From Idiomarinaceae bacterium (lineage in GTDB: Bacteria > Pseudomonadota > Gammaproteobacteria > Enterobacterales > Alteromonadaceae): DNA of 64,000 nucleotides. Numbering within the stretch: position 1 is the first letter of the stretch; each line of letters opens with the position of its first letter. The notes under the pieces are model-generated. The model saw only the letters and a program-made list of their open reading frames with translations, searched no databases and was not told the origin of the DNA. This document shows positions 1 to 64,000 of this stretch, in pieces. The DNA lies in assembly GCA_002685255.1 (NCBI GenBank), contig NYWU01000033.1, positions 124,001 to 188,000 on the forward strand. The letters run 5' to 3'. A program made the position numbers and the translations under genes.

Positions 1-2
1 CT

Positions 3-494
3 GAGGTTGAAGATTTGGTCGACGTAACGGATTGGCTACAAACCAATGTTAATGTTGATGGCGAGCGCATGGGTACTTATGGTGGCTCGTATGGTGGCTT
101 TTTAACCTTTATGGCGCTATTTAAAGAACCTGGCTTATTCCAAGCCGGCTCGGCGTTGCGTCCGGTGACCGACTGGGCACATTACAACACAGGTTATACG
201 TCCAATATTCTTAACTTACCGCAGGATGATGCGATCGCTTACCGTCGTAGCTCTCCCATTTATTTTGCGGATGGTTTAGAAGACGCGTTATTGATCAACT
301 CACCGATGGTAGATGACAACGTATTCTTCCAAGACAGTGTGCGTCTTGTACAACGTTTGATTGAGTTGAAAAAGACCGACTGGGAAACCGCGATTTATCC
401 AGTGGAGCCTCATGGTTTCCGTCAGCCGGAGAGTTGGTTAAACGAATACCGTCGTATTTATAAGCTGTTTGAGGAAAACCTACAGCAGGATTAA
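3..494 (+). CDS. S9-family prolyl oligopeptidase/dipeptidyl peptidase, C-terminal part (partial)
   Basis: The reading frame is open from the left edge, so the start lies outside the window and only the end of the alpha/beta-hydrolase catalytic domain is present. The nucleophile elbow GGSYGG is seen early in the fragment, followed by a candidate acid (VDDN) and the catalytic His in EPHGF, in the Ser-Asp-His order of family S9. Such enzymes cut short peptides after proline or another preferred residue, usually in the periplasm or cytosol. The C-terminus is complete and ends four bases into the convergent rhombosortase gene. Whether it is a dipeptidyl aminopeptidase or an acylaminoacyl peptidase cannot be told without the N-terminal propeller. 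Confidence 0.9.
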   Translation, partial: EVEDLVDVTDWLQTNVNVDGERMGTYGGSYGGFLTFMALFKEPGLFQAGSALRPVTDWAHYNTGYTSNILNLPQDDAIAYRRSSPIYFADGLEDALLINSPMVDDNVFFQDSVRLVQRLIELKKTDWETAIYPVEPHGFRQPESWLNEYRRIYKLFEENLQQD

Positions 495-1075
495 TCCTGC
501 TGTGTTTTCTGCCTGTTTACGGCGTCGGCTAACCGACGTCGTTGCAGGAACCAAGTAACTCCGCCAGCAATCATGCCGGCTGCATGAATCAAGGCGACAT
601 CCGGACCGACAAAATGGTCAGGTCTAAAGCCTGCTAGCTCGGCAATTACTTTACCCAGTAAAACCACAATGACTGCTAGGTACCAAGGCTGCTTGAGTGT
701 CGCATTGATGAGGCATACCAGTAGTAGGCCATGTAGCACACCCGATAATCCGACATATTCTATCGTCTCCGGCCACAGCCATAGCAGACCACCGCTTATT
801 ACACTGATAAGCAAATAATTATTGAATAACTGACGCATATCGAATTGGTCATTAAAAATGCCGACGACCAATGCGAGTCCAGCCATATTAAATAGCCAGT
901 GATTCCAATCCAAATGCACTAACGGAGCGCTGACTAAAGTCCAGATACTTTCACCCAGTTGAGCACTGTTATAAGTCAAAATTGCGTGGTAGGGCAGCCA
1001 TTGCATGACTAACGATATTAAAATCAACACGGCTGCCGCCATTGCTCCACTGGTGAGTGATTGGGTTTTGTTCAT
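491..1075 (-). CDS. rrtA: Rhombosortase, rhomboid-family intramembrane serine protease
   Basis: This 194-residue polytopic membrane protein carries the rhomboid catalytic signatures: HxxxN (His59-Asn63), the serine box GLSGVLHG (Ser111) and a C-terminal membrane His (His164 in IHAAG). The GLSGVLHG box and short length are typical of rhombosortases, which are known to cleave GlyGly-CTERM sorting tails of exported proteins. The frame extends upstream to 1147, but an ATG at 1075 preceded by an AGGAG-containing leader gives the usual family N-terminus and avoids overlap with the divergent gamma-glutamyltransferase gene. No protein in this window has an obvious GlyGly-CTERM tail, so its substrates are presumably encoded elsewhere. 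Confidence 0.82.
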   Translation of the reverse strand: MNKTQSLTSGAMAAAVLILISLVMQWLPYHAILTYNSAQLGESIWTLVSAPLVHLDWNHWLFNMAGLALVVGIFNDQFDMRQLFNNYLLISVISGGLLWLWPETIEYVGLSGVLHGLLLVCLINATLKQPWYLAVIVVLLGKVIAELAGFRPDHFVGPDVALIHAAGMIAGGVTWFLQRRRLADAVNRQKTQQD

Positions 1076-1145
1076 AAGCGTTTGCCTGTTCTCCTGTTGC
1101 TCCGTATGATAGAGAGCACTACTTGTACCAGATGTTAGGGCTATC

Positions 1146-2945
1146 ATGAAGTCAATTAATACCTCGCATTGGATTTTATCGTCTATCGCCGCGGCATTAC
1201 TCGCCGCTTGCTCTCCTACTCAAACAAGTGCTAGCGCGACAGCGGCATCACAAGACTCTGAGCCAAAGCAAGAAGCGCGCGAGCCAGAAGTAGCGACGGG
1301 TTTTGCGGATAAAAAAGCAGTCGTAACGGATAACTTTATGGTGACTGCAGCCAACCCCCATGCCGTAGAGGCTGGCTATAAGGTTTTAAAACAAGGCGGT
1401 AGTGCCGTTGATGCCGCAATTGCGGTACAAGCAATGCTTGGCTTAACAGAGCCGCAGTCGTCCGGTATCGGTGGTGGTGCGTTTATTCTTTATTGGGATA
1501 ACGAGCAACAAAAACTGTATACCATCGATGCGCGCGAGACAGCGCCGATGGAAGCGACTGAAGCGCTATTTCTTGACGAGGACGGTAATGCCCCGCCATG
1601 GATCGAAGCGGTCGTAGGTGGCCGTTCTGTGGGAACACCCGGTGTACTGCGTGGCTTGGAATTAGCACACCAAAAATGGGGCCAATTAAATTGGCAACCG
1701 TTGTTTGAAGATGCGATTAATCTAGCTGAGAACGGGTTTGAAGTCTCGCCTCGGTTAGCTAAGTTGGTCGAAAGCGAAATCAACCCAGGCGTTAAGAAAA
1801 TGCCAACGATTTCAGATTATCTGTTTCCTGATGGGCAGCCGATTGAAGCAGGCATGACTTTGGTCAACAAAGCTTATGCCGATAGCCTGAGCTTGATTGC
1901 TAAGCAGGGTGCGGATGCGTTTTACCAAGGCCCATTAGCCGAAAAAATTGTTGATGCGGTGCGGAATAGTCCGATAGCGCCTGGCGTTCTAAGTACCAAG
2001 GATTTAGCCCAGTACCAGGCGATTATCCGCGAACCGGTCTGTGATGCGTATCGTCAGTATCAGGTCTGTGGTATGGGACCGCCGAGCTCTGGTGGTCTGA
2101 CGACGTTGCAAACACTGGGTATATTGCAGAACTATGATGTCTCGTCATGGAAAGTAAATGGCGAACAGTTTGCCCATCACTTTACCCAAGCCTCTCGACT
2201 GGCTTTTGCCGATCGTAATCAATGGATTGCGGATCCAGATTTTGTATCCGTCCCGATGCAGGGCATGTTGAACAACGACTATCTCGCTAAACGCGCAAAG
2301 CAAATCGATGAGCGTGATATGGGCAAAGCTAAGCCGGGTTTATACTTGAAGCCTGAGTATGAGCAAGACATTGCTTATGAACGACCCAACACGAGTCATA
2401 TGTCGATTGTCGACAGCGAAGGCAACGTCATTTCCATGACCACCAGCATAGAGATGGGCTTTGGCTCTACGGTCATGGCAGGTGGATTTATTTTAAATAA
2501 CCAACTTACCGACTTCTCGCTAACACCGATGGACGAGGCTGGACGTAAAATAGCAAACCGTGTGCAACCGGGTAAACGTCCTCGTAGTTCCATGTCACCG
2601 ACCATCGTACTCAACGAAGCGGGCGACCACGTTGTGCATGCGTTGGGATCGCCTGGTGGCAGTCGAATTATCAATTATGTCACCCAAACGGTTGTGGGGT
2701 TGCTCGATTGGAATTTAGACATGCAACAAGCCATTGATTTAGGTCACGTGACTAATCGTAATGATTATACTGCGCTGGAGAAAGGTCGTGATATTGCAAC
2801 GCTGAAAGAAGCTTTAGAAAAGCGCGGTCATGATGTCAAAATCATTGATTTAAACAGCGGTATTCACGGCATTACGGTGTTACCCAACGGGCAGTTACAA
2901 GGTGGTGCGGATCCGCGTCGCGAAGGCATTGTAATGGGGCAATAA
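1146..2945 (+). CDS. ggt: Gamma-glutamyltransferase, predicted outer-membrane lipoprotein
   Basis: This 599-residue protein matches full-length gamma-glutamyltranspeptidase, which transfers or hydrolyses the gamma-glutamyl group of glutathione and related peptides. The precursor is known to self-cleave before a Thr nucleophile; here that is Thr416 in NTSHMS, and the small subunit also shows the GSPGGSR substrate-binding stretch. The N-terminus is a lipoprotein signal with lipobox LAAC (Cys22) followed by Ser, which predicts outer-membrane sorting, and a low-complexity Ala/Ser/Glu linker to about residue 50. The E. coli enzyme is a soluble periplasmic protein, so lipid anchoring is a difference. 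A small lipoprotein gene follows 11 bases downstream, probably co-transcribed. Confidence 0.95.
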   Translation: MKSINTSHWILSSIAAALLAACSPTQTSASATAASQDSEPKQEAREPEVATGFADKKAVVTDNFMVTAANPHAVEAGYKVLKQGGSAVDAAIAVQAMLGLTEPQSSGIGGGAFILYWDNEQQKLYTIDARETAPMEATEALFLDEDGNAPPWIEAVVGGRSVGTPGVLRGLELAHQKWGQLNWQPLFEDAINLAENGFEVSPRLAKLVESEINPGVKKMPTISDYLFPDGQPIEAGMTLVNKAYADSLSLIAKQGADAFYQGPLAEKIVDAVRNSPIAPGVLSTKDLAQYQAIIREPVCDAYRQYQVCGMGPPSSGGLTTLQTLGILQNYDVSSWKVNGEQFAHHFTQASRLAFADRNQWIADPDFVSVPMQGMLNNDYLAKRAKQIDERDMGKAKPGLYLKPEYEQDIAYERPNTSHMSIVDSEGNVISMTTSIEMGFGSTVMAGGFILNNQLTDFSLTPMDEAGRKIANRVQPGKRPRSSMSPTIVLNEAGDHVVHALGSPGGSRIINYVTQTVVGLLDWNLDMQQAIDLGHVTNRNDYTALEKGRDIATLKEALEKRGHDVKIIDLNSGIHGITVLPNGQLQGGADPRREGIVMGQ

Positions 2946-2956
2946 GGTAGCGAGTA

Positions 2957-3448
2957 ATGATTAATACCAAGTTTAACGTTAGGTGTTGCTCAGTTGCTTT
3001 TGTCGTCGTGATCTTAAGCGTATTGGCAGGCTGTGAGCCTGCCAAAGAAACCAGCTACACCAATAGTATGGGGCAAGAGACCAGTCACGAAACTCAGAGC
3101 AAAATGCATGCCGCATTGAGTTTTTACTATGCGATTTATCGCGAGGATGATTTAAATGTGGCAAAGCACTTTGCTTCTGAACGAATGTCTCAGTTAATAG
3201 AGCACTACGGTTCTGTAAGCGCCGTACAACGTTATGTGTTAAACCGCTACTTTGATCGCGTCGAAATTTCTATCGACCCATCATCATTTAAGCAGTACTT
3301 GAATCGTGACGACGAGCAACGTGTCACACTGGTTTTTGATGGCTCGTATGATGGTGAGATGGTGAAAGACCGTCGAGATATTGTATTAGTTAAAGAAAAG
3401 AACGTGTGGCGCGTGGATCAAATTCTTGACCCACGCTATCGACCTTAA
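2957..3448 (+). CDS. Small predicted lipoprotein of unknown function
   Basis: The 163-residue product begins with a lipoprotein signal peptide: hydrophobic segment of residues 13-24 and lipobox LAGC with Cys26. After a short polar linker, residues 45-160 look like a small alpha+beta domain (helix with FYYAIYREDD, then alternating beta strands ending VWRVDQIL), a pattern often seen in NTF2-like or DUF4878-type domains. That fold assignment is a guess from pattern only. It sits 11 bases after the gamma-glutamyltransferase gene, so it is probably the second gene of that operon and located in the same envelope compartment. Its stop lies next to the convergent hinT stop. Confidence 0.7.
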   Translation: MINTKFNVRCCSVAFVVVILSVLAGCEPAKETSYTNSMGQETSHETQSKMHAALSFYYAIYREDDLNVAKHFASERMSQLIEHYGSVSAVQRYVLNRYFDRVEISIDPSSFKQYLNRDDEQRVTLVFDGSYDGEMVKDRRDIVLVKEKNVWRVDQILDPRYRP

Positions 3449-3449
3449 C

Positions 3450-3818
3450 TCAAACTTGCTTTGGCTTATCCGTATAGGGGGGCCAACCTAAGGGTTTGCC
3501 CGCCAACAAGTGTAAGTGAATATGGTACACCGATTGGCCGCCGTGCTCATTACAGTTCATCACGCAGCGATAGCCGTCTTTTGCGAATCCATACTGCACG
3601 GCTAGTTTACCTGCAACCACGTACAAGTGACCGACCAGACCCGCATCTTCCTCATCAATATCATTGATGGTAGCGATCGCTTTTTTGGGAATAATGAGCA
3701 GGTGCACGGGGGCTTGAGGATTGATGTCCTTAAACGCGAGTGCGTGATCGTCTTCGTACACGATATCCGCAGGAATCTCGCGATTAATAATTTTGGTGAA
3801 AATAGTTTCTTCTACCAT
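3450..3818 (-). CDS. hinT: HinT-type histidine triad nucleotide hydrolase
   Basis: The 122-residue protein has the complete HIT motif HIHLHLL near residues 98-104, and the HinT N-terminal pattern (TIFTKIINREIPADIVYED). HinT enzymes are purine nucleoside phosphoramidases that act as homodimers in the cytosol and hydrolyse AMP-lysine and aminoacyl-adenylate adducts. Length and motif spacing fit the family. A second, more divergent HIT protein is encoded at 32923-33342. The gene is monocistronic by appearance: it converges on the preceding lipoprotein gene and is separated from the next gene by 65 bases. Confidence 0.95.
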   Translation of the reverse strand: MVEETIFTKIINREIPADIVYEDDHALAFKDINPQAPVHLLIIPKKAIATINDIDEEDAGLVGHLYVVAGKLAVQYGFAKDGYRCVMNCNEHGGQSVYHIHLHLLAGKPLGWPPYTDKPKQV

Positions 3819-3883
3819 AACCTTATGTCCCTTATAAGTACGTTACCCTCATGGTACATTTAGGCTCATAGTAGGGCAATGGA

Positions 3884-4231
3884 TCAACTGTGTTTTTGTA
3901 ATCCAGCTAACGCAGGGTCGCTAATTTGACGCAGTAGCGATTGGTTCACCCGAGGCTGGCTATCGACTTCACGTAAGCAACTCTCCGCCACATAGGTTTG
4001 AATCGATGAGTTTTTTACTAAAATGAGATACCACGGTTGGTCTTTATTGGCCCCGGAGAATACCTGGCGTTGATACCAGTCATCGCTCAAGCTGAAGGCA
4101 GCGTCGACATCTACAACGACACCTTCATAGCCGTATAAGCTATGTTTAATGGGCTGACCTAAGTTAAAAGACGCGCGCACAATAGAATTTTGATTATTAA
4201 AAGCCACTATTTTCTCACCATCATGAAGCAT
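3884..4231 (-). CDS. hspQ: Heat shock protein HspQ (YccV-like, hemimethylated-DNA-binding fold)
   Basis: The segment FNLGQPIKHSLYGYEGVVVDVD followed by PWYLILV and TYVAESCL reproduces the conserved core of HspQ/YccV proteins. In enterobacteria HspQ is a small heat-inducible protein reported to act as a specificity factor for Lon and to influence DnaA stability. The core starts at residue 21, so the N-terminus is about 15 residues longer than the E. coli protein if the ATG at 4231 is used. In-frame GTG codons at codons 9 and 18 would give a more usual length, and codon 9 has a GGTGAG ahead of it. The true start is therefore uncertain. Confidence 0.85.
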   Translation of the reverse strand: MLHDGEKIVAFNNQNSIVRASFNLGQPIKHSLYGYEGVVVDVDAAFSLSDDWYQRQVFSGANKDQPWYLILVKNSSIQTYVAESCLREVDSQPRVNQSLLRQISDPALAGLQKHS

Positions 4232-4299
4232 TGTTATTTTCTTATCGGCCAGTGTGTGCTATTCCTGAATGTAAATTTCAAAACTTTAGGAACGACACA

Positions 4300-4581
4300 A
4301 TGCACGATGATGACAAACGTAGTGACCGTCGAGTGCCTGTTAAAACACCCGCCTCTGTCGAGGTAAATAATAAGACATTAACGGGCGAGTGTTGTGACTT
4401 AAGTGCGCATGGTGTTCTGTTGATATTGCCGGAACGGCTTGATGTTGGAACACATTTTGACGTGATTGTAAGAGCAGCAGGCAGTACCGCTGACTTACGC
4501 GCTACCGGCATCGTCGTGCGGGTGGACGATGCCGGTGACTCAGGTTACGAACATGGATGTAAGCTCATCGATGTGTCGTAA
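4300..4581 (+). CDS. PilZ-domain protein
   Basis: The 93-residue product is almost entirely one PilZ domain. It shows an Arg-rich N-terminal stretch (KRSDRRVPV) and the downstream DLSAHG, equivalent to the RxxxR and (D/N)xSxxG elements that bind cyclic-di-GMP. The ATG at 4300 is preferred over an upstream start at 4231 because it follows an AGGA about 9 bases upstream and removes a non-conserved extension. Stand-alone PilZ proteins are known c-di-GMP receptors controlling motility, polysaccharide or pilus functions; the target is not evident here. The window also encodes a c-di-GMP synthase (33997-36063), but the two are not linked. The gene ends 9 bases from the metG stop. Confidence 0.85.
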   Translation: MHDDDKRSDRRVPVKTPASVEVNNKTLTGECCDLSAHGVLLILPERLDVGTHFDVIVRAAGSTADLRATGIVVRVDDAGDSGYEHGCKLIDVS

Positions 4582-4590
4582 CCTGACGGT

Positions 4591-6633
4591 TTACATAACA
4601 CGCATGCCAGGTTTAGCGCCTTCGTGTGGATTTAAGATATAAATTTCATCTTTACCTGGGCCGGCCGCTAGCACCATGCCTTCCGACATTCCAAAGCGCA
4701 TTTTACGCGGCGCCAGATTAGCCACCATAACGGTGTGTTGACCAATCAGACTTTCAGGTGCGTATGCAGACTTTATCCCCGCAAACACTTGGCGCTGTTC
4801 GCCGCCCAAATCTAATGTCAACTTAAGTAATTTGTCTGCCCCTTCAACGTGCTCAGCATTAACAATCAGAGCCACGCGCAAATCAACTTTCGCAAATTCA
4901 TCAAAGTTAATAGTTTCTGCAATGGGCTCCTTGCTGAGTTCATCGTTAACCTCAGCCTTGACCGCTGGTGTTGCCGCGGCCGCTTGTTGCTCTTTTGAGT
5001 CTTCTAACATCTGCTCAATGTCCTTCATTTCTACGCGTTGCATCAATGCTTTAAACTTATCAATAGGGTGGTTGGTTAAAACCTGTTTGTGGCTTTCCCA
5101 GGTAAACTGGTCATTTAAGAAATGCTGAACCGATTTAGAAAGTTCAGGCACCACTGGCGTAAGGTATACCATCAGAATGCGGAATAAATTGATACCAAGC
5201 GAGCAAATATCATGCACCTCACTGGCTGCATCCGGATTTTTAATCAGTTGCCATGGTTCTTTATCTGCGATGTACTGATTCGCGCGATCAGCCAAGGTCA
5301 TTATTTCGCGCATCGCTTTAGAAAACTCGCGCTGTTCATACAGATCGGCAATCTCAGTGCCTACCTGCTGAAAGTCTTCCAACAACGCAGAGTCAGCTAC
5401 CGAAGCAGAGAGCTTACCGTCGAATTTTTTGGTGATAAAGCCGGCGCAGCGGCTGGCAATATTAATCACCTTACCAACCAGATCAGAATTCACGCGTTGA
5501 GCAAAGTCAGTCAAATTTAAATCCAAATCGTCAATACGACTCGTCAGCTTGGCTGCAAAGTAGTAACGCAAATACTCAGGATTCAAATGGTCAAGGTACG
5601 TACGTGCTTTGATGAAGGTGCCCTTAGACTTCGACATCTTGGTGCCGTTAACCGTAATAAAACCATGTGCCCACACGTTGGTCGGTTGACGGAACTGCGC
5701 CCCTTTCAACATGGCGGGCCAAAACAAACTATGGAAGTAGATAATGTCCTTACCAATGAAGTGATAGACTTCGGCGTTACTATCGGCTTGCCAATACTCA
5801 TCCCAGTTAGCGTTACCGGTTGTATCACAGTAGTGCTTAAAGCTACTCATGTATCCAATGGGGGCATCCAACCAAACATAGAAGTATTTATCTTCGGTGC
5901 CAGGAATTTTGAAGCCAAAGTAAGGCGCATCGCGAGAAATATCCCAGCGTTGCAAGCCTTGCTCGAACCACTCATTCAATTTATTGGCCATTTCACCTTG
6001 CAAAGAGCCCGAGCGCGTCCAGCTCTTTAGCATGTCGCCAAATGCCGGAAGATCAAAAAAGTAATGCTCTGATTGACGTAACTCAGGTGTCGCTCCTGAT
6101 ACCACCGAGCGTGGATTTTTCAAATCGGTGGGTGCATAGGTCGCGCCGCACACGTCACAGTTATCACCATACTGATCTTCAGCACCGCACTCGGGGCAGT
6201 CACCCTTAACGAAGCGGTCAGGTAGGAACATTTGCTTCTCGGGATCATATAACTGTTCAATCACTTCAGTTTTGATATGACCGGCGTCGTCTAAGCGTTG
6301 GTAGATAGTTTCTGCCAATACTTTGTTTTCTTCACTGTGGGTTGTGTAATAGTCGTCAAAGCCGATATTAAAACCTGCAAAATCAGCTTCATGCGAGCGT
6401 TGCATATCGCCTATCATTTGTTCAGGAGTAATGCCCAGCTGTTGAGCTTTAAGCATAATCGGGGTGCCGTGAGCATCGTCGGCGCACATATAGTGGCACT
6501 CATGACCACGTAGCTTTTGAAAACGAACCCAAATATCCGCCTGGATATAGCCTAAAAGGTGGCCAATATGAATTGGACCGTTCGCGTAGGGCAACGCGTT
6601 TGTCACCAAAATTTTACGATCAGTGTGGCTCAT
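4591..6633 (-). CDS. metG: Methionyl-tRNA synthetase with C-terminal tRNA-binding domain
   Basis: This is the class I synthetase that charges initiator and elongator tRNA-Met. The class I HIGH box appears in GPIHIGHLL close to the start, a zinc knuckle is seen in CPEC...CDVC, and the KMSKS loop is intact (TKMSKSKGT). The last ~100 residues form the EMAP-II/Trbp111-like tRNA-binding and dimerisation domain ([11 protein letters not shown]...GMVLAA). An upstream ATG at 6651 is also possible, but the ATG at 6633 ([11 protein letters not shown]) gives the spacing to KILVT seen in E. coli MetG. The gene is divergent from apbC, as in E. coli, across a short AT-rich spacer. Confidence 0.96.
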
Positions 6634-6695
6634 GCGAGAATTAGCTTCCATCAGTGTTATGATTAGATAATGCTAAATATTATCATAGGATACAG

Positions 6696-7742
6696 ATGAT
6701 ACACAGAGCCAAGAGGTGGCTGATGAAGTCGTTTTCAGCAAAAAATGAACAACTGGCAGCCTTACTGTCTGATTTACACCATCCTGCCTGCGAACATGGC
6801 ATCTCAACGGATTGGCTCAGTATCGACAGTGACGCACATACGGCCAAGCTAACGTTTCCTTTCGCGATAGAAAAAACCTCTTTGTTAGACACTATTAACA
6901 ATGATCCCGATTTAAGCGGCTGGACGTGGGCAGTTGATTGTCGGGTGAAACGCTTGTCGAATAGTAAACCCGACCAACCGATGAAAACCGGCAATGTCAT
7001 TGTCGTATCGTCGGGCAAAGGCGGCGTTGGTAAGTCGTCAGTTAGTGTTTCGTTGGCACTTGCTTTGAGTCGGATGGGCGCGCGCGTCGGACTGCTTGAT
7101 GCGGATATCTATGGCCCCTCTATACCCACCATGTTGGGTCAGCCTGAGCATAAGCTGGAGGTGAAAAATGATAAACTGCAGCCAATTCAGTATGAAGGTT
7201 TAGTGGCCAACTCGATTGGCTATTTGGTCGATGATAACGATGCCACAATTTGGCGCGGACCGATGGCAAGTCGTGCCTTACAGCAACTATTTAATGATAC
7301 GGACTGGGGCTTATTGGATTATTTGATAGTCGATATGCCACCGGGCACCGGCGATATTCAGTTGACCATGGCACAACAGTTACCGGTCACAGGCGCAGTC
7401 GTGGTGACAACGCCTCAGAATGTCGCACTTAAAGATGCTGAAAAAGGTGTCAGCATGTTTGAACGTCTTGAGATACCATTGATTGGTGTCTTAGAAAATA
7501 TGAGTTATTTTGAGTGCGGTCATTGTGGCACGGCGTCACACTTATTTGGGCAAGGCGGGGGCGACCAACTAGCCACCCGTCACGCCGTTGCCAATTTAGG
7601 CCAATGGCCACTCACGCCTGAGTTTGGTGCACAGCTCGATGCTTCACAAAAGCACACGTCACTCGAACTGTCCGAGCTACAACAGCACACGGCTCAACGT
7701 GTGGTAGCGGAACTCTATCACCTGAAACAACAATCGGTGTAA
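6696..7742 (+). CDS. apbC: Iron-sulfur cluster carrier ATPase ApbC/Mrp
   Basis: The 348-residue protein has an N-terminal MIP18-like region (residues ~10-80) and a MinD/Mrp-type P-loop domain with the deviant Walker [20 protein letters not shown], and the CxxC pair in FECGHCG that binds a bridging 4Fe-4S cluster. Mrp/ApbC proteins load or carry Fe-S clusters to apo-enzymes in the cytosol. Two starts are possible: the ATG at 6696 after ATAGGA, or the ATG at 6723 after AGAGGTGG. The first is listed. The dcd gene follows 22 bases later, as a probable operon partner. Confidence 0.94.
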
Positions 7743-7764
7743 GATAAATAAAAAAGGGGATGGT

Positions 7765-8352
7765 ATGCGCTTAACGGATCATGAAATAGAACAAGCCTTG
7801 GCAGATGGTCGTATCGGCATCGAACCGACGCCGAGTCAACAAAACATCTCGGGTGTTACACTCGATATTCATCTTGGAAGCGAGTTTCGTGTATTACAAG
7901 ATCATGCGGCTGCTTATATTGACATAAGTGGTTCGCGTGCAGATATCGAGGCGGCGATTCACGAAGTGATGAGCGACGAGATAAACTTAAAGCCCGATCA
8001 AGCGTTCTTTATTCATCCAGGCGAATTTGCGTTGGCCGTGACACATGAGTCGATTCATCTACCGGATGATATGGTTGGCTGGCTTGATGGGCGCTCCTCG
8101 CTTGCTCGGCTAGGGCTTATGGTGCACGTCACCGCACACCGGATTGATCCGGGCTGGAAAGGTCAAATCGTACTCGAGTTTTATAACGGGGGTAAACTGC
8201 CATTAGCGCTACGTCCGGGAATGAAAATCGGTGCCATCAGCTTTGAACAGTTAAGCAGTCCCTGTGCGCGTCCGTACAACAAGCGCGCAGACGCTAAATA
8301 TAAAGATCAGCAGGGCGCTGTCGCTTCACGTATTTCGGCGGATGGTGGCTAA
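7765..8352 (+). CDS. dcd: dCTP deaminase
   Basis: The 195-residue protein aligns by eye along its whole length with the E. coli homotrimeric dCTP deaminase, which converts dCTP to dUTP to feed thymidylate synthesis. Conserved segments include [25 protein letters not shown], the [19 protein letters not shown] region around the catalytic Glu, and the C-terminal [17 protein letters not shown] stretch that closes over the nucleotide. An AAAAAGGGGATGGT leader supplies a ribosome-binding site for the ATG at 7765. It lies 22 bases after apbC and its stop overlaps the convergent YvcK-family gene by four bases. Confidence 0.97.
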
Positions 8353-9242
8353 GCGGCTGTCTTAAGTTGACCTAAAAGTTGTTCGAGTTGAGTCAGTAGT
8401 ACGTGCGTATCATGACGATAATGCACATCATGATCTGACTTAAGCTCGCCCAACTGTGGGATACTAACTGACGTATCTGTAAAGTTGGTAAGCACGGCAT
8501 CGATAATCGGCGCACCAACGTGCTGTTCAATAAATTTAAGCTTATCGCCCACACTCATGGTGCCCGCCGGGCCTTTTTCATGCACTAAATTGTCAATAAA
8601 CACGACGCGCGCTTTAGTAGAAGCCAGTGCTGCTCCAATTTTGGGAACCAGTAACGGCGGTAACACCGACGTAAGAAAACTCCCCGGACCTAAAATTACT
8701 AATTCGCTTTTTTTGATGTGCTGTAACACTTCAGGTGTCGCAATGGCGTCATTAGTGAGTTTCAATGAACGCGGTAAGTGTGGCAAATTATCGATCAATA
8801 TCTCGCCATGACACTCAATATCATCATGAGTGAGCGCGATTAAATCGGTCGGACATTCGGACATGGGAAGTAAACGCGTATCGACGTTGAGTAGTCGACT
8901 CAATAGGTGAATGCCATCAGAAGGGCGAGCGCTGACTTGGTCTAAGGTATGAAGCAATAAATTACCAAAATTATGACCAGCTAATGGGTCATCACCGCTG
9001 AAACGATAATTAAGCACCTGCGCCGCGAGCGGCTGTTCAACTAACTGGGATAAACAATTACGTATATCGCCCCAGGCAATACAGTCGTGGGACTGACGCA
9101 ATAAGCCCGTGGCACCCCCGTTATCGGTGGTAGTAACCACACCAACTAAACGATGCTTTAAAAAGCGTAGTGATGAAAGTACCCGACCTAAGCCGTGTCC
9201 GCCACCGATGGCAGTAACGCGTTTAAGCGTTGATAGTTGCAT
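8349..9242 (-). CDS. YvcK/CofD-family UDP-sugar-binding protein (YbhK-like)
   Basis: The 297-residue protein has the YvcK/CofD nucleotide-binding signature at its start ([17 protein letters not shown], then [10 protein letters not shown]) and later conserved elements [26 protein letters not shown] and [11 protein letters not shown]. Bacillus YvcK binds UDP-N-acetylglucosamine and is needed for growth on gluconeogenic carbon and for cell-wall balance; E. coli YbhK is the close gammaproteobacterial relative. Its biochemical activity in this group is not settled, so no enzymatic reaction is claimed. It is convergent with dcd and divergent from selO, with about 100 bases between. Confidence 0.85.
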
Positions 9243-9345
9243 TGAGTTAACCCAGCAATGGTATGATGCATGATAAAAGGATGTGTAAAACGATAGCGCA
9301 TTTAAACTTTAAAGCGCAAGTGCCACTGCACTTCAGAGGAGTTTT

Positions 9346-10743
9346 ATGAGCCCGGTGCTAACGCAAGAGTACGCCAAAACATTCCCTAACTTGGTCAGTG
9401 CGCATAACATTGTGCCGCTGGAAGGGCCGCGCCTGGCGCTGTTCAATCAGCCACTCGCCAATCAACTCGGAGTCAAAGCCGCGGATATCAATGTACTCCG
9501 CGAGTGGTGTTTAGGTAATCCCCCGACATCAGGACACGCGCAAAAGTATGTGGGTCATCAGTTTGGTGTCTTTAATCCGGATTTAGGTGATGGGCGCGGT
9601 GTCCTACTGGGAGAAATAGAGGATGAACAAGCACAAATCTGGGATTTACATTTAAAGGGTGCAGGACCCACCGCTTATAGTCGGGGCGGCGATGGCCGTG
9701 CTGTTCTTCGATCCAGTTTACGTGAGTATTTTGCCAGTGAAACACTGAATCATTGGGGGATTGCTACAACCCGTGCGTTGGCGCTAGTCAGTTCACAACA
9801 GGGTGTACAGCGTGAGCGCTTGGAGCCGGGTGCCATGTTGACGCGCGTTGCGAAAACGCATGTACGATTTGGTCACTTTGAATACTGTTACAGCCAACGC
9901 TTGGTCACTGAACAAAAGCAGCTTTGGCAACATGTAATGCAGCGTTGCTGGCCACAGTTAACAGACGCTGAGCCGATTGAGCAATTCCGTGCGGTGGTTA
10001 AGGCAACCGCTGAAATGATTGCTGACTGGCAAGCGTTTGGTTTTATCCATGGTGTGATGAATACAGACAATATGAGTATATGTGGTGACACCTTTGATTT
10101 TGGTCCTTATACGGTGTTTGATACGTTTATTCCGCAACAAATTTTTAATCACACCGATCACCGCGGCCGCTATAGCTTTCTGCGACAACCGAGTGTTGGG
10201 TTATGGAATTTGCAACGACTGAGCCAAGCGCTGTCACTGATATTTCCAGTCGATGCATTGGCGCCGGTTTTAAATGAGTACGAAGACTTCTTACAACAGC
10301 GTTATCTTGGGCGTATGAGAAAACGCTTAGGTCTTATGCACGGTGATGACTCAGTTGCGTTTAAACGGGTCGGAGAGTGGATGGGCTTGATGCAACGTTT
10401 TGAATGGGACTTCCAAGATAGCTTTATTATGTTGCAGGATATAATAAAAGGCGATCGCGCCATGCCAGACGATGATCTATTTAAAGATTGGTATGAGTGT
10501 TACATGGCCGATAACGACCAACAGCCACAACTCGGAGTCATGGAAACGACCAACCCGCGTGTCTCGTTACGTAACCATCATCTAGCGCAGGTGATTGCTC
10601 AGGCAGAGCAGGGTGAATGGACAGCCGCACAGAGCTACCTGGGGGCACTTACTGGGCAGTCGCTAAGTGCCGATGAACTGAGCTATTGGCAGCAACCGCC
10701 AAACAGTAACGAGCAGGTTACATCACTTTCGTGTTCCAGCTAG
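9346..10743 (+). CDS. selO: Protein adenylyltransferase SelO (YdiU family pseudokinase)
   Basis: The 465-residue protein matches the SelO/YdiU family over its length: GRGVLLGE, LHLKGAGPTAYSRGGDGRAVLRSS, GVMNTDNMSI, DFGPYTVFD and the C-terminal NPRVSLRNH segment. SelO has a protein-kinase fold with flipped ATP and transfers AMP to Ser, Thr or Tyr of target proteins, with a proposed role in redox stress. Some family members have a selenocysteine near the C-terminus; here the frame ends SCSS followed by TAG, so the residue is an ordinary Cys as in E. coli. An AGAGGAG ribosome-binding site precedes the ATG by a few bases. No functional partner is adjacent. Confidence 0.95.
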   Translation: MSPVLTQEYAKTFPNLVSAHNIVPLEGPRLALFNQPLANQLGVKAADINVLREWCLGNPPTSGHAQKYVGHQFGVFNPDLGDGRGVLLGEIEDEQAQIWDLHLKGAGPTAYSRGGDGRAVLRSSLREYFASETLNHWGIATTRALALVSSQQGVQRERLEPGAMLTRVAKTHVRFGHFEYCYSQRLVTEQKQLWQHVMQRCWPQLTDAEPIEQFRAVVKATAEMIADWQAFGFIHGVMNTDNMSICGDTFDFGPYTVFDTFIPQQIFNHTDHRGRYSFLRQPSVGLWNLQRLSQALSLIFPVDALAPVLNEYEDFLQQRYLGRMRKRLGLMHGDDSVAFKRVGEWMGLMQRFEWDFQDSFIMLQDIIKGDRAMPDDDLFKDWYECYMADNDQQPQLGVMETTNPRVSLRNHHLAQVIAQAEQGEWTAAQSYLGALTGQSLSADELSYWQQPPNSNEQVTSLSCSS

Positions 10744-10809
10744 TACCGACATTGCGATTTACCCTGGGATAGGACACAATCAAGAGACTTCATTAAAGGA
10801 ATGTGAGTG

Positions 10810-11316
10810 ATGAAAAAGTTAATGTTGTTAGGTGTGGCAAGTGCATTTAGTTTTGGTGCGCTTGCGCAACAGTGGTCGGTACCTGCACCACAAGATTTTG
10901 ACCAAGGCTATGTGTGTCTGGATGGCGTTAAACAACCCATTCAGGTCGAGTTCGCCGATAGTGTGGCACAGCAAGCGCGAGGTCTGATGCAGCGCACTGA
11001 ACTGGGGGAATACTCGGGTATGTTATTTCGATACCCGAACCAGCGACCCGGGGGGTCGGGCTTTTGGATGTATCAAACCCTCATTCCGCTCGATATAGCC
11101 TATTTAGCAAACGACGGCAGTATTGTAAAAACCTTCACCATGATGCCGTGTGGCAGTGATGATCCGCGTCAGTGTCGCAGTTACGCACCGGGTAAACCCT
11201 ATCATGATGTACTGGAACTCAATGCAGGTTTTTTAGCAAAGCACGATATCCGAATCGGTGATCACGTGCGTGTGAATCCGCCGCTCAACGACAACGAGCA
11301 GTGTCATAATAACTAA
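10810..11316 (+). CDS. DUF192 family exported protein
   Basis: The protein (about 168 residues) starts with a Sec signal peptide (MKKLMLLGVASAFSFGALAQ, cleavage likely after ALA). The mature part is a DUF192 domain with the typical order RGLMQRTEL, GMLFRYP, FWMYQTLIPLDIAYL and a C-terminal VLELNAGF segment. An insertion with two cysteines (MPCGSDDPRQCRSY) is the usual family feature. No biochemical role is established for DUF192. A GTG three bases upstream could also be the start; the ATG is chosen by spacing to AAAGGA. The M28 peptidase gene follows after 13 bases, so both are probably exported products of one operon. Confidence 0.85.
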   Translation: MKKLMLLGVASAFSFGALAQQWSVPAPQDFDQGYVCLDGVKQPIQVEFADSVAQQARGLMQRTELGEYSGMLFRYPNQRPGGSGFWMYQTLIPLDIAYLANDGSIVKTFTMMPCGSDDPRQCRSYAPGKPYHDVLELNAGFLAKHDIRIGDHVRVNPPLNDNEQCHNN

Positions 11317-11329
11317 AAGGGGAGAAGCG

Positions 11330-13021
11330 ATGAAACCACTTATCATCAGTGCGGTCGCATTAGCCGTGCTCACGGCGTGTGGTCCGCAGCAGTCACAAGA
11401 TAAGACAGCAACGGAACAAACCAGCGCTGACAAACAGCCCGCTGACCTGAAAGGTTCAGCATTTAATCCAAACTTCCGCGACTATCTCAAAACCATTTCT
11501 TCTGACGAGTTTGAAGGGCGTGAGCCTGCCTCAGCAGGGGAAGAGAAAGTCGTATCCTTTATCGAAAACCACTTCCGCGAGTGGGGGCTAAAGCCAATCG
11601 ATAAAGAAAACGATAGCTATCGTCAGCCGTTTCCATTGGTAAAAATCATGCCGTACAAGGTCAGTGACATGACGTTCAGCGGTGATAACGCGCCAGAGAC
11701 TATGAAGTATCGTACTGAGATGATGGCGTGGACTATGCAGGTTACTGAAGAAGTGGACCTCAGTGATAGCGAAATGGTGTTTGTGGGTTACGGTATCGTC
11801 GCGCCTGAATATGACTGGAATGATTATGAGGGACTCGACGTTGAAGGCAAAACCGTGGTGATGTTCGTCAATGATCCCGGTTACGCGACGCAAGATCCTG
11901 AGCTGTTTAACGGCAATGCGATGACGTACTACGGCCGTTGGACGTATAAATATGAAGAGGCCGCTCGTCAAGGTGCTGCCGGCGCGTTAATCATTCATGA
12001 AACAGGTCCCGCGGGATACGGTTGGGGTGTTGTCGCTGGGGGCTCGCCTGTACGTTTCGATCTGAAACGTGAGAACAACAATATGAACCGTGCCAAAGTC
12101 GAGGGTTGGATCACTAAAGACAGCGCAGAAGGTTTATTTGCCAAACAAGGCATGACACTTGAAGAAGCGCGTAAAAAAGCGCTGAGCGAGGATTTTGAAG
12201 CGATGCCACTTAATGCGCAAGCATCGGTATCGGTTAAGAATAAATTTGAGTTCTTAGACACCAATAATGTTGTAGGTTACATCGAGGGTACGAAATACCC
12301 AGAAGAACACGTGATTTACATGGCGCACCACGATCACCTCGGTACCGACCCAGTGCGTGAAGATGACCCTATTTACAATGGTGCGCAGGATAATGCATCA
12401 GGTACAGCCGGCTTATTGGCGATAGCCGAGAAGTTTGCACAGCAGCCAGCGCCGGAGCGTTCTATTGTATTTGCTGCCGTCGGTGCTGAGGAAAGCGGCT
12501 TATTAGGTTCAGCTTGGTATGCCGATCATCCATTGTTCCCCCTTGCAAAAGCAGTTGGTGGCATCAATATGGATGTAATGAACGTTTATGGACCGATGAA
12601 AGATCTCGTGGTGATTGGTTACGGTAACTCAGAAATGGATGAGTATGTGAAGCCATTTATTGAGGAACAAAATCGTTATTTAACACCGAATCCAACACCT
12701 GAAGCGGGCTTCTTCTATCGCTCAGATCACTTTAACTTAGCGAAAAAAGGCGTACCCATGTTGTATGCTGAAGGTGGCAATGACCACATCACGAAAGGTA
12801 AAGAGTGGACTGAGGAACAACGTGCTAAATACGTTGCTGAGGCTTATCACAAGCCGGCCGATGAGTACGACCCTGAGTGGGACTTACGCGGTACGCAACA
12901 AGATTTATCTGCGTTTTACCAGCTGGGACGTTCGCTGGCGAATTCTCGCGACTGGCCGCAATGGGCCGAGGGCAATGAGTTCGAAGCAGTACGCAAAGAA
13001 ACCGAAGAGCAGCGTAAGTAA
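11330..13021 (+). CDS. M28-family zinc aminopeptidase, lipoprotein with PA domain
   Basis: The 563-residue protein begins with a lipoprotein signal (lipobox LTAC, Cys17). The mature chain has a protease-associated (PA) domain inserted around residues 140-300 (GYGIVAPEYDWNDYEG, GAAGALIIHE) and an M28 catalytic domain with the expected metal ligands in order: HHDHLG, an Asp in GAQDNASG, the Glu pair in GAEESGLLGS, an Asp in NMDVMN, and the late His in YRSDHFNLA. Such enzymes release N-terminal residues from peptides in the envelope, consistent with growth on protein-derived nutrients. An AAAAGGGGAG ribosome-binding site supports the start. It follows the DUF192 gene closely. Confidence 0.93.
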   Translation: MKPLIISAVALAVLTACGPQQSQDKTATEQTSADKQPADLKGSAFNPNFRDYLKTISSDEFEGREPASAGEEKVVSFIENHFREWGLKPIDKENDSYRQPFPLVKIMPYKVSDMTFSGDNAPETMKYRTEMMAWTMQVTEEVDLSDSEMVFVGYGIVAPEYDWNDYEGLDVEGKTVVMFVNDPGYATQDPELFNGNAMTYYGRWTYKYEEAARQGAAGALIIHETGPAGYGWGVVAGGSPVRFDLKRENNNMNRAKVEGWITKDSAEGLFAKQGMTLEEARKKALSEDFEAMPLNAQASVSVKNKFEFLDTNNVVGYIEGTKYPEEHVIYMAHHDHLGTDPVREDDPIYNGAQDNASGTAGLLAIAEKFAQQPAPERSIVFAAVGAEESGLLGSAWYADHPLFPLAKAVGGINMDVMNVYGPMKDLVVIGYGNSEMDEYVKPFIEEQNRYLTPNPTPEAGFFYRSDHFNLAKKGVPMLYAEGGNDHITKGKEWTEEQRAKYVAEAYHKPADEYDPEWDLRGTQQDLSAFYQLGRSLANSRDWPQWAEGNEFEAVRKETEEQRK

Positions 13022-13087
13022 TCTGTTTGCAGGCGGAACGGATTGTTAACGGTGTTGTCCTAATTAGTAGAGGATTGAGGAGTACCT

Positions 13088-13432
13088 ATGAATCAGTACA
13101 AAAACCGAATCTATGTCCGCCAAGCAAATTCGGGCGGTAGCATTTTGGGTCGAATACTCGGTGTAATAATGCTACTCGCCATTGTCGGTTTCTCGATTGC
13201 CTTTGGCTTAATCGTGCTTGCCGTGGGCTTTGTGTTGTTGATACCTGTGATGTGGAAGCAACGCCATGCAATTAAACAAATGTGGCAAATGCGGAAGCAA
13301 GCGAAGCAGCAATTTGAGCAACAACGGCAGGCTCAGCAGGACGCTGAGCGCCACTATACTGAACGCGGTAGTGAAGGTTCAGTCATTGATGGTGAGTATA
13401 AAGATTTATCGGACCGCAACGATAAGTCATAG
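13088..13432 (+). CDS. Small membrane protein with basic coiled-coil tail, unknown function
   Basis: The 114-residue product has an 18-residue polar N-terminus, one long or hairpin hydrophobic segment (residues ~22-54, LGRILGVIMLLAIVGFSIAF onward) and a Lys/Gln/Arg-rich region (residues 57-90, KQRHAIKQMWQMRKQAKQQF) that should form a cytoplasmic helix or coiled coil. The end is acidic and polar. I do not recognise a named family. A GAGGAG lies just upstream of the ATG. It follows the M28 peptidase gene by 66 bases and is followed by a clear bidirectional terminator. Confidence 0.65.
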   Translation: MNQYKNRIYVRQANSGGSILGRILGVIMLLAIVGFSIAFGLIVLAVGFVLLIPVMWKQRHAIKQMWQMRKQAKQQFEQQRQAQQDAERHYTERGSEGSVIDGEYKDLSDRNDKS

Positions 13433-13442
13433 TTTTTAATTT

Positions 13443-13479
13443 AAAAAAAAGCCCAGCTGTTTAACAGCTGGGCTTTTTT
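13443..13479. terminator. Bidirectional rho-independent terminator
   Basis: A perfect inverted repeat (GCCCAGCTGTT / AACAGCTGGGC, 13451-13461 and 13463-13473) is flanked by eight A residues on the left and six T residues on the right. It sits between the convergent small membrane-protein gene and the efflux-pump gene and can terminate both. Confidence 0.92.
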
Positions 13480-13493
13480 GTATCTTAGGGTTA

Positions 13494-16400
13494 TTACTCT
13501 TCTTGTTGCTTAGGTGGGAATACCTTGCGCACAGTGTAGAAGAATAATGGTACGAAGAAGATGGCCAGTATCGTACCACCTAGCATACCCCCGATGACAC
13601 TCGTACCGATGGCATTGCGGCTCGCAGCACCTGCGCCAGAGCTGAGCGCCAACGGCATGACACCGAATATAAATGCGAGTGATGTCATAAGTATCGGACG
13701 CAGACGTAAGCGAACCGCTTCAAGTGTCGCCTCTAACAAGTCTTTGCCTTGCTCTTGCAAGTCTTTGGCGAACTCAACAATCAAAATCGCGTTACGTGCT
13801 GAAACACCAACCGTCGTCAACAAGCCAACTTGGAAGTAAACGTCGTTTTGAATACCGCGCAACATCGTTGCGATAACGGCACCCAGAATACCCAACGGTA
13901 CCACCAACATGACAGAGAATGGAATAGACCAACTCTCGTACAGTGCGGCTAAGCACAGGAATACGACAAAAATCGAAATCGTATACAGAATAGGGGCAAA
14001 GTCACCCGACTGCTGCTCCTGCAAAGACGTACCCGTCCATTCATAGCCAATGCCGTTGGGGAGTTTACTGATCAATTGCTCCATCGCCATCATGGCCTCA
14101 CCGGACGAGTAGCCTGCCGCTGCTTGACCTTGGATCTCCATCGCCGAGACCCCGTTGTAGCTTTCAATACGCTGAGGACCATAGGTCCATTCCCAGCTAG
14201 CAAAAGAGCTAAACGGCACCATGTCTCCCTGGTTGTTGCGGACATACCATTCGCTCACGTCTTCTGGCAACATGCGCGCATCGGCTTCACCTTGCAAGTA
14301 GACGCGCTTAACGCGACCACGATCCATAAAGTCGTTGATATAAGACGAACCCCAGGCCGCACTGAGCGTGTTGTTAATGTTCTCAATGGTGAGACCTAGC
14401 GCTGTGGCTTTCTCATAATCCACATCCACTTTAAGCTGCGGAGCATCTTCCAAGCCATTTGGACGCACCTGTTCCAACATCGGGTTTTGTGCCGCCATGC
14501 CGAGCAGTTGATTACGCGCATCCAATAACGCTTGGTGACCTAAGTTACCGCGATCCTGTAAGTACAGGTTGAAACCTGTTGCCGTTCCCAATTCAGGAAT
14601 AGGCGGCAGATTGAACGCAAAGATCATGGCTTCTTTAACGCTGGCAAAGAAACCAAATGCACGACCAATCACATCCGTCACGTCTTGGCTTTCGTTACGC
14701 TCACCCCAGTCTTTCAAACGAACGAACGCAATACCGTTGTTTTGACTACGACCTGAGAAACTAAAACCAACCACCGAGAATACCGACTGGACGGCCTCTT
14801 CTTCGTTGAGGTAGTAGTTTTCGATGCGGTCCATCACAGCAACCGACTGCTCCATGGTAGAACCAACCGGTAATTGCATCTGGGTGAGGAATACACCACG
14901 GTCTTCATCAGGTAAGAATGCCGATGGTAGGCGAGTAAACAAGAACGCCAGCACGGCAACTAAGCCAAGATAAAGAATACCAACACGGATGCTGCGGCGC
15001 AGAATGCCATGTACACTGTCGCGGTATTTGATGGTGGCTTTTTGTAATGTGCGATTAAACCAGCCTAAGGGCCCCCAACCGCCATTCTCTTTCTTCTTCA
15101 CCGGTTTGAGCAAGGTCGCGCACAACGCCGGTGAGAAGATAATAGCAACCAGCACTGATAGACCCATTGACGTGATGATGGTCAATGAGAACTGACGATA
15201 AACCGCGCCCGTGGCACCTGGGAAAAACGCCATCGGCGCAAATACCGCAGCCATGACGACACCGATTGCCACCAAGGCGCCGGTGATTTGGCCCATTGAT
15301 TTGATCGTTGCTTCTTTTGGGGAAAGACCTTCCTCAGACATCAGTCGCTCGACGTTTTCGACGACAACGATAGCGTCATCGACTAAAAGGCCTATCGAGA
15401 GCACCATGCCGAACATAGTCAAGGTATTAATAGAGAAGCCTGCGACAGCCATAACGCCCATGGTACCTAAAATAACCACTGGAATCGCAAGGGTAGGAAT
15501 GAGGGTCGCCCGTAAGTTCTGCAAGAAAACAAACATCAATACGAACACGAGAATAATGGCTTCAATCAGTACCCGAGCCACTTCGCTTATCGAGATCTTA
15601 ATAAACGGTGTGGTGTCGTAGGCGGTTACCATTTTCATCCCATCAGGGAAGTAGGGCTCTAATTCATCAACCGTTTGTTTCACGGCTTCAGCCGTCGCCA
15701 AAGCGTTAGCCCCAGTTTGTAACTGGATCGCAAGGCCCGTCGCTGGCTTACCATTATAGTTCGCTTGAATGGCATAATTTTCTGCGCCGAGTTCAACACG
15801 CGCGACATCTTTCAAGCGCACTTGCGACCCGTCAGGTAGCACTTTAAGCAATATGTTTTCAAACTGGTCTGGTTCAGACATACGCGTCTGCGCAATGATC
15901 GTTGCGTTTAGTCGTTGTCCTTCCACGGCAGGTGCGCCACCTAATTGGCCCGCGGCTACCTGAGCGTTTTGCGCACGAATCGCAGACTGTAACTCTGCGA
16001 TAGTCATATTGTAGTTAACTAACGCATCAGGTTTAACCCAAATACGCATTGCATAAGGCGCACCAAAGATTTGCACGTTACCTACACCCTCAGTCCGAGA
16101 CACGGCATCTTGGACATTAGAGGCGAGGTAATCACTCAAGTCTGTTTGTTCATAACGGTCATCTTCAGCCACCATCGCTAAGACCATCAGGAATGAGCTG
16201 CTGGATTTACTGACAGTAATACCTTGTTGCTGTACTTCTTGAGGCAACTGCGGTGTGGCTTGAGAAAGCTTATTCTGCACTTGCACCTGTGCAATATCCG
16301 GATCGGTACCCGAGGCAAAGGTTAAGCTGACGGTTGCGCTACCGGCGTTACTTTGTGATGAGAAGTACAGCAGGTTATCAACGCCTGTCATATTTTGCTC

Positions 16401-16595
16401 AATCACCTTAGTCACCGTGTTTGAGACGGTTTCAGCATTGGCGCCTGGGTAGTTGACCTGAATTTCTACTGCCGGTGGTGCAATGGTTGGATATTGCGCG
16501 ATAGGGAGCTGGATCAACGAGATCGTCCCTGCGAGCATTACCAATATTGCAATCACCCAAGCAAATATGGGTCGATTAATAAAAAACTTGGCCAT
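13494..16595 (-). CDS. RND multidrug efflux pump inner-membrane subunit (AcrB/MexB type)
   Basis: The 1033-residue protein has the full HAE1-family RND layout: N-terminal [17 protein letters not shown], two large periplasmic loops, twelve predicted membrane helices and the TM4 proton-relay pair in [16 protein letters not shown]. The length is that of AcrB, MexB and relatives. As a homotrimer it uses the proton gradient to export drugs, detergents and other amphiphiles through an outer-membrane channel. The periplasmic adaptor gene lies immediately upstream (12-base gap) in the same operon. No TolC/OprM-type channel gene is nearby, so the pump probably uses a channel encoded elsewhere. Transcription should be controlled at the operator found upstream of the adaptor gene. 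Confidence 0.96.
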
Positions 16596-16607
16596 TATGT
16601 CATTCCC

Positions 16608-17768
16608 TTATTTGGAAGCTGGCTGTTGACCTTGTGACACAGTCACTTGTGCACCGGGTCTAATTTTCTGAAGGCCGGCGGTGACGATACGGTCACCTGC
16701 GTTGAGCCCGTCGCTAATTAACCATTCGTTGTCGATGGCACGTGCGGTGGTCACCATACGTTGCTCGACTTTATCTTCATCGTTAATCAGCATGACATAA
16801 GGACGGCCGCGCACGTCGCGTGTAACCGCCTCTTGTGGAATCAAAATAGCGTTATTCAGCGTACCTTCGCTGACTTTTGCGCGCACAAACATGCCTGGAT
16901 ATAAATTATTTTCAGGGTTCGGGAATTCAGCGCGGAGCAAAATAGCGCCGGTGTCTTGGTCAACACTGACCTCAGAGAACAGCAGCTCACCTTGCGTTTG
17001 GTAATCTAAACCGTTCAAACTCAGTGAGACGGGCGCATTACCATTTTTATTCGCCTCAATGCGACCCGATTCAATCTCTGCTTTTAATTCAAGGAATTCT
17101 CGGCTTGATTGATTAATATCCACATAAATTGGATCGAGTTGATTGATGGTCACCAATGGCGTGCTTTGTGAAGCGGTCAGTAAGGCACCTTCAGTCACGT
17201 TGGAACGTCCAACAATACCTGTGATAGGGGCTTTAACTTTGGTGTATTCCAAGTTGATTTTGGCACGTTTAAGCTGAGCTTCTGCTAATGCAAGTGCCGC
17301 TTTGTTTTGTAAGTATGTCGCCTCTGCCGAATCAAATTCATCTTGGCTCACAGCGTTGTCCGCAAGTAGCTCTTTTAGACGCTTTTGACGCAGTTCTGAT
17401 ACTTTTAGTGCGGCTTTAGCGCTTTCAAAATCCGCCTGTGCGCTGGCTACCTCAGCCTGATAAATGGCCGGGTCGATTTGGTACAGTTGCTGACCTTTTT
17501 CAACCTTCGTGCCCTCGACAAACTTACGTTCAAGCAGCACACCGCTGACTTGCGGACGCACTTCGGCTACGCGATAGGCAGAGGTACGGCCCGGCAATTC
17601 ATTTTGAATTTCGACAGACTGTGTTTGGATGGTTAACGCTTCAACCGGTACAGCTTGTTGTTGTCCACCTTGAGCAGCCGCTTGCTGCTCATCACTACAC
17701 CCGTAAAGGGTAGCGGAGGTGAGGGCAACAGCGAGCACCGCTGCAATAGGAGTATTCCGCTTTTTCAT
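16608..17768 (-). CDS. RND efflux periplasmic adaptor lipoprotein (AcrA/MexA type)
   Basis: This 386-residue membrane-fusion protein has a lipoprotein signal with Cys24 in LYGCSDE, then the usual adaptor order: beta-barrel and lipoyl half (EVRPQVSGVLLERKFVEGTKVEKGQQLYQID), an alpha-helical hairpin (residues ~100-170), the second lipoyl half (INLEYTKVKAPITGIVG) and membrane-proximal barrel (YPGMFVRAKV). It links the RND subunit to an outer-membrane channel. It is the first gene of a two-gene operon with the AcrB-type gene 12 bases downstream. The upstream 70 bases hold a strong promoter overlapped by an AcrR-like palindrome. Confidence 0.95.
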   Translation of the reverse strand: MKKRNTPIAAVLAVALTSATLYGCSDEQQAAAQGGQQQAVPVEALTIQTQSVEIQNELPGRTSAYRVAEVRPQVSGVLLERKFVEGTKVEKGQQLYQIDPAIYQAEVASAQADFESAKAALKVSELRQKRLKELLADNAVSQDEFDSAEATYLQNKAALALAEAQLKRAKINLEYTKVKAPITGIVGRSNVTEGALLTASQSTPLVTINQLDPIYVDINQSSREFLELKAEIESGRIEANKNGNAPVSLSLNGLDYQTQGELLFSEVSVDQDTGAILLRAEFPNPENNLYPGMFVRAKVSEGTLNNAILIPQEAVTRDVRGRPYVMLINDEDKVEQRMVTTARAIDNEWLISDGLNAGDRIVTAGLQKIRPGAQVTVSQGQQPASK

Positions 17769-17808
17769 GAACGACCTCTAGTCATAACTATTATCATTTA
17801 ACGTTTTA

Positions 17809-17838
17809 ATTATACATACATACTTGTATGTTTGTAAA
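17809..17838 (-). promoter_or_regulatory. Promoter of the efflux operon with an embedded AcrR-like operator
   Basis: On the minus strand there is a -35 box TTTACA (17833-17838), an 18-base spacer and a perfect -10 TATAAT (17809-17814), 40 bases upstream of the adaptor start codon. A 24-base imperfect palindrome at 17813-17836 (half-sites TACATACATAC and GTATGTTTGTA; 10 of 12 positions symmetric) covers the spacer and overlaps both boxes. It closely resembles the E. coli AcrR operator at the acrAB promoter as I recall it. Binding of a TetR-family repressor here would block RNA polymerase directly. No TetR gene is adjacent. Confidence 0.82.
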
Positions 17839-17839
17839 T

Positions 17840-18850
17840 TTAATATGCGACGGGTAGCACGATCTTGCCGATAGCTTTTCCCGATTCAAGCAACTGGTGC
17901 GCTTGTTTCAGGGTGCTTGCCGACATAGCGTTTAGGCGCGTGCCTTCGGTTGAGCGGATTTGACCGCTATTAATAAGGTCTGATATCTGATTCAAAATAT
18001 CTCGCTGCGCGCTGATGTCCGCGGTCTCAAATAATGAACGGGTATACATAAACTCCCAATGCAAGCTGATGCTTTTTTGTTTAAGCAGTCGAATATCCAA
18101 AGCTTGGTCAGGGTCATCAATGATGCCGATACGTCCTTGTGGTGCGATCACCTCGGTTGCCGTTTCGAAGTAGTCACCGCTGTGAGTTAGCAGGGCAATG
18201 TCGGTGGGTTGTGGCAAGCCATCGAGCTGCTGTTTGATGTCATCATGATGATTAATCACGTAATCAGCACCCAGTTGCTTTACCCATGCCTGAGTTTCTT
18301 CTCGCGATGCGGTAGCGATCACTGTGACATCGGTTAACTGCTTGAGTAACTGAATCATGATCGAACCGACCCCACCAGCGCCACCGAATATAAGCACGCA
18401 ACGCTGGGCGTGGACTGATGGGACGTTTACTTGTAGACGGTCAAAGCTCAGCTCCCAAGCGGTCAATGAAGTTAACGGGAGCGCTGCCGCTGCGAGGTCA
18501 TCAAGTGACTCCGGGGCGTGACCGACAATGCGGTAGTCGACGCAATGATACTCGGCATTGCATCCCGGCTTGCTAATGTCACCCGCATAGAACACACGGT
18601 CACCAATTTCGAAGCCACTTACGTGTTTCCCTTTATTTTCGACAACACCGACAGCATCCCACCCAAGAACTTTATAATCATCGGCTTGTCCAACACGCAT
18701 GCGGATCTTGGTGTCCACAGGATTTACAGCGACGGCGGTTACTTTAATTAACAGTTCGTTGTCACCCACACTTGGCTTGGGGATTTCGATATCAACAAGC
18801 GCCTCTTGTTCGGTGATGGGGAGTGATTGTTTCACGCCTACGGCTCTCAT
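17840..18850 (-). CDS. Zinc-type alcohol dehydrogenase-like/quinone oxidoreductase (MDR family)
   Basis: The 336-residue protein is a medium-chain dehydrogenase/reductase. It shows the N-terminal MRAVGVKQSLPI...NPVDTKIR pattern of the bacterial zinc-binding alcohol dehydrogenase family protein group, the GroES-like domain, and an NAD(P)-binding Rossmann motif (LIFGGAGGVGSIMIQ). The structural zinc-loop cysteines of classical ADHs are not evident, as in quinone oxidoreductases. Substrate unknown. The frame runs up to 18883, but the ATG at 18850 follows an AAGGAG with 7-base spacing and gives the family N-terminus. Its stop lies in the efflux-operon promoter region; it is transcribed towards that operon. 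Confidence 0.88.
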   Translation of the reverse strand: MRAVGVKQSLPITEQEALVDIEIPKPSVGDNELLIKVTAVAVNPVDTKIRMRVGQADDYKVLGWDAVGVVENKGKHVSGFEIGDRVFYAGDISKPGCNAEYHCVDYRIVGHAPESLDDLAAAALPLTSLTAWELSFDRLQVNVPSVHAQRCVLIFGGAGGVGSIMIQLLKQLTDVTVIATASREETQAWVKQLGADYVINHHDDIKQQLDGLPQPTDIALLTHSGDYFETATEVIAPQGRIGIIDDPDQALDIRLLKQKSISLHWEFMYTRSLFETADISAQRDILNQISDLINSGQIRSTEGTRLNAMSASTLKQAHQLLESGKAIGKIVLPVAY

Positions 18851-18935
18851 CTGGTTTCTCCTTTTTGGGTGAGTGTGGTACACAATATGACTATACTACG
18901 TGGATTTTTCATTTTTGATTATTAACGAGAGAATA

Positions 18936-19742
18936 ATGAATCATAAACTATTCGTTTTATTACTAACTTTAGTCCCCTTGTTGGCGACAGCCCAAGCGAC
19001 TGACGCCGACTCTAATGACAAAGAGGCTCAACTCATCAAAACCATTGAGGACTTACGCGCTCAGCGAGGTGTCGAGTTTAATTATCACCGCGAATCAAAA
19101 GTCGGTGATACGACGCGAGTCGAAGAGTATTTAGGGGCCAACGAGGACGGTTACCGCTGGCAGCTCGTCAGTGAAAATCAACACACACCAAGCAAAGCGC
19201 GACTCGAAGAATACCGTGAAATGCGTGTCACCGAAGCGAAGGCGCGTGCTAAGGAAGAGGGGCCTAGCCAATCACTTGCCGATTTAATACGGGTTGATTC
19301 ACTCGAATTTATCGGCGAATCGGTAGAGAATGGTCAATCAGTTTGGCAGTTTTCTTTCAAGCCAAAACTGGACGACTTTTCCGAATTCGCCGATGAGATC
19401 GAAGCGCGCATCACCTATCTACCTAATACTGATTTATTGCAGCGCATTGCCCTCAAAAATAAAACTGAATTTTCGCCTGCGACTTCAGTGACCGTCGAAC
19501 ATTTTTCAATGGAAATTGAATTTCAGCGTTTCGCTGAAAGGTATACCGTGCCTATCAGTATGAAACAAAATGCGCAGGGGTCTTATTTATTCTTCAAAGA
19601 CTTTCACGATCAAACGTCGCGCACGTATTCCGATTACTCGTTAGTGCCTAGCGCAGACGAAAGCAACGATGAAAACGAGCTGAGTGCCGCTAACCCCTGC
19701 GGATCTTCTGATAACAAGGGCAGCCTCACGAGCTCGTGTTGA
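18936..19742 (+). CDS. Exported protein of unknown function
   Basis: The 268-residue product starts with a Sec signal peptide (MNHKLFVLLLTLVPLLATAQA). The mature part is polar, rich in charged residues, with beta-strand-like segments (VWQFSFKPKL, EARITYLPNTDLLQRIALKNK, VTVEHFSMEIEFQRF) suggesting an outer-membrane lipoprotein-sorting-like or beta-rich periplasmic domain; this is only a pattern-based guess. The internal ATG at 18936 is chosen over 18900 because the signal peptide begins there. The last 36 codons overlap the 3' end of the convergent ArsA-like ATPase gene, and the tail they encode (Ser/Asn/Asp-rich, ending TSSC) looks like low-complexity sequence forced by the antisense gene. 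Confidence 0.68.
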   Translation: MNHKLFVLLLTLVPLLATAQATDADSNDKEAQLIKTIEDLRAQRGVEFNYHRESKVGDTTRVEEYLGANEDGYRWQLVSENQHTPSKARLEEYREMRVTEAKARAKEEGPSQSLADLIRVDSLEFIGESVENGQSVWQFSFKPKLDDFSEFADEIEARITYLPNTDLLQRIALKNKTEFSPATSVTVEHFSMEIEFQRFAERYTVPISMKQNAQGSYLFFKDFHDQTSRTYSDYSLVPSADESNDENELSAANPCGSSDNKGSLTSSC

Positions 19743-20650
19743 GCAAACGTTTTATCAATCTCTTCAAGATACGCGGCTTCTTGAACACGTCGTTTGGCAA
19801 GAAAAGCACCATCGGCGTCTTCAGGGAGGACGCGATTGACGAAAATACCACCGATAGGTAAGTGCTCAGCACGCAATGCTTTCATTGCGCGTTCAGTCTC
19901 TTGTATTGGCAAGCGTTCTGGCGTCATTACAAATACAATAGCGGTATGCTCAGCATCTTGTAATACACGGCGAGTACGTTGAAATAAGCGTTGCCGATTC
20001 AGCAATTGTTCGCTCACTGCCTTACTGCGTTCAGACAATCCATCACTGGCATGTTGGTCAGGGTTGGCCATCGGATTGTGAACATCTTTGCCTGATTTAG
20101 GTGATAGATGCTTCAATACGCCTTCAAACTCCTCTGAACGGTTCTGCGAACGCAACATACCTTGTGTCCATGCTGCCATAGCTTCCGGTAGCGTCAGTAA
20201 ACGTAAGGTGTGGCCTGTTGGCGCCGTATCAAAAATCAATAGATCGTAGTCACGCTCCGATTCATAAATTAGTTTTGCAATACGCTCGAGTAGGGCGGCT
20301 TCTTGCGCTCCTGGGGATTGCTTCGATAAGCGCATTTGGCGTTCAACCTCAGGAAATAAATCAGGGTTCGTAAAACGCTTCATTTGCTGAGTGACACGGT
20401 CAATATGTGCGTTGACTTCGCGATCAGGGTCGATTTCGAGTGCTGTGACACGCTCGCTAATCGGCGTGAACTTATCACCAATTTTTACACCAAAAGCGTC
20501 AGCGAGACTGTGTGCCGGATCGGTTGAAACAACGAGTACATTTTTACCTTGCTTTGCTGCAAGGAGGGCAAGAGATGCAGAAACTGTGGTTTTTCCAACA
20601 CCGCCTTTACCGCCGACCAATACTACCTTACGGTCGAGAATCGACTCCAT
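19634..20650 (-). CDS. ArsA/Get3-family ATPase lacking all cysteines
   Basis: The 338-residue single-domain protein has the deviant Walker A GGKGGVGKTT (residues 13-22), a switch I-like DPAHSLADAFG and a switch II-like DTAPTGHTLRLL, as in the ArsA/Get3 family. It contains no cysteine at all, so it has neither the arsenite-binding cysteines of ArsA nor the zinc CxxC of Get3, and no arsB, arsC or arsR is nearby. A role in arsenite export is therefore unlikely. It is the third gene of a minus-strand operon, 22 bases after the small CC-ending protein gene, which follows the CstA-type transporter gene. The 3' end overlaps the convergent exported-protein gene by 109 bases. Confidence 0.9.
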   Translation of the reverse strand: MESILDRKVVLVGGKGGVGKTTVSASLALLAAKQGKNVLVVSTDPAHSLADAFGVKIGDKFTPISERVTALEIDPDREVNAHIDRVTQQMKRFTNPDLFPEVERQMRLSKQSPGAQEAALLERIAKLIYESERDYDLLIFDTAPTGHTLRLLTLPEAMAAWTQGMLRSQNRSEEFEGVLKHLSPKSGKDVHNPMANPDQHASDGLSERSKAVSEQLLNRQRLFQRTRRVLQDAEHTAIVFVMTPERLPIQETERAMKALRAEHLPIGGIFVNRVLPEDADGAFLAKRRVQEAAYLEEIDKTFAQHELVRLPLLSEDPQGLAALSSFSSLLSSALGTNE

Positions 20651-20672
20651 AAAGACACCTCAAAGTCGCAGG

Positions 20673-20954
20673 CTAACAGCACCGGAAATGATCAAGGGGT
20701 GAGTGTTCCATTCCCATGCGTTGATGCCAATCATGAAAGCGCTCCAGCATTAAGGGCTGGAGCTCTAATGTGTAATAGGATGCGGGATTGGGCACCCCCA
20801 TCATTTCGGAGAAGACCAGCATCATGAACAAATCATCTTCATCGCGCTTAGCACGCGCAATAGCGGATCGGTAGGGTGCGTTATAAAACTCGTTGACTAA
20901 CTCACCCGCACGACTGAACCATTGTTGAATCGATTTGATATTCATGTTGCGCAT
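20673..20954 (-). CDS. Small conserved protein ending in Cys-Cys (cory-CC-star-like)
   Basis: The 93-residue soluble protein is mostly helical with conserved-looking aromatic and charged segments (YNAPYRSAIARAKRDEDDLF, NPASYYTLELQP, FHDWHQRMGMEHSPLDHF) and ends precisely in Cys-Cys before the stop. I recall a family annotated cory-CC-star protein with this ending, found next to CstA and ArsA-like genes; that memory was not checked. The ATG at 20954 has a perfect AAGGAG seven bases upstream. It lies 24 bases after the transporter and 22 before the ATPase, so the three are almost surely co-transcribed. A terminal CC pair could bind a metal, carry a thiol modification or contact a partner; function unknown. 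Confidence 0.82.
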   Translation of the reverse strand: MRNMNIKSIQQWFSRAGELVNEFYNAPYRSAIARAKRDEDDLFMMLVFSEMMGVPNPASYYTLELQPLMLERFHDWHQRMGMEHSPLDHFRCC

Positions 20955-20978
20955 GGTCTTGCTCCTTAAAGCCTATAA

Positions 20979-22643
20979 TTAAGACTTTTGTTCTTTCTTA
21001 AGGTTCGATAAGGCCGATGTGGCTTCCAGTGCGATCCATACAGCGGCAATCAGTACCACAATATCTAAACCGAACAAGAACCAGTTTTCTTCCATGTAGA
21101 AACCTTTTAGCTGAATAAACAGCGCAAACACTGTCATAATCAGCAAGAAAATCAACGGCAATAAGGTCACGTACATTGGACGACCTAAGCGCACCAACAT
21201 GACTGTGATAACCATCAAGGTCAAGCCAGCGAGCAATTGGTTCGTGGTACCAAACAGCGGCCAAATCGCTAAGCCACCTGAACCGTCTGATCCGGCGCCA
21301 AAGGCAAGTGCAACACATGAAATTACCGCTAATAATGTCGCTGGCAACGCTTTCTGCATCCAAGAGATGTTGTAGATATTCCCCCACTCTTGGAATATAT
21401 AACGCTGTAGACGCAGACCGGTATCCATCGTGGTACCAGCAAACAAGACGGCCATTACCGTTAATAGGGTTTCTGCGATTTCGTTATCAAGTCCCACACC
21501 TTGGCTGATAATATTTGCGCCACCTTCAACAAACGCAGCAACACCACCTTGACCGAATGAGCTATATACAGCCTCCCAATCAGCAAGTGTCGCGAAGCCC
21601 GCACAGGCAGCGATAATCGTAGCGAGTGAAAGCGAGCCTTCACCAATTGCACCAAAGTAGCCGACAAAACGTAAATCGGTCTCTTTATCGAGCTGCTTGG
21701 ATGTTGTACCTGACGCGACTAAGCCGTGGAAGCCGGAGATAGCGCCACAGGCGATGGTGACAAACAACAACGGCAGCATGGACGGTGTGTTTTCCGGCAG
21801 ATTGGTGTTAAATGCCGGAGCGGTCATGTCTGGACCTAACAATAGCACCGCCGCATAGAGTAGAATCAAGCCAATAAACAATTGCAGACCGTTGATATAA
21901 TCACGCGGTTGCAACAGCATCCAAACGGGAAGCAGCGAGGCGATTGCGGCATAACCAAATAAAATCAATACCCAGCTTGCATTGTCTGTCAGACCGCCCA
22001 CGGTTTCTGGCAATGATAGTGGCGCAGAAGGACCGGCCCAAATCAGTAAATAAAGTGCAACAACGCCGAGAATTGAAACTGTGCCAAGACCCATCCATTT
22101 ACGGAAAATAATCTGACCGATGATTAAAGCAACGAAAATTGCGCCCCAAACAGGGATGACGGAGCTTGGAAATTTCACCAAGAGGCCCGAGATCGCCGTG
22201 GCGAATACCGCATTGACCATGAGCAACACAAGGAAAATAACGATCATGAACAGCGTCTGTGCGCGCTTACTGACCACGTCGCCGGTTAAGTTACCCATTG
22301 ATTTGGCTTTGTTTCGGTTACTTGCCCAAATAGCACCTGCGTCGTGTACGCCTGCGAAAAAGATAGTACCGAAAATAACCCATAAAAATGCAGGTACCCA
22401 ACCCCAAATAACGGCGATGGCAGGTCCGATAATCGGTGCTGCGCCAGCAACTGAAGTAAAATGGTGACCCCAAAGAACGTACTTGTTGGTCGGAACGAAA
22501 TCCACACCGTCTTCAAATTCATGAGCAGGTGTTTTGAAATTTGGGTCTAGCTTGTAGATTTTCTCAGCTACGAATTTTGAATAAAATACGTAGCCCAAGA
22601 ACATCGCAGCTAGACCCAATAGCATCACGAATATTGCATTCAT
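20979..22643 (-). CDS. CstA-family carbon starvation/peptide transporter
   Basis: The protein (554 residues from the ATG at 22643) is highly hydrophobic with many transmembrane helices and the CstA signature YVLWGHHFTSVAGAAPIIGPAIAV near residue 60, followed by FLWVIFGTIFFAGVHD. CstA and BtsT proteins take up peptides or pyruvate under starvation. It is shorter than E. coli CstA (about 700 residues), as in the short CstA subgroup. An upstream ATG at 22688 adds 15 polar residues, but the inner ATG has GAGG at better spacing. It heads an operon with the CC-ending protein and ArsA-like ATPase genes. Confidence 0.92.
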   Translation of the reverse strand: MNAIFVMLLGLAAMFLGYVFYSKFVAEKIYKLDPNFKTPAHEFEDGVDFVPTNKYVLWGHHFTSVAGAAPIIGPAIAVIWGWVPAFLWVIFGTIFFAGVHDAGAIWASNRNKAKSMGNLTGDVVSKRAQTLFMIVIFLVLLMVNAVFATAISGLLVKFPSSVIPVWGAIFVALIIGQIIFRKWMGLGTVSILGVVALYLLIWAGPSAPLSLPETVGGLTDNASWVLILFGYAAIASLLPVWMLLQPRDYINGLQLFIGLILLYAAVLLLGPDMTAPAFNTNLPENTPSMLPLLFVTIACGAISGFHGLVASGTTSKQLDKETDLRFVGYFGAIGEGSLSLATIIAACAGFATLADWEAVYSSFGQGGVAAFVEGGANIISQGVGLDNEIAETLLTVMAVLFAGTTMDTGLRLQRYIFQEWGNIYNISWMQKALPATLLAVISCVALAFGAGSDGSGGLAIWPLFGTTNQLLAGLTLMVITVMLVRLGRPMYVTLLPLIFLLIMTVFALFIQLKGFYMEENWFLFGLDIVVLIAAVWIALEATSALSNLKKEQKS

Positions 22644-22747
22644 GGATGAAGCCTCTTGTTGTGGTTGATTTTGAGTTTCGCTACCCATTGTAGCGCAAAT
22701 TCAACCTCAACAGGCATGCGACTAACGTCTAATAGACGTCAATTTAA

Positions 22748-22918
22748 TTATCGACGCCGTTTTCCAAGGAGTCCCATGATAATCGAAATAGCAAAAAGAA
22801 TAATGAAGATATAAAAGATAATCTTCGCAATTTCAGCGGCCGCACCGGCAATACCACCAAATCCAAACACCGCTGCCACGACGGCTATGACCAGAAAAAT
22901 CAGAACCCAACGTAACAT
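22748..22918 (-). CDS. DUF1328 small membrane protein (YtjA-like)
   Basis: A 56-codon frame reads [20 protein letters not shown], then a Gly/Ala-rich turn ([12 protein letters not shown]), a second hydrophobic helix ([20 protein letters not shown]) and a basic end KRRR. This is the characteristic DUF1328/YtjA two-helix hairpin. The ATG is preceded by AAGGAG with five-base spacing. It is expressed on its own between the CstA-type gene and the M14 peptidase terminator. YtjA-type peptides are stress-associated inner-membrane proteins of unknown function. Confidence 0.92.
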
Positions 22919-22990
22919 AATATCTCCTTATTTTATTAAAGGTTCACTATTACGTTAGTCGTAAATTGAGTCGATGGATCAAATAAATAG

Positions 22991-23022
22991 AAAAAAAGCC
23001 GTCATATTTTTCATATGACGGC
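22991..23022 (-). terminator. Rho-independent terminator of the M14 peptidase gene
   Basis: Read on the minus strand, a perfect 10-bp stem (GCCGTCATAT / ATATGACGGC, 22998-23007 with 23013-23022) and a five-base loop are followed by seven T residues. It lies 29 bases after the stop of the M14 peptidase gene. Confidence 0.93.
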
Positions 23023-23051
23023 TTATCGATAGCGCTTTAAAACCTAATTAA

Positions 23052-25676
23052 TTAGTGAGCGGCGGCTGCCTCGTCTGCGGCTGCTTTGTCCTTCACTGGA
23101 TCAGCATAGGTATCAATAGCAGGAGCGAGATAAATCGCGTTACTGAGTAGCTTTGCCGTGCCCCAGAAAAACGCACGGAAATTAACGTTGTCGGCAAAGC
23201 CTATGACACGGCCTTCACCGAAGCGGTGTGCGGCAATGTTAGTTTTACCCGCTAACACCGCTTGGTTGCGCTTGTCCGCATAACCACTCAGTAGCGGCTG
23301 GTCACTGTAATGAGCGACACTGACAAATGGACTTTGTGGAGACTCCATCGCATTCAACTCGTCCTTAAACACGGGCATGCTGCGATTAGGGAAGCCAAAC
23401 ATCAATGGATTTTCTGGATCAATGTCCATTTGGAAAATGGCGCCTGCGATGCGGCGTTGTGCATAGTAACTATCGCGGTCTTTATAAGTCAGTCCTGCGG
23501 TTGAAAACGCATCACTAAACGTTTTGTCTTCAACAAACTGAGTGTAGAGTAAGCCATTGCGACTCATCCATTCAGCGCCACCTTGTTGGCCAATTAATAC
23601 ACCGCCTTGACGCACCCAATCAGTTAAGCGCGCTATTTCGCCTTCAGAAAGGGTGTAGTAGCTACCATCCACCAGAATGATGTGACTGTAGCGATTCAAG
23701 TCAACGCGACTGATACGGTCGGTATCGACCATCGATAGTGGAAGACCGACGTGGCGATCAAGGTAATACCATGCTTCACCCGCTTCATAAAGGTTCACAC
23801 CATCGCCCGTCAGCATCATTACGCTGGGTTCTTTTACCGGCTGAATATTGCGACTACCTAAATCAATGCCTTTTGGCGTAAGACCGGTTTTTACCGAATA
23901 AATGGTAACATTTTGCTGCTCAGCGATATTTTTCACGGCTGCAACTACATTTGACCAATTTTGATTTTGGTAAGCGCGCGTGACCACTACTGAGCCGGCC
24001 GACAAGTTAGCCGTTTGGCCATTGGTTGTTGGTAAATGCAAAGGTTTAAAACTCTGACGTGCGTGAACGTCCTGTTCTAGCAAGGCTTGCAGCATCGCAG
24101 GTGCTTTGTAGTCGTGCCAATCAAACGCGAGCGCATAGGCGTTGGCGTTGATAGGCACCGCATCACGCTGTGGCGCGTTCCACGCGGTATCATCGAGATT
24201 GATACGTCCACGGTAAGTGCTGAACTGCACGTTAAACGCCATGGGTAAGGTCCAGCCAGATACGTCATAAAAGGTATTGTCTGGGAAATCTTTTCGCGTG
24301 CTAAAGATGGCTTGAATCAGGCCGTATTGCGCCTGCTCGGCCGGGATGAAGTAACTCAAGCCTGCTTTAAATTGCTTGTTGTTAGTTTCAACATCCCGTT
24401 CCACACGATAACCATCGATACCATGTTGTTTAAGCAATTCAACGAGTCCGCTAAGACGGTTTACATCACTTGCACCGATCAGGTAACCATCAAAATTAGC
24501 ATCATCGCCGGCTTCTATCGCGTCGTCATAAACACGTTCTTGGAAGTCAATAAAACGTTTTTTATTCGCATGAGCGCCATATAACGTGCTCAACGATGTG
24601 ATGAACTGGTTACGAATAGTAAACGGGAAACTGACTTCACCGTTGACTGAGTCTTGCAGGTGACCACGGCTCGAGGCCTGCTCGAATAACACACCTACAG
24701 CGCCTTGAATATCGGGGTAAGTCGAACCCTTGCCATAGTAGAAGTCGTCGAATGATTCCTCGGTGTAATAGAGGTTGCCCAGGTTATCTAACGAGTCGGC
24801 ATGGGCCGCCGCTAAAATTTCAGTAAGACGCACGTTTTCATCCGGTGTTAACGGGTTCTTGCGCGAAGGAATACCGGGTTGAAAGAAAAACGTGCTGTTC
24901 GTGCCCATCTCGTGAAAGTCAGTTAGAACGTTGGGCTTCCATTTCTGGAAGTTGGCGATTCGAGCGCGTGACTCGGGGTGTTGTAGCAATAGCCAGTCGC
25001 GGTTGAGGTCGAACCAATAGTGGTTTACACGACCACGGACAAACGGCTGGACGTGCTCACGAGACTGAGGATCAGCAACGAGATTTTTGCTGCGGTGTTG
25101 GTTTGCCCACTGTGCAAAACGTGCCAGTCCGTCAGGGTTAAGTGATGGATCAAGCAGTACAACGGTGTCTTGTAATGCTTTATCGAGCGCCGGGTTTTGA
25201 GCCGCAGCCAGGTAATAAGCAAACAGCAGGGCCGCATTTGAGCCACTCGATTCATCACCGTGAATGCTGTAACCCATATACAGAACTAAAGGCGTATCGT
25301 CGTCCGCATCACGATTAGGATCAGCGGCCGCCAAATGCTTTTCGCGCACCGCATCGATGTTTTTTTGATTGTCGGGCGATGTGATGGTTAATAGCAACAA
25401 GGGACGCTGTTCATGAGTACGTCCAGTTTCTTCAATCGTGATGCGATCAGATGACTCTGCCAACTGATACATATAGTGTACGATTTGATCATGGCGCACA
25501 TGCCATTCACCCACTTGATAGCCTAGCGCCTCTTCAGGGGTGGGAATCGATGGGTTGTATTGCACATCTTGAGGAAGGTAGTAATCCAACTTAACTGGGT
25601 CGGTTTGCGCTACACTCACAGCAGAGCTGAGTAATGCGACACCCGCCAAGCAAGTCGTCAGTGCTTTTTTCAGCAT
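23052..25676 (-). CDS. Exported M14-family zinc carboxypeptidase-like metallopeptidase
   Basis: The 874-residue protein has a Sec signal peptide (MLKKALTTCLAGVALLSSAVSVAQ) and an M14 catalytic domain with the HxxE metal-binding pair His139/Glu142 (SIHGDESSG) and a later DFHEMG. After roughly residue 380 it has a long C-terminal region that includes a class I glutamine amidotransferase-like beta/alpha segment (MMLTGDGVNLYEAGEAWYYLD, then IILVDGSYYTLSEGEIARLTDWVRQGG), as in large M14 proteins of marine bacteria. It probably trims peptides in the periplasm. An AGGAG eight bases upstream supports the start. A strong terminator follows, so the gene is a single unit. Confidence 0.9.
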   Translation of the reverse strand: MLKKALTTCLAGVALLSSAVSVAQTDPVKLDYYLPQDVQYNPSIPTPEEALGYQVGEWHVRHDQIVHYMYQLAESSDRITIEETGRTHEQRPLLLLTITSPDNQKNIDAVREKHLAAADPNRDADDDTPLVLYMGYSIHGDESSGSNAALLFAYYLAAAQNPALDKALQDTVVLLDPSLNPDGLARFAQWANQHRSKNLVADPQSREHVQPFVRGRVNHYWFDLNRDWLLLQHPESRARIANFQKWKPNVLTDFHEMGTNSTFFFQPGIPSRKNPLTPDENVRLTEILAAAHADSLDNLGNLYYTEESFDDFYYGKGSTYPDIQGAVGVLFEQASSRGHLQDSVNGEVSFPFTIRNQFITSLSTLYGAHANKKRFIDFQERVYDDAIEAGDDANFDGYLIGASDVNRLSGLVELLKQHGIDGYRVERDVETNNKQFKAGLSYFIPAEQAQYGLIQAIFSTRKDFPDNTFYDVSGWTLPMAFNVQFSTYRGRINLDDTAWNAPQRDAVPINANAYALAFDWHDYKAPAMLQALLEQDVHARQSFKPLHLPTTNGQTANLSAGSVVVTRAYQNQNWSNVVAAVKNIAEQQNVTIYSVKTGLTPKGIDLGSRNIQPVKEPSVMMLTGDGVNLYEAGEAWYYLDRHVGLPLSMVDTDRISRVDLNRYSHIILVDGSYYTLSEGEIARLTDWVRQGGVLIGQQGGAEWMSRNGLLYTQFVEDKTFSDAFSTAGLTYKDRDSYYAQRRIAGAIFQMDIDPENPLMFGFPNRSMPVFKDELNAMESPQSPFVSVAHYSDQPLLSGYADKRNQAVLAGKTNIAAHRFGEGRVIGFADNVNFRAFFWGTAKLLSNAIYLAPAIDTYADPVKDKAAADEAAAAH

Positions 25677-25782
25677 TTGTTATACTCCTAGTTGTTATTG
25701 TTAGTAACAGACTAGCAGAAAACCTTGGCGCGTTGGATGAGTTTCGTTTAACGGCAAATCAAATGCTACTAACGACATACCA

Positions 25783-26241
25783 CTAGGGTTTAACCTGCCG
25801 AGCGATGGGCTGTTGCAACGAGATCCAAGTGTCTGTGGCTTGTACCTCTTTAATGACTTGAATGCGGTTGATCAAAATGTCTTGCAAATCCTCAATTGAT
25901 CGCGTCATTAATTTTGCGAAGATATTGTAATGCCCCGTGGTGTAGTGAGCTTCGGTTATTGCTTCAACGTGAGTAAGCTTTTCAATCGCTATGGGGTAAT
26001 CGCCAGCCGTGGTTAGCGTGATACCGATAAAACAGCAGACGTCGTAGCCGAGTTTCTTGGTGTCGACGGTAAGACGTGTGCCCGTGATCAGTCCTAGCTT
26101 ACGCATTTTTTCAACTCGGACATGCACTGTCGCGGTACTGACTTTTTGCTGAGTAGCCATGGTTGCGTAGGAAACACGCGCGTCGTTTAATAGCGTTTCT
26201 AAGATAAACTTATCGAGATTGTCTAATTTATAATTTTTCAT
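25783..26241 (-). CDS. asnC: Transcriptional regulator AsnC (Lrp/AsnC family)
   Basis: The 152-residue protein matches E. coli AsnC throughout, not merely the family: N-terminal DNLDKFILETLLNDAR, helix-turn-helix (VSTATVHVRVEKMRKLGLITG) and the RAM ligand-binding domain with KLGYDVCCFIGITL and EAHYTTGHYNIFAKLM. AsnC is an asparagine-responsive activator of asnA. The gene is divergent from asnA across a 163-base AT-rich region, the classical arrangement, so autoregulation and asnA control from that region are expected. Confidence 0.94.
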   Translation of the reverse strand: MKNYKLDNLDKFILETLLNDARVSYATMATQQKVSTATVHVRVEKMRKLGLITGTRLTVDTKKLGYDVCCFIGITLTTAGDYPIAIEKLTHVEAITEAHYTTGHYNIFAKLMTRSIEDLQDILINRIQVIKEVQATDTWISLQQPIARQVKP

Positions 26242-26404
26242 GATTTAAAAGCTAATTAGTTAAATATATTTTAATTTATTGGTATAAATATAAGATAGCA
26301 TTTCCAGAATTTCAATAAATGCTTTAATGGTATTGAATTGCCTATCTAAAGCGTGCTTTTCTTACTTAACAGTCATAAATCAGTTATCTGTTTAGGAGCA
26401 CGTC
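26242..26404. promoter_or_regulatory. asnC-asnA divergent control region
   Basis: The 163 bases between the two start codons are very AT-rich, especially 26250-26300, and should hold both promoters and the AsnC sites by analogy with E. coli. The asnA end carries a clear ribosome-binding site (AGGAGC, about 6 bases before the ATG). I could not pick out a reliable AsnC operator or a single convincing -35/-10 pair. Confidence 0.5.
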
Positions 26405-27385
26405 ATGTGGGAAGGCTATTTTAAAAAGCAACAACAAATTGAATTTATCAAGCGCGAGTTTCTCTCGCACCTCTGTCAACAAATGGAGTTAGTGAAGTGC
26501 GAGGGGCCTTTATTGACCGAACAAGGAACCGGGTTACAGGATGATCTCTCGGGTACTGAGCGACCAGTACCGGTGAAGGTGTCTGCGTTGCCTGAGAAGC
26601 AATATCAGGTCGTCCACTCTCTAGCGAAGTGGAAGCGTCAAGTGCTTGCTGACTATCGTGCACCCGTTGGGCAGGGGATTGTTGTAAACATGACCGCACT
26701 GCGTCCTGATGAAGAACAGTTAGATGAAACACACTCCGTGTTCGTTGATCAGTGGGATTGGGAGAAAGTTATCGCCGAAGAGCAGCGCAGTGTTGAGTTC
26801 TTAAAACTACAAGTGGAAAAGATCTACGCAGCGCTTACGGCAACGGAAACACGATTCCGCGCGATTTACGGAGGGTTACCGATACTGCCAAAGCATATCG
26901 TCTTTATCAGTAGTGAAACATTACGTGCGGAGTATCCTGATTTATCCGCCAAACAACGAGAGAATAAAATCGCAGAAATGTATGGTGCGGTGTTTATTCA
27001 TGGCATCGGCGCAGCCCTAGGTGATGGCCATAAACACGATGAGCGCGCACCGGATTATGATGACTGGAGCACTCACTGCGAACACTATGGCACTGGGCTC
27101 AATGGTGATTTATTGGTGTGGAGCCCAAAGTTAAAACAGGCGATAGAACTCAGCTCAATGGGCATTCGCGTCGATGCTAAAGCACTTAAACGTCAGCTTG
27201 AGCTGACCGAGCAAACACATCGACTCGATTTACCTTGGCATCAGCGATTAGTTGCTGGCGATCTGCCGTTTACCATCGGTGGTGGCATTGGACAGTCTCG
27301 CGTGGTGATGTTGTTGTTGCAGGCAGAGCACATTGCACAAGTGCAATGCAGCGTCTGGCAACCAGGCATCCAAGAGGCCCTCTGA
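26405..27385 (+). CDS. asnA: Asparagine synthetase A (ammonia-dependent)
   Basis: The 326-residue protein corresponds to AsnA (about 330 residues in E. coli), a class II synthetase-like enzyme that makes asparagine from aspartate, ammonia and ATP. Seen motifs are [41 protein letters not shown], and the C-terminal [19 protein letters not shown] segment around the motif 3 Arg. It is divergent from asnC, its known regulator, and is followed 37 bases later by the DUF2805 gene, which may be read through from it. Confidence 0.97.
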   Translation: [326 protein letters not shown]

Positions 27386-27422
27386 TACGTATCCGAGTGT
27401 ATGATTCAAGTGGAGTTGTATG

Positions 27423-27677
27423 ATGAAGAAAGCACTCAGTGAGGCGGATACATCGCGCGTGATTGAAATGGCGTGGGAAGATCGCACGCCATTTGAGGCG
27501 ATTGAGGAAATATACGGTCTTAACGAATCTCAAGTGATTAAGTTAATGCGTAAACATCTTAAGAGAACGGCATTTAAAAACTGGCGAGCGAGGGTGTCCG
27601 GCAGGACGACTAAACACCGAAAAATTCGCGGGTTTGATTACGGTCGAGGTTATTGTCCCACACAGTACAAGCAGTGA
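27423..27677 (+). CDS. DUF2805 (TIGR03643) family small basic protein
   Basis: The 84-residue product is basic and helical in its first half (IEMAWEDRTPFEAIEEIYGLNESQVIKLMRKHL), resembling a helix-turn-helix, followed by a conserved Arg/Lys-rich tail (KNWRARVSGRTTKHRKIRGF). This pattern matches TIGR03643/DUF2805, whose function is not known. The HTH look and basic tail suggest nucleic-acid binding, which is inference. Tandem ATG codons at 27420 and 27423 follow GGAG; the second has the better spacing. It lies between asnA and a CLCA_X-type gene with short gaps on both sides. Confidence 0.82.
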   Translation: MKKALSEADTSRVIEMAWEDRTPFEAIEEIYGLNESQVIKLMRKHLKRTAFKNWRARVSGRTTKHRKIRGFDYGRGYCPTQYKQ

Positions 27678-27699
27678 TGGCCGTGATAGAATAGCAAGC

Positions 27700-28470
27700 A
27701 TGCGCGAATATTTTAGAAATGGTCCACCGCATCGAGGTGGCGCAGATGTCAGTTTCGCAGATATCGTAAAATTGTTTGGATTCAATTCCGTGCGTATTGG
27801 CCGCTGGGTGACTGCGCAAGAACAGCAAGCTGCGGCCAATTTATTTTTTGATGCCCTGTGTGATTTACAGATGATATTGGGCGTTAATGAATCGGTAATC
27901 TCGTTGCGGGGAAGTTTGTCGATCAACTATGGAATTGGCGGTCGTCTTGGTGCGAGCGCACATTATATCCCTTCACGACGCCTATTGGCTTTGGCCAAAA
28001 ATGCCGGAGGGGGAAGTTTAGCGCACGAGTGGTTTCACGCCTTCGACCACTACATTGCATCGCATTTATTCAGTTCGTCCACACGACCAGGGCGGTTTGC
28101 TAGTAAAGCATGGTTGCTTGATGAACCTGTGCGCTCACACCATCTTAATGAGCCACTTGTACTGGGGTTTCAGCGGTTATTTTTATCCAGAGATGGACAG
28201 ACAGCAAGTCCACTGATGAAGCGTTGCATTGCTTTTGATAAAGCTCAAGGAAGCTATTATTTTTCGATGCCTGAAGAGGTCGCTGCACGATGTTTTGAAC
28301 GCATCGTTCAGCAGCAGTCGTTGAAAAATCATTTTCTTGTGGCAGGCACCCTGAAAAGTAAAACGGCTGAGCTCGGGCTTTATCCAAAGCAAGACGAAGC
28401 CAACGCAGTGGCCGAGTGTTGGTTAGATTACTTTCAGGCACTGGGGCGGGCACTTGAACAGTCGCATTAG
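27700..28470 (+). CDS. CLCA_X-type putative metallopeptidase-like protein
   Basis: The 256-residue protein starts at an ATG directly before the conserved REYFRNGPPHRGGADVSFAD segment and contains LAKNAGGGSLAHEWFHAFDH. HEWFH is an HExxH-type zinc motif (His-Glu-x-x-His), which suggests a minimal zincin metalloprotease. I recall this block from proteins annotated CLCA_X family; no substrate is known. No third zinc ligand can be assigned with confidence. There is no good ribosome-binding site before this ATG and no better start upstream, so translation may depend on the DUF2805 gene that ends 22 bases earlier. Confidence 0.75.
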   Translation: MREYFRNGPPHRGGADVSFADIVKLFGFNSVRIGRWVTAQEQQAAANLFFDALCDLQMILGVNESVISLRGSLSINYGIGGRLGASAHYIPSRRLLALAKNAGGGSLAHEWFHAFDHYIASHLFSSSTRPGRFASKAWLLDEPVRSHHLNEPLVLGFQRLFLSRDGQTASPLMKRCIAFDKAQGSYYFSMPEEVAARCFERIVQQQSLKNHFLVAGTLKSKTAELGLYPKQDEANAVAECWLDYFQALGRALEQSH

Positions 28471-28554
28471 CTCGATTCGCGTTGCTATCGACGATAAGCA
28501 AATTATGCTACCCTGTGCAACCCATTGAGATGCTACCAAAAGCGAGGCAGTACG

Positions 28555-28947
28555 GTGCGTATTTTAATTCGTTATTTTTTCAGATTGGTGCGTTTAATCC
28601 TCACACCTTTTATGTTGATCATGGAGAAGTTGACAACGCCAAAAGGTATTGAACGTGACCAAGCTACGCAAGCGCGTGTCGAACAAGAATGTAAGCAGAT
28701 AAGTTTGTATCAATTCAAAACCTGCCCATTCTGTATCAAGGTTCGCAAAGAAATGGCGCGATTAAATTTACCCATTGAGTTACGCGATGCTCAGCACAAC
28801 GAGACGCATCGCACCGAGCTTGAAGAGCAGGGCGGCAGAGTGAAAGTTCCGTGCTTACGCATCACCCAAGATAGCGATGAAGCGCGGTGGATGTATGAGT
28901 CTGATGACATCATCCAGTATTTACGAGAGCGCTTTGAACACGCTTAA
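28555..28947 (+). CDS. Membrane-anchored glutaredoxin-like protein
   Basis: The 130-residue product has an N-terminal hydrophobic anchor (residues ~3-23) with basic residues in it, then a glutaredoxin/thioredoxin-like domain with active site CPFC (Cys57, Cys60), a cis-Pro region (VKVPCLRI) and a C-terminal SDDIIQYLRERF helix. It probably reduces disulfides or glutathione adducts at the cytoplasmic face of the membrane. The start is the GTG at 28555, seven bases after GAGG; a TTG at 28525 would add ten unrelated residues. Its stop overlaps the convergent small membrane-protein gene by four bases. Confidence 0.87.
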   Translation: MRILIRYFFRLVRLILTPFMLIMEKLTTPKGIERDQATQARVEQECKQISLYQFKTCPFCIKVRKEMARLNLPIELRDAQHNETHRTELEEQGGRVKVPCLRITQDSDEARWMYESDDIIQYLRERFEHA

Positions 28948-29234
28948 TCATCCCGCCACTCGTTGTAACGATGCTTTTTAGCAAGAGTTCGCTCAACAAC
29001 AAGCATGGTTCCGGCAGTCAACATTACGATGATACTGACAGTGTATAGTTTCGGGTGTTGACTCAGGAATGTTTGTGATTCGCTGAACAGCGTGTTCAGC
29101 CAGTCAGCGACCACAATAATGGCACTGATGAGTGCGATACTCACTCCACTGTAGATACTTGCTGCCCAAAGTTTACGGCCCCGCATACGTGTGTGATGTG
29201 CCACACTCATAGTATTCCAGTCTGATGATTTCAT
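28944..29234 (-). CDS. Small membrane protein, unknown function
   Basis: The 96-residue product has a polar, basic N-terminus (TRMRGRKLW), a first hydrophobic helix (residues ~24-45, YSGVSIALISAIIVVADWL) and a second (residues ~63-80, YTVSIIVMLTAGTMLVV), ending in a basic-acidic tail. The inner ATG at 29234 is used because GGAGG lies just before it; the frame extends to 29276. I do not recognise a family. It is convergent with the glutaredoxin gene. Confidence 0.6.
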   Translation of the reverse strand: MKSSDWNTMSVAHHTRMRGRKLWAASIYSGVSIALISAIIVVADWLNTLFSESQTFLSQHPKLYTVSIIVMLTAGTMLVVERTLAKKHRYNEWRDD

Positions 29235-29418
29235 AAGGCCTCCAGCAAAACGCCGCTTTTCTATTGCGAATATCAAAATTATAGTTCGACTCGCTCGACG
29301 TCACTTGTGACATTCGTTAGATACGCTATACCAAATTGGAATATTTGGTGTCGTGTTTTGAGTAAAATTTCTATTAACAATTTCTACGAAGAAGATCGTA
29401 TTTAGGATTGAATGTTTT

Positions 29419-29841
29419 TTATGAATTCGTCCAATGCAGCGCGATCCCTTGCTCTCGATTAATTCGCACAAAAGCGTTTTGGTGATAGCGCTGATTAAGC
29501 GGATAAGCGGAAGCGAGTGGCAAGTCTTTAATAGCAACACCGTGCTCTACCGGCCAGTCGCATTGAGGTGCGAGTGCTGAGGTGGGAAAAAAGTGAATAC
29601 CAAGGTGACGTAACTGTTGCGTCAGTAGCAAATGTTGCTGGCTAAATGTAGCGCGATCACAGCGTTGACTGCCTGGATTATCAACCGTAATGATAGTCAA
29701 CGAGTGACAGTTTGCAGCGTTTAATAAACGCTCAGCATGTAGGGGCGTGTGCAACGTTGAGAGGGTATAGCGGCGTCCCATGATATCAAGCCGATAGAGG
29801 GCTTTTTCATAGGCAGCATCGAGAGAACGAGTGTTAACCAA
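29419..29841 (-). CDS. DUF3293-like protein
   Basis: The roughly 141-residue soluble protein has the layout of DUF3293 proteins: LDAAYEKALYRLD near the start, a middle TIITVDNPGSQR and a late region with GVAIKDLPLASAYPLNQRYHQNAFVRI. Function unknown. There is no ATG in the first 35 codons. A TTG at 29841 just upstream of the conserved start, inside the aidB stop region and 12 bases after AAGG, is my choice; TTG or GTG codons at 29889/29886 are alternatives. It overlaps the end of aidB by eight bases with this start, so translational coupling to aidB is likely. Confidence 0.65.
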   Translation of the reverse strand: MVNTRSLDAAYEKALYRLDIMGRRYTLSTLHTPLHAERLLNAANCHSLTIITVDNPGSQRCDRATFSQQHLLLTQQLRHLGIHFFPTSALAPQCDWPVEHGVAIKDLPLASAYPLNQRYHQNAFVRINREQGIALHWTNS

Positions 29842-31453
29842 CGGTGAAGCTATCCTTAACCCACTGGTGTGCCGTATCAAAGTCACCAACCAAGGTACCT
29901 AAATTACGGCCTGACCGATTTAATAGGTTATCACAGACCAGTCGGCTACGTTCGGGCGGCATATGCTGGATAGCGAGCGCTGATTGCGTCAACAGCGCAA
30001 TTTGATCAACAAGACGGCGCGCATTAAACGGTGATGGCGGTTGCTTCTCGAGTTCCTGTTGTAAACGCTCAACCGCTGCGTCGTAGCTGTTGTATTGACC
30101 GCAGCTACGGGCAATAAAATCAAACCAGGTAGTCAGCAGTTCGGGATCTTTTTCACAGGCACGCAGCACATCTAAACATTGGATGTTACCGGAGCCTTCC
30201 CAAATCGCATTAATCGGCGCTTCTCGGTAGAGTCTTGGCATGGGGGTATTTTCCATTACGCCCATACCGCCTATCACTTCCATTGCCTCGTATGTTACCT
30301 GAGGCGCTCGTTTACATATCCAATATTTTCCGACGGGAACGAGCAAGCGTGTTAAGCGCTTGGCGTTAATGTCACTGCTATCAAGCCATTGCGCAATTGT
30401 TAGCGTCCAAAGTAGCGCACAATCACTTTCGATAGCCATATCACATAGGAGATTAACCATTAATGGTTGCTCAATGAGTCGTGCTCCGAATGCGCTTCGG
30501 TAGTGACAATGATGCAACGATTGCACAAGCGATTGCCGTAATAAGGCAGACGAGCCAATCATGCAGTCAAACCGTGTCATTGCGACCATATCAATAATAG
30601 TGCGTACACCTTTACCTTCGGACCCAAGCAAACGGCCTTCAACATCATTCAACTCGACTTCGCATGAAGCGTTCGACTGATTGCCCATCTTTTGCTTAAG
30701 CTGTTGAATATCGATGCCGTTGCGCGTCCCGTCCTCACGCCAACGAGGCACGCAAAAGCAGCCAAGCCCGTGCTTAGTTTGTGCGAGCATTAAAAATAGG
30801 TCGCTCATGGGCGCTGATAAAAACCACTTGTGACCATTCAATAAGTAGACTTCACCTTCACCGGCTGAGCCCTGTGGTGTCGCTTGCGACGTATTACTAC
30901 GCACATCCGAGCCACCTTGCTTCTCAGTCATACCCATACCAACGGTCAAAGCCGACTTCTCATAAAAGGGAACGTCGCGGCTATCGTATAGCGGCTGCAA
31001 AAGTTGCTCACGCAATTGTGGGTATAGTGGACTTTGTTGGAGTACAGGAATGGCGGCAAATGTCATGGTAATAGGGCATCCGTGACCCGCTTCGAGTTGG
31101 CTATTTAAATAATAACGAATTGTTCGCTCAACGTGAGAATAAGGCACCGATGAGCGCCAAACACCGTTGTGAAGCTTTTGTTCCGCCGCAATCTGCATCA
31201 GTTCATGATAACTGGCGTGGTAAGCAATGTGATTGATGCGCGCACCGTAACGGTCGTGGGTGAATAACTCGGGTGGATAATGATTGGCTGTATAACAACG
31301 ATCAATGTGTTGGGCACTGCCGAGCAGTGCCCCTAATTTAACCCGTTCGTCCTGTTCAGAATCCGATGCAAAGTGGTGAGCGCATTGCCGCAAAAAGCGA
31401 TCACTTTGATACACATTGTAGTCGACGAGATGAGGTGGTTGATTCAGTGGCAT
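29834..31453 (-). CDS. aidB: AidB-family acyl-CoA dehydrogenase-like flavoprotein
   Basis: The 539-residue protein is an AidB-type member of the acyl-CoA dehydrogenase superfamily: an extra N-terminal domain, ALTVGMGMTEKQGGSDVRSNTSQA, NGHKWFLSAPMSD, the FAD region and a late YEAMEVIGGMGVMENTPMPRLYREAPINAIWEGSGN stretch. E. coli AidB is an FAD protein induced by alkylation and thought to protect DNA; relatives may be isovaleryl-CoA dehydrogenases. No ada, alkA or alkB lies nearby, so an alkylation link here is only by homology. The downstream DUF3293-like gene overlaps its end. Confidence 0.9.
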   Translation of the reverse strand: MPLNQPPHLVDYNVYQSDRFLRQCAHHFASDSEQDERVKLGALLGSAQHIDRCYTANHYPPELFTHDRYGARINHIAYHASYHELMQIAAEQKLHNGVWRSSVPYSHVERTIRYYLNSQLEAGHGCPITMTFAAIPVLQQSPLYPQLREQLLQPLYDSRDVPFYEKSALTVGMGMTEKQGGSDVRSNTSQATPQGSAGEGEVYLLNGHKWFLSAPMSDLFLMLAQTKHGLGCFCVPRWREDGTRNGIDIQQLKQKMGNQSNASCEVELNDVEGRLLGSEGKGVRTIIDMVAMTRFDCMIGSSALLRQSLVQSLHHCHYRSAFGARLIEQPLMVNLLCDMAIESDCALLWTLTIAQWLDSSDINAKRLTRLLVPVGKYWICKRAPQVTYEAMEVIGGMGVMENTPMPRLYREAPINAIWEGSGNIQCLDVLRACEKDPELLTTWFDFIARSCGQYNSYDAAVERLQQELEKQPPSPFNARRLVDQIALLTQSALAIQHMPPERSRLVCDNLLNRSGRNLGTLVGDFDTAHQWVKDSFTVG

Positions 31454-31471
31454 AGTATGGGTGTCTAAAAG

Positions 31472-32332
31472 TTAATTAGTGTTATTGAACTCAGGTCGTG
31501 GGCGATCAGCGCCGAGCCAAAGATCTAAAGACTGGCGAAAGTCTGAGTCACTTTTCACTTGTTCAATAACGCGGTTCATATTGTTAATCGCATGCTGTCC
31601 CCACTGGTTATTACTGCAACCGACAGCGCCCAGTATCACTGAGTCGCTGTTTTCTTTGATCGGAATAAATACGAGCGGTTCAAAATCTGGGTTTGTTTGA
31701 CCTTCCGTGCGTTGGAAGTAGGTCATCAGCATCTTATAATCGAGTGTGTAATCAATTCGACCCGTGGCAATCATCGTCATTAAGTTCATGTGCGCACCTT
31801 CACCCGATACTTCTTGGAAGTGGTCGGACGGTATCAAATAGTCCTCGACGATAGGTTGTAATTCACCATAACGACGTTCAATGGGTTGTGCGAAACGATA
31901 ATTGCTTTGCGCCAAGTCAGTAAATGACAACGGTTCGCCGAACGCTTTAATTAACTGTTGAGCGTTTGACGCGGTCGTGATCACACCGTGCGGCGGGTAC
32001 GCGTGTGTTACATCCGAGAAAATAAAGTCTTTGTTGTAATCACTGCCTTTAATTAAGCACGGAAAGCACAAGTGTTGGTTTTTTCGCATTAGCATGGTGA
32101 TGCGGCGAGAGGGTAATTTACGCTTGCTTTGGGAGAGCGCGGGTAATTCGCGTTCAAAGGTATCGACTAATGTATCGCAAAAACCTTCGTGCTCGTATTC
32201 GCCTTGCCAGATATGGAAGGGCGGAGATACATTAACGCCCCAAATGATATCATCGTGCTGATCGGCAAAAGCCCACGAAGAAGCACACAACATAAACAGA
32301 ACTGAAGACGCTTTAAGCTTAGTACCCATCAT
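31472..32332 (-). CDS. Periplasmic substrate-binding-like protein (TIGR02285 type)
   Basis: The 286-residue protein has a Sec signal peptide (MMGTKLKASSVLFMLCASSWAFA) and a mature domain resembling the periplasmic binding protein type II fold (WGVNVSPPFHIWQGEYEHEGFCDTLVDTF, later GRIDYTLDYKMLMTYFQ). The pattern matches a family I recall as TIGR02285, which has no ABC transporter partner. None is seen here either, so it may be a sensor or an enzyme rather than a transporter part. It is 18 bases upstream of aidB in the same direction, perhaps co-transcribed. Confidence 0.72.
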   Translation of the reverse strand: MMGTKLKASSVLFMLCASSWAFADQHDDIIWGVNVSPPFHIWQGEYEHEGFCDTLVDTFERELPALSQSKRKLPSRRITMLMRKNQHLCFPCLIKGSDYNKDFIFSDVTHAYPPHGVITTASNAQQLIKAFGEPLSFTDLAQSNYRFAQPIERRYGELQPIVEDYLIPSDHFQEVSGEGAHMNLMTMIATGRIDYTLDYKMLMTYFQRTEGQTNPDFEPLVFIPIKENSDSVILGAVGCSNNQWGQHAINNMNRVIEQVKSDSDFRQSLDLWLGADRPRPEFNNTN

Positions 32333-32425
32333 AAATTGGTTCTCTACGTGTTAGAGTCATATCTATCGTTGATTTTTTCTAACAAAAAATCAATATATTT
32401 TTAACTGTAAGTTATAGAGGCGAAA

Positions 32426-32926
32426 ATGACAAAGATCGTTTTCAATCATGGCAAAGAAAGTGGCCCTTGGGGGCATAAAATCGAGGCGCTCGCGAAGGTT
32501 GCAAAAAGTCGAAACTTTGCGGTAGACAGCATTGATTACCAAGATCAAATGGACCCAGATGACCGAGCGGATCGTTTGACTCAATACCTAAATGACGATG
32601 AGGGTGACCACGTTATCTTAGTCGGTTCGAGTATGGGCGGATACGTTGCGCTAGCGAATAGTCAGCATAGCAAAGTCAGGGGGTGCTTTGTGATGGCTCC
32701 TGCGCTGTATATGGGCGGTAAAGTTGACTTCGATAGATTGCACCCAAACGGACCTGTGAGTGTGGTCCATGGGTGGCAAGACGATATTGTTAACTGGCAA
32801 AACAGTGTTAAGTTTTGTCAGCGCATTGCCGCTGAATTGCATTTAATTGACGATGATCATCGACTCATCAACCGTCTTGACGTCGTCGTGCGCGACTTTA
32901 TTCTGTTTTTGGAGAGTATGGCATGA
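32426..32926 (+). CDS. Small alpha/beta-hydrolase
   Basis: The 166-residue protein has a compact alpha/beta-hydrolase core: a first strand with NHGKESGPWGHK (oxyanion-type loop), the nucleophile elbow GSSMGG (VILVGSSMGGYVAL), a candidate acid in HGWQDDIV and a late His in DDDHRLINR. This gives a plausible Ser-Asp-His triad. Substrate unknown. Its last four bases overlap the start of the HIT protein gene (ATGA), so the two are translationally coupled and head a run of five same-strand genes leading to the phytochrome. Confidence 0.85.
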   Translation: MTKIVFNHGKESGPWGHKIEALAKVAKSRNFAVDSIDYQDQMDPDDRADRLTQYLNDDEGDHVILVGSSMGGYVALANSQHSKVRGCFVMAPALYMGGKVDFDRLHPNGPVSVVHGWQDDIVNWQNSVKFCQRIAAELHLIDDDHRLINRLDVVVRDFILFLESMA

Positions 32927-33342
32927 GCGACTTTGTACTCGATACGCGTCTAGCTACCGACTCGATTTTGCTGGCGCGCGGGCCGCTGTCACAACTGCGT
33001 TTAATGAAAGCAGCCGACTGTGTTTGGTTTTTGCTAGTACCCGAGCACAACGACGTGACTGAAATCACCCAGCTATCCGAGGGGGACCAGTTTAATCTTT
33101 GGAAAGAAAGCCAAGCCTTAAGTGAGTGGTTATTACAATATTATCCCGAGTGTAAGTTAAATATTGCTGCGATAGGGAATGTCGTGAGCCAACTTCACGT
33201 CCATCATGTTGTTCGCTTTCCTACGGATCCGTTTTGGCCAGCACCTATCTGGGGTCAGAAAATGAGTCGCTTTCATTCGGAGGAGCAGGTTGAGGCGATA
33301 CGTTCAGGCTTGAGCGACTGTTCTAAATTTATTTTGGTTTGA
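32923..33342 (+). CDS. HIT-domain nucleotide hydrolase-like protein
   Basis: The 139-residue protein shows a histidine-triad-like motif, QLHVHHVVRF, in the second half, preceded by NIAAIGNVVSQ. This spacing is that of the Ap4A hydrolase/GalT-like branch of HIT proteins rather than HinT. It is expected to hydrolyse or transfer nucleotide phosphates, substrate unknown. It overlaps the alpha/beta-hydrolase gene by four bases and ends 37 bases before the heme oxygenase gene. Confidence 0.88.
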   Translation: MSDFVLDTRLATDSILLARGPLSQLRLMKAADCVWFLLVPEHNDVTEITQLSEGDQFNLWKESQALSEWLLQYYPECKLNIAAIGNVVSQLHVHHVVRFPTDPFWPAPIWGQKMSRFHSEEQVEAIRSGLSDCSKFILV

Positions 33343-33379
33343 GCTGATCGATAATATCGGCAAAACCGTTAGATAAGTC

Positions 33380-33979
33380 ATGAAAAAGCACTCTGCGTTG
33401 ATACATATGAAGCAAGCAACCGAAAACGCTCACCGAGCGGCGGAGCAGACGGGGTTAATGCATCCCCTGATGCGAGCTGATGTGAGCGTAGATGATTACT
33501 TGCATGCGCTCAATGGGCTTTATCATTGGTTGGATAAATACGAAGTATGCTTGCAAACTTGGTTACCTAAGCAGACGGAGCGTTCGGGGGATTATTATTA
33601 TCAGCCTCGTACCAGCCATATTGTCAGTGACATTCATGCGTTAGGTGGGTTTACGCCGCCGCCGCAAATACATCATGAGCAAGCTGTATCGACATACCAA
33701 GCTCTAGGTTATGCCTATGTCATCGAAGGCAGCACTCAGGGCGGACGCATGCTCAAGCAGAGACTGGAGAATGTCTTGGCGCTTGATGACAGAGCAACAA
33801 ATTATTTTAGTTTTTATCAGCAGGGTAACTGGCAACGATTCATTCGTGGGTTCGAGCATTTGTCACTTACTGATGCACAACTTCAGGAAATGACAAACGC
33901 TGCACTCAGCGCATTTCGCTCATTCACAGATGTTGCAGAGCAAGTCGAGCAACGTTTTGGCTCAAAAGTAGCTTATTAA
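33380..33979 (+). CDS. bphO: Biliverdin-producing heme oxygenase (BphO type)
   Basis: The 199-residue protein shows the heme oxygenase pattern: proximal His18 in ATENAHRAAE and the distal-helix segment GYAYVIEGSTQGGR. Heme oxygenase opens heme to biliverdin, CO and iron, using reduced donors. It lies directly before the bacteriophytochrome gene (17-base gap), the usual bphO-bphP layout, so its product is expected to supply the chromophore. The sequence is divergent from HemO/PigA-type heme-iron enzymes and there are no heme-uptake genes nearby, which favours the photoreceptor role. Confidence 0.88.
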   Translation: MKKHSALIHMKQATENAHRAAEQTGLMHPLMRADVSVDDYLHALNGLYHWLDKYEVCLQTWLPKQTERSGDYYYQPRTSHIVSDIHALGGFTPPPQIHHEQAVSTYQALGYAYVIEGSTQGGRMLKQRLENVLALDDRATNYFSFYQQGNWQRFIRGFEHLSLTDAQLQEMTNAALSAFRSFTDVAEQVEQRFGSKVAY

Positions 33980-33996
33980 ATATCTAGGTGGTGTTC

Positions 33997-36063
33997 GTGC
34001 CTGAAAGTAATTCGGTTTCATATCAACAGGCCATGGAAAACTGTGCCAGAGAGCCCGTGCATGCACCACAGTGTGTGCAGTCGATTGGTTGCTTACTCGC
34101 CATTGACATAAAGGGTGAGCATATTGTTGCGGTAAGCGAAAACAGTGAAGCAATATTACGTCGTTCTGTTAACGAATTAATGGAAAAGCGCTTGGATGAG
34201 TGCATGTCGGATGATTTTATCAGTCAGTTTAGCGACGCGAGGCAACGATTAAAGAATGGCTCAGAGCACGAGATTCTGGCATGGTCCGACGGCCAGCAGG
34301 ATTTTTTTTCGCGAGTTTACTTTAGTCAATCCTGGCTGGTGATTGAGACAGAACCTGACAGTGCAACGTCGGATTTGAAACGCTCATGTTACTTTGATAG
34401 AGCGCTGCTTGATATTTCAAACGCTAAAAATGTCGAGCAAACAATGCAAAAGCTGTGTCAGGCAATTGCTGAGTTAAGCGGTTACGAGCGTGTTTTAGTG
34501 TATAAATTCGACGATGACTGGAATGGGCGAGTGGTTTGCGAGCACACTGCTTGCGAGGCCATTGAACAATACATTGGACTCAGTTTTCCGGCGAGCGATA
34601 TCCCAAGCCAAGTGCGTGAACTGTATCGAGTTAACCCGATTCGCTATATCGCTGATGTAGACACCGAGGATGCGATGATCCGTTACGCCGACTCACTCTC
34701 GCCAACGCGGCTCGATTTGTCGCTCGGAACACTCCGTGGCAAATCGCCCATTCATACAGAATATATGAAAAATATGGGATTACAGCGCTCAATGTCGGTC
34801 GCTGTGTTTGATCAGAGCCAGCTTTGGGGTTTGGTTTCCTGTCATGGCGTGTCAGCGCAGCAATTGTCGTATTCGACACGACTCAACATTCATTCGCTAG
34901 TAAAACTAGCCGAGCAGCGTTTGATGCTCCATAAACAATTTGAAGCCGACCGTTTCTTTGATCGCGTTGAGGAAAGTCGCAAAGCGCTTCTCGATCGTAA
35001 ACGCGAAATTAAATCGCCGCAGCATCTTTTAGAAGACGAAGGTGACTATTGGTTGAAACTGTTTGAAGCCACTGCGGTGGCATTGATCACGACTCAAACT
35101 CATCGCGTGGTCGGTGACGAAATTGATGTATCAACGCTACAAAAAGTTAGGGTCTGGCTGAACGAGAACCATGGTGTTACCGGGCTGTTTACCGAACGCG
35201 ACTGTCGCTTATCTGAACTGAGGCAAGCGATTCCTGAACTTCCTTATTGCGGCGTGCTTGCGGTTTCAATGCCCGTTGATAAACGTAACCAAGGTTGGTT
35301 GGTATTTTTCCGACAACAAGAAACTGAAGTGTTTCGTTGGGCGGGTAGTTTAGAAAAAGGGGACGTACGTGAGTACCAAGGGCGGCAAGTACTTTCGCCG
35401 CGAAACTCTTTCAAGCAATGGCAGCAAGACGTGGATGGCTATGCACCCGTATGGACAGAGATTCAGGTTGAAGCGGCTAAAACGCTCGCAGAAGATCTGG
35501 CCATCGGAGCGTCTGCTTTCCAAATTGAAAAGTTGAATCAAGAACTAACGGAAGCGAATGAGCGTCTGGAGCATCTGGTGCACACCGATGCGCTCACGCA
35601 AGTTTGGAACCGTTATCATATGGAACAAACCTTAGAAGAAGAAGTAAAACGGTGTGAGCGTCATGGTAGAGACCTTTCCGTTATTCTATTAGACATCGAT
35701 CACTTTAAACGTGTTAATGACGACTACGGTCATGATGTGGGTGATCATGTACTTAAACTTATCAGTGAGGCGTTGGACAAGTGGTTACGCAGTAGCGATG
35801 TGTTTGGCCGTTGGGGCGGCGAAGAGTTTTTAATCATAGCCCCAGAAACTGATCTTGAGAGTGCGGGTCAACTGGCTGAGCGATTACGACGGCGATTAGC
35901 GAATCTACAATTTGACAAAGTTGGTCAAGTCACGGCAAGCTTTGGCGTAGCCCAACTGTCGCGCGCTGAAAGTCGTAACAGTTTGGTTAAACGCGCTGAC
36001 AACGCGTTATACCAAGTCAAAGAGTCTGGACGGAACAGTGTGGAGGTCTCGCCAGGCAAATAA
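33997..36063 (+). CDS. Bacteriophytochrome-diguanylate cyclase (PAS-GAF-PHY-GGDEF)
   Basis: With the GTG at 33997 (five bases after AGGTGG) the protein has 688 residues. The N-terminal Cys16 in NCAREPVHAPQCVQ is the biliverdin attachment site of bacteriophytochromes. The GAF domain has PASDIP (198-203) and SPIHTEY with the conserved His (253); the PHY tongue has PRNSF (468-472). A helical linker (~505-530) leads to a GGDEF domain with GGEEF (607-611), and the product-inhibition I-site RSSD (598-601) is intact. So red/far-red light probably controls c-di-GMP synthesis. There is no histidine kinase module. Upstream in-frame GTG codons at 33988 and 33991 are alternatives. The Fic-like gene follows 15 bases later. 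Confidence 0.94.
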   Translation: MPESNSVSYQQAMENCAREPVHAPQCVQSIGCLLAIDIKGEHIVAVSENSEAILRRSVNELMEKRLDECMSDDFISQFSDARQRLKNGSEHEILAWSDGQQDFFSRVYFSQSWLVIETEPDSATSDLKRSCYFDRALLDISNAKNVEQTMQKLCQAIAELSGYERVLVYKFDDDWNGRVVCEHTACEAIEQYIGLSFPASDIPSQVRELYRVNPIRYIADVDTEDAMIRYADSLSPTRLDLSLGTLRGKSPIHTEYMKNMGLQRSMSVAVFDQSQLWGLVSCHGVSAQQLSYSTRLNIHSLVKLAEQRLMLHKQFEADRFFDRVEESRKALLDRKREIKSPQHLLEDEGDYWLKLFEATAVALITTQTHRVVGDEIDVSTLQKVRVWLNENHGVTGLFTERDCRLSELRQAIPELPYCGVLAVSMPVDKRNQGWLVFFRQQETEVFRWAGSLEKGDVREYQGRQVLSPRNSFKQWQQDVDGYAPVWTEIQVEAAKTLAEDLAIGASAFQIEKLNQELTEANERLEHLVHTDALTQVWNRYHMEQTLEEEVKRCERHGRDLSVILLDIDHFKRVNDDYGHDVGDHVLKLISEALDKWLRSSDVFGRWGGEEFLIIAPETDLESAGQLAERLRRRLANLQFDKVGQVTASFGVAQLSRAESRNSLVKRADNALYQVKESGRNSVEVSPGK

Positions 36064-36078
36064 TAAAAGGAATAACAC

Positions 36079-37068
36079 ATGTGGCCTCAACTTGAGTGGT
36101 CAACCCGTTCTGAGCTTTTAAACCTTGCCGAACAGGCAGGGCGGATCATCGCTCAATTTGAATCGGTTGAGGTCAATAGTGTAACGGCTCAATCGTGGCT
36201 GAATGAAAAGCAGGCAGCCAGTATTGAGTGCGAAAATTTAAATGCCCACCGCATTAACCTCTCGGCACTGTATGATCATATCGACCTCTGGGACCCGCTA
36301 AACGAGCAGGCGTTAAAAAAAGCACACCGGCAATTGATGCTCAACTTGAGTATGCGTGCAGGTCAGTACCGCGGCACTTCAGTCGCTATCTATCATCACG
36401 GCCGTAATATTTATGCTTCACCACCCGCCACGGGGATCGCACGAACACTCAGCGAATTATTTACTGAACTCAATGCCGACCATTGTCATCCACTGTATCG
36501 CGCTGCATTGTTTTTTGATGTCTTTGAAAGTTGGCAACCGTTTGCCGAAGCGAATGGGTGCATCACACGATTCTGGCTTACCTTATTGATGCGTTCTTGG
36601 CACCCACTTTTTCAATGGCTCAATATTGAGCAAAATTGGCTGGCATCAATAGATAAGCTGGCAGAAGCGCGACAGGTTGAGCGCAATGAGCGCTCTGAGG
36701 CGTTTATCCTGTGGCTAACCGGAGTACTCCGAACCAGTATGAGTGAACTTGCGCAGAAATTAACGAACTGCAGTGAGCAACCAGGGGCTGATGCGCAAAA
36801 AGGTTCGGATAAGTTTTCGGATGTGTGTTCGGTGAAAGGTTCGGAAAAGTGGTCTACGGCCCGCAAAGTACTGTTTCTAGTCAATAAAGAACGGGGTATT
36901 AGCGCGCAACGTATTGCCGAACTGTTGGGCTTGAGTTCGAGAGCCGTCGAGAAGCAGTTTGCCCGACTCAAGCAACAGGGTAAGCTCGAACGCGTGGGCA
37001 GTCCACGAGGCGGTTATTGGCGCGTTATGGTTTCTCCGTCGCAACAGTTATCGTTACCGGAATGCTAA
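36079..37068 (+). CDS. Degenerate Fic-domain protein with C-terminal winged helix
   Basis: The 329-residue protein begins like DUF4172-type Fic proteins (WPQLEWSTRSELL; ASIECENLNAHRIN). A Fic core is recognisable in IYASPPATGIARTLSELFTEL and HPLYRAALFFDVFESW, but the catalytic HPFxxGNGR reads QPFAEANGC (residues 153-161): the catalytic His is Gln, a Gly is Ala and the final Arg is Cys. AMP transfer is therefore unlikely. Residues ~240-262 hold a Ser/Lys-rich linker, and residues ~263-318 a winged helix-turn-helix (ISAQRIAELLGLSSRAVEKQFARLKQQGKL). It lies 15 bases after the phytochrome gene and overlaps the convergent nuclease gene by 44 bases. Likely a DNA-binding regulator that kept the Fic fold; target unknown. 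Confidence 0.8.
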   Translation: MWPQLEWSTRSELLNLAEQAGRIIAQFESVEVNSVTAQSWLNEKQAASIECENLNAHRINLSALYDHIDLWDPLNEQALKKAHRQLMLNLSMRAGQYRGTSVAIYHHGRNIYASPPATGIARTLSELFTELNADHCHPLYRAALFFDVFESWQPFAEANGCITRFWLTLLMRSWHPLFQWLNIEQNWLASIDKLAEARQVERNERSEAFILWLTGVLRTSMSELAQKLTNCSEQPGADAQKGSDKFSDVCSVKGSEKWSTARKVLFLVNKERGISAQRIAELLGLSSRAVEKQFARLKQQGKLERVGSPRGGYWRVMVSPSQQLSLPEC

Positions 37069-38407
37069 ACTGCTGTCGTATTTTTTCAGCCAAGGTATGT
37101 TGCGCTGGCGCTGAGCCATGCACCAAACGAACCGCTTGGACGGGGAATGCAGCACCGCCAATGAACGCGAGTAATTCTTCTTGATCAGCATGGGCGGAGT
37201 AACCGGTGAGCGTATATACCTGAGCATTTACTTTTCTTTGTTGTTGGTTGATAGTCACTGATTGGCCCGCAGCCGCTTGTTGAATGTGTTCACCCAGCGT
37301 CCCTTGTGCTTGGTAACCCACAAACAAAACATCAGTGCGAGGATCTTCTATCAACGCATCGAGATAGTTAATAATTCGCCCACCGGTACACATGCCTGAG
37401 CCTGCAATAACAATCACTGGCTCAGCAGTGGATTTGAGACGGTTTACTAAAGCGAGGTGTAAGCTATGCTCATCCACTGGGTGCGCGTGGCTAAAGTCTA
37501 ACGGATGTCGTCCATTAGCTTGGCGAGAACGGCTGGTTGCATCCCATAGCGCTTCGTGACGCTGGTAGATATCAGTTACTTTGTTTGCCATCGGTGAATC
37601 GATAACAATCTCGGGAAACTCGGTGTCCTTTGAAGACGCGTGTTGGTGCCAAATTTGTTCAAACTCATAGAGCAGCTCTTGTGTTCGACCAATGCTAAAT
37701 GCAGGAATCAAAATGGCGCCACCATCGACAACAGCACGTTTTATAATCGACTCGAGTTGTTGCGTTCGTTGACTGCGGTCACCATGCGAGCGATCCCCGT
37801 AAGTACTCTCTAAAACAAGTAAATCAGCGCGTTCAAGCGGTGTTGGATCGTTTATAAGAGGTGAGTTGCGGCAGCCCAAGTCGCCGGAAAACACAACACG
37901 TTTATGCAACGGCTTAATATCAAAACAGAGATAAGATGACCCCAGTATGTGGCCTGCCTCCTCGAACGTGACGCTAAGTGAGGGTAATACATCCAACGTT
38001 TGACCATATGCACAAATGACCACATGCCGCGCAAGCAATGTGTTAAATGCTGCGAGTGCGCTTTCGTCGCGGATGCCCGCGAGTTGCAGAGAGTCGCCCA
38101 GCACCAATTGCATTAATGCAAGTGAGGCTGCCGTACAGTAAATCGGGCCACGATAGCCCAGCGCGAGCAACTGCGGTAAACGGCCGACATGATCGAGGTG
38201 TGCATGAGTAATAAACACAGCCGCCAAGCTATCGACATCGACATACGGCGTTAAGTCATCCTCTTGCGTGATACCCTGAAACGCACCGCAGTCGATCATC
38301 ACCGTTTGTCGCGCGTTTAAATGCCACAAGTGACACGAGCCTGTCACCTGCCAAGTGCCACCTAAATGCGTTAAACGGATTGGCCACTCGATGGATAGTT
38401 CACTCAC
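37025..38407 (-). CDS. Beta-CASP metallo-beta-lactamase-fold RNase
   Basis: The 460-residue protein has the metallo-beta-lactamase motif HAHLDHVGRLP, GHILGSS and FSGDLG, then a beta-CASP region (LESTYGDRSHGD, LIPAFSIGRTQELL, GSGMCTGGRI) and the C-terminal RNA-specificity segment with GYSAHADQ. This is the layout of CPSF73-like and bacterial YSH1-type ribonucleases that cut or trim RNA using two zinc ions in the cytosol. Its 3' end overlaps the pseudo-Fic gene by 44 bases; it is divergent from ctlX. Confidence 0.92.
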   Translation of the reverse strand: MSELSIEWPIRLTHLGGTWQVTGSCHLWHLNARQTVMIDCGAFQGITQEDDLTPYVDVDSLAAVFITHAHLDHVGRLPQLLALGYRGPIYCTAASLALMQLVLGDSLQLAGIRDESALAAFNTLLARHVVICAYGQTLDVLPSLSVTFEEAGHILGSSYLCFDIKPLHKRVVFSGDLGCRNSPLINDPTPLERADLLVLESTYGDRSHGDRSQRTQQLESIIKRAVVDGGAILIPAFSIGRTQELLYEFEQIWHQHASSKDTEFPEIVIDSPMANKVTDIYQRHEALWDATSRSRQANGRHPLDFSHAHPVDEHSLHLALVNRLKSTAEPVIVIAGSGMCTGGRIINYLDALIEDPRTDVLFVGYQAQGTLGEHIQQAAAGQSVTINQQQRKVNAQVYTLTGYSAHADQEELLAFIGGAAFPVQAVRLVHGSAPAQHTLAEKIRQQFSIPVTITVATEKP

Positions 38408-38575
38408 AGTGTTTAGCCTTATTTACTTTTTTTGCATAGTGTAGCTTAGTTTAAGTGACTGACACGGAGATATAGCCGACATCGTGTGTAAGCCTGAGTC
38501 ACTCGCATTGCGCAAGCTTAACCAACACCCGTAGAATAGCGGCTTGCTGTTTTTGATGAAAAGGAAGTTAACGTA

Positions 38576-39487
38576 GTGAGTCAATTATGCAGTCGAGTGG
38601 CCATGGTGCGCCCACATCATTTTCGCAGTAATGAGCAAACCGCGGCAGATAATCGTTTTCAGCAGATCGACGATGCGCGCGTCGAAGCTGCGGTGAGTCG
38701 CTATGCGCGGGAAGAGTTTGATGCCATGGTGGCACAGCTGAATCAGCAAGGGGTTCGCGTTGAGATTTTTGACGATACCTCGACCGAAACACCGGACTCG
38801 GTGTTTCCCAATAATTGGTTTACCAGTCATGCGGACGGCACACTTGTATTGTACCCCATGCACTGCGCTAACCGCCGGTTAGAGCGACGTACCGACATTA
38901 TTGAAAGCTTAGAACACGACTATGTGATCACCCGCACTGTTGATCTCACAGCCTATGAGTCACAGGGATTAAGTCTTGAGGGAACTGGTGCGCTGGTGTT
39001 TGATCCTCTGAGTAAGGATGTTTACGCGGTGCGCTCGCAGCGAATGAGCGATGTCGTGTTAGCAGAGCTAGGTCAGCACATCGATTGTAATCCTGTGGTG
39101 ATTGATGCGCATGACCGCGAAGGCGTACCTATTTATCACACCAATGTGCTCATGAATGTGGGTGAGCATATCGCCATGTACGCACCGGAATTAGTCGCAT
39201 CGACTTATCGTGATGACTTGGCACAGCGCTTAGCGTATGGCGATCGATGCGTGATTGAACTCACTGGCTCACAAATAGAGTCGTTTGCTGGTAATGCCTT
39301 GGAGCTCATGGGGCGAGAGGGTCCGATATTAGTGTTATCACAAACGGCGGTAAAGGCATTAACCCAGCAACAAAGGGATCAAATTGAGCAAAAAGCGCGT
39401 ATGCTAATATGCAACCTGCCAACGATAGAGCAGGGCGGAGGCTCCGCGCGCTGCATGATAGCGCAACTACAATGGCAACCAAGATAG
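38576..39487 (+). CDS. ctlX: Citrulline utilization hydrolase CtlX (amidinotransferase/arginine deiminase fold)
   Basis: The 303-residue protein belongs to the guanidine-group modifying (DDAH/arginine deiminase) superfamily. Key elements are TPDSVFPNNWF with the acidic residue, EGTGALVFD, YHTNVLMNVG with the catalytic His, and the C-terminal GGGSARCM with the nucleophilic Cys. The overall pattern matches proteins named CtlX, associated with citrulline use. The start is a GTG at 38576 preceded by AGGAAG. The downstream lipid kinase fusion gene starts seven bases after its stop, although a functional link is not evident. Confidence 0.85.
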   Translation: MSQLCSRVAMVRPHHFRSNEQTAADNRFQQIDDARVEAAVSRYAREEFDAMVAQLNQQGVRVEIFDDTSTETPDSVFPNNWFTSHADGTLVLYPMHCANRRLERRTDIIESLEHDYVITRTVDLTAYESQGLSLEGTGALVFDPLSKDVYAVRSQRMSDVVLAELGQHIDCNPVVIDAHDREGVPIYHTNVLMNVGEHIAMYAPELVASTYRDDLAQRLAYGDRCVIELTGSQIESFAGNALELMGREGPILVLSQTAVKALTQQQRDQIEQKARMLICNLPTIEQGGGSARCMIAQLQWQPR

Positions 39488-39494
39488 GATACTT

Positions 39495-41138
39495 ATGGGC
39501 TCAAAGGCGATACCTTATTATTATTTGTGTGGCGCGCTCGTCGCGCTATTACTGACCTATATACTTCCCACCTGGCCATTAAAAATTGCCTTCGGTTGGA
39601 CCTGTATCGCCTTAGCGCTAATCGCCTCTGCTTATTGGTTGAACACCGCTCGATTGTTTCGTAAGAAAGCGAACGGACGTATTCCTTGGTACATACGTTG
39701 GTCATTGATCCCGTTCCTGATTGGTGTACGCGTTTATAACGCCATCGCACGTCGGCAAGATGATTTACCAGTGTTTCAAAAGGTCGCGGATGGAATCTAT
39801 GTAGGAAGACGCTTATTCAGCGGCGACCTGAAGGCGATCAAAGACGTGCCGATTAATGCGGTACTCGATGTCACGGCTGAATTTGATGCGCTTGACTGGT
39901 CGGCTGAACGCGCCGAGGTTAATTACTTAAACGTTCCGGTGCTTGACCATTTGGCGCCGTCTCACGAACAAATCCATCAAGCCTTGCAGTGGATCCACGA
40001 GCAACAACGGCAAGGCCACAATGTATTAATTCATTGCGCCTTGGGGCGTGGACGTTCAGTGTTTATGGCGGCCGCCTATTTACTGGCGCACAGTAATACG
40101 AAAAACATCGATGACGTGATGAAGAAAATCCAAGGTGCGCGTAAAGTTGCGCGATTAAATCATCAACAAAAGAAGGCACTGCAACAGTTTATCGATGAAC
40201 ACCAAGAGTTGATGATTAAGCGTGCGTACATTGTCGCTAATCCGGTATCCGGTGGCGGTAAATGGAGTGAATATGCACAGCCGCTTAAGGATACGCTCAC
40301 ACCGTATTTCGAGTTAACAGTGATTGAAACGAAAGAAGATAAAAACGGTACCGAATGTGCACGTGAGGCGCTTGAGCAGGGCGCTGAGTTGGTCATTGCT
40401 TGTGGCGGCGATGGTACACTGACTGAAGTGGCACGTGCGCTCATCGGTTATGATTGTAAGATGGCGATCGTACCCATGGGCACAGCAAATTCCTTGAGCC
40501 AGGTGCTATGGGGACTCAGTAGTAAACTGAGCCCAGTGGATGTCGCCTGCGAAACGATTATTGAGGGTCGCTGTAGGCAAATCGATTGTGGCTGGGTCAA
40601 TGAGCAATTGATGCTTTTGTGCGCTGGCGTGGGCTTCGAACAGCAAATGATTGAGCAGGCAGATCGCAGCGCCAAAGATAAGCTAGGTCAGTTAGCGTAT
40701 ATTCAAGGTTTATGGCGCGCACTGAGTGAAGATAAACAACTGCAGTTGCAAGTAACCATTGATGAGGGTGAAACCGAAACGTGGGAAACAGCCAGTTTGA
40801 TTGTTGCCAATGCGGCACCGATAACAACCTTGTTGGCACAGGGCGATGGTGAGCCCGTGATCGACGATGGCAAACTGGATGTAACGTGGCTCGATTCAGA
40901 GCAGGGTGAGAGTTCACCGGTAAAAAGCCTAATCGAGCTCTTGTACGCCAGTATTACCGAAGACCAAGTGGGGATGAATACCCATCACACACGCATAAAG
41001 CGTATTCACCTAGCACGCTGTGATGGTGAGCGCTTAGACTACGTCGTCGATGGCGAACCTTACTCAGCGGATGAGTTAGATATCAAGGTTGAAAAGCATG
41101 CACTGCAGATCTTGGTGCCTGATCGTATTGATTACTAG
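39495..41138 (+). CDS. Membrane-anchored dual-specificity phosphatase / diacylglycerol kinase-family fusion
   Basis: The 547-residue protein joins three parts. Residues ~8-80 hold two or three hydrophobic segments. Residues ~90-235 form a DSP-type phosphatase domain with the CX5R signature HCALGRGRS (Cys181, Arg187). Residues ~240-545 form a diacylglycerol/sphingosine-kinase-like catalytic domain with NPVSGGGK, GGDGT (304-308) and VPMGTANS. The fusion puts a cysteine phosphatase and a lipid-type kinase on one membrane protein, suggesting opposite or sequential action on a phosphorylated lipid; that reaction is inference. It starts seven bases after ctlX. Confidence 0.9.
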   Translation: MGSKAIPYYYLCGALVALLLTYILPTWPLKIAFGWTCIALALIASAYWLNTARLFRKKANGRIPWYIRWSLIPFLIGVRVYNAIARRQDDLPVFQKVADGIYVGRRLFSGDLKAIKDVPINAVLDVTAEFDALDWSAERAEVNYLNVPVLDHLAPSHEQIHQALQWIHEQQRQGHNVLIHCALGRGRSVFMAAAYLLAHSNTKNIDDVMKKIQGARKVARLNHQQKKALQQFIDEHQELMIKRAYIVANPVSGGGKWSEYAQPLKDTLTPYFELTVIETKEDKNGTECAREALEQGAELVIACGGDGTLTEVARALIGYDCKMAIVPMGTANSLSQVLWGLSSKLSPVDVACETIIEGRCRQIDCGWVNEQLMLLCAGVGFEQQMIEQADRSAKDKLGQLAYIQGLWRALSEDKQLQLQVTIDEGETETWETASLIVANAAPITTLLAQGDGEPVIDDGKLDVTWLDSEQGESSPVKSLIELLYASITEDQVGMNTHHTRIKRIHLARCDGERLDYVVDGEPYSADELDIKVEKHALQILVPDRIDY

Positions 41139-41221
41139 ATAATCGAACGGGGCAATCGAGCCTAAAGGCCTTGTGAAATAGCGGTCATAAATCATACGAA
41201 TAGAGCTGTGCGCGTGAGTTG

Positions 41222-41230
41222 TGGTATACT
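41222..41230 (+). promoter_or_regulatory. Candidate extended -10 promoter element
   Basis: TGGTATACT is an extended -10 (TGn followed by TATACT), 31 bases upstream of the ATG of the small membrane-protein gene at 41261. There is no good -35 at the usual distance, as is allowed for extended -10 promoters. Confidence 0.45.
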
Positions 41231-41260
41231 GTGTACAAATTAATCAATATTAAGTGAGTT

Positions 41261-41572
41261 ATGATTGATTTCGTAGGCTGGTATAAGCAACCCGAATTAG
41301 ACGGTGTAAATCCCCGCACCGCACACCGCGCCATTACCGTGGCTAAGTTTCGCGCCAAACTGTATCGCAGGGGCAGCTTTCTGCTGCGTCAGTGCGCCCT
41401 GTTGTCCGTTGTGGCGGCACTTTTAATTCTACCGAGCTGGCACCACTCAGTGATAAGCGCGGTGATTATTATTAGTTATCTTGGTTTGGCGAAATGGCTT
41501 AACATCCGAGCTTATCGCACCTATGCACTGCCATTATTGCCACAGGCAGTGCAGGATGCCTCCAAGTACTAA
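41261..41572 (+). CDS. Small membrane protein, unknown function
   Basis: The 103-residue product has a basic N-terminal half (residues 1-42; HRAITVAKFRAKLYRRG) and a hydrophobic stretch (residues ~43-78) that can form two short helices, then a basic end. No family recognised. It is followed at a 12-base distance by the stop of the convergent cation transporter gene. Confidence 0.6.
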   Translation: MIDFVGWYKQPELDGVNPRTAHRAITVAKFRAKLYRRGSFLLRQCALLSVVAALLILPSWHHSVISAVIIISYLGLAKWLNIRAYRTYALPLLPQAVQDASKY

Positions 41573-41584
41573 CAACTTAGGCTA

Positions 41585-42229
41585 TTAACCACAACACGTC
41601 GAAATATCGGTTTTTTCGCCCGCTTTAACCGCATGGGCGTCTTTGATAATCCTCAGCGCTGAACGTAATACAATGATCGCGATGACCGTGGCTATCAGTA
41701 AATCTGGCCACGCCTTGTTAATCGCGCTCACCATCCATGCTGACAGAATGACACCTGCGTTCATCAGCATATCGTTACGCGAGCAAATCCAACTGGCGCG
41801 GATATTAATATCGCCATTGCGAGAGCTATACAGCAGAGCAAAACAAATGACGTTTACCAGTAATGCTAAGCCGGCTATCCATAGCATCATGTTGGCATTG
41901 GGTTCGCTGCCCCAAATCAACCGCTGTGCGACATCACCGAGCACCAACAGAGCAAGGGCGGTTTGTAATATGCCATTAAAAATAGCCGCATTTGCCTTGT
42001 ATTTTATCGCCTTACCCACGGCATACAAACTCACCGCATAAACTAAGGTATCGGCAAGCATATCCAGTGAGTCAGCAATCAAACCGCTGGATTCTGCTAT
42101 CCAGCCCGCAATAAACTCAACAAAAAACATCACGCCGTTAAGCACCAATACGGTCCAAAGAAGGCGTTTTTGGGCGCTATCCATTTGCGCCTGTGTATCC
42201 GAGGCTCCGCCACCGCAGCATGAAGACAT
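41585..42229 (-). CDS. Cation diffusion facilitator family transporter with Cys-rich ends
   Basis: The 214-residue protein has six predicted helices and the CDF-type helix pattern (FVEFIAGWIAESSGLIADSLDMLADTLVYAVSLYA) with Asp residues in place for metal binding, and a second metal-site region (NIRASWICSRNDMLMNAGVIL). It lacks the long cytoplasmic C-terminal domain, so it is a short CDF. Both ends carry cysteine pairs: MSSCCGGG at the start and STCCG at the end, likely metal-binding. It should export Zn, Co or a similar cation using the proton gradient. The ATG at 42229 is used because it gives the Cys-rich start; the frame extends to 42259. Confidence 0.88.
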   Translation of the reverse strand: MSSCCGGGASDTQAQMDSAQKRLLWTVLVLNGVMFFVEFIAGWIAESSGLIADSLDMLADTLVYAVSLYAVGKAIKYKANAAIFNGILQTALALLVLGDVAQRLIWGSEPNANMMLWIAGLALLVNVICFALLYSSRNGDINIRASWICSRNDMLMNAGVILSAWMVSAINKAWPDLLIATVIAIIVLRSALRIIKDAHAVKAGEKTDISTCCG

Positions 42230-42354
42230 GTGAACATCCGTTAGTAAAAATCTTGCCACAATTGTATCAAAAAGCGTTGAGGGAAGGGTGCCTTATTGCG
42301 GTAAAAAAGGTACATTAACGCCGAACTTAACTAAGCGAATAAAAACAATAAGTC

Positions 42355-42783
42355 ATGAAACAATATAAATTTCCATTTAGTAAAAAGGAGCGAGTCATTC
42401 GCTTTTTTATCTCTGCTAGTACTTTATTGCTCGGTGCTAGCATCATGTATTTATATAACGACTGGACTTATTTAGGGGGAATTATCGGTTTAAGCATGTT
42501 GCCGCTTTACAGCATTTTTCTTAAAGCTCAGCGCCCAGAAACGATCAAAAACATGCTGTATTTACTCGAGGTGCGCGGTGATTATTTACGTGTGGGTATG
42601 GAGCAAATCCCAATCGATAAATTAAAACGGGTTGCAGTAGGGCCTTTAGATAAGGACTTTGCCGTTTTACAGTTTCCTTATAATCCGATGTATCAAATCG
42701 ACTACAGCTTTCCGATACAACAACTGAATGACGTCCGAGCGTGGTTTCGCTCTGAATTACCTGATGTGGAATTGATAGAGTAA
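42355..42783 (+). CDS. Two-helix membrane protein, unknown function
   Basis: The 142-residue product has a basic N-terminus, two hydrophobic helices (residues ~15-33 and ~38-52) and a soluble C-terminal part of about 85 residues with a beta-rich pattern (LLEVRGDYLRVGMEQIPIDKLKRVAVGP, then AVLQFPY). This resembles membrane-anchored PH-like domains, but I do not recognise a family. It ends 23 bases before the tRNA-Pro gene on the other strand. Confidence 0.6.
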   Translation: MKQYKFPFSKKERVIRFFISASTLLLGASIMYLYNDWTYLGGIIGLSMLPLYSIFLKAQRPETIKNMLYLLEVRGDYLRVGMEQIPIDKLKRVAVGPLDKDFAVLQFPYNPMYQIDYSFPIQQLNDVRAWFRSELPDVELIE

Positions 42784-42806
42784 TTAAGCAGGGAAAAGAG
42801 AAGAAT

Positions 42807-42883
42807 TGGTCGGCGTGAGAGGATTTGAACCTCCGACCCCTGACACCCCATGACAGTGCGCTACCAGGCTGCGCTACACGCCG
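42807..42883 (-). tRNA. tRNA-Pro (anticodon GGG)
   Basis: The minus-strand sequence folds as a 77-nt cloverleaf with encoded CCA: acceptor stem CGGCGTG/CACGCCG, D arm GCGCAGCCTGGTAGCGC, anticodon loop ATGGGGT, T arm with GGTTCAAATCC. It is very close to E. coli tRNA-Pro GGG, including the U-U mismatch in the anticodon stem. Confidence 0.98.
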
Positions 42884-42896
42884 ACCGAGGACAGCT

Positions 42897-42924
42897 ATGT
42901 TACTGATTTATGAGCTAAGTGCAA
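42897..42924 (-). promoter_or_regulatory. Candidate promoter of tRNA-Pro
   Basis: On the minus strand, TTGCAC (42919-42924) and TAACAT (42897-42902) with a 16-base spacer lie just upstream of the tRNA. The -35 box overlaps an inverted repeat at 42914-42942. Read-through from the upstream yejM-like gene is an alternative source of transcription. Confidence 0.45.
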
Positions 42925-42942
42925 GGCACAAATGCACTTAGC
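42914..42942. repeat. 10-bp perfect inverted repeat upstream of tRNA-Pro
   Basis: GCTAAGTGCA (42914-42923) is exactly mirrored by TGCACTTAGC (42933-42942) across nine bases. It is not followed by a T run on either strand, so it is not a typical terminator. It lies between the yejM-like stop and the tRNA and overlaps the candidate -35 box. Confidence 0.7.
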
Positions 42943-42965
42943 GCATCTGTTCGCTGTTATTTTAA

Positions 42966-44597
42966 TCAGTCTCTAGCGCGGCCGCTGAAGCGTTTGAGAT
43001 CTTTGAGTGCATCAATTAACACGGGAACCGTCGGTTCGGCGCCGTCGAGGCGGCTGAAGTCATCGCGACGATAGATATTGTACTGACCGTTGTTATCGAG
43101 CACAGTAATCAACGTTTGGTCATAGATAACGATATACGGACTGTAGGTTTCTACCAGAGGCCAGCGCTCACCGCCGTTCATCAGATCTTCACCATTGCTA
43201 AAGCTCTGCGTACCACCAGCACATGACATGACACGAGATAGGGCGGTTGGCATGAGGTCCATTAATCCGCCAATACTTTGTTGTGGTAGTGCGAAATCTT
43301 TTTCCCACAAGGTGACACGCATATTTTCAGGTTTAAACTGCTGCTGTCCGAGCAAACCTTCGGTGTTACTGGGCGCGAGGCTCGAGAGCAGTACACGTTG
43401 TTGGCCTAAGCTTCCGAGTATCGCGGGTAGGCGATCGATATCCTCATGGCTCAGCAGCACAACGTTGACCTGGTTCTCGTTGCGTGGATAAAAACTACTC
43501 AGCGGCTCAGCGTTCCAGTCGGCTTTAAACTGAGTAAGCCCGAGTTCCTGTGGCCAATTGGGCGATGTATGCCAGCTCACATCGATGCCAAAGTCCGCTA
43601 ATGGTTTTAGGTAAGCCGGTGATATGTTTTGATTCTCGATGGTCTCTTGGTAAAAGTCGGGGAGACCATAAAGTAACTGGAACAGCCCGCCTTCACGACT
43701 GGGGTGTGCCAGTAACTGAATATCCACTTGAGTTAGGCCGTTGTCGTTGGCTGCTTCACCGACACGTTGTGACTGTTCGGCATTCAAACGATCAAATACA
43801 ACCAGTGTAATGCCCTTGGTTTGAGACGTTTTTGAGCACAGCAACGTATTGTGCGGGTAGCGTAAGCGAATATTTTCTGCCGACATCAGCTTTTGTTGCT
43901 GCGCCTGATAATTTTCCACTTCGATAAAGCCATGCTTCGACATCAGCGTTTTCGCTGTCGTCGGGTACGAGAGCGGGAATGTATCATCTTGCTGTGTTAT
44001 CGGGTCATAGAGCTCGGCATCCGCCCAAACGTGAATACTGTGGCTAGCAAAAAAGCACAATACAAATACCGTGGTGGCCGGTGCGCCAAGTCTACGATGC
44101 TGAAGTTCCGAAAGGTGTTTCCACGTGTAGTTAGCAAGCAATAGTTCAAAGCCTAGCAGAATAAGAAAGCCCAACATGATCATTAAAATGATGACAAAAC
44201 TTGCGCCAGTAAATGCGGCCTCGGCATCTTTCGCCATTTGTGCAAGTGAATAGGCGTTCAGGTGATACCCGTAGTGGCGGAAAAATAGTGCATCAAAGAT
44301 AAGCGCGACGATGCCAAGGGAGCTAATGAGTGCCGCGATACTGCGTAACACTTTGGAGTAGGGAATCAGCAGACAGAACGGAAATATCAGTATGATAAAG
44401 AACACGAATGGCAGAAACGCAAAGTGCCCGATCCAGTTCACAATGAGATAAACGGTACTGATGAATGTGGTCGGCGACGGCGTTGAATCAATATAGATAA
44501 TGCCGATAAGGAGACACAAAATAATGTTGGCGAAGGTAAACCAATGACCCCAACTAATCAGTCGTGCAATTTTATCGCGACGTTGGTTCTTTCCCAT
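42966..44597 (-). CDS. YejM/PbgA-like inner-membrane protein with degenerate sulfatase-type domain
   Basis: The 543-residue protein has the DUF3413-type N-terminus with five predicted helices up to about residue 190 and a periplasmic domain of about 330 residues. In E. coli YejM (PbgA/LapC) senses lipopolysaccharide and controls LpxC turnover through LapB. The alkaline-phosphatase-like fold here is degenerate: the first strand reads GITLVVFDRLNAEQS rather than a metal-binding D/E-S/T motif, so no catalysis is expected. The divergent yejK homologue 70 bases away supports the identity. No yejL-like small gene is found in between. Confidence 0.87.
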   Translation of the reverse strand: MGKNQRRDKIARLISWGHWFTFANIILCLLIGIIYIDSTPSPTTFISTVYLIVNWIGHFAFLPFVFFIILIFPFCLLIPYSKVLRSIAALISSLGIVALIFDALFFRHYGYHLNAYSLAQMAKDAEAAFTGASFVIILMIMLGFLILLGFELLLANYTWKHLSELQHRRLGAPATTVFVLCFFASHSIHVWADAELYDPITQQDDTFPLSYPTTAKTLMSKHGFIEVENYQAQQQKLMSAENIRLRYPHNTLLCSKTSQTKGITLVVFDRLNAEQSQRVGEAANDNGLTQVDIQLLAHPSREGGLFQLLYGLPDFYQETIENQNISPAYLKPLADFGIDVSWHTSPNWPQELGLTQFKADWNAEPLSSFYPRNENQVNVVLLSHEDIDRLPAILGSLGQQRVLLSSLAPSNTEGLLGQQQFKPENMRVTLWEKDFALPQQSIGGLMDLMPTALSRVMSCAGGTQSFSNGEDLMNGGERWPLVETYSPYIVIYDQTLITVLDNNGQYNIYRRDDFSRLDGAEPTVPVLIDALKDLKRFSGRARD

Positions 44598-44667
44598 TCT
44601 GTGTCTATCCCGTGCTACAATCTGCCAAATAGTCTAACACAGCGATTTTGCAAGGATAGTCCTAGTT

Positions 44668-45714
44668 ATGCAACTGGCCATTGAAAATAGCATTATTCAC
44701 CAGTTTTACAGCCATGATGATCAAATTGGTTTGCGTCTCGCGCCAGAGCCTTTGTCTGATGACGAACAACTGCACGAGTTACTCGAGGAACTGACCACGG
44801 TTTATACCAGTAAACCAGCTAAAGGCTACGCCAGTTTCTTAACAGAGGCCGACGAGGCGGAAGAAGTCAGTGACTTCCCCGTACTACTCAAACAGTGGCA
44901 AGCGCAAGCGTTAGAATTTGTTGAGTTGAGCCAACAGGCGGCCAAATTACTGTTAGAACAGCTCCAAAACTATCAAATGCTTGAAGCGGGCTTTTTATTA
45001 GTGACGCGGTATCAACACTTAAGCACTGATTATCTGTTGGTGGCGTTTTTACCAGTAAAGGTGGGCGTGACGATTAACCCTAATTTGGCTGTTGACCGGT
45101 CATCGCAATTAGATATTAGTAAAGTGCAACTCGCAGCGCGGATTGATCTGACTGAATGGCAAACCGATCCCGAGAGCCAACGCTATATTTCCTTTATCAA
45201 AGGTCGTGCTGGACGCAAGGTATCTGATTTTTTCTTGGATTTCTTGGGTTGTACCGAACGGTTGGATGCGAAGTCGCAAACTAAACGCTTGGTGGATGCA
45301 GTAACAGAGTTTGGTAAGCAGGCCGAACTGCCACCGGAGCAACGTCAATCGCTCAATGCGGTGGCTTATGAATATTGCGATCAGCAATGGAAGCAGGGCG
45401 AAGACGTTAAGGTCAAAGACTTGTCGGAGCATTTCTCCCAAGCACAGCCGACCGAGCGTAGCTTTGAAGAGTTTACGCAAGCGCTGACGCAAGAGGATAA
45501 ACCTGCATTAGATGAGTCTTTCCCTACGGATCGATCCACGTTGCGGAAGTTGGTTAAATTTCAAGGCCAAGGAGGCGGCGTGAGTGTGGCATTTGATCAT
45601 ACTCAGTTAGGTGAACGTGTGGAATATGATGCCGAGACAGACAAACTAACGATTCATGGCACCCCGCCTAATTTGCGTGATCAATTGCGTCGTTACTTTG
45701 GTATCGATTCTTGA
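44668..45714 (+). CDS. yejK: Nucleoid-associated protein YejK (NdpA)
   Basis: The 348-residue protein has the YejK/NdpA pattern: an N-terminal region with a long helical stretch, FLLVTRYQHLSTDYLLVAFLPVK, SQLDISKVQLAARIDLTEW, YISFIKGRAGRKVSDFFLDFLGC and the C-terminal FKLVKFQG-like block (LRKLVKFQGQGGGVSVAFD). It is a DNA-associated protein of unclear role, related to phage and mobile-element NdpA proteins. It is divergent from the yejM-like gene and ends at a strong bidirectional terminator shared with cspD. Confidence 0.93.
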   Translation: MQLAIENSIIHQFYSHDDQIGLRLAPEPLSDDEQLHELLEELTTVYTSKPAKGYASFLTEADEAEEVSDFPVLLKQWQAQALEFVELSQQAAKLLLEQLQNYQMLEAGFLLVTRYQHLSTDYLLVAFLPVKVGVTINPNLAVDRSSQLDISKVQLAARIDLTEWQTDPESQRYISFIKGRAGRKVSDFFLDFLGCTERLDAKSQTKRLVDAVTEFGKQAELPPEQRQSLNAVAYEYCDQQWKQGEDVKVKDLSEHFSQAQPTERSFEEFTQALTQEDKPALDESFPTDRSTLRKLVKFQGQGGGVSVAFDHTQLGERVEYDAETDKLTIHGTPPNLRDQLRRYFGIDS

Positions 45715-45743
45715 AGGGTATGGACTCTTAAGGGACTAGAATT

Positions 45744-45770
45744 GCAAAACGCCGCACTGCGGCGTTTTGC
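45744..45770. terminator. Bidirectional rho-independent terminator between yejK and cspD
   Basis: A perfect 12-bp stem GCAAAACGCCGC (45744-45755) / GCGGCGTTTTGC (45759-45770) with a three-base loop ends in a T-rich side on both strands. It lies between the two convergent stops. Confidence 0.9.
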
Positions 45771-45782
45771 AAATAGGCTTTC

Positions 45783-45998
45783 TTACTGTTTGTCCGCGTG
45801 AGGAACAATGTTTGAGGCATGTAGTCCTTTTGGACCTTCCTCAAGTTCAAACTCTACGGTTTGACCCGCTTTTAACGTGCGATAGCCTTCCATATCGATT
45901 GTTGAGTAATGAGCGAAAATGTCACCCTCGCGGTCCTCACTCTCAATAAAGCCAAAACCTTTGGAGTTGTTGAACCATTTGACTTTTCCGGTTGCCAT
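45783..45998 (-). CDS. cspD: Cold-shock-domain protein CspD
   Basis: The 71-residue protein is a single cold-shock domain with RNP1 (KGFGFI) and an RNP2 variant (IFAHYSTI). It binds single-stranded nucleic acid. The assignment to CspD rests on length and on its place divergent from clpS-clpA, as in E. coli, where CspD inhibits replication in stationary phase. It is separated from clpS by a 226-base region that should hold both promoters; I could not define those promoters with confidence. Confidence 0.9.
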   Translation of the reverse strand: MATGKVKWFNNSKGFGFIESEDREGDIFAHYSTIDMEGYRTLKAGQTVEFELEEGPKGLHASNIVPHADKQ

Positions 45999-46224
45999 AC
46001 ATCTACTTCCTTCTTCTATCGAAAAGAATTTTGTTATTATTAGATTGGGTTGTCTTAGGTGTGGTTGAAAATTCCATCAGCCAACACCATGTTTTACTCT
46101 AGGACACAGAGTATAATAGTCAAGTAGATGTGATGAAAAAATCGACATTTTTGTTAAAAAATTAAACAAAAATTGTCCAGCGCGATTAGACAAATCAGCT
46201 ATAGTGATAATAGGTTGTTAATTC

Positions 46225-46539
46225 ATGAGCCAGTTTGATCATCAACACGTATATGATGTTGAGGAAGACAGTAAACACGAACTGAAACCACCCTCGATGT
46301 ATAAGGTCATATTGAATAATGATGACTATACACCGATGGACTTCGTAATCGAGGTGTTGATAAAGTTTTTTCGTATGAACAATGAAAAAGCGACCGACAC
46401 CATGTTACAAGTGCACTATAAAGGTAAAGCGGTGTGTGGCGTGTATTCAGCAGAGATAGCTGAAACTAAAGTGGTGCAGGTAAATCAGTACGCTCGTGAA
46501 AACCAGCACCCTTTGCTCTGTACCATGGAGCATGAGTAA
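46225..46539 (+). CDS. clpS: ClpS adaptor for N-degron substrates
   Basis: The 104-residue protein has the ClpS core: a disordered N-terminal tail then [50 protein letters not shown] and [10 protein letters not shown]. The DD of [11 protein letters not shown] is part of the pocket for N-terminal Leu, Phe, Tyr and Trp. It passes such proteins to ClpAP. clpA follows after 37 bases. The transferases that create N-degrons (aat, bpt) are encoded within 4 kb downstream. Confidence 0.97.
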
Positions 46540-46576
46540 GATTCGAGCACAGCCGTAGTACGGTAAGGAGAGTGGT

Positions 46577-48847
46577 ATGTTAAACAAGGCGTTAGAACTT
46601 ACCTTGAACGATGCGTTCAGACTGGCGCGTGAGCGTCGTCATGAACTGATGACGGTTGAGCATTTGCTCGTGGCTTTGCTCGATAACCCAGACGCAGCTG
46701 AAGTGTTACGCGCCTGCGGACTCAATTTTGAGCAGTTGAAAGAAGAGCTGATTAGTTACATCGATCGCAGTACACCGACCTTTGATGACCAAGATGATGG
46801 CGCCGATACGCAACCGACGTTAGGATTCCAGCGCGTATTACAACGTGCTGTGTTCCACGTGCAGTCCTCGGGTAATGCCGAGGTGAGTGGCGCAAACGTG
46901 TTGGTGGCTATTTTCAGTGAACAAGAGTCACAAGCTGTTTACTTGCTAAACAAGCACGATATTACTCGATTAGATATCGTTAATTATATTTCGCATGGCA
47001 TCGCCCGCTCGCAAGATGAGCCGATGGATGAACATATTGCCGATGAAGAGGAAATGGCTGCGGCAAGCGAAGAGCAGCAAACCCACCTTAAACGTTTCTG
47101 TACCAACCTCAATGTGCAAGCGAAAGAGGGTAAGATTGATCCACTCATTGGTCGTGATGATGAGCTCGAACGCTGTGCACAAATTCTGTGCCGACGCCGG
47201 AAAAATAATCCATTGTTAGTGGGTGAAGCGGGTGTCGGTAAAACGGCCATTGCCGAAGGCTTAGCCTATCGCATCGTCAATAACCAAGTGCCCGATATTC
47301 TGCAAGAAGCCGTTATCTATTCGTTGGATATGGGCGGCTTATTGGCCGGCACAAAGTACCGTGGTGATTTCGAAAAACGCTTCAAACAGTTGTTGAAAGA
47401 GTTAGGCGAGAAAGAACACGCTATCTTATTTATTGACGAAATCCACACAATTATCGGCGCGGGCGCAGCTAGTGGCGGCGTGCTTGATGCCTCTAACTTA
47501 TTAAAGCCATTGCTTTCAAGCGGCCAGCTCAAGTGTATTGGTTCAACAACTTATACCGAGTTCAAAAACATTTTTGAAAAAGATCGCGCGCTAGTGCGTC
47601 GATTCCAAAAAGTGGATGTTAGTGAACCGAGCGTGGAAGATACCACGAAAATTTTGATGGGTTTAAAAGAACGCTACGAAGACCATCACGGTATTCGTTA
47701 CACCCAGCCCGCGATCAAAGCAGCGGCTGAGCTAGCGGCAAAATACATTAATGAGCGTCACTTGCCTGATAAGGCGATTGATGTGATGGACGAGGCGGGC
47801 GCACAACAACGTTTGTTACCTCCATCTAAGCGTAAGAAAACCGTCGGTGTGCAAGATATTGAGGCGATTATCGCCAAGATTGCGCGTATTCCGGAGCAGT
47901 CAGTTTCACGTACAGACCAAGACATTCTCAAGCAGCTCGATCGCAACTTGAAGATGGTGGTGTTTGGTCAGGATGAAGCGATTGACAAACTGAGCTCTGC
48001 AATTCGGTTATCGCGGTCGGGCTTAGGTAATGAACATACCCCTATCGGGTCGTTCTTGTTCGCAGGTCCGACAGGCGTGGGTAAAACTGAGGTGACTCAG
48101 CAACTTGCCAAAGCAATGGGCATTGAACTGATTCGCTTCGATATGTCGGAGTATATGGAACGACACGCAGTCAGTCGCTTGATTGGTGCGCCTCCGGGCT
48201 ATGTCGGTTTTGATCAAGGCGGGTTGTTAACTGACGCAGTGATTAAACAGCCTCATTCGGTACTGCTGCTTGATGAGATCGAGAAAGCCCACCCGGATGT
48301 GTACAACATCTTGTTGCAGGTAATGGACAACGGCACATTGACGGATAACAACGGTCGTAAGGCGGATTTCCGTAATGTCATTATTGTGATGACGACTAAC
48401 GCGGGTGTGCGTGAGACAGTTCGTAAGTCAATTGGCTTTAAGCAACAGGATCACAGTCACGATGCGATGGCAGAAATCAACCGTACCTTTACGCCGGAGT
48501 TCCGTAACCGTCTTGATGGTATCGTGTGGTTTAACCATCTAAGTGAAGAGGTTATCTTGCAGGTGGTCGATAAGTTTATCACCGAGCTGCAAGCACAGTT
48601 AGACCGTAAAGGGGTGTCTCTTGAGGTTGAATCCAAAGCAATCGATTGGCTTGCGAAGAAAGGCTACGACAAGCAAATGGGTGCACGTCCAATGGGTCGT
48701 ATTATTCAGGAGCACCTGAAAAAACCGTTGGCAAACGAAATCTTGTTTGGTCATTTGACGCGTGGTGGTCGAGTGAAAGTGTCGCTGGATAACAACGATG
48801 AACTGAAATTTGATTACGACAGCACCAACGAAGCGATTGAGAGCTAA
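46577..48847 (+). CDS. clpA: ClpA AAA+ unfoldase of the ClpAP protease
   Basis: The 756-residue protein has the ClpA layout: an N-terminal Clp repeat domain (residues ~1-145), D1 with Walker A GEAGVGKT and [10 protein letters not shown], and D2 with Walker [22 protein letters not shown] and an intact sensor 2 region (GARPMGR). There is no middle coiled coil of the ClpB type. It forms hexamers that unfold proteins, including those brought by ClpS, into ClpP. A GGAGAG precedes the ATG. A terminator follows the stop. Confidence 0.97.
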
Positions 48848-48868
48848 CTGCGAAATGCAGTCAGAAAT

Positions 48869-48895
48869 AAAAAAGGGGCGTTTAGCCCCTTTTTT
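48869..48895. terminator. Bidirectional rho-independent terminator between clpA and infA
   Basis: GGGGC (48875-48879) and GCCCC (48885-48889) with a five-base loop are flanked by six A and six T residues, extending the stem with A-T pairs. It lies between the convergent clpA and infA stops. Confidence 0.88.
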
Positions 48896-48907
48896 ATTGA
48901 ATCGTGA

Positions 48908-49135
<228 letters not shown>

Positions 49136-49175
49136 CTAGAATTTAACTAATGAGCGTACATTGTACGCATAGGGT

Positions 49176-49895
49176 TCATTTTTGTGTGTTAGATTTTACC
49201 GCTTTTTTCCATTGATTGCCAATAAGCCGTTCATTTGGTGTAAAACGGGCCTTGTAGTTCATCTTATCGCAGCTATCAATTTGGTATCCAAGGTAGAGAT
49301 AATCCAGTCCCTGCGCCTCTGTCCACTCGATTAAACTCAAAATAGAGTAGGTGCCCAACGAGCGCTTGTGTTGCTCAGGGTCAAAAAAAGTGTACATCGC
49401 TGAGCTTGACCGCGTGAGCACATCTACGATACTCACCATCGTCAGATTGCCCTCGCTGTCTCGCCATTCAAAAAACTGTGGTTTCATCCAATCAGCATCA
49501 CACCAAAGCCAAAATGATTCTGGGTCGGGTGGATACATCGCGCCATCGGCATGCCGCTTTTCAATAAAGCGACAGAACAGTGAGGTGTAATCAGTTTGAG
49601 GTTTATCGACAATTGAGAGCACGAGATCGCGATTTTTATTTAACACCCGTTTTTGGTTTTTGCTAAAGCTAAAATCACCGACCGGTATACGAAGTGATTC
49701 GCATGCTTGGCAAAACTCACAGTGGGGGCGATACACATCGTTATGACTGCGACGGAAACCATGGGCCATTAAGTGCTCATATAAATGGGCATTCATCGGC
49801 GTGTGTTCATCCGTTACCGTAACGATTAAACGCTCTTCCTGATCCTTGAGGTAACCACAGGGGCGGGAGCCTGTAATGCCGAGCTTAACACTCAT
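49176..49895 (-). CDS. bpt: Leucyl-tRNA-protein transferase Bpt (aspartate/glutamate N-terminal leucylation)
   Basis: The 239-residue protein belongs to the arginyl-tRNA-protein transferase (ATE) family: an N-terminal region with Cys residues in YRPHCEFCQACESLRIPV, a mid-region KNQKRVLNKNRDL, and a C-terminal GNAT-like half with TYSILSLIEWTEAQGLDYLYLGYQI. Prokaryotic members attach Leu from Leu-tRNA to proteins with N-terminal Asp or Glu, making a ClpS-recognised N-degron. It overlaps the aat stop by four bases, so both transferases are translated from one message. Confidence 0.93.
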   Translation of the reverse strand: MSVKLGITGSRPCGYLKDQEERLIVTVTDEHTPMNAHLYEHLMAHGFRRSHNDVYRPHCEFCQACESLRIPVGDFSFSKNQKRVLNKNRDLVLSIVDKPQTDYTSLFCRFIEKRHADGAMYPPDPESFWLWCDADWMKPQFFEWRDSEGNLTMVSIVDVLTRSSSAMYTFFDPEQHKRSLGTYSILSLIEWTEAQGLDYLYLGYQIDSCDKMNYKARFTPNERLIGNQWKKAVKSNTQK

Positions 49896-50596
49896 AAATA
49901 ACGACTAATATCTCCTAACGACCAAAAGTCGCCAGTTAGTGGGCGATCGCGTAACGCAAATAATTGCTCTAGAAAATGCTCGCGGGACATGGGTACCGCG
50001 CCGAGTGACGTTAAATGAGGATTTTCCATTTGGCAGTCAATTAATTGACCCCCGTGCTCAACAAAGGCGTTAGCGAAACAGTGTAAAGCCACTTTAGACG
50101 CGTTCGTCGCACGGTGAAACATACTTTCGCCGCAAAACAGACGACCGACACTGACACCATATAAGCCACCAACCAACGCATTTTCTAGCCAAACCTCGAC
50201 CGAATGGGCATGTCCTTTTCTATGGAGCTCAATATACGCCTCACGCATGGGCTCGGTAATCCATGTGCCTTCATGCTCGGCGCGTATTGTTGCACATTCA
50301 TCAATCACCTCTTCAAAGGCACGATTCAGTGTGACTCGCCAAGGTTGGCGTCGCATGGCTTTCTTTAACGAACGTGAGCAATGAATATCGCCAGGCACAA
50401 AAACAGCGCGAGGATTGGGGGACCACCATAAAATCGGGTCGTCGGCCGCAAACCACGGGAATATACCTGAGCGATAGGCACTCACCAAGCGTGCCTCGGA
50501 GAGATCGCCGCCCACGGCAAGTAATCCGTTAGGCTCTACCAGTGCCATCGACACTGGCGGAAAGCTGACTGAGCTAGGACTCAGTTCGACTATCAT
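49892..50596 (-). CDS. aat: Leucyl/phenylalanyl-tRNA-protein transferase
   Basis: The 234-residue protein (E. coli Aat about the same length) shows the conserved GLLAVGGDLSEARLVSAYRSGIFPWF, WWSPNPRAVF, EGTWITEPM and GGLYGVSVGRLFCGESMF blocks. It adds Leu or Phe to N-terminal Arg, Lys or Met, marking proteins for ClpS-ClpAP. The ATG at 50596 is used; a GTG at 50614 adds six residues close to the trxB stop. It is followed by bpt with a four-base overlap and is preceded by trxB. Confidence 0.96.
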   Translation of the reverse strand: MIVELSPSSVSFPPVSMALVEPNGLLAVGGDLSEARLVSAYRSGIFPWFAADDPILWWSPNPRAVFVPGDIHCSRSLKKAMRRQPWRVTLNRAFEEVIDECATIRAEHEGTWITEPMREAYIELHRKGHAHSVEVWLENALVGGLYGVSVGRLFCGESMFHRATNASKVALHCFANAFVEHGGQLIDCQMENPHLTSLGAVPMSREHFLEQLFALRDRPLTGDFWSLGDISRYL

Positions 50597-50617
50597 AGGC
50601 GGCGACTCACACAAGGA

Positions 50618-51601
<984 letters not shown>

Positions 51602-51664
51602 TCAGTTATATGTTTAGCTATGGGGACGATTGTATGGATTGCAAGGAAAAGGCACAAGAACAAC

Positions 51665-51697
51665 ATAAAAAAAGCCCACCATTTTAGGTGAGCTTTT
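51665..51697 (-). terminator. Probable terminator of the alanine dehydrogenase gene
   Basis: An imperfect hairpin (AAGCCCACC / GGTGAGCTT, one mismatch) is followed on the minus strand by a T run given by the A tract at 51665-51671. It lies 27 bases after the ald stop. It is weaker than the other hairpins here. Confidence 0.7.
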
Positions 51698-51723
51698 CTG
51701 TTCAGTTACGCTTACTTGTCTAA

Positions 51724-52857
51724 TTATTTAGAAAGCGCTTCACGCGGGTCGATGTAGTCGAGGCTTAATTCTTCGCCTAAGTCATCGTGGACCGCTTTAT
51801 AAGTGATTTTACCACCGTGCATGTTCAAGCCACGTAACAAGTGCTCGTTTTCTAACATGGCTTGGTTGCCTTTGTTAGCCAACGCGATACCGTAAGGTAA
51901 GGTCGCGTTGTTAAGCGCGATAGTTGAAGTGCGTGCAACTCCACCTGGCATGTTCGCAACACAGTAGTGAACAACATCATCAATCACGTATACCGGATCT
52001 TGGTGCGTTGTCGCGTATGAAGTTTCGAAACAGCCACCTTGGTCAATCGCAACGTCGACCAACACTGAACCTGGCTTCATGTTTTTGATGTGCTCGCGCG
52101 TCAACAGTTTAGGTGCCGCTGCGCCTGGAATCAGCACTGCACCAACAACTAAATCAGCTTCGCGTGAATATTTGTCGATAGCATCTACGGTTGAGTAGAT
52201 TGTGGTGACTTGACCATTGAAGATATCATCGATCTCGCGTAGACGCGGCAATGAGCGGTCGAGAATGGTGACGTCAGCGCCTAAGCCCAACGCCATTTTC
52301 GCAGCGTTAGTTCCGACAACACCACCACCGATGATGAGTACTTTGCCCGGCGCAACGCCAGGAACGCCACCTAGCAATGTGCCGCTGCCGCCGTGTGCTT
52401 TTTCAAGGTAATGCGCGCCTGCTTGAATTGACATGCGACCCGCAACTTCGCTCATAGGTGCTAAAAGCGGAAGACCATTGCGGTTATCAGTGACTGTCTC
52501 GTATGCGATAGCAGTACAACCTGATTCAGCCAATAATTTAGTTTGTGTTGGATCAGGTGCCAAGTGCAAGAAGGTGTAAAGGATTTGGCCTTCACGTAAC
52601 ATCTTACATTCGTTTGGCTGAGGTTCCTTAACTTTGACAATCATATCAGCGCGCTCGAAGATCTCTTCTGGCGTTTCAACAATTGAAGCACCGGCGGCTT
52701 GATAGTCTTCGTTAGTAAAACCAATCGCAGCACCGCCGTTGTTTTCAACGATAACGTCGTGGCCATTCGCAACATATTCGCGAACAGCTGCAGGCGTTAA
52801 ACCGATACGATACTCGTGGTTTTTAATTTCCTTAGGAACACCTATTAACATACTCAC
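51724..52857 (-). CDS. ald: Alanine dehydrogenase
   Basis: The 377-residue protein matches NAD-dependent alanine dehydrogenase: N-terminal [43 protein letters not shown], the NAD-binding [36 protein letters not shown] and the [18 protein letters not shown] end. It interconverts alanine and pyruvate plus ammonia, consistent with amino-acid-based growth. It is divergent from lrp across 160 bases, the usual arrangement in Vibrio and Alteromonadales-type genomes, so control by Lrp in response to amino acids is likely. Confidence 0.97.
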
Positions 52858-53017
52858 CCTCTATAATTGACACGCATTGAGTGCGTTTTATCTGCTGATG
52901 TGATTGGTAAATTTCGTGGCGCAATTATAGACTGAAAACAAACTGGATTACGCACTTTTTTTAACCTAGTTTATAGTGATATATTAGGGCTAACCAATTA
53001 AATGACGCGATAAAATC
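52858..53017. promoter_or_regulatory. ald-lrp divergent control region
   Basis: These 160 bases should hold both promoters and Lrp sites by analogy with other gammaproteobacteria. The lrp side is AT-rich (TTTTTTAACCTAGTTTATAG), but I could not assign a convincing -35/-10 pair or a specific Lrp box by eye. Confidence 0.45.
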
Positions 53018-53509
53018 ATGAGATTTCCAGAAAACACCGATGAAATCACTATTGACAGAATTGACCGTAAGATCTTACGCATACTGCAAGACGATGGACG
53101 TATTGCCAACGTGGCACTCGCGAAGCGGGTGGGATTGAGCGCAACGGCTTGTTTAGAAAGGGTAAAGAAGCTTGAGCGAGAGGGCGTTATAGAGAGTTAC
53201 CATGCTCGTATCAACCCAGCTAAGCTCGGCGCTAACTTGATGGTGTTCGTCGAAATTACCTTGTCGCGCACCTCGGCGGATGCTTTCGCTGAATTCAGTG
53301 AGGCAGCGCGTAAAACCGAAGAGATTCTGGAGTGTCACTTAGTTGCAGGGGACTTTGATTTTCTTATCAAGGCGCGGGTACCTGATATGCGCGCGTACCG
53401 CAAATTACTCGGTGAAACCTTGCTGATGATGCCGGGTGTCGACGAATCGCGCACCTATGTTGTAATGGAAGAAGTAAAACAAGAGAATAAAGTTCTAGTA
53501 AAGGGCTAA
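53018..53509 (+). CDS. lrp: Leucine-responsive regulatory protein Lrp
   Basis: The 163-residue protein is close to E. coli Lrp in length and sequence: IDRIDRKILRILQDDGRIANVALAKRVGLSATACLERVKKLE (HTH), then RAM domain HLVAGDFDFLIKARVPDMRAYRKLL and the ESRTYVVMEEVK end. It is a global regulator responding to leucine or alanine. It sits between ald (divergent) and ftsK (61 bases downstream), as in many gammaproteobacteria. Confidence 0.96.
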   Translation: MRFPENTDEITIDRIDRKILRILQDDGRIANVALAKRVGLSATACLERVKKLEREGVIESYHARINPAKLGANLMVFVEITLSRTSADAFAEFSEAARKTEEILECHLVAGDFDFLIKARVPDMRAYRKLLGETLLMMPGVDESRTYVVMEEVKQENKVLVKG

Positions 53510-53569
53510 CATTAGCAGCGAGATTCGCTACAATCGGGGGCAGAGAGCCTCCACTATAATAAGATCCCA

Positions 53570-56050
53570 ATGACAGGAAGCATAAGACGAGCAATGACAG
53601 GTGTACAACGATTATTAGAAGCTGGCTTACTGATCAGCGGTGCGCTCGCGATTTTTCTATTTCTCGCACTCGTAAGTTTCAATCCAGCCGATCCGAGTTG
53701 GTCACAGACGGGTTTCGAAGGCACCATCAATAATGCCGGCGGAGCGGTGGGTGCGTGGCTCGCTGATGTACTGTTATTTTCGTTTGGTTTTGTTGCATAT
53801 TTAATTCCTTTTGCCTTTGCTGGCTTGGGTTACATGCTGTTTCGCAAAACCCATCAATTACTCGAGCTCGACTACCTGGCTGTTAGTTTGCGCCTCGTCG
53901 GTGCCATGCTCACGCTCATTGGCGCAGCCGCACTCTCGTCCATTAACTTTGATGACATTTATTACTTTTCAGCCGGTGGCGTATTTGGTGATGTGATTGC
54001 AGCCTCGGTGATGCCGTACTTAAATTTTGTCGGCTCAACCATCCTATTACTGACGTTCTTAGCCACGGGCCTCACCTTGGTGACGGGCATTAGCTGGTTG
54101 CAGGTCGCCGATAAGCTTGGTGAATTATGCATTACTGGCGCGCTGTGGTGCTACGAACGGATTCGCACCGTATGGCAGTCGGACGGTACTAAAGGTCATG
54201 ATTGCGATGCGAAACAGGCAGCTGATGATAATGAAGACGACGATGATACGCTCGATACCTCGGATTGGGATGAATCTACTTTAGTAGAGCAAAAGGCGGA
54301 GGCTAAGCAAGAACCTGTACTCAACTTACCTTCATTGTCGGCATTAGATGAACACGAAATAGATAATGAAGACGAACCGCCGTTCGAACCCGATCCTGTT
54401 ATAGAAGAAAGCAACGCGCCACGGTTTTCGAAACAGGCGGCGGAAGCACGTAAGCGCAGTGAACCTACACCTGCAACGGAAGCCAAAGCACAAGCTGAAT
54501 CGCCAGTCGAGCAAGCAGGGCAGGGTGATACCCAGAGTAATGAGGCGGATGCTTTACCGCCATTGCCCTCGATTGAGTTGCTCGATAGACCGAATAAGCA
54601 AGAGAACCCCATTACGCAAGAAGAGCTTGACCAAGTGTCACGCACGGTTGAAACCGTTCTCAAAGACTTTGGCGTTGATGTTACCGTTGCCAACGTGCAG
54701 CCAGGGCCCGTGATCACCCGCTTTGAACTCGACCTTGCCCCCGGTGTTAAAGTATCGAAGATTTCTAACTTAGCGAAGGATATTGCTCGTACTCTATCAG
54801 CCGTCGCCGTGCGCGTGGTTGAAGTCATTCCGGGTAAATCCTACGTCGGTTTGGAGTTACCTAATAAACACCGTGAAGTGGTTCAGCTCGGTGAAGTTAT
54901 TCATCGCGACGCGTTTCAAAACAGCCAATCGCCGCTGACCATGATTCTTGGTAAAAATATTGCGGGTTCGCCTGTGGTTGTTGACTTGGCGAAGATGCCT
55001 CACTTATTGGTGGCAGGTACAACAGGTTCGGGTAAATCAGTCGGTGTGAATGTGATGATCTTAAGCTTGCTCTACAAGAGCACGCCGGAAGATGTTCGTC
55101 TGATTATGATCGACCCGAAAATGCTTGAGCTTTCAGTGTATGAGGGGATTCCACACCTATTGACTGAAGTGGTCACAGATATGAAGGATGCTGCCAATGC
55201 GTTGCGTTGGTGTGTCGGCGAAATGGAACGCCGTTATAAACTTATGTCAGCATTAGGTGTGCGAAACCTTAAAGGCTACAACGCCAAAGTCGTGGCTGCT
55301 AAAGAAGCGGGTGAACCGCTCAAAGATCCTATTTGGAAGCCGGGTGATTCGATGGATGAAATGCCGCCTGAGCTCGAAAAACTGCCTAATATCGTCGTAG
55401 TCATCGATGAATTTGCCGATATGATGATGATTGTCGGTAAAAAAGTCGAAGAACTGATCGCGCGCATTGCGCAGAAAGCGCGTGCGGCAGGTATTCATTT
55501 AATTTTGGCAACGCAGCGGCCATCGGTGGATGTTATTACCGGTTTGATTAAAGCCAATATTCCTACGCGTATTGCGTTCCAAGTATCGTCAAAAGTCGAC
55601 TCACGCACTATTCTCGATCAACCGGGCGCGGAGCAGCTATTAGGCCAGGGTGATATGTTGTATTTGCCTCCGGGCAGCGGTTCACCCGTTCGTGTGCACG
55701 GCGCCTTTGTTGATGACCACGAAGTACACGCGGTGGTTGCCGATTGGAAGAAACGCGGTAAACCGAATTACCTCGAGGAAATCCTTTCGGGTGATCAAGG
55801 CGAAGACGCGTTATTACCGGGTGAGCAACAAGAAATGGACGAGGCTGAATCGGATCCTTTATATGATGAGGCGGTTGCCTTCGTGACCGAGACCCAGCGT
55901 GTTTCTGTGTCGAGTGTACAACGTAAATTCAGAATTGGTTATAACCGCGCGGCGCGTATCGTCGAACAAATGGAAATGTCGGGTGTCGTAAGTAGTGCTG
56001 GCAATAATGGTCAGCGTGATGTACTCGCACCGAGACCACCGAGGGATTAA
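53570..56050 (+). CDS. ftsK: DNA translocase FtsK
   Basis: The 826-residue protein has four predicted N-terminal helices (to about residue 185), an acidic and Pro/Gln-rich linker (~190-330, much shorter than in E. coli), the motor with Walker [34 protein letters not shown] and [14 protein letters not shown], and a C-terminal winged gamma domain ([32 protein letters not shown]). It pumps DNA at the septum and coordinates XerCD at dif. An in-frame ATG at 53594 is another possible start. lolA starts two bases after the stop. Confidence 0.97.
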
Positions 56051-56051
56051 T

Positions 56052-56666
56052 ATGAAGCAGTATGGAATCGCACTGGCGCTTATCGCGAGTGTGGTAATGA
56101 GCCCCTTAAGTTGGGCAACAGAACAAGCCAAACAGCAGTTGCAAGATAAAATGCAGCAACTCGAGAGTGTGCAAGCCAGCTTTGAACAAACGGTCACAGG
56201 CAGTAGTGGTGAGGTATTACAAAGCCTCACCGGTGAACTGGCGTTGCAACGACCTGCGATGTTGCGTTGGCGTAGTAATCCACCCGATGACACCTTACTT
56301 ATCGCAGATGGTGAATCGGTTTGGTACTACAACCCGTTTGTTGAGCAAGTCACTGTTTATGCCCAGAGTAATGCAGTTGAAAACAGTCCATTGTTATTGT
56401 TGATGGAAGGCTCAAAAGAGCGTTGGCAGCAGTTTGACGTGACTTACGACGGTGCAGAGGGCGCGTTTGAAGTGGTGAACGAGAATACCGGTAGCGAGCT
56501 AAACTTGAGCTTCACCGGAGATAAGTTGACTCGTATCGTGCTTAAACAAAAGCAAGGGGATACCACCACTATCGCACTCACTGATGTGGTAATGAACGAA
56601 AGCTTGCCGACCGACCTATTCCAATTTGATATCCCTGAAGGCGTCGAGGTCGATGACCAACGGTGA
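56052..56666 (+). CDS. lolA: Outer-membrane lipoprotein carrier protein LolA
   Basis: The 204-residue protein has a Sec signal ([22 protein letters not shown]) and a LolA body: [56 protein letters not shown] and the late [21 protein letters not shown]. LolA shuttles lipoproteins from LolCDE to LolB across the periplasm. The start at 56052 is used because it begins the signal peptide and follows GAGGGA. It overlaps rarA by 14 bases. Order ftsK-lolA-rarA is conserved in gammaproteobacteria. Confidence 0.95.
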
Positions 56667-58008
56667 ACTGGCGTTTGAAGAAGAACATGACTTTAGGCCA
56701 CTGGCTGCGCGAATGCGTGCGCAGTCGCTGGACGAGTATGTAGGTCAAACACATCTACTTGCCGAAGGTAAACCCCTGTGGCAAGCGGTCGCGCAAGGAC
56801 GTTTGCACTCAATGATTTTGTGGGGGCCGCCCGGAACAGGCAAAACCACCCTGGCAGAACTCATGGCGACCTCCGCCGATGCGACCGTATCACGCCTAAG
56901 TGCAATTACCTCAGGTGTAAAAGAGATTCGTCAAGCCATTGATGAAGCTAAGCAGCGCGCTAAGCAACAAGGTCGCCGCACCTTACTGTTTGTCGATGAG
57001 GTACATCGGTTTAATAAAAGCCAACAAGATGCTTTCCTACCTTTTATCGAAGATGGCACGGTGATCTTTGTTGGCGCAACGACTGAAAATCCCGGTTTTG
57101 AGCTCAACAATGCACTATTGTCACGCGCCCGCGTGTATCGTCTTGAATCTATCAAGGCTGAAGATTTGCGAGCGCTTTTACAGCGCACCTTGCAAGATCC
57201 TGAGCGCGGTCTAGGCGCGCGTCACATCAGGCTCACCCCAGAAGCGGAAGACAGGCTGCTGGACTTAGCGGGCGGTGATGCACGCCGCATGCTCAACTAT
57301 CTTGAAGTTGCAGCGGATTATTTATCCGAAGGCGAGGCTGAGCTTAACACTGAATTACTCTTGCACGCAGTCGGCGAGCAGCAAGCGGCCTTTGATAACA
57401 AAGGTGATCATTTTTACGATATCTTATCGGCATTTCATAAGTCAGTGCGTGGGTCATCACCCGACGGCGCACTGTATTGGTATGCACGTATTCTTGTCGG
57501 GGGCGGTGACCCTTTGATTGTCGCAAGAAGACTACTCGCCATTGCATCGGAAGACATTGGTAATGCCGACCCGCGTGCATTACAGATTGCCTTAAATGCA
57601 TGGGATACGTTTCACCGTGTCGGTCCCGCAGAGGGCGAACGGGCGATTGCACAAGCGGTAGTGTATTGTGCGAGTGCTGCGAAAAGTAACGCCGTTTACA
57701 ATGCGTTTAAAGCTGCGGTCGCGGCCGCAAAAGCTCACCCAACGGCTGAGGTGCCGAACCATTTGCGTAATGCACCGACCAAGATTCATAAAGAGCAAGG
57801 CTACGGTGAAGATTACCGTTATGCTCATAATTATCCTAATGCCTATGTGGCAGGAGAGCGCTACTTACCGGATGCGCTCGCAGACGCATACTTCTATCAG
57901 CCTGAACCGCGTGGTTTAGAAATAAAAATTAAAGACAAACTGCTCTGGCTTCGTCAACAAGACGAACGTAGCGAATGGCAACGAGGAAAGTCTGATGACA
58001 AGCCTTAG
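56653..58008 (+). CDS. rarA: Replication-associated recombination AAA+ ATPase RarA (MgsA)
   Basis: The 451-residue protein has Walker [11 protein letters not shown], Walker [10 protein letters not shown], sensor 1 [12 protein letters not shown], and the RarA C-terminal tetramerisation region ([47 protein letters not shown]). RarA acts at stalled forks and single-strand gaps. The start at 56653 ([22 protein letters not shown]) is used; it lies within the last 14 bases of lolA. It overlaps crcB by 14 bases. Confidence 0.95.
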
Positions 58009-58387
58009 TCAATGGTTAATGGTCGCCGCGGGTGGTGCGATTGGCGCAAGTGCGCGGCACGGCGTGGCTTTATTGATGTTAAGCACCGGTTGGCGGTTCC
58101 CTTTTGCGACGTTGATCGTTAACATAATAGGTTCTTTTTTATTAGGCGCTGTATACGCACATGTACAACATCAAGGACTCTCAGAGTCCGTGCGGTTATT
58201 TGTCGGCGTTGGCTTGCTCGGAGCTTTCACAACGTTCTCCACGTTCTCGGTCGAAGTGGTGCAGTTGGCGACTCAAGGTGAGTGGGGGCGAGCCTCAATA
58301 AATATCATACTTAACGTGGGGCTCTGCGTGTTAGGTGTCGCGGCAGCCATGGCGTTGTATAATTTCTTTATCATTAAACCGAATTAA
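57995..58387 (+). CDS. crcB: Fluoride channel CrcB (Fluc)
   Basis: The 130-residue protein has four hydrophobic helices and the CrcB/Fluc signatures: [29 protein letters not shown] and [13 protein letters not shown] (the conserved Phe and Thr/Ser that line the fluoride path). It works as an antiparallel dimer that lets fluoride out of the cell. It overlaps rarA by 14 bases and lies 16 bases before serS. No fluoride riboswitch-like leader is possible here, since the upstream bases are rarA coding sequence. Confidence 0.94.
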
Positions 58388-58391
58388 GTGA

Positions 58392-59696
<1,305 letters not shown>

Positions 59697-59700
59697 TCTG

Positions 59701-60030
59701 TTAAATACACTTCGCGGGTTTGGGTAAGCCCGCAATACGTGTTGCCTGCTTAGCAGGCCCTTTAGGAAACAGCCGGTAGAGATATCGGCTGTTTGCTTTT
59801 TCTTCGCCGAGTTTCTTCTTCATCGCTTTTACCAGCACACGCATGGCCGGGCTGGTGTCATATTCGCGATAAAAATCCTGCACAAAATGCACCACTTCCC
59901 AATGAGCAGGCGTCATCTCGATATTCTCAAGCTCAGCAAAATGCAGAGCGAGCGGCTCGCTCCAATCGTCAAGGTGAGCTAAATAGTTGTGTTTGTCGGT
60001 TTCGTACTGCTTACCGTTAAATTCAATCAT
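59701..60030 (-). CDS. tusE: Sulfur relay protein TusE (DsrC family)
   Basis: The 109-residue protein shows the DsrC/TusE pattern: [47 protein letters not shown] and [26 protein letters not shown]. The penultimate Cys108 is the sulfur-carrying residue. It accepts persulfide sulfur from TusBCD and hands it to MnmA for 2-thiouridine in tRNA. It lies one base after tusB in the tusDCBE operon. Confidence 0.95.
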
Positions 60031-60031
60031 A

Positions 60032-60301
60032 CTACCAAATCCAATGTTGCGTATGCGTTATAAGCTCCACCCATTGGGCATCACTAATCACCTCGACCCA
60101 ATCGGCAGGGGCTGTGCGCATTTCATGCTCGGGGATGACTATTTTACACGATTGCAAAGCAGCCGGACACGTCGAGGGTAAGTCCTTTGCAGAATCGGCG
60201 GTCAAGAGGATCGCGGTATGCTCAGTGAGTAATGCGTACTGGTGCTCAAGCCAACTGGTGAGTGGGCGCGTCTGGAGCCAATGCGTGGAGTTTAGTTGCA
60301 T
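60032..60301 (-). CDS. tusB: Sulfur relay protein TusB (DsrH family)
   Basis: The 89-residue protein is a short DsrH/TusB-like protein: an alpha/beta pattern with [12 protein letters not shown] and a C-terminal [13 protein letters not shown]. It is the structural third subunit of the TusBCD heterohexamer, without the active Cys of TusD. Identity rests mainly on position: it overlaps tusC by ten bases and precedes tusE. Confidence 0.88.
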
Positions 60302-60606
60302 GTAATCACCTCCGCATAATTAACCAGTAAGGCATTTAAATCGCGCTTGGCAGTCCACTCGAATTCAATGTCATCGTTGTCGAGTTCGGGTTCAGAATCG
60401 CTCGCGATTAAAATAGGTTCAGCATCGAGTAGTTCTAACATACCGTAGCGCTTAGCAAGCTCAGATTGTAACGATTGCCAGGCGTCATCCAGCATAATGA
60501 GTTGCACCGACTGATCTAAGCTGGCGAGTGATAACACGAGGTCGAGCGCTGAACGCGCGCATTCAAGCTCTGGGCTTAATTGAATAATGGCATAGTTTTT
60601 ACTCAT
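60292..60606 (-). CDS. tusC: Sulfur relay protein TusC (DsrF family)
   Basis: The 104-residue protein shows a DsrEF-like fold with ARSALDLVLSLASLDQSVQLIMLDDAW and a C-terminal [15 protein letters not shown]. It is the second subunit of TusBCD. It overlaps tusD by four bases upstream and tusB by ten bases downstream. Confidence 0.9.
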   Translation of the reverse strand: MSKNYAIIQLSPELECARSALDLVLSLASLDQSVQLIMLDDAWQSLQSELAKRYGMLELLDAEPILIASDSEPELDNDDIEFEWTAKRDLNALLVNYAEVITCN

Positions 60607-60941
60607 GATAAGGTCACCACTTTGTCTGCCGCGTTCATCCAGCTCACCAACTGAGTGAGACCCGCAGGTTCAAAGTAATCGCTGAACTGCTCGATACCTT
60701 GACGTTCAGCGGCGGTATGGCATACCACTAAGCCAAATTGATGCTGTCCTGCCAGCGTACACCAGTGTTGGCTGTATGGGTTATTAACCGCCGCGGCACT
60801 GGCGAGTTGCACTGCATCTGCGTAAAAGAATACGCCAGTCAGTGTATAACCATCCTCAAGTGCCTGTTCGGCAAACCGCAGTGCCGCTCGATGCCGTGCA
60901 TCGGCGTGTATGTCTGCTTTAATAATGAGCGTCAGGTTCAT
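60603..60941 (-). CDS. tusD: Sulfurtransferase subunit TusD (DsrE family)
   Basis: The 112-residue protein has the DsrE fold and the catalytic cysteine Cys74 in LVVCHTAAERQG, equivalent to Cys78 of E. coli TusD. It takes persulfide from TusA and passes it to TusE. It is the first gene of the tusDCBE operon here. The upstream hairpin at 60964-60991 separates it from yccA, so it needs its own promoter or depends on read-through. Confidence 0.93.
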   Translation of the reverse strand: MNLTLIIKADIHADARHRAALRFAEQALEDGYTLTGVFFYADAVQLASAAAVNNPYSQHWCTLAGQHQFGLVVCHTAAERQGIEQFSDYFEPAGLTQLVSWMNAADKVVTLS

Positions 60942-60963
60942 TGTTCGTAATTTACCTATCTGT

Positions 60964-60991
60964 AAAAAAAAGCCCCGCAGAAGGCGGGGCT
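60964..60991 (-). terminator. Rho-independent terminator of yccA
   Basis: On the minus strand an 8-bp perfect stem (AGCCCCGC at 60971-60978 with GCGGGGCT at 60984-60991) is followed by seven T residues. It lies 26 bases after the yccA stop and 23 bases before the tusD start. Confidence 0.92.
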
Positions 60992-61016
60992 CAGTTAAAC
61001 ACGCTATCGTGTATGC

Positions 61017-61685
61017 TTAGTCGTCGCCGTTAAATGCCATTAATAATGTTAGCAAGTTAACGAACAAGTTATAAAGCGAAACGTATAAGGTCACCGTGGC
61101 TAGGATGTAGTTACGCTCACCACCGTGAATAATTTCACTGGTTTGATACATAATCAACATCGCCATCAATGGAATCATGATAGCCGACAGTGCTAATTGT
61201 AACGCAGGCATCTGGAAGAAGAAGTTAGCGAGCATCGCTACAACTACCATGATGATACCCGCAGTAATTAAACCGCCGAGCTTAGACATGTCCTTCTTGG
61301 TACTCAGTACATAACCTGATGTTGCAAAGAACGTTAATGCGGTGCCACCTAATGCGGTTGCAACCATCTCGCCACCACCAGGCATTTGTAGCGCCATGTT
61401 AAGTAGTGGACCTAAGGTATAACCCAAGAATCCCGTCAGGGCGAAGGTCAAAACAATACCCATGGCGCTGTCTTTGGTTTTATGAATACCAAACAGCAAA
61501 CCAACATAAAGGATCAAAGTGATGAAAAAGCCAGGGTAGGGCAAATTCATCATGGTGCTGATTGTTGCCGTCACAGCACTAAAAGCAAGTGTCATGGCAA
61601 GCAGTGCATAAGTGTTACGTAACACCTTATTCACTGAGCCGGCAACCTGCTGCTGACCGACATACATCTGACTACGATCGTTCAT
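61017..61685 (-). CDS. yccA: Bax inhibitor-1/YccA family membrane protein
   Basis: The 222-residue protein has about seven hydrophobic helices and matches YccA: NKVLRNTYALLAMTLAFSAVTA, FGIHKTKDSAMGIVLTFALTGFLGYTLGP and MYQTSEIIHGGERNYILATVTLYVSLYNLF with conserved acidic residues. E. coli YccA is a substrate and modulator of the FtsH protease. It lies next to tRNA-Ser (divergent), as in E. coli, where serT adjoins yccA. Confidence 0.95.
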   Translation of the reverse strand: MNDRSQMYVGQQQVAGSVNKVLRNTYALLAMTLAFSAVTATISTMMNLPYPGFFITLILYVGLLFGIHKTKDSAMGIVLTFALTGFLGYTLGPLLNMALQMPGGGEMVATALGGTALTFFATSGYVLSTKKDMSKLGGLITAGIIMVVVAMLANFFFQMPALQLALSAIMIPLMAMLIMYQTSEIIHGGERNYILATVTLYVSLYNLFVNLLTLLMAFNGDD

Positions 61686-61912
61686 AGTTTTCTCCGTTGA
61701 TTAACGCTAGTTTTTAAGACTCAAAAATTTTTAAAAAGTTTCTTTATAAATGATGCTTGTATATCCTTAGTATATGGGTACTGATACTACCTTTAAAGTA
61801 GTTTATTAGGTAGGAAATTCGGTTTATTGCCGCGAGTTAGCTCGAAAAGTGATCGTTTTGATTAAATCATCGCCAAACGAACCGCATTTGACGACTTTAT
61901 TTAAATTTTTAC

Positions 61913-61941
61913 TTTACAAGCGCCGCGAAGGTCTTTAATAT
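61913..61941 (+). promoter_or_regulatory. Promoter of tRNA-Ser
   Basis: TTTACA (61913-61918), a 17-base spacer and TAATAT (61936-61941) sit 35 bases before the tRNA. They are followed by a G+C-rich discriminator (TCGCCTCG), typical of growth-rate-controlled stable RNA promoters. Confidence 0.8.
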
Positions 61942-61976
61942 TCGCCTCGTCTTAAGGGGAAAGCCCCAGAGACAAC

Positions 61977-62068
61977 GGAGAGGTGGCAGAGCTCGGTTGA
62001 ATGCACCTGACTTGAAATCAGGCGTGGGTTCACACCCACCGGGGGTTCGAATCCCTCCCTCTCCGCCA
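61977..62068 (+). tRNA. tRNA-Ser (anticodon UGA)
   Basis: The 92-nt sequence folds as a class II tRNA with a long variable arm: acceptor stem GGAGAGG/CCTCTCC, anticodon stem CCTGA/TCAGG with loop CTTGAAA (anticodon TGA), variable arm CGTGGGTTCACACCCACCG, T arm GGGGTTCGAATCCC-like, and encoded GCCA end. It reads UCA and other UCN codons. Confidence 0.98.
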
Positions 62069-62075
62069 AATTTCG

Positions 62076-62105
62076 AAAAGCCCGCTCATCGAGCGGGCTT
62101 TTTTC
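62076..62105 (+). terminator. Rho-independent terminator after tRNA-Ser
   Basis: AGCCCGCTC (62079-62087) and GAGCGGGCT (62091-62099) form a perfect stem with a three-base loop, followed by TTTTT. It lies eight bases after the tRNA end. Confidence 0.93.
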
Positions 62106-62179
62106 GTTTTAGCCTACTATTGTACTTCACCTGCGTTGCTGAATATACTGAGGCAATAATAAGAGATGGAGTGCGCCTC

Positions 62180-63160
62180 ATGGAAGCGAGCCAACCACCC
62201 GCGACCCACATTTTATGCAAAAACTGTGATACCCCCCTTCAAGGTGAGTATTGCCATCGTTGTGGTCAGCAGGATAAACGCTACTTACGCAGTATATTTG
62301 CCGTTGTCGGTGACTTAATGGGCGAATTGGGTCATTGGGACTCTCGGTTTTACCGAACGCTCAGCGGCTTATTTATGCGTCCAGGCTTTTTATCACTTGA
62401 ATTTGTTCGAGGACGGCACGCGTCGTACGTACCCCCGTTGCGTATGTATTTCTTTATGTCGCTTATTTCGTTCATGGTAATGCGAGCGTTGATTGACTTT
62501 ACACCACAAGTCAATCAAGACCTATCGCCAGAGCAACAAGCGGAAATTAAACAGCAGATTGATAAAGCTGACGCACTTTTGGCGACACAAAACGAACCGG
62601 CTTCGGACGTAACAGTAACACCACCAGATGAAGAACCGGCAACGCTCAACCTCGATTTAAAAGACTTTCCGCTATTAGATGCCGAGGATGAAAAGCTGCT
62701 TGAGCAAAAGCTTAAGTTAATGCAACAGAATCCTGACGCATTTATTGAGCGGCTAGTGGGGAACGCACCTCAGGCGATGTTGCTCATGCTCCCGTTCTGG
62801 GCGCTATTGCTTAAGCTATGTTACCCCTTCAGTAAGCATTACTACATTGAGCACCTGGCTGTTGCCTTGCACACCCATGCCTTTTTGTTGTTGTCGTTTA
62901 TGATGCTGACAATTACGGATTCCAGTGCGACTTGGTTGAGTACACTTTTCGACTATCCATGGATAGATGAGCTTGCCAGTTACGCCGAGAATATCTTATT
63001 GATGTGGATGGTGGCGTACCTGCTGTTCACTCAGAAACTGTTTTATCAGCAGTCATGGCCCATGACACTCTTTAAGTTTTTCATTTGCTCATTTATTTAT
63101 GCCTTTTTAATAGCAGGCGCTTTCTTAGCACTCGTCGTGCTGGGCTTGCTGAGTAGTTAA
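62180..63160 (+). CDS. DUF3667 membrane protein with zinc ribbon
   Basis: The 326-residue protein begins with a two-CxxC zinc ribbon (CKNCDTPLQGEYCHRCGQ, residues ~13-30), then a conserved DSRFYRTLSGLFMRPGFLSLEFVRGRHASYVPPLRMYFFMSL block entering the first helix, a ~90-residue acidic soluble loop and three or four C-terminal helices. This is DUF3667; function unknown. The ATG at 62180 follows GGAG by eight bases and gives the family start; the frame runs back through the tRNA-Ser gene only by chance. Confidence 0.86.
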   Translation: MEASQPPATHILCKNCDTPLQGEYCHRCGQQDKRYLRSIFAVVGDLMGELGHWDSRFYRTLSGLFMRPGFLSLEFVRGRHASYVPPLRMYFFMSLISFMVMRALIDFTPQVNQDLSPEQQAEIKQQIDKADALLATQNEPASDVTVTPPDEEPATLNLDLKDFPLLDAEDEKLLEQKLKLMQQNPDAFIERLVGNAPQAMLLMLPFWALLLKLCYPFSKHYYIEHLAVALHTHAFLLLSFMMLTITDSSATWLSTLFDYPWIDELASYAENILLMWMVAYLLFTQKLFYQQSWPMTLFKFFICSFIYAFLIAGAFLALVVLGLLSS

Positions 63161-63175
63161 CCTAACGAGGTTTAT

Positions 63176-63967
63176 ATGTTTTTTGAAACCCTAGCGCAAA
63201 TTGTAAAAGATAAACATCAACAAACTATTGAGTTACCTGAAGGATGGGCGCAAGGGCGCGCATTTTTTGGTGGATTTAGCGCCGGTATAGCCGCTGACTT
63301 TATTCTTAAGCAATTTGATGCGGCTTATCACATGCGCGCATTTAACGTGTCTTTTGTCGCTCCGACGGCACCTGGCAAAGCGGAGCTTGCGCTCAACGTT
63401 TTGCGTCAAGGGTCGTCGGTCGTGCAAGTGAGTGTACAGATTATTCAAAATGGTGAAGTGACCTTATTTGCACTGGCGAGTTTAGGTAAAGCACGTGAAT
63501 CTGCTGTATTTGAAGGCCAAGAGCCCGCGCCAGAGTTTGCCGCACCAGAACAAGGCATGGGGATCCCTGATTCACCCGTAACGCCTGAGTTTGCTAAACA
63601 TTTTGATTATCGTATTTTGCGTGGCGGTATGCCGTTTAGCGGTCAAGTCGAACGTGAGTTCGGCGGCTGGGTACGGTTTAGAAACGAGCAACACGAAATG
63701 ACCATTGCGGCAGTTCTGGGTTTAGTGGATGCATGGCCGCCGGCTGTATTACCCCGCTTGAAAAAGCCCGCACCGGCGTCATCATTAACCTGGACTATAG
63801 AGTTTCCTGATAAGCGGTTATCAGAAAAGCAGACTACTGCGTGGTGGCGTTACTTGGCAACGATTGAATATGCAGCCGATGGCTACGGGCATAGCCGTGC
63901 TGGGTTATGGGATGAGCAGGGTGAACTGTTTGCGATTAGCCGCCAAACCTTTACGGTGTTTGCATGA
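63176..63967 (+). CDS. Acyl-CoA thioesterase-like protein (double hotdog)
   Basis: The 263-residue protein has two hotdog-like halves: residues ~20-110 (GWAQGRAFFGGFSAGIAADFIL, AFNVSFVAPTAPGKAELALNVLRQG) and residues ~150-263 (GWVRFRNEQHEMTIAAVLGLVDAWPPAVLP, SSLTWTIEF). The pattern matches TesB-like thioesterases that hydrolyse acyl-CoA in the cytosol. It starts 15 bases after the DUF3667 gene and its stop overlaps the next start codon (ATGA), so the next gene is translationally coupled. Confidence 0.88.
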   Translation: MFFETLAQIVKDKHQQTIELPEGWAQGRAFFGGFSAGIAADFILKQFDAAYHMRAFNVSFVAPTAPGKAELALNVLRQGSSVVQVSVQIIQNGEVTLFALASLGKARESAVFEGQEPAPEFAAPEQGMGIPDSPVTPEFAKHFDYRILRGGMPFSGQVEREFGGWVRFRNEQHEMTIAAVLGLVDAWPPAVLPRLKKPAPASSLTWTIEFPDKRLSEKQTTAWWRYLATIEYAADGYGHSRAGLWDEQGELFAISRQTFTVFA

Positions 63968-64000
63968 GTGAAAAAGCCAACGACGTTAAGCAACACCTGT
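63964..64000 (+). CDS. Start of an unidentified protein (partial)
   Basis: An ATG at 63964 overlaps the thioesterase stop by four bases and opens a frame (MSEKANDVKQHL) that runs off the right edge. Twelve residues are too few to name it. The overlap argues that it is a real gene in the same operon. Confidence 0.55.
   Translation, partial: MSEKANDVKQHL

What the first reader, a model, noticed from the sequence alone, without database searches (positions are those of the whole stretch)
33380..37068. Light-sensing operon: heme oxygenase, phytochrome-diguanylate cyclase, and a Fic-fold DNA-binding protein
Three same-strand genes with gaps of 17 and 15 bases encode a biliverdin-making heme oxygenase, a bacteriophytochrome with the chromophore Cys, PASDIP and PRxSF motifs joined to a GGEEF domain with an intact I-site, and a Fic-like protein with a winged helix. 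The first two are a known partnership. The third gene is not a known part of phytochrome systems that I recall. The tight spacing suggests it is regulated with the photoreceptor and may set expression of light- or c-di-GMP-dependent genes. The alpha/beta-hydrolase and HIT genes just upstream (32426-33342) may belong to the same transcript.
Basis: partly seen in the sequence, partly recalled or inferred. Interest (0 to 1): 0.68.

Follow-up and report, generated by a model that had tools for sequence, protein, structure and literature searches.

The report
Phytochrome operon beside a dead Fic
A marine bacterium's ordinary red-light sensor genes sit next to a DNA-binding-type protein built from an enzyme whose active site has been lost; relatives keep that protein after losing the light sensor, so it is probably not a dedicated light-sensing part.

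Summary
The three genes are real and lie where stated. Heme oxygenase plus phytochrome-GGDEF is an ordinary PadC-type pair; best solved match IsPadC of Idiomarina sp. A28L. The third protein has a Fic fold and a winged helix, but its Fic motif is broken: QPFAEANGCITR replaces HPFx(D/E)GNGRxxR. Gln replaces the catalytic His in 17 of 17 Idiomarina copies and 0 of 15 aligned outside relatives: a conserved pseudo-Fic. The link to light is weak. All 9 held Idiomarina genomes with the phytochrome carry the pseudo-Fic directly downstream, but 8 more keep it at the same locus without one, two beside remnants of heme oxygenase and PadC; 4 of 4 PadC loci outside the genus lack it. In I. baltica the photoreceptor pair is far more divergent than the pseudo-Fic. 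Conservation has shifted from Fic core to winged helix, and a C-terminal QLxL tail is invariant in 17 of 17. Best reading: a non-enzymatic DNA-binding regulator of a hydrolase–HIT–pseudo-Fic locus in which heme oxygenase–PadC is optional; any light effect is indirect. Targets and function are untested.

The parts
32426..32926 (+). small alpha/beta hydrolase (UPF0227/YqiA-like), syntenic with the pseudo-Fic
   Evidence: upstream of the pseudo-Fic in 17 of 17 Idiomarina loci (for 16, window for one)
32923..33342 (+). HIT-family protein, overlaps the hydrolase by 4 bases
   Evidence: syntenic in 17 of 17
33380..33979 (+). heme oxygenase (biliverdin supply)
   Evidence: PF01126 53.8 bits
33988..36063 (+). 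PadC-type bacteriophytochrome-diguanylate cyclase (start may be GTG 33997)
   Evidence: best PDB match IsPadC 6et7, E 3.1e-122
36079..37068 (+). pseudo-Fic with C-terminal winged helix
36535..36570 (+). degenerate Fic motif, residues 153-164, QPFAEANGCITR
36850..37029 (+). winged helix, residues 258-317, the most conserved region of the pseudo-Fic
37030..37065 (+). predicted disordered C-terminal tail with invariant Q323, L324, L326 (QLSLPE)
37025..38407 (-). metallo-beta-lactamase/beta-CASP RNase-type gene whose 3' end overlaps the pseudo-Fic 3' end by 44 bases; neighbour only

Best explanation
Heme oxygenase makes biliverdin for a PadC-type phytochrome that, like IsPadC, should make c-di-GMP in red light (inferred from the homologue). 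The third protein is a pseudo-Fic: a descendant of Fic AMP transferases with a winged helix that has lost the catalytic His, the GNGR Arg and about 20 residues before the Fic core, and has a conserved tail. It probably works without catalysis, as a DNA-binding regulator acting through its winged helix, with the Fic fold kept as scaffold or interaction surface. It belongs to a hydrolase-HIT-pseudo-Fic locus of Idiomarina; heme oxygenase-PadC is an optional cassette between HIT and pseudo-Fic, and light touches the pseudo-Fic at most through shared transcription. Shown here: anatomy, motif loss, predicted fold, distribution, photoreceptor loss in one lineage, conservation pattern. Inferred: DNA binding, absence of AMP transfer, any target.
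For: PadC identity. Motif: Gln for the catalytic His in 17 of 17 Idiomarina copies, His in 15 of 15 aligned outside relatives. Fold: AlphaFold mean pLDDT 79.7, pTM 0.67; nearest chain 4rgl, Z 25.0, rmsd 2.6, 229 aligned. Maintained: no internal stop in 17 of 17; Ka/Ks 0.06-0.21 in the 8 of 10 pairs with finite Ks. Constraint shifted: mean pairwise identity 0.66 winged helix vs 0.50 Fic core in 17 pseudo-Fics, 0.39 vs 0.54 in 15 relatives. Independence from light: 8 genomes with pseudo-Fic and no phytochrome match, remnants beside an intact pseudo-Fic in G002 and G012, none at 4 of 4 PadC loci outside the genus, different histories in I. baltica.
Against: No DNA target was found. An inverted repeat GTAACC-N4..6-GGTTAC precedes the gene in 5 of 6 clade D genomes but is absent from the window; genome-wide counts in 8 genomes are 28 sites against 16 for the backward control, 4 against 3 in the window's genome. 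Every held PadC-bearing Idiomarina genome has the pseudo-Fic directly downstream (9 of 9), and in G003 and G017 the two genes overlap by one base, so translational coupling is possible. A broken motif does not prove lost activity: Campylobacter Fic2 with a degenerate motif is toxic, though it needs its His (PMC5651007, passages). The pair without PadC, G002/G012, has the highest Ka/Ks (0.205; 0.157 for the PadC-bearing sister pair G003/G017), so slight relaxation after loss is possible. The shift in constraint shrinks with four chosen sequences a side: 0.59 vs 0.38 and 0.50 vs 0.53.
Confidence: 0.6

Rival explanations
1. One reading: the Fic-winged-helix protein is the dedicated output regulator of the phytochrome, setting light- or c-di-GMP-dependent gene expression.
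For: Same strand, 15-base gap in the window; 9 of 9 held PadC-bearing Idiomarina genomes have it directly downstream.
Against: 8 further genomes keep it without a phytochrome match; photoreceptor remnants beside an intact pseudo-Fic in two; 4 of 4 PadC loci in other genera lack it; different histories in I. baltica.
Confidence: 0.12
2. The pseudo-Fic is tethered to the replication sliding clamp (DnaN) by its C-terminal QLSLP(E) / QLGLLQ tail and works on DNA behind the replisome, for instance as an adaptor or replication-linked regulator.
For: Q323, L324, L326 invariant in 17 of 17 in a tail predicted disordered; no other protein has QLxL in its last 15 residues among 61 mechanical ORFs of the window and 286 of 20 loci, all of 100 aa or more; Hda's clamp peptide PAQLSLPLYL binds with KD 0.38 uM (PMC11139829, passages); tail kept in ten genomes without the overlapping RNase gene, as QLSLP in six and QLGLL in four.
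Against: The canonical motif Q-phi-x-[LM]-[FL] or Q-phi-x-[LM]-x-[FL] is met in 4 of 17 (QLGLL); the window's QLSLPE has Pro and Glu in the hydrophobic positions. The genome's own Hda has QLTLAV, hydrophobic though not F/L at the sixth place. No complex could be modelled.
Confidence: 0.12
3. The protein is still an enzyme with altered chemistry, or a toxin-like Fic, despite the motif.
For: Asn159 is invariant; the last motif Arg is kept in 13 of 17; the Fic fold is predicted intact. Degenerate Fic2 of Campylobacter is toxic (PMC5651007, passages).
Against: Catalytic His is Gln and the GNGR Arg is lost in 17 of 17; Campylobacter Fic2 needs its His. The assembly holds no second Fic match at E <= 0.01.
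Confidence: 0.1
4. A passenger gene on the way to loss.
For: 28-35% identity of the window copy to other clades; no full-length copy in 2 of 19 genomes.
Against: No internal stop in 17 of 17 and Ka/Ks well below 1 in 8 of 10 pairs, two saturated.
Confidence: 0.05

Closest known systems
IsPadC, phytochrome-activated diguanylate cyclase of Idiomarina sp. A28L (PDB 5llw, 6et7)
   Same: PAS-GAF-PHY-GGDEF aligned from residue 14 to 685 with E 3.1e-122; chromophore Cys, PASDIP, PRxSF and GGEEF present
   Different: Divergent sequence; the gene neighbourhood of IsPadC itself was not found here. Photochemistry and activity of the window protein are untested
Dde_2494, a Fic family protein of Desulfovibrio (4rgl)
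   Same: Fic fold: Z 25.0, rmsd 2.6, 229 aligned, residues 1-230
   Different: 4rgl has HPFADGNGRMGR (alignment); catalytic His and GNGR Arg lost here
Fic proteins with C-terminal winged helix of Stutzerimonas, Pseudomonas, Sulfurovum and others (15 aligned)
   Same: Order Fic then winged helix; RAVEK recognition-helix sequence in 9 of 15
   Different: His kept in 15 of 15; about 20 residues before the core present there and missing here; no QLxL tail in 15 of 15; no hydrolase, HIT, heme oxygenase or phytochrome neighbour in 16 loci
SoFic, Shewanella Fic adenylyltransferase (3eqx/3zcn)
   Same: Fic fold: 3eqx_B Z 20.5, rmsd 3.2, 237 aligned; 3zcn_A Z 20.4, rmsd 3.3, 240 aligned
   Different: Named protein adenylyltransferase by NCBIfam; that model gives 14.6 bits here against a cut-off of 550
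Bartonella BepC
   Same: Fic domain with non-canonical motif and no enzymatic activity found, acting by binding a partner (PMC8401265, passages)
   Different: An injected effector that still has its catalytic His; no winged helix (recalled)

Membership tests
PadC phytochrome-diguanylate cyclase | PAS-GAF-PHY sensory module joined to a GGDEF domain | tested here: met
   read in the translation; Cys aligned to IsPadC
PadC phytochrome-diguanylate cyclase | red-light stimulated c-di-GMP synthesis | not testable with these tools
   needs protein and light
Fic AMP transferase | Fic fold | tested here: met
   PF02661 41.0 bits; 4rgl Z 25.0, rmsd 2.6, 229 aligned
Fic AMP transferase | motif HPFx(D/E)GNGRxxR with catalytic His | tested here: not met
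   QPFAEANGCITR; Gln in 17 of 17. Motif definition from PMC8401265, passages
Class II Fic | N-terminal inhibitory motif (S/T)xxxE(G/N) (recalled) | tested here: inconclusive
   window has SIECEN near the aligned place; other clades vary there
DUF4172 (PF13776) Fic | match to PF13776 | tested here: not met
   0 matches in the genome at E <= 0.001
Winged-helix DNA-binding protein | winged-helix domain over family cut-off | tested here: met
   HTH_11 29.8 (cut-off 25), HTH_24 27.2 (cut-off 21.9)
Winged-helix DNA-binding protein | sequence-specific DNA binding | not testable with these tools
   needs protein and DNA
Sliding-clamp-binding protein | motif Q-phi-x-[LM]-[FL] or Q-phi-x-[LM]-x-[FL] | tested here: not met
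   window QLSLPE fails at both hydrophobic positions; 4 of 17 copies (QLGLL) meet it
Conserved phytochrome-operon partner | present beside PadC across genera and absent without it | tested here: not met
   0 of 4 PadC loci outside the genus; 8 genomes with it and no phytochrome match

The most novel reading that the evidence does not exclude
Idiomarina has turned an AMP transferase into a catalytically dead, clamp-tethered DNA-binding protein: the Fic domain became a scaffold, the winged helix the working end, and a short C-terminal tail docks it on the replication sliding clamp; in species that keep PadC its dose is tied to the photoreceptor operon, linking light and a replication-associated regulator.
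Probability: 0.08. Interest if true: 0.65.

Novelty: new variant of a known kind. Interest (0 to 1): 0.33.

Why it matters
Fic domains are mostly discussed as enzymes or toxins (my recollection of the field). A nearly genus-wide, selected, motif-broken Fic whose winged helix is its most conserved part would be a clear case of a Fic fold recruited for DNA-binding regulation. It is also a caution for operon-based inference: a gene found directly after the photoreceptor in every held genome of the genus that has one is still there where the photoreceptor is gone.

Tried and rejected
Phytochrome-dedicated role for the Fic-like protein: rejected as the best reading on gene distribution.

DUF4172 membership: no match.

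A regulon operator: the inverted repeat GTAACC-N4..6-GGTTAC lies just upstream of the pseudo-Fic start in clade D (exact in 5 of 6 genomes, near copy in G015). Genome-wide exact counts in 8 genomes were 2-4 sites each against 0-4 for the backward control, 28 against 16 in all, five of the 28 being the sites at this gene. The small excess was not followed, so a small regulon in clade D is not excluded; in the window's genome it is 4 against 3. The variable loop length and the place near the start codon fit an RNA hairpin as well as an operator.

Promoters and terminators: 5 and 6 sites against shuffle means of 6.3 and 5.8, uninformative.

Antitoxin for another Fic: the assembly (98.5% complete) holds no second Fic match.

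HIT protein as partner of an AMPylating Fic: none of 16 outside Fic loci has a HIT, hydrolase, heme oxygenase or phytochrome neighbour by tblastn; one (L070) has a GGDEF gene. Not pursued.

Trees: IQ-TREE failed on thread count; FastTree gave the same close species groups for pseudo-Fic and hydrolase+HIT, with differences at weakly supported deep nodes and in the placing of I. baltica.

The first AlphaFold model (17 rows, pLDDT 70.4, pTM 0.58) was superseded by the 32-row one. Of the 80 loci, 12 are Idiomarina and 15 outside loci match across the Fic region; the other 53, matching mainly the C-terminal part, were not examined. Of those 15, L069 (canonical motif) was left out of A2 because its mechanical start is far upstream; A2's fifteenth outside row is L053 from the genome search.

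A repeat search for island ends reached only 30 bases past the gene and missed the repeats in G005 and G016; repeated with 150 bases.

Papers: none in the library holds 'phytochrome' with 'Fic domain'; one holds 'bacteriophytochrome' with 'Fic', on silver nanoparticles, judged unrelated from the listing; one holds 'Idiomarina' with 'Fic family', on Rickettsia, likewise. The main text of PMC9587094 has no occurrence of 'Fic'.
Full report
WHAT IS THERE. Heme oxygenase (33380-33979) scores 53.8 bits to PF01126; the second protein carries PAS_2, GAF, PHY and GGDEF, all over cut-off; the third carries Fic (41.0 bits) and winged-helix domains (HTH_11 29.8, HTH_24 27.2 bits). Upstream, a small hydrolase (32426-32926) and a HIT protein (32923-33342) overlap by four bases, and 37 bases separate HIT from heme oxygenase. 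The pseudo-Fic 3' end overlaps the opposite-strand RNase-type gene 37025-38407 by 44 bases.

THE PHOTORECEPTOR PAIR IS ORDINARY. The best solved-structure match of the phytochrome is IsPadC (6et7), residues 14-685, E 3.1e-122. IsPadC is a red-light regulated diguanylate cyclase from Idiomarina sp. A28L (PMC6956517, passages; PMC9587094, passages). The window's genome belongs with Idiomarina: its pseudo-Fic is 95% identical to that of I. baltica and 93% to Idiomarina sp. MD25a. I equate G018 with I. baltica, G010 with I. fontislapidosi and G007 with I. abyssalis from equal contig lengths. That this PadC makes c-di-GMP in red light is inferred from the homologue.

THE THIRD PROTEIN IS A PSEUDO-FIC. 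I aligned 17 Idiomarina copies with 15 outside relatives. The motif HPFx(D/E)GNGRxxR reads QPFAEANGCITR here. Gln replaces the catalytic His in 17 of 17 Idiomarina copies; His is kept in 15 of 15 relatives, one of which (L066) has GKER in place of GNGR. The GNGR Arg is lost in 17 of 17; Asn159 is invariant; the last Arg is kept in 13 of 17 and is His in the other four. About 20 columns just before the Fic core are empty in all 17. The fold is predicted with mean pLDDT 79.7 and pTM 0.67; nearest chain 4rgl, Z 25.0, rmsd 2.6 over 229 residues. The assembly has no other Fic match.

IT IS MAINTAINED, AND CONSTRAINT HAS MOVED TO THE WINGED HELIX. No copy has an internal stop (17 of 17). Ka/Ks is 0.06-0.21 in the 8 of 10 pairs with finite Ks; two pairs are saturated. 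Mean pairwise identity by region is 0.66 for the winged helix and 0.50 for the Fic core in the 17 pseudo-Fics, against 0.39 and 0.54 in the 15 relatives. Fourteen relatives were found with peptide patterns from the winged helix, which should raise their winged-helix identity; on the other hand two rows lower it, L053 with a poorly matching C-terminus and L081, which ends early. The sets are not balanced: with four pseudo-Fic clade representatives the values are 0.59 and 0.38, and with four chosen relatives 0.50 and 0.53.

THE TAIL. After the wing all 17 copies end in a short tail with invariant Q323, L324 and L326: QLSLP in 13 (followed by E in 12, by AD in one) and QLGLLQ in 4, predicted disordered. 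None of the 15 relatives has it. No other ORF of 100 aa or more has QLxL in its last 15 residues among 61 in the window and 286 in 20 loci; the shuffled expectation for the window set, the pseudo-Fic included, was 0.48 proteins, so in one genome this would be unremarkable, and the weight lies in the 17-fold conservation, which holds also in ten genomes without the overlapping RNase gene. The tail resembles the clamp peptide of Hda, but the canonical definition (PMC11139829, passages) is met in 4 of 17 and not in the window. Clamp binding is a lead only.

THE LINK TO LIGHT IS WEAK. Of the 19 held genomes of the genus, 17 have the full pseudo-Fic; G013 has only a weak match (E 1.1e-7) elsewhere and G014 none. 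Nine, the window's included, match the phytochrome. In 9 of 9 of these the pseudo-Fic lies directly downstream; in 17 of 17 with the pseudo-Fic, hydrolase and HIT lie upstream at the same locus. Eight genomes have the pseudo-Fic and no phytochrome match at E <= 0.001. In two of these, G002 and G012, heme oxygenase remnants and about 75 bases of the PadC 3' end sit just before an intact pseudo-Fic (heme oxygenase is broken in G002 and cut short, as a 173-aa frame, in G012): the photoreceptor was lost and the pseudo-Fic stayed. For the other six I cannot tell loss from never having had it. Neither G013 nor G014 matches the phytochrome.

OUTSIDE THE GENUS. Of 295 family genomes drawn from a larger group, 11 match PadC at E <= 1e-100, 4 of them outside the genus; these 4 have a heme oxygenase beside PadC and no pseudo-Fic in the 15-18 kb fetched, and only weak matches or none elsewhere (best E 6e-11). 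Three further family genomes have weaker phytochrome matches; two of these loci were looked at and show no pseudo-Fic, the third was not.

DIFFERENT HISTORIES IN I. BALTICA. Against the window, DNA identity in I. baltica is 83-86% for the upstream genes through the hydrolase, 66-83% for HIT, heme oxygenase and PadC, then 91-95% for the pseudo-Fic and 92-96% for the three genes after it. In I. fontislapidosi (G010) all these genes are similarly divergent (66-80%), so the step is not a difference in rate. Either the photoreceptor segment or the pseudo-Fic-and-downstream block was exchanged by recombination; I cannot tell which, but the two did not travel together.

MECHANISM. I commit to a non-enzymatic DNA-binding regulator, from the loss of the active site, the winged helix as the most conserved part, and continued purifying selection. 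Targets are unknown; I found no operator. In clade D an inverted repeat precedes the gene, with no clear genome-wide enrichment. Where PadC is present the pseudo-Fic may be co-transcribed with it, so its dose may follow that operon; that is the extent of any light link supported here.

NOVELTY. The photoreceptor pair is a new member of a known kind. The pseudo-Fic is a new variant of the Fic-winged-helix kind. Fic domains with non-canonical motifs, including one without detected activity (BepC; PMC8401265, passages), are already in print. My searches showed no paper on this protein; they cover an open-licence library only, searches listed 25 of 118 and 10 of 22 papers, and most were judged from listings.

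CLADES. Clade letters follow the trees and alignments: A is the window's genome, G009, G010, G018; B is G001, G004, G006; C is G002, G003, G012, G017; D is G005, G007, G008, G011, G015, G016.

Noticed in passing
L049 (G003), L045 (G017), L042 (G005), L044 (G016), just after the pseudo-Fic: In these four genomes 47-58 bases next to the gene end recur 6.9-34.8 kb downstream, by position at tRNA-Pro(GGG) genes; in six other clade C/D genomes an intact tRNA-Pro(GGG) lies right after the gene. A phage-type integrase lies beside the gene in G017: islands inserted at this tRNA.
   Followed up: partly
Clade D loci L039, L041, L042, L043, L044 (near copy in L040), just before the pseudo-Fic start: Inverted repeat GTAACC-N4..6-GGTTAC between a GGAG-like site and the ATG: possible 5' hairpin or autoregulatory operator.
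   Followed up: partly
L036 (G018, I. baltica), HIT to PadC: Segment 66-83% identical to the window between flanks of 83-86% (upstream) and 91-96% (downstream): recombination at the locus.
   Followed up: partly
L044 5189-7102 and like-placed ORFs in 8 of 17 loci: A gene on the opposite strand sits between HIT and the pseudo-Fic or its heme oxygenase; it is a dCache-HAMP chemoreceptor in G016 and a shorter one (403 aa, no HAMP match) in G011; the other six, all 637 aa, were not scanned.
   Followed up: no
window 39495-41138: Dual-specificity phosphatase domain fused to a diacylglycerol-kinase-type domain.
   Followed up: no
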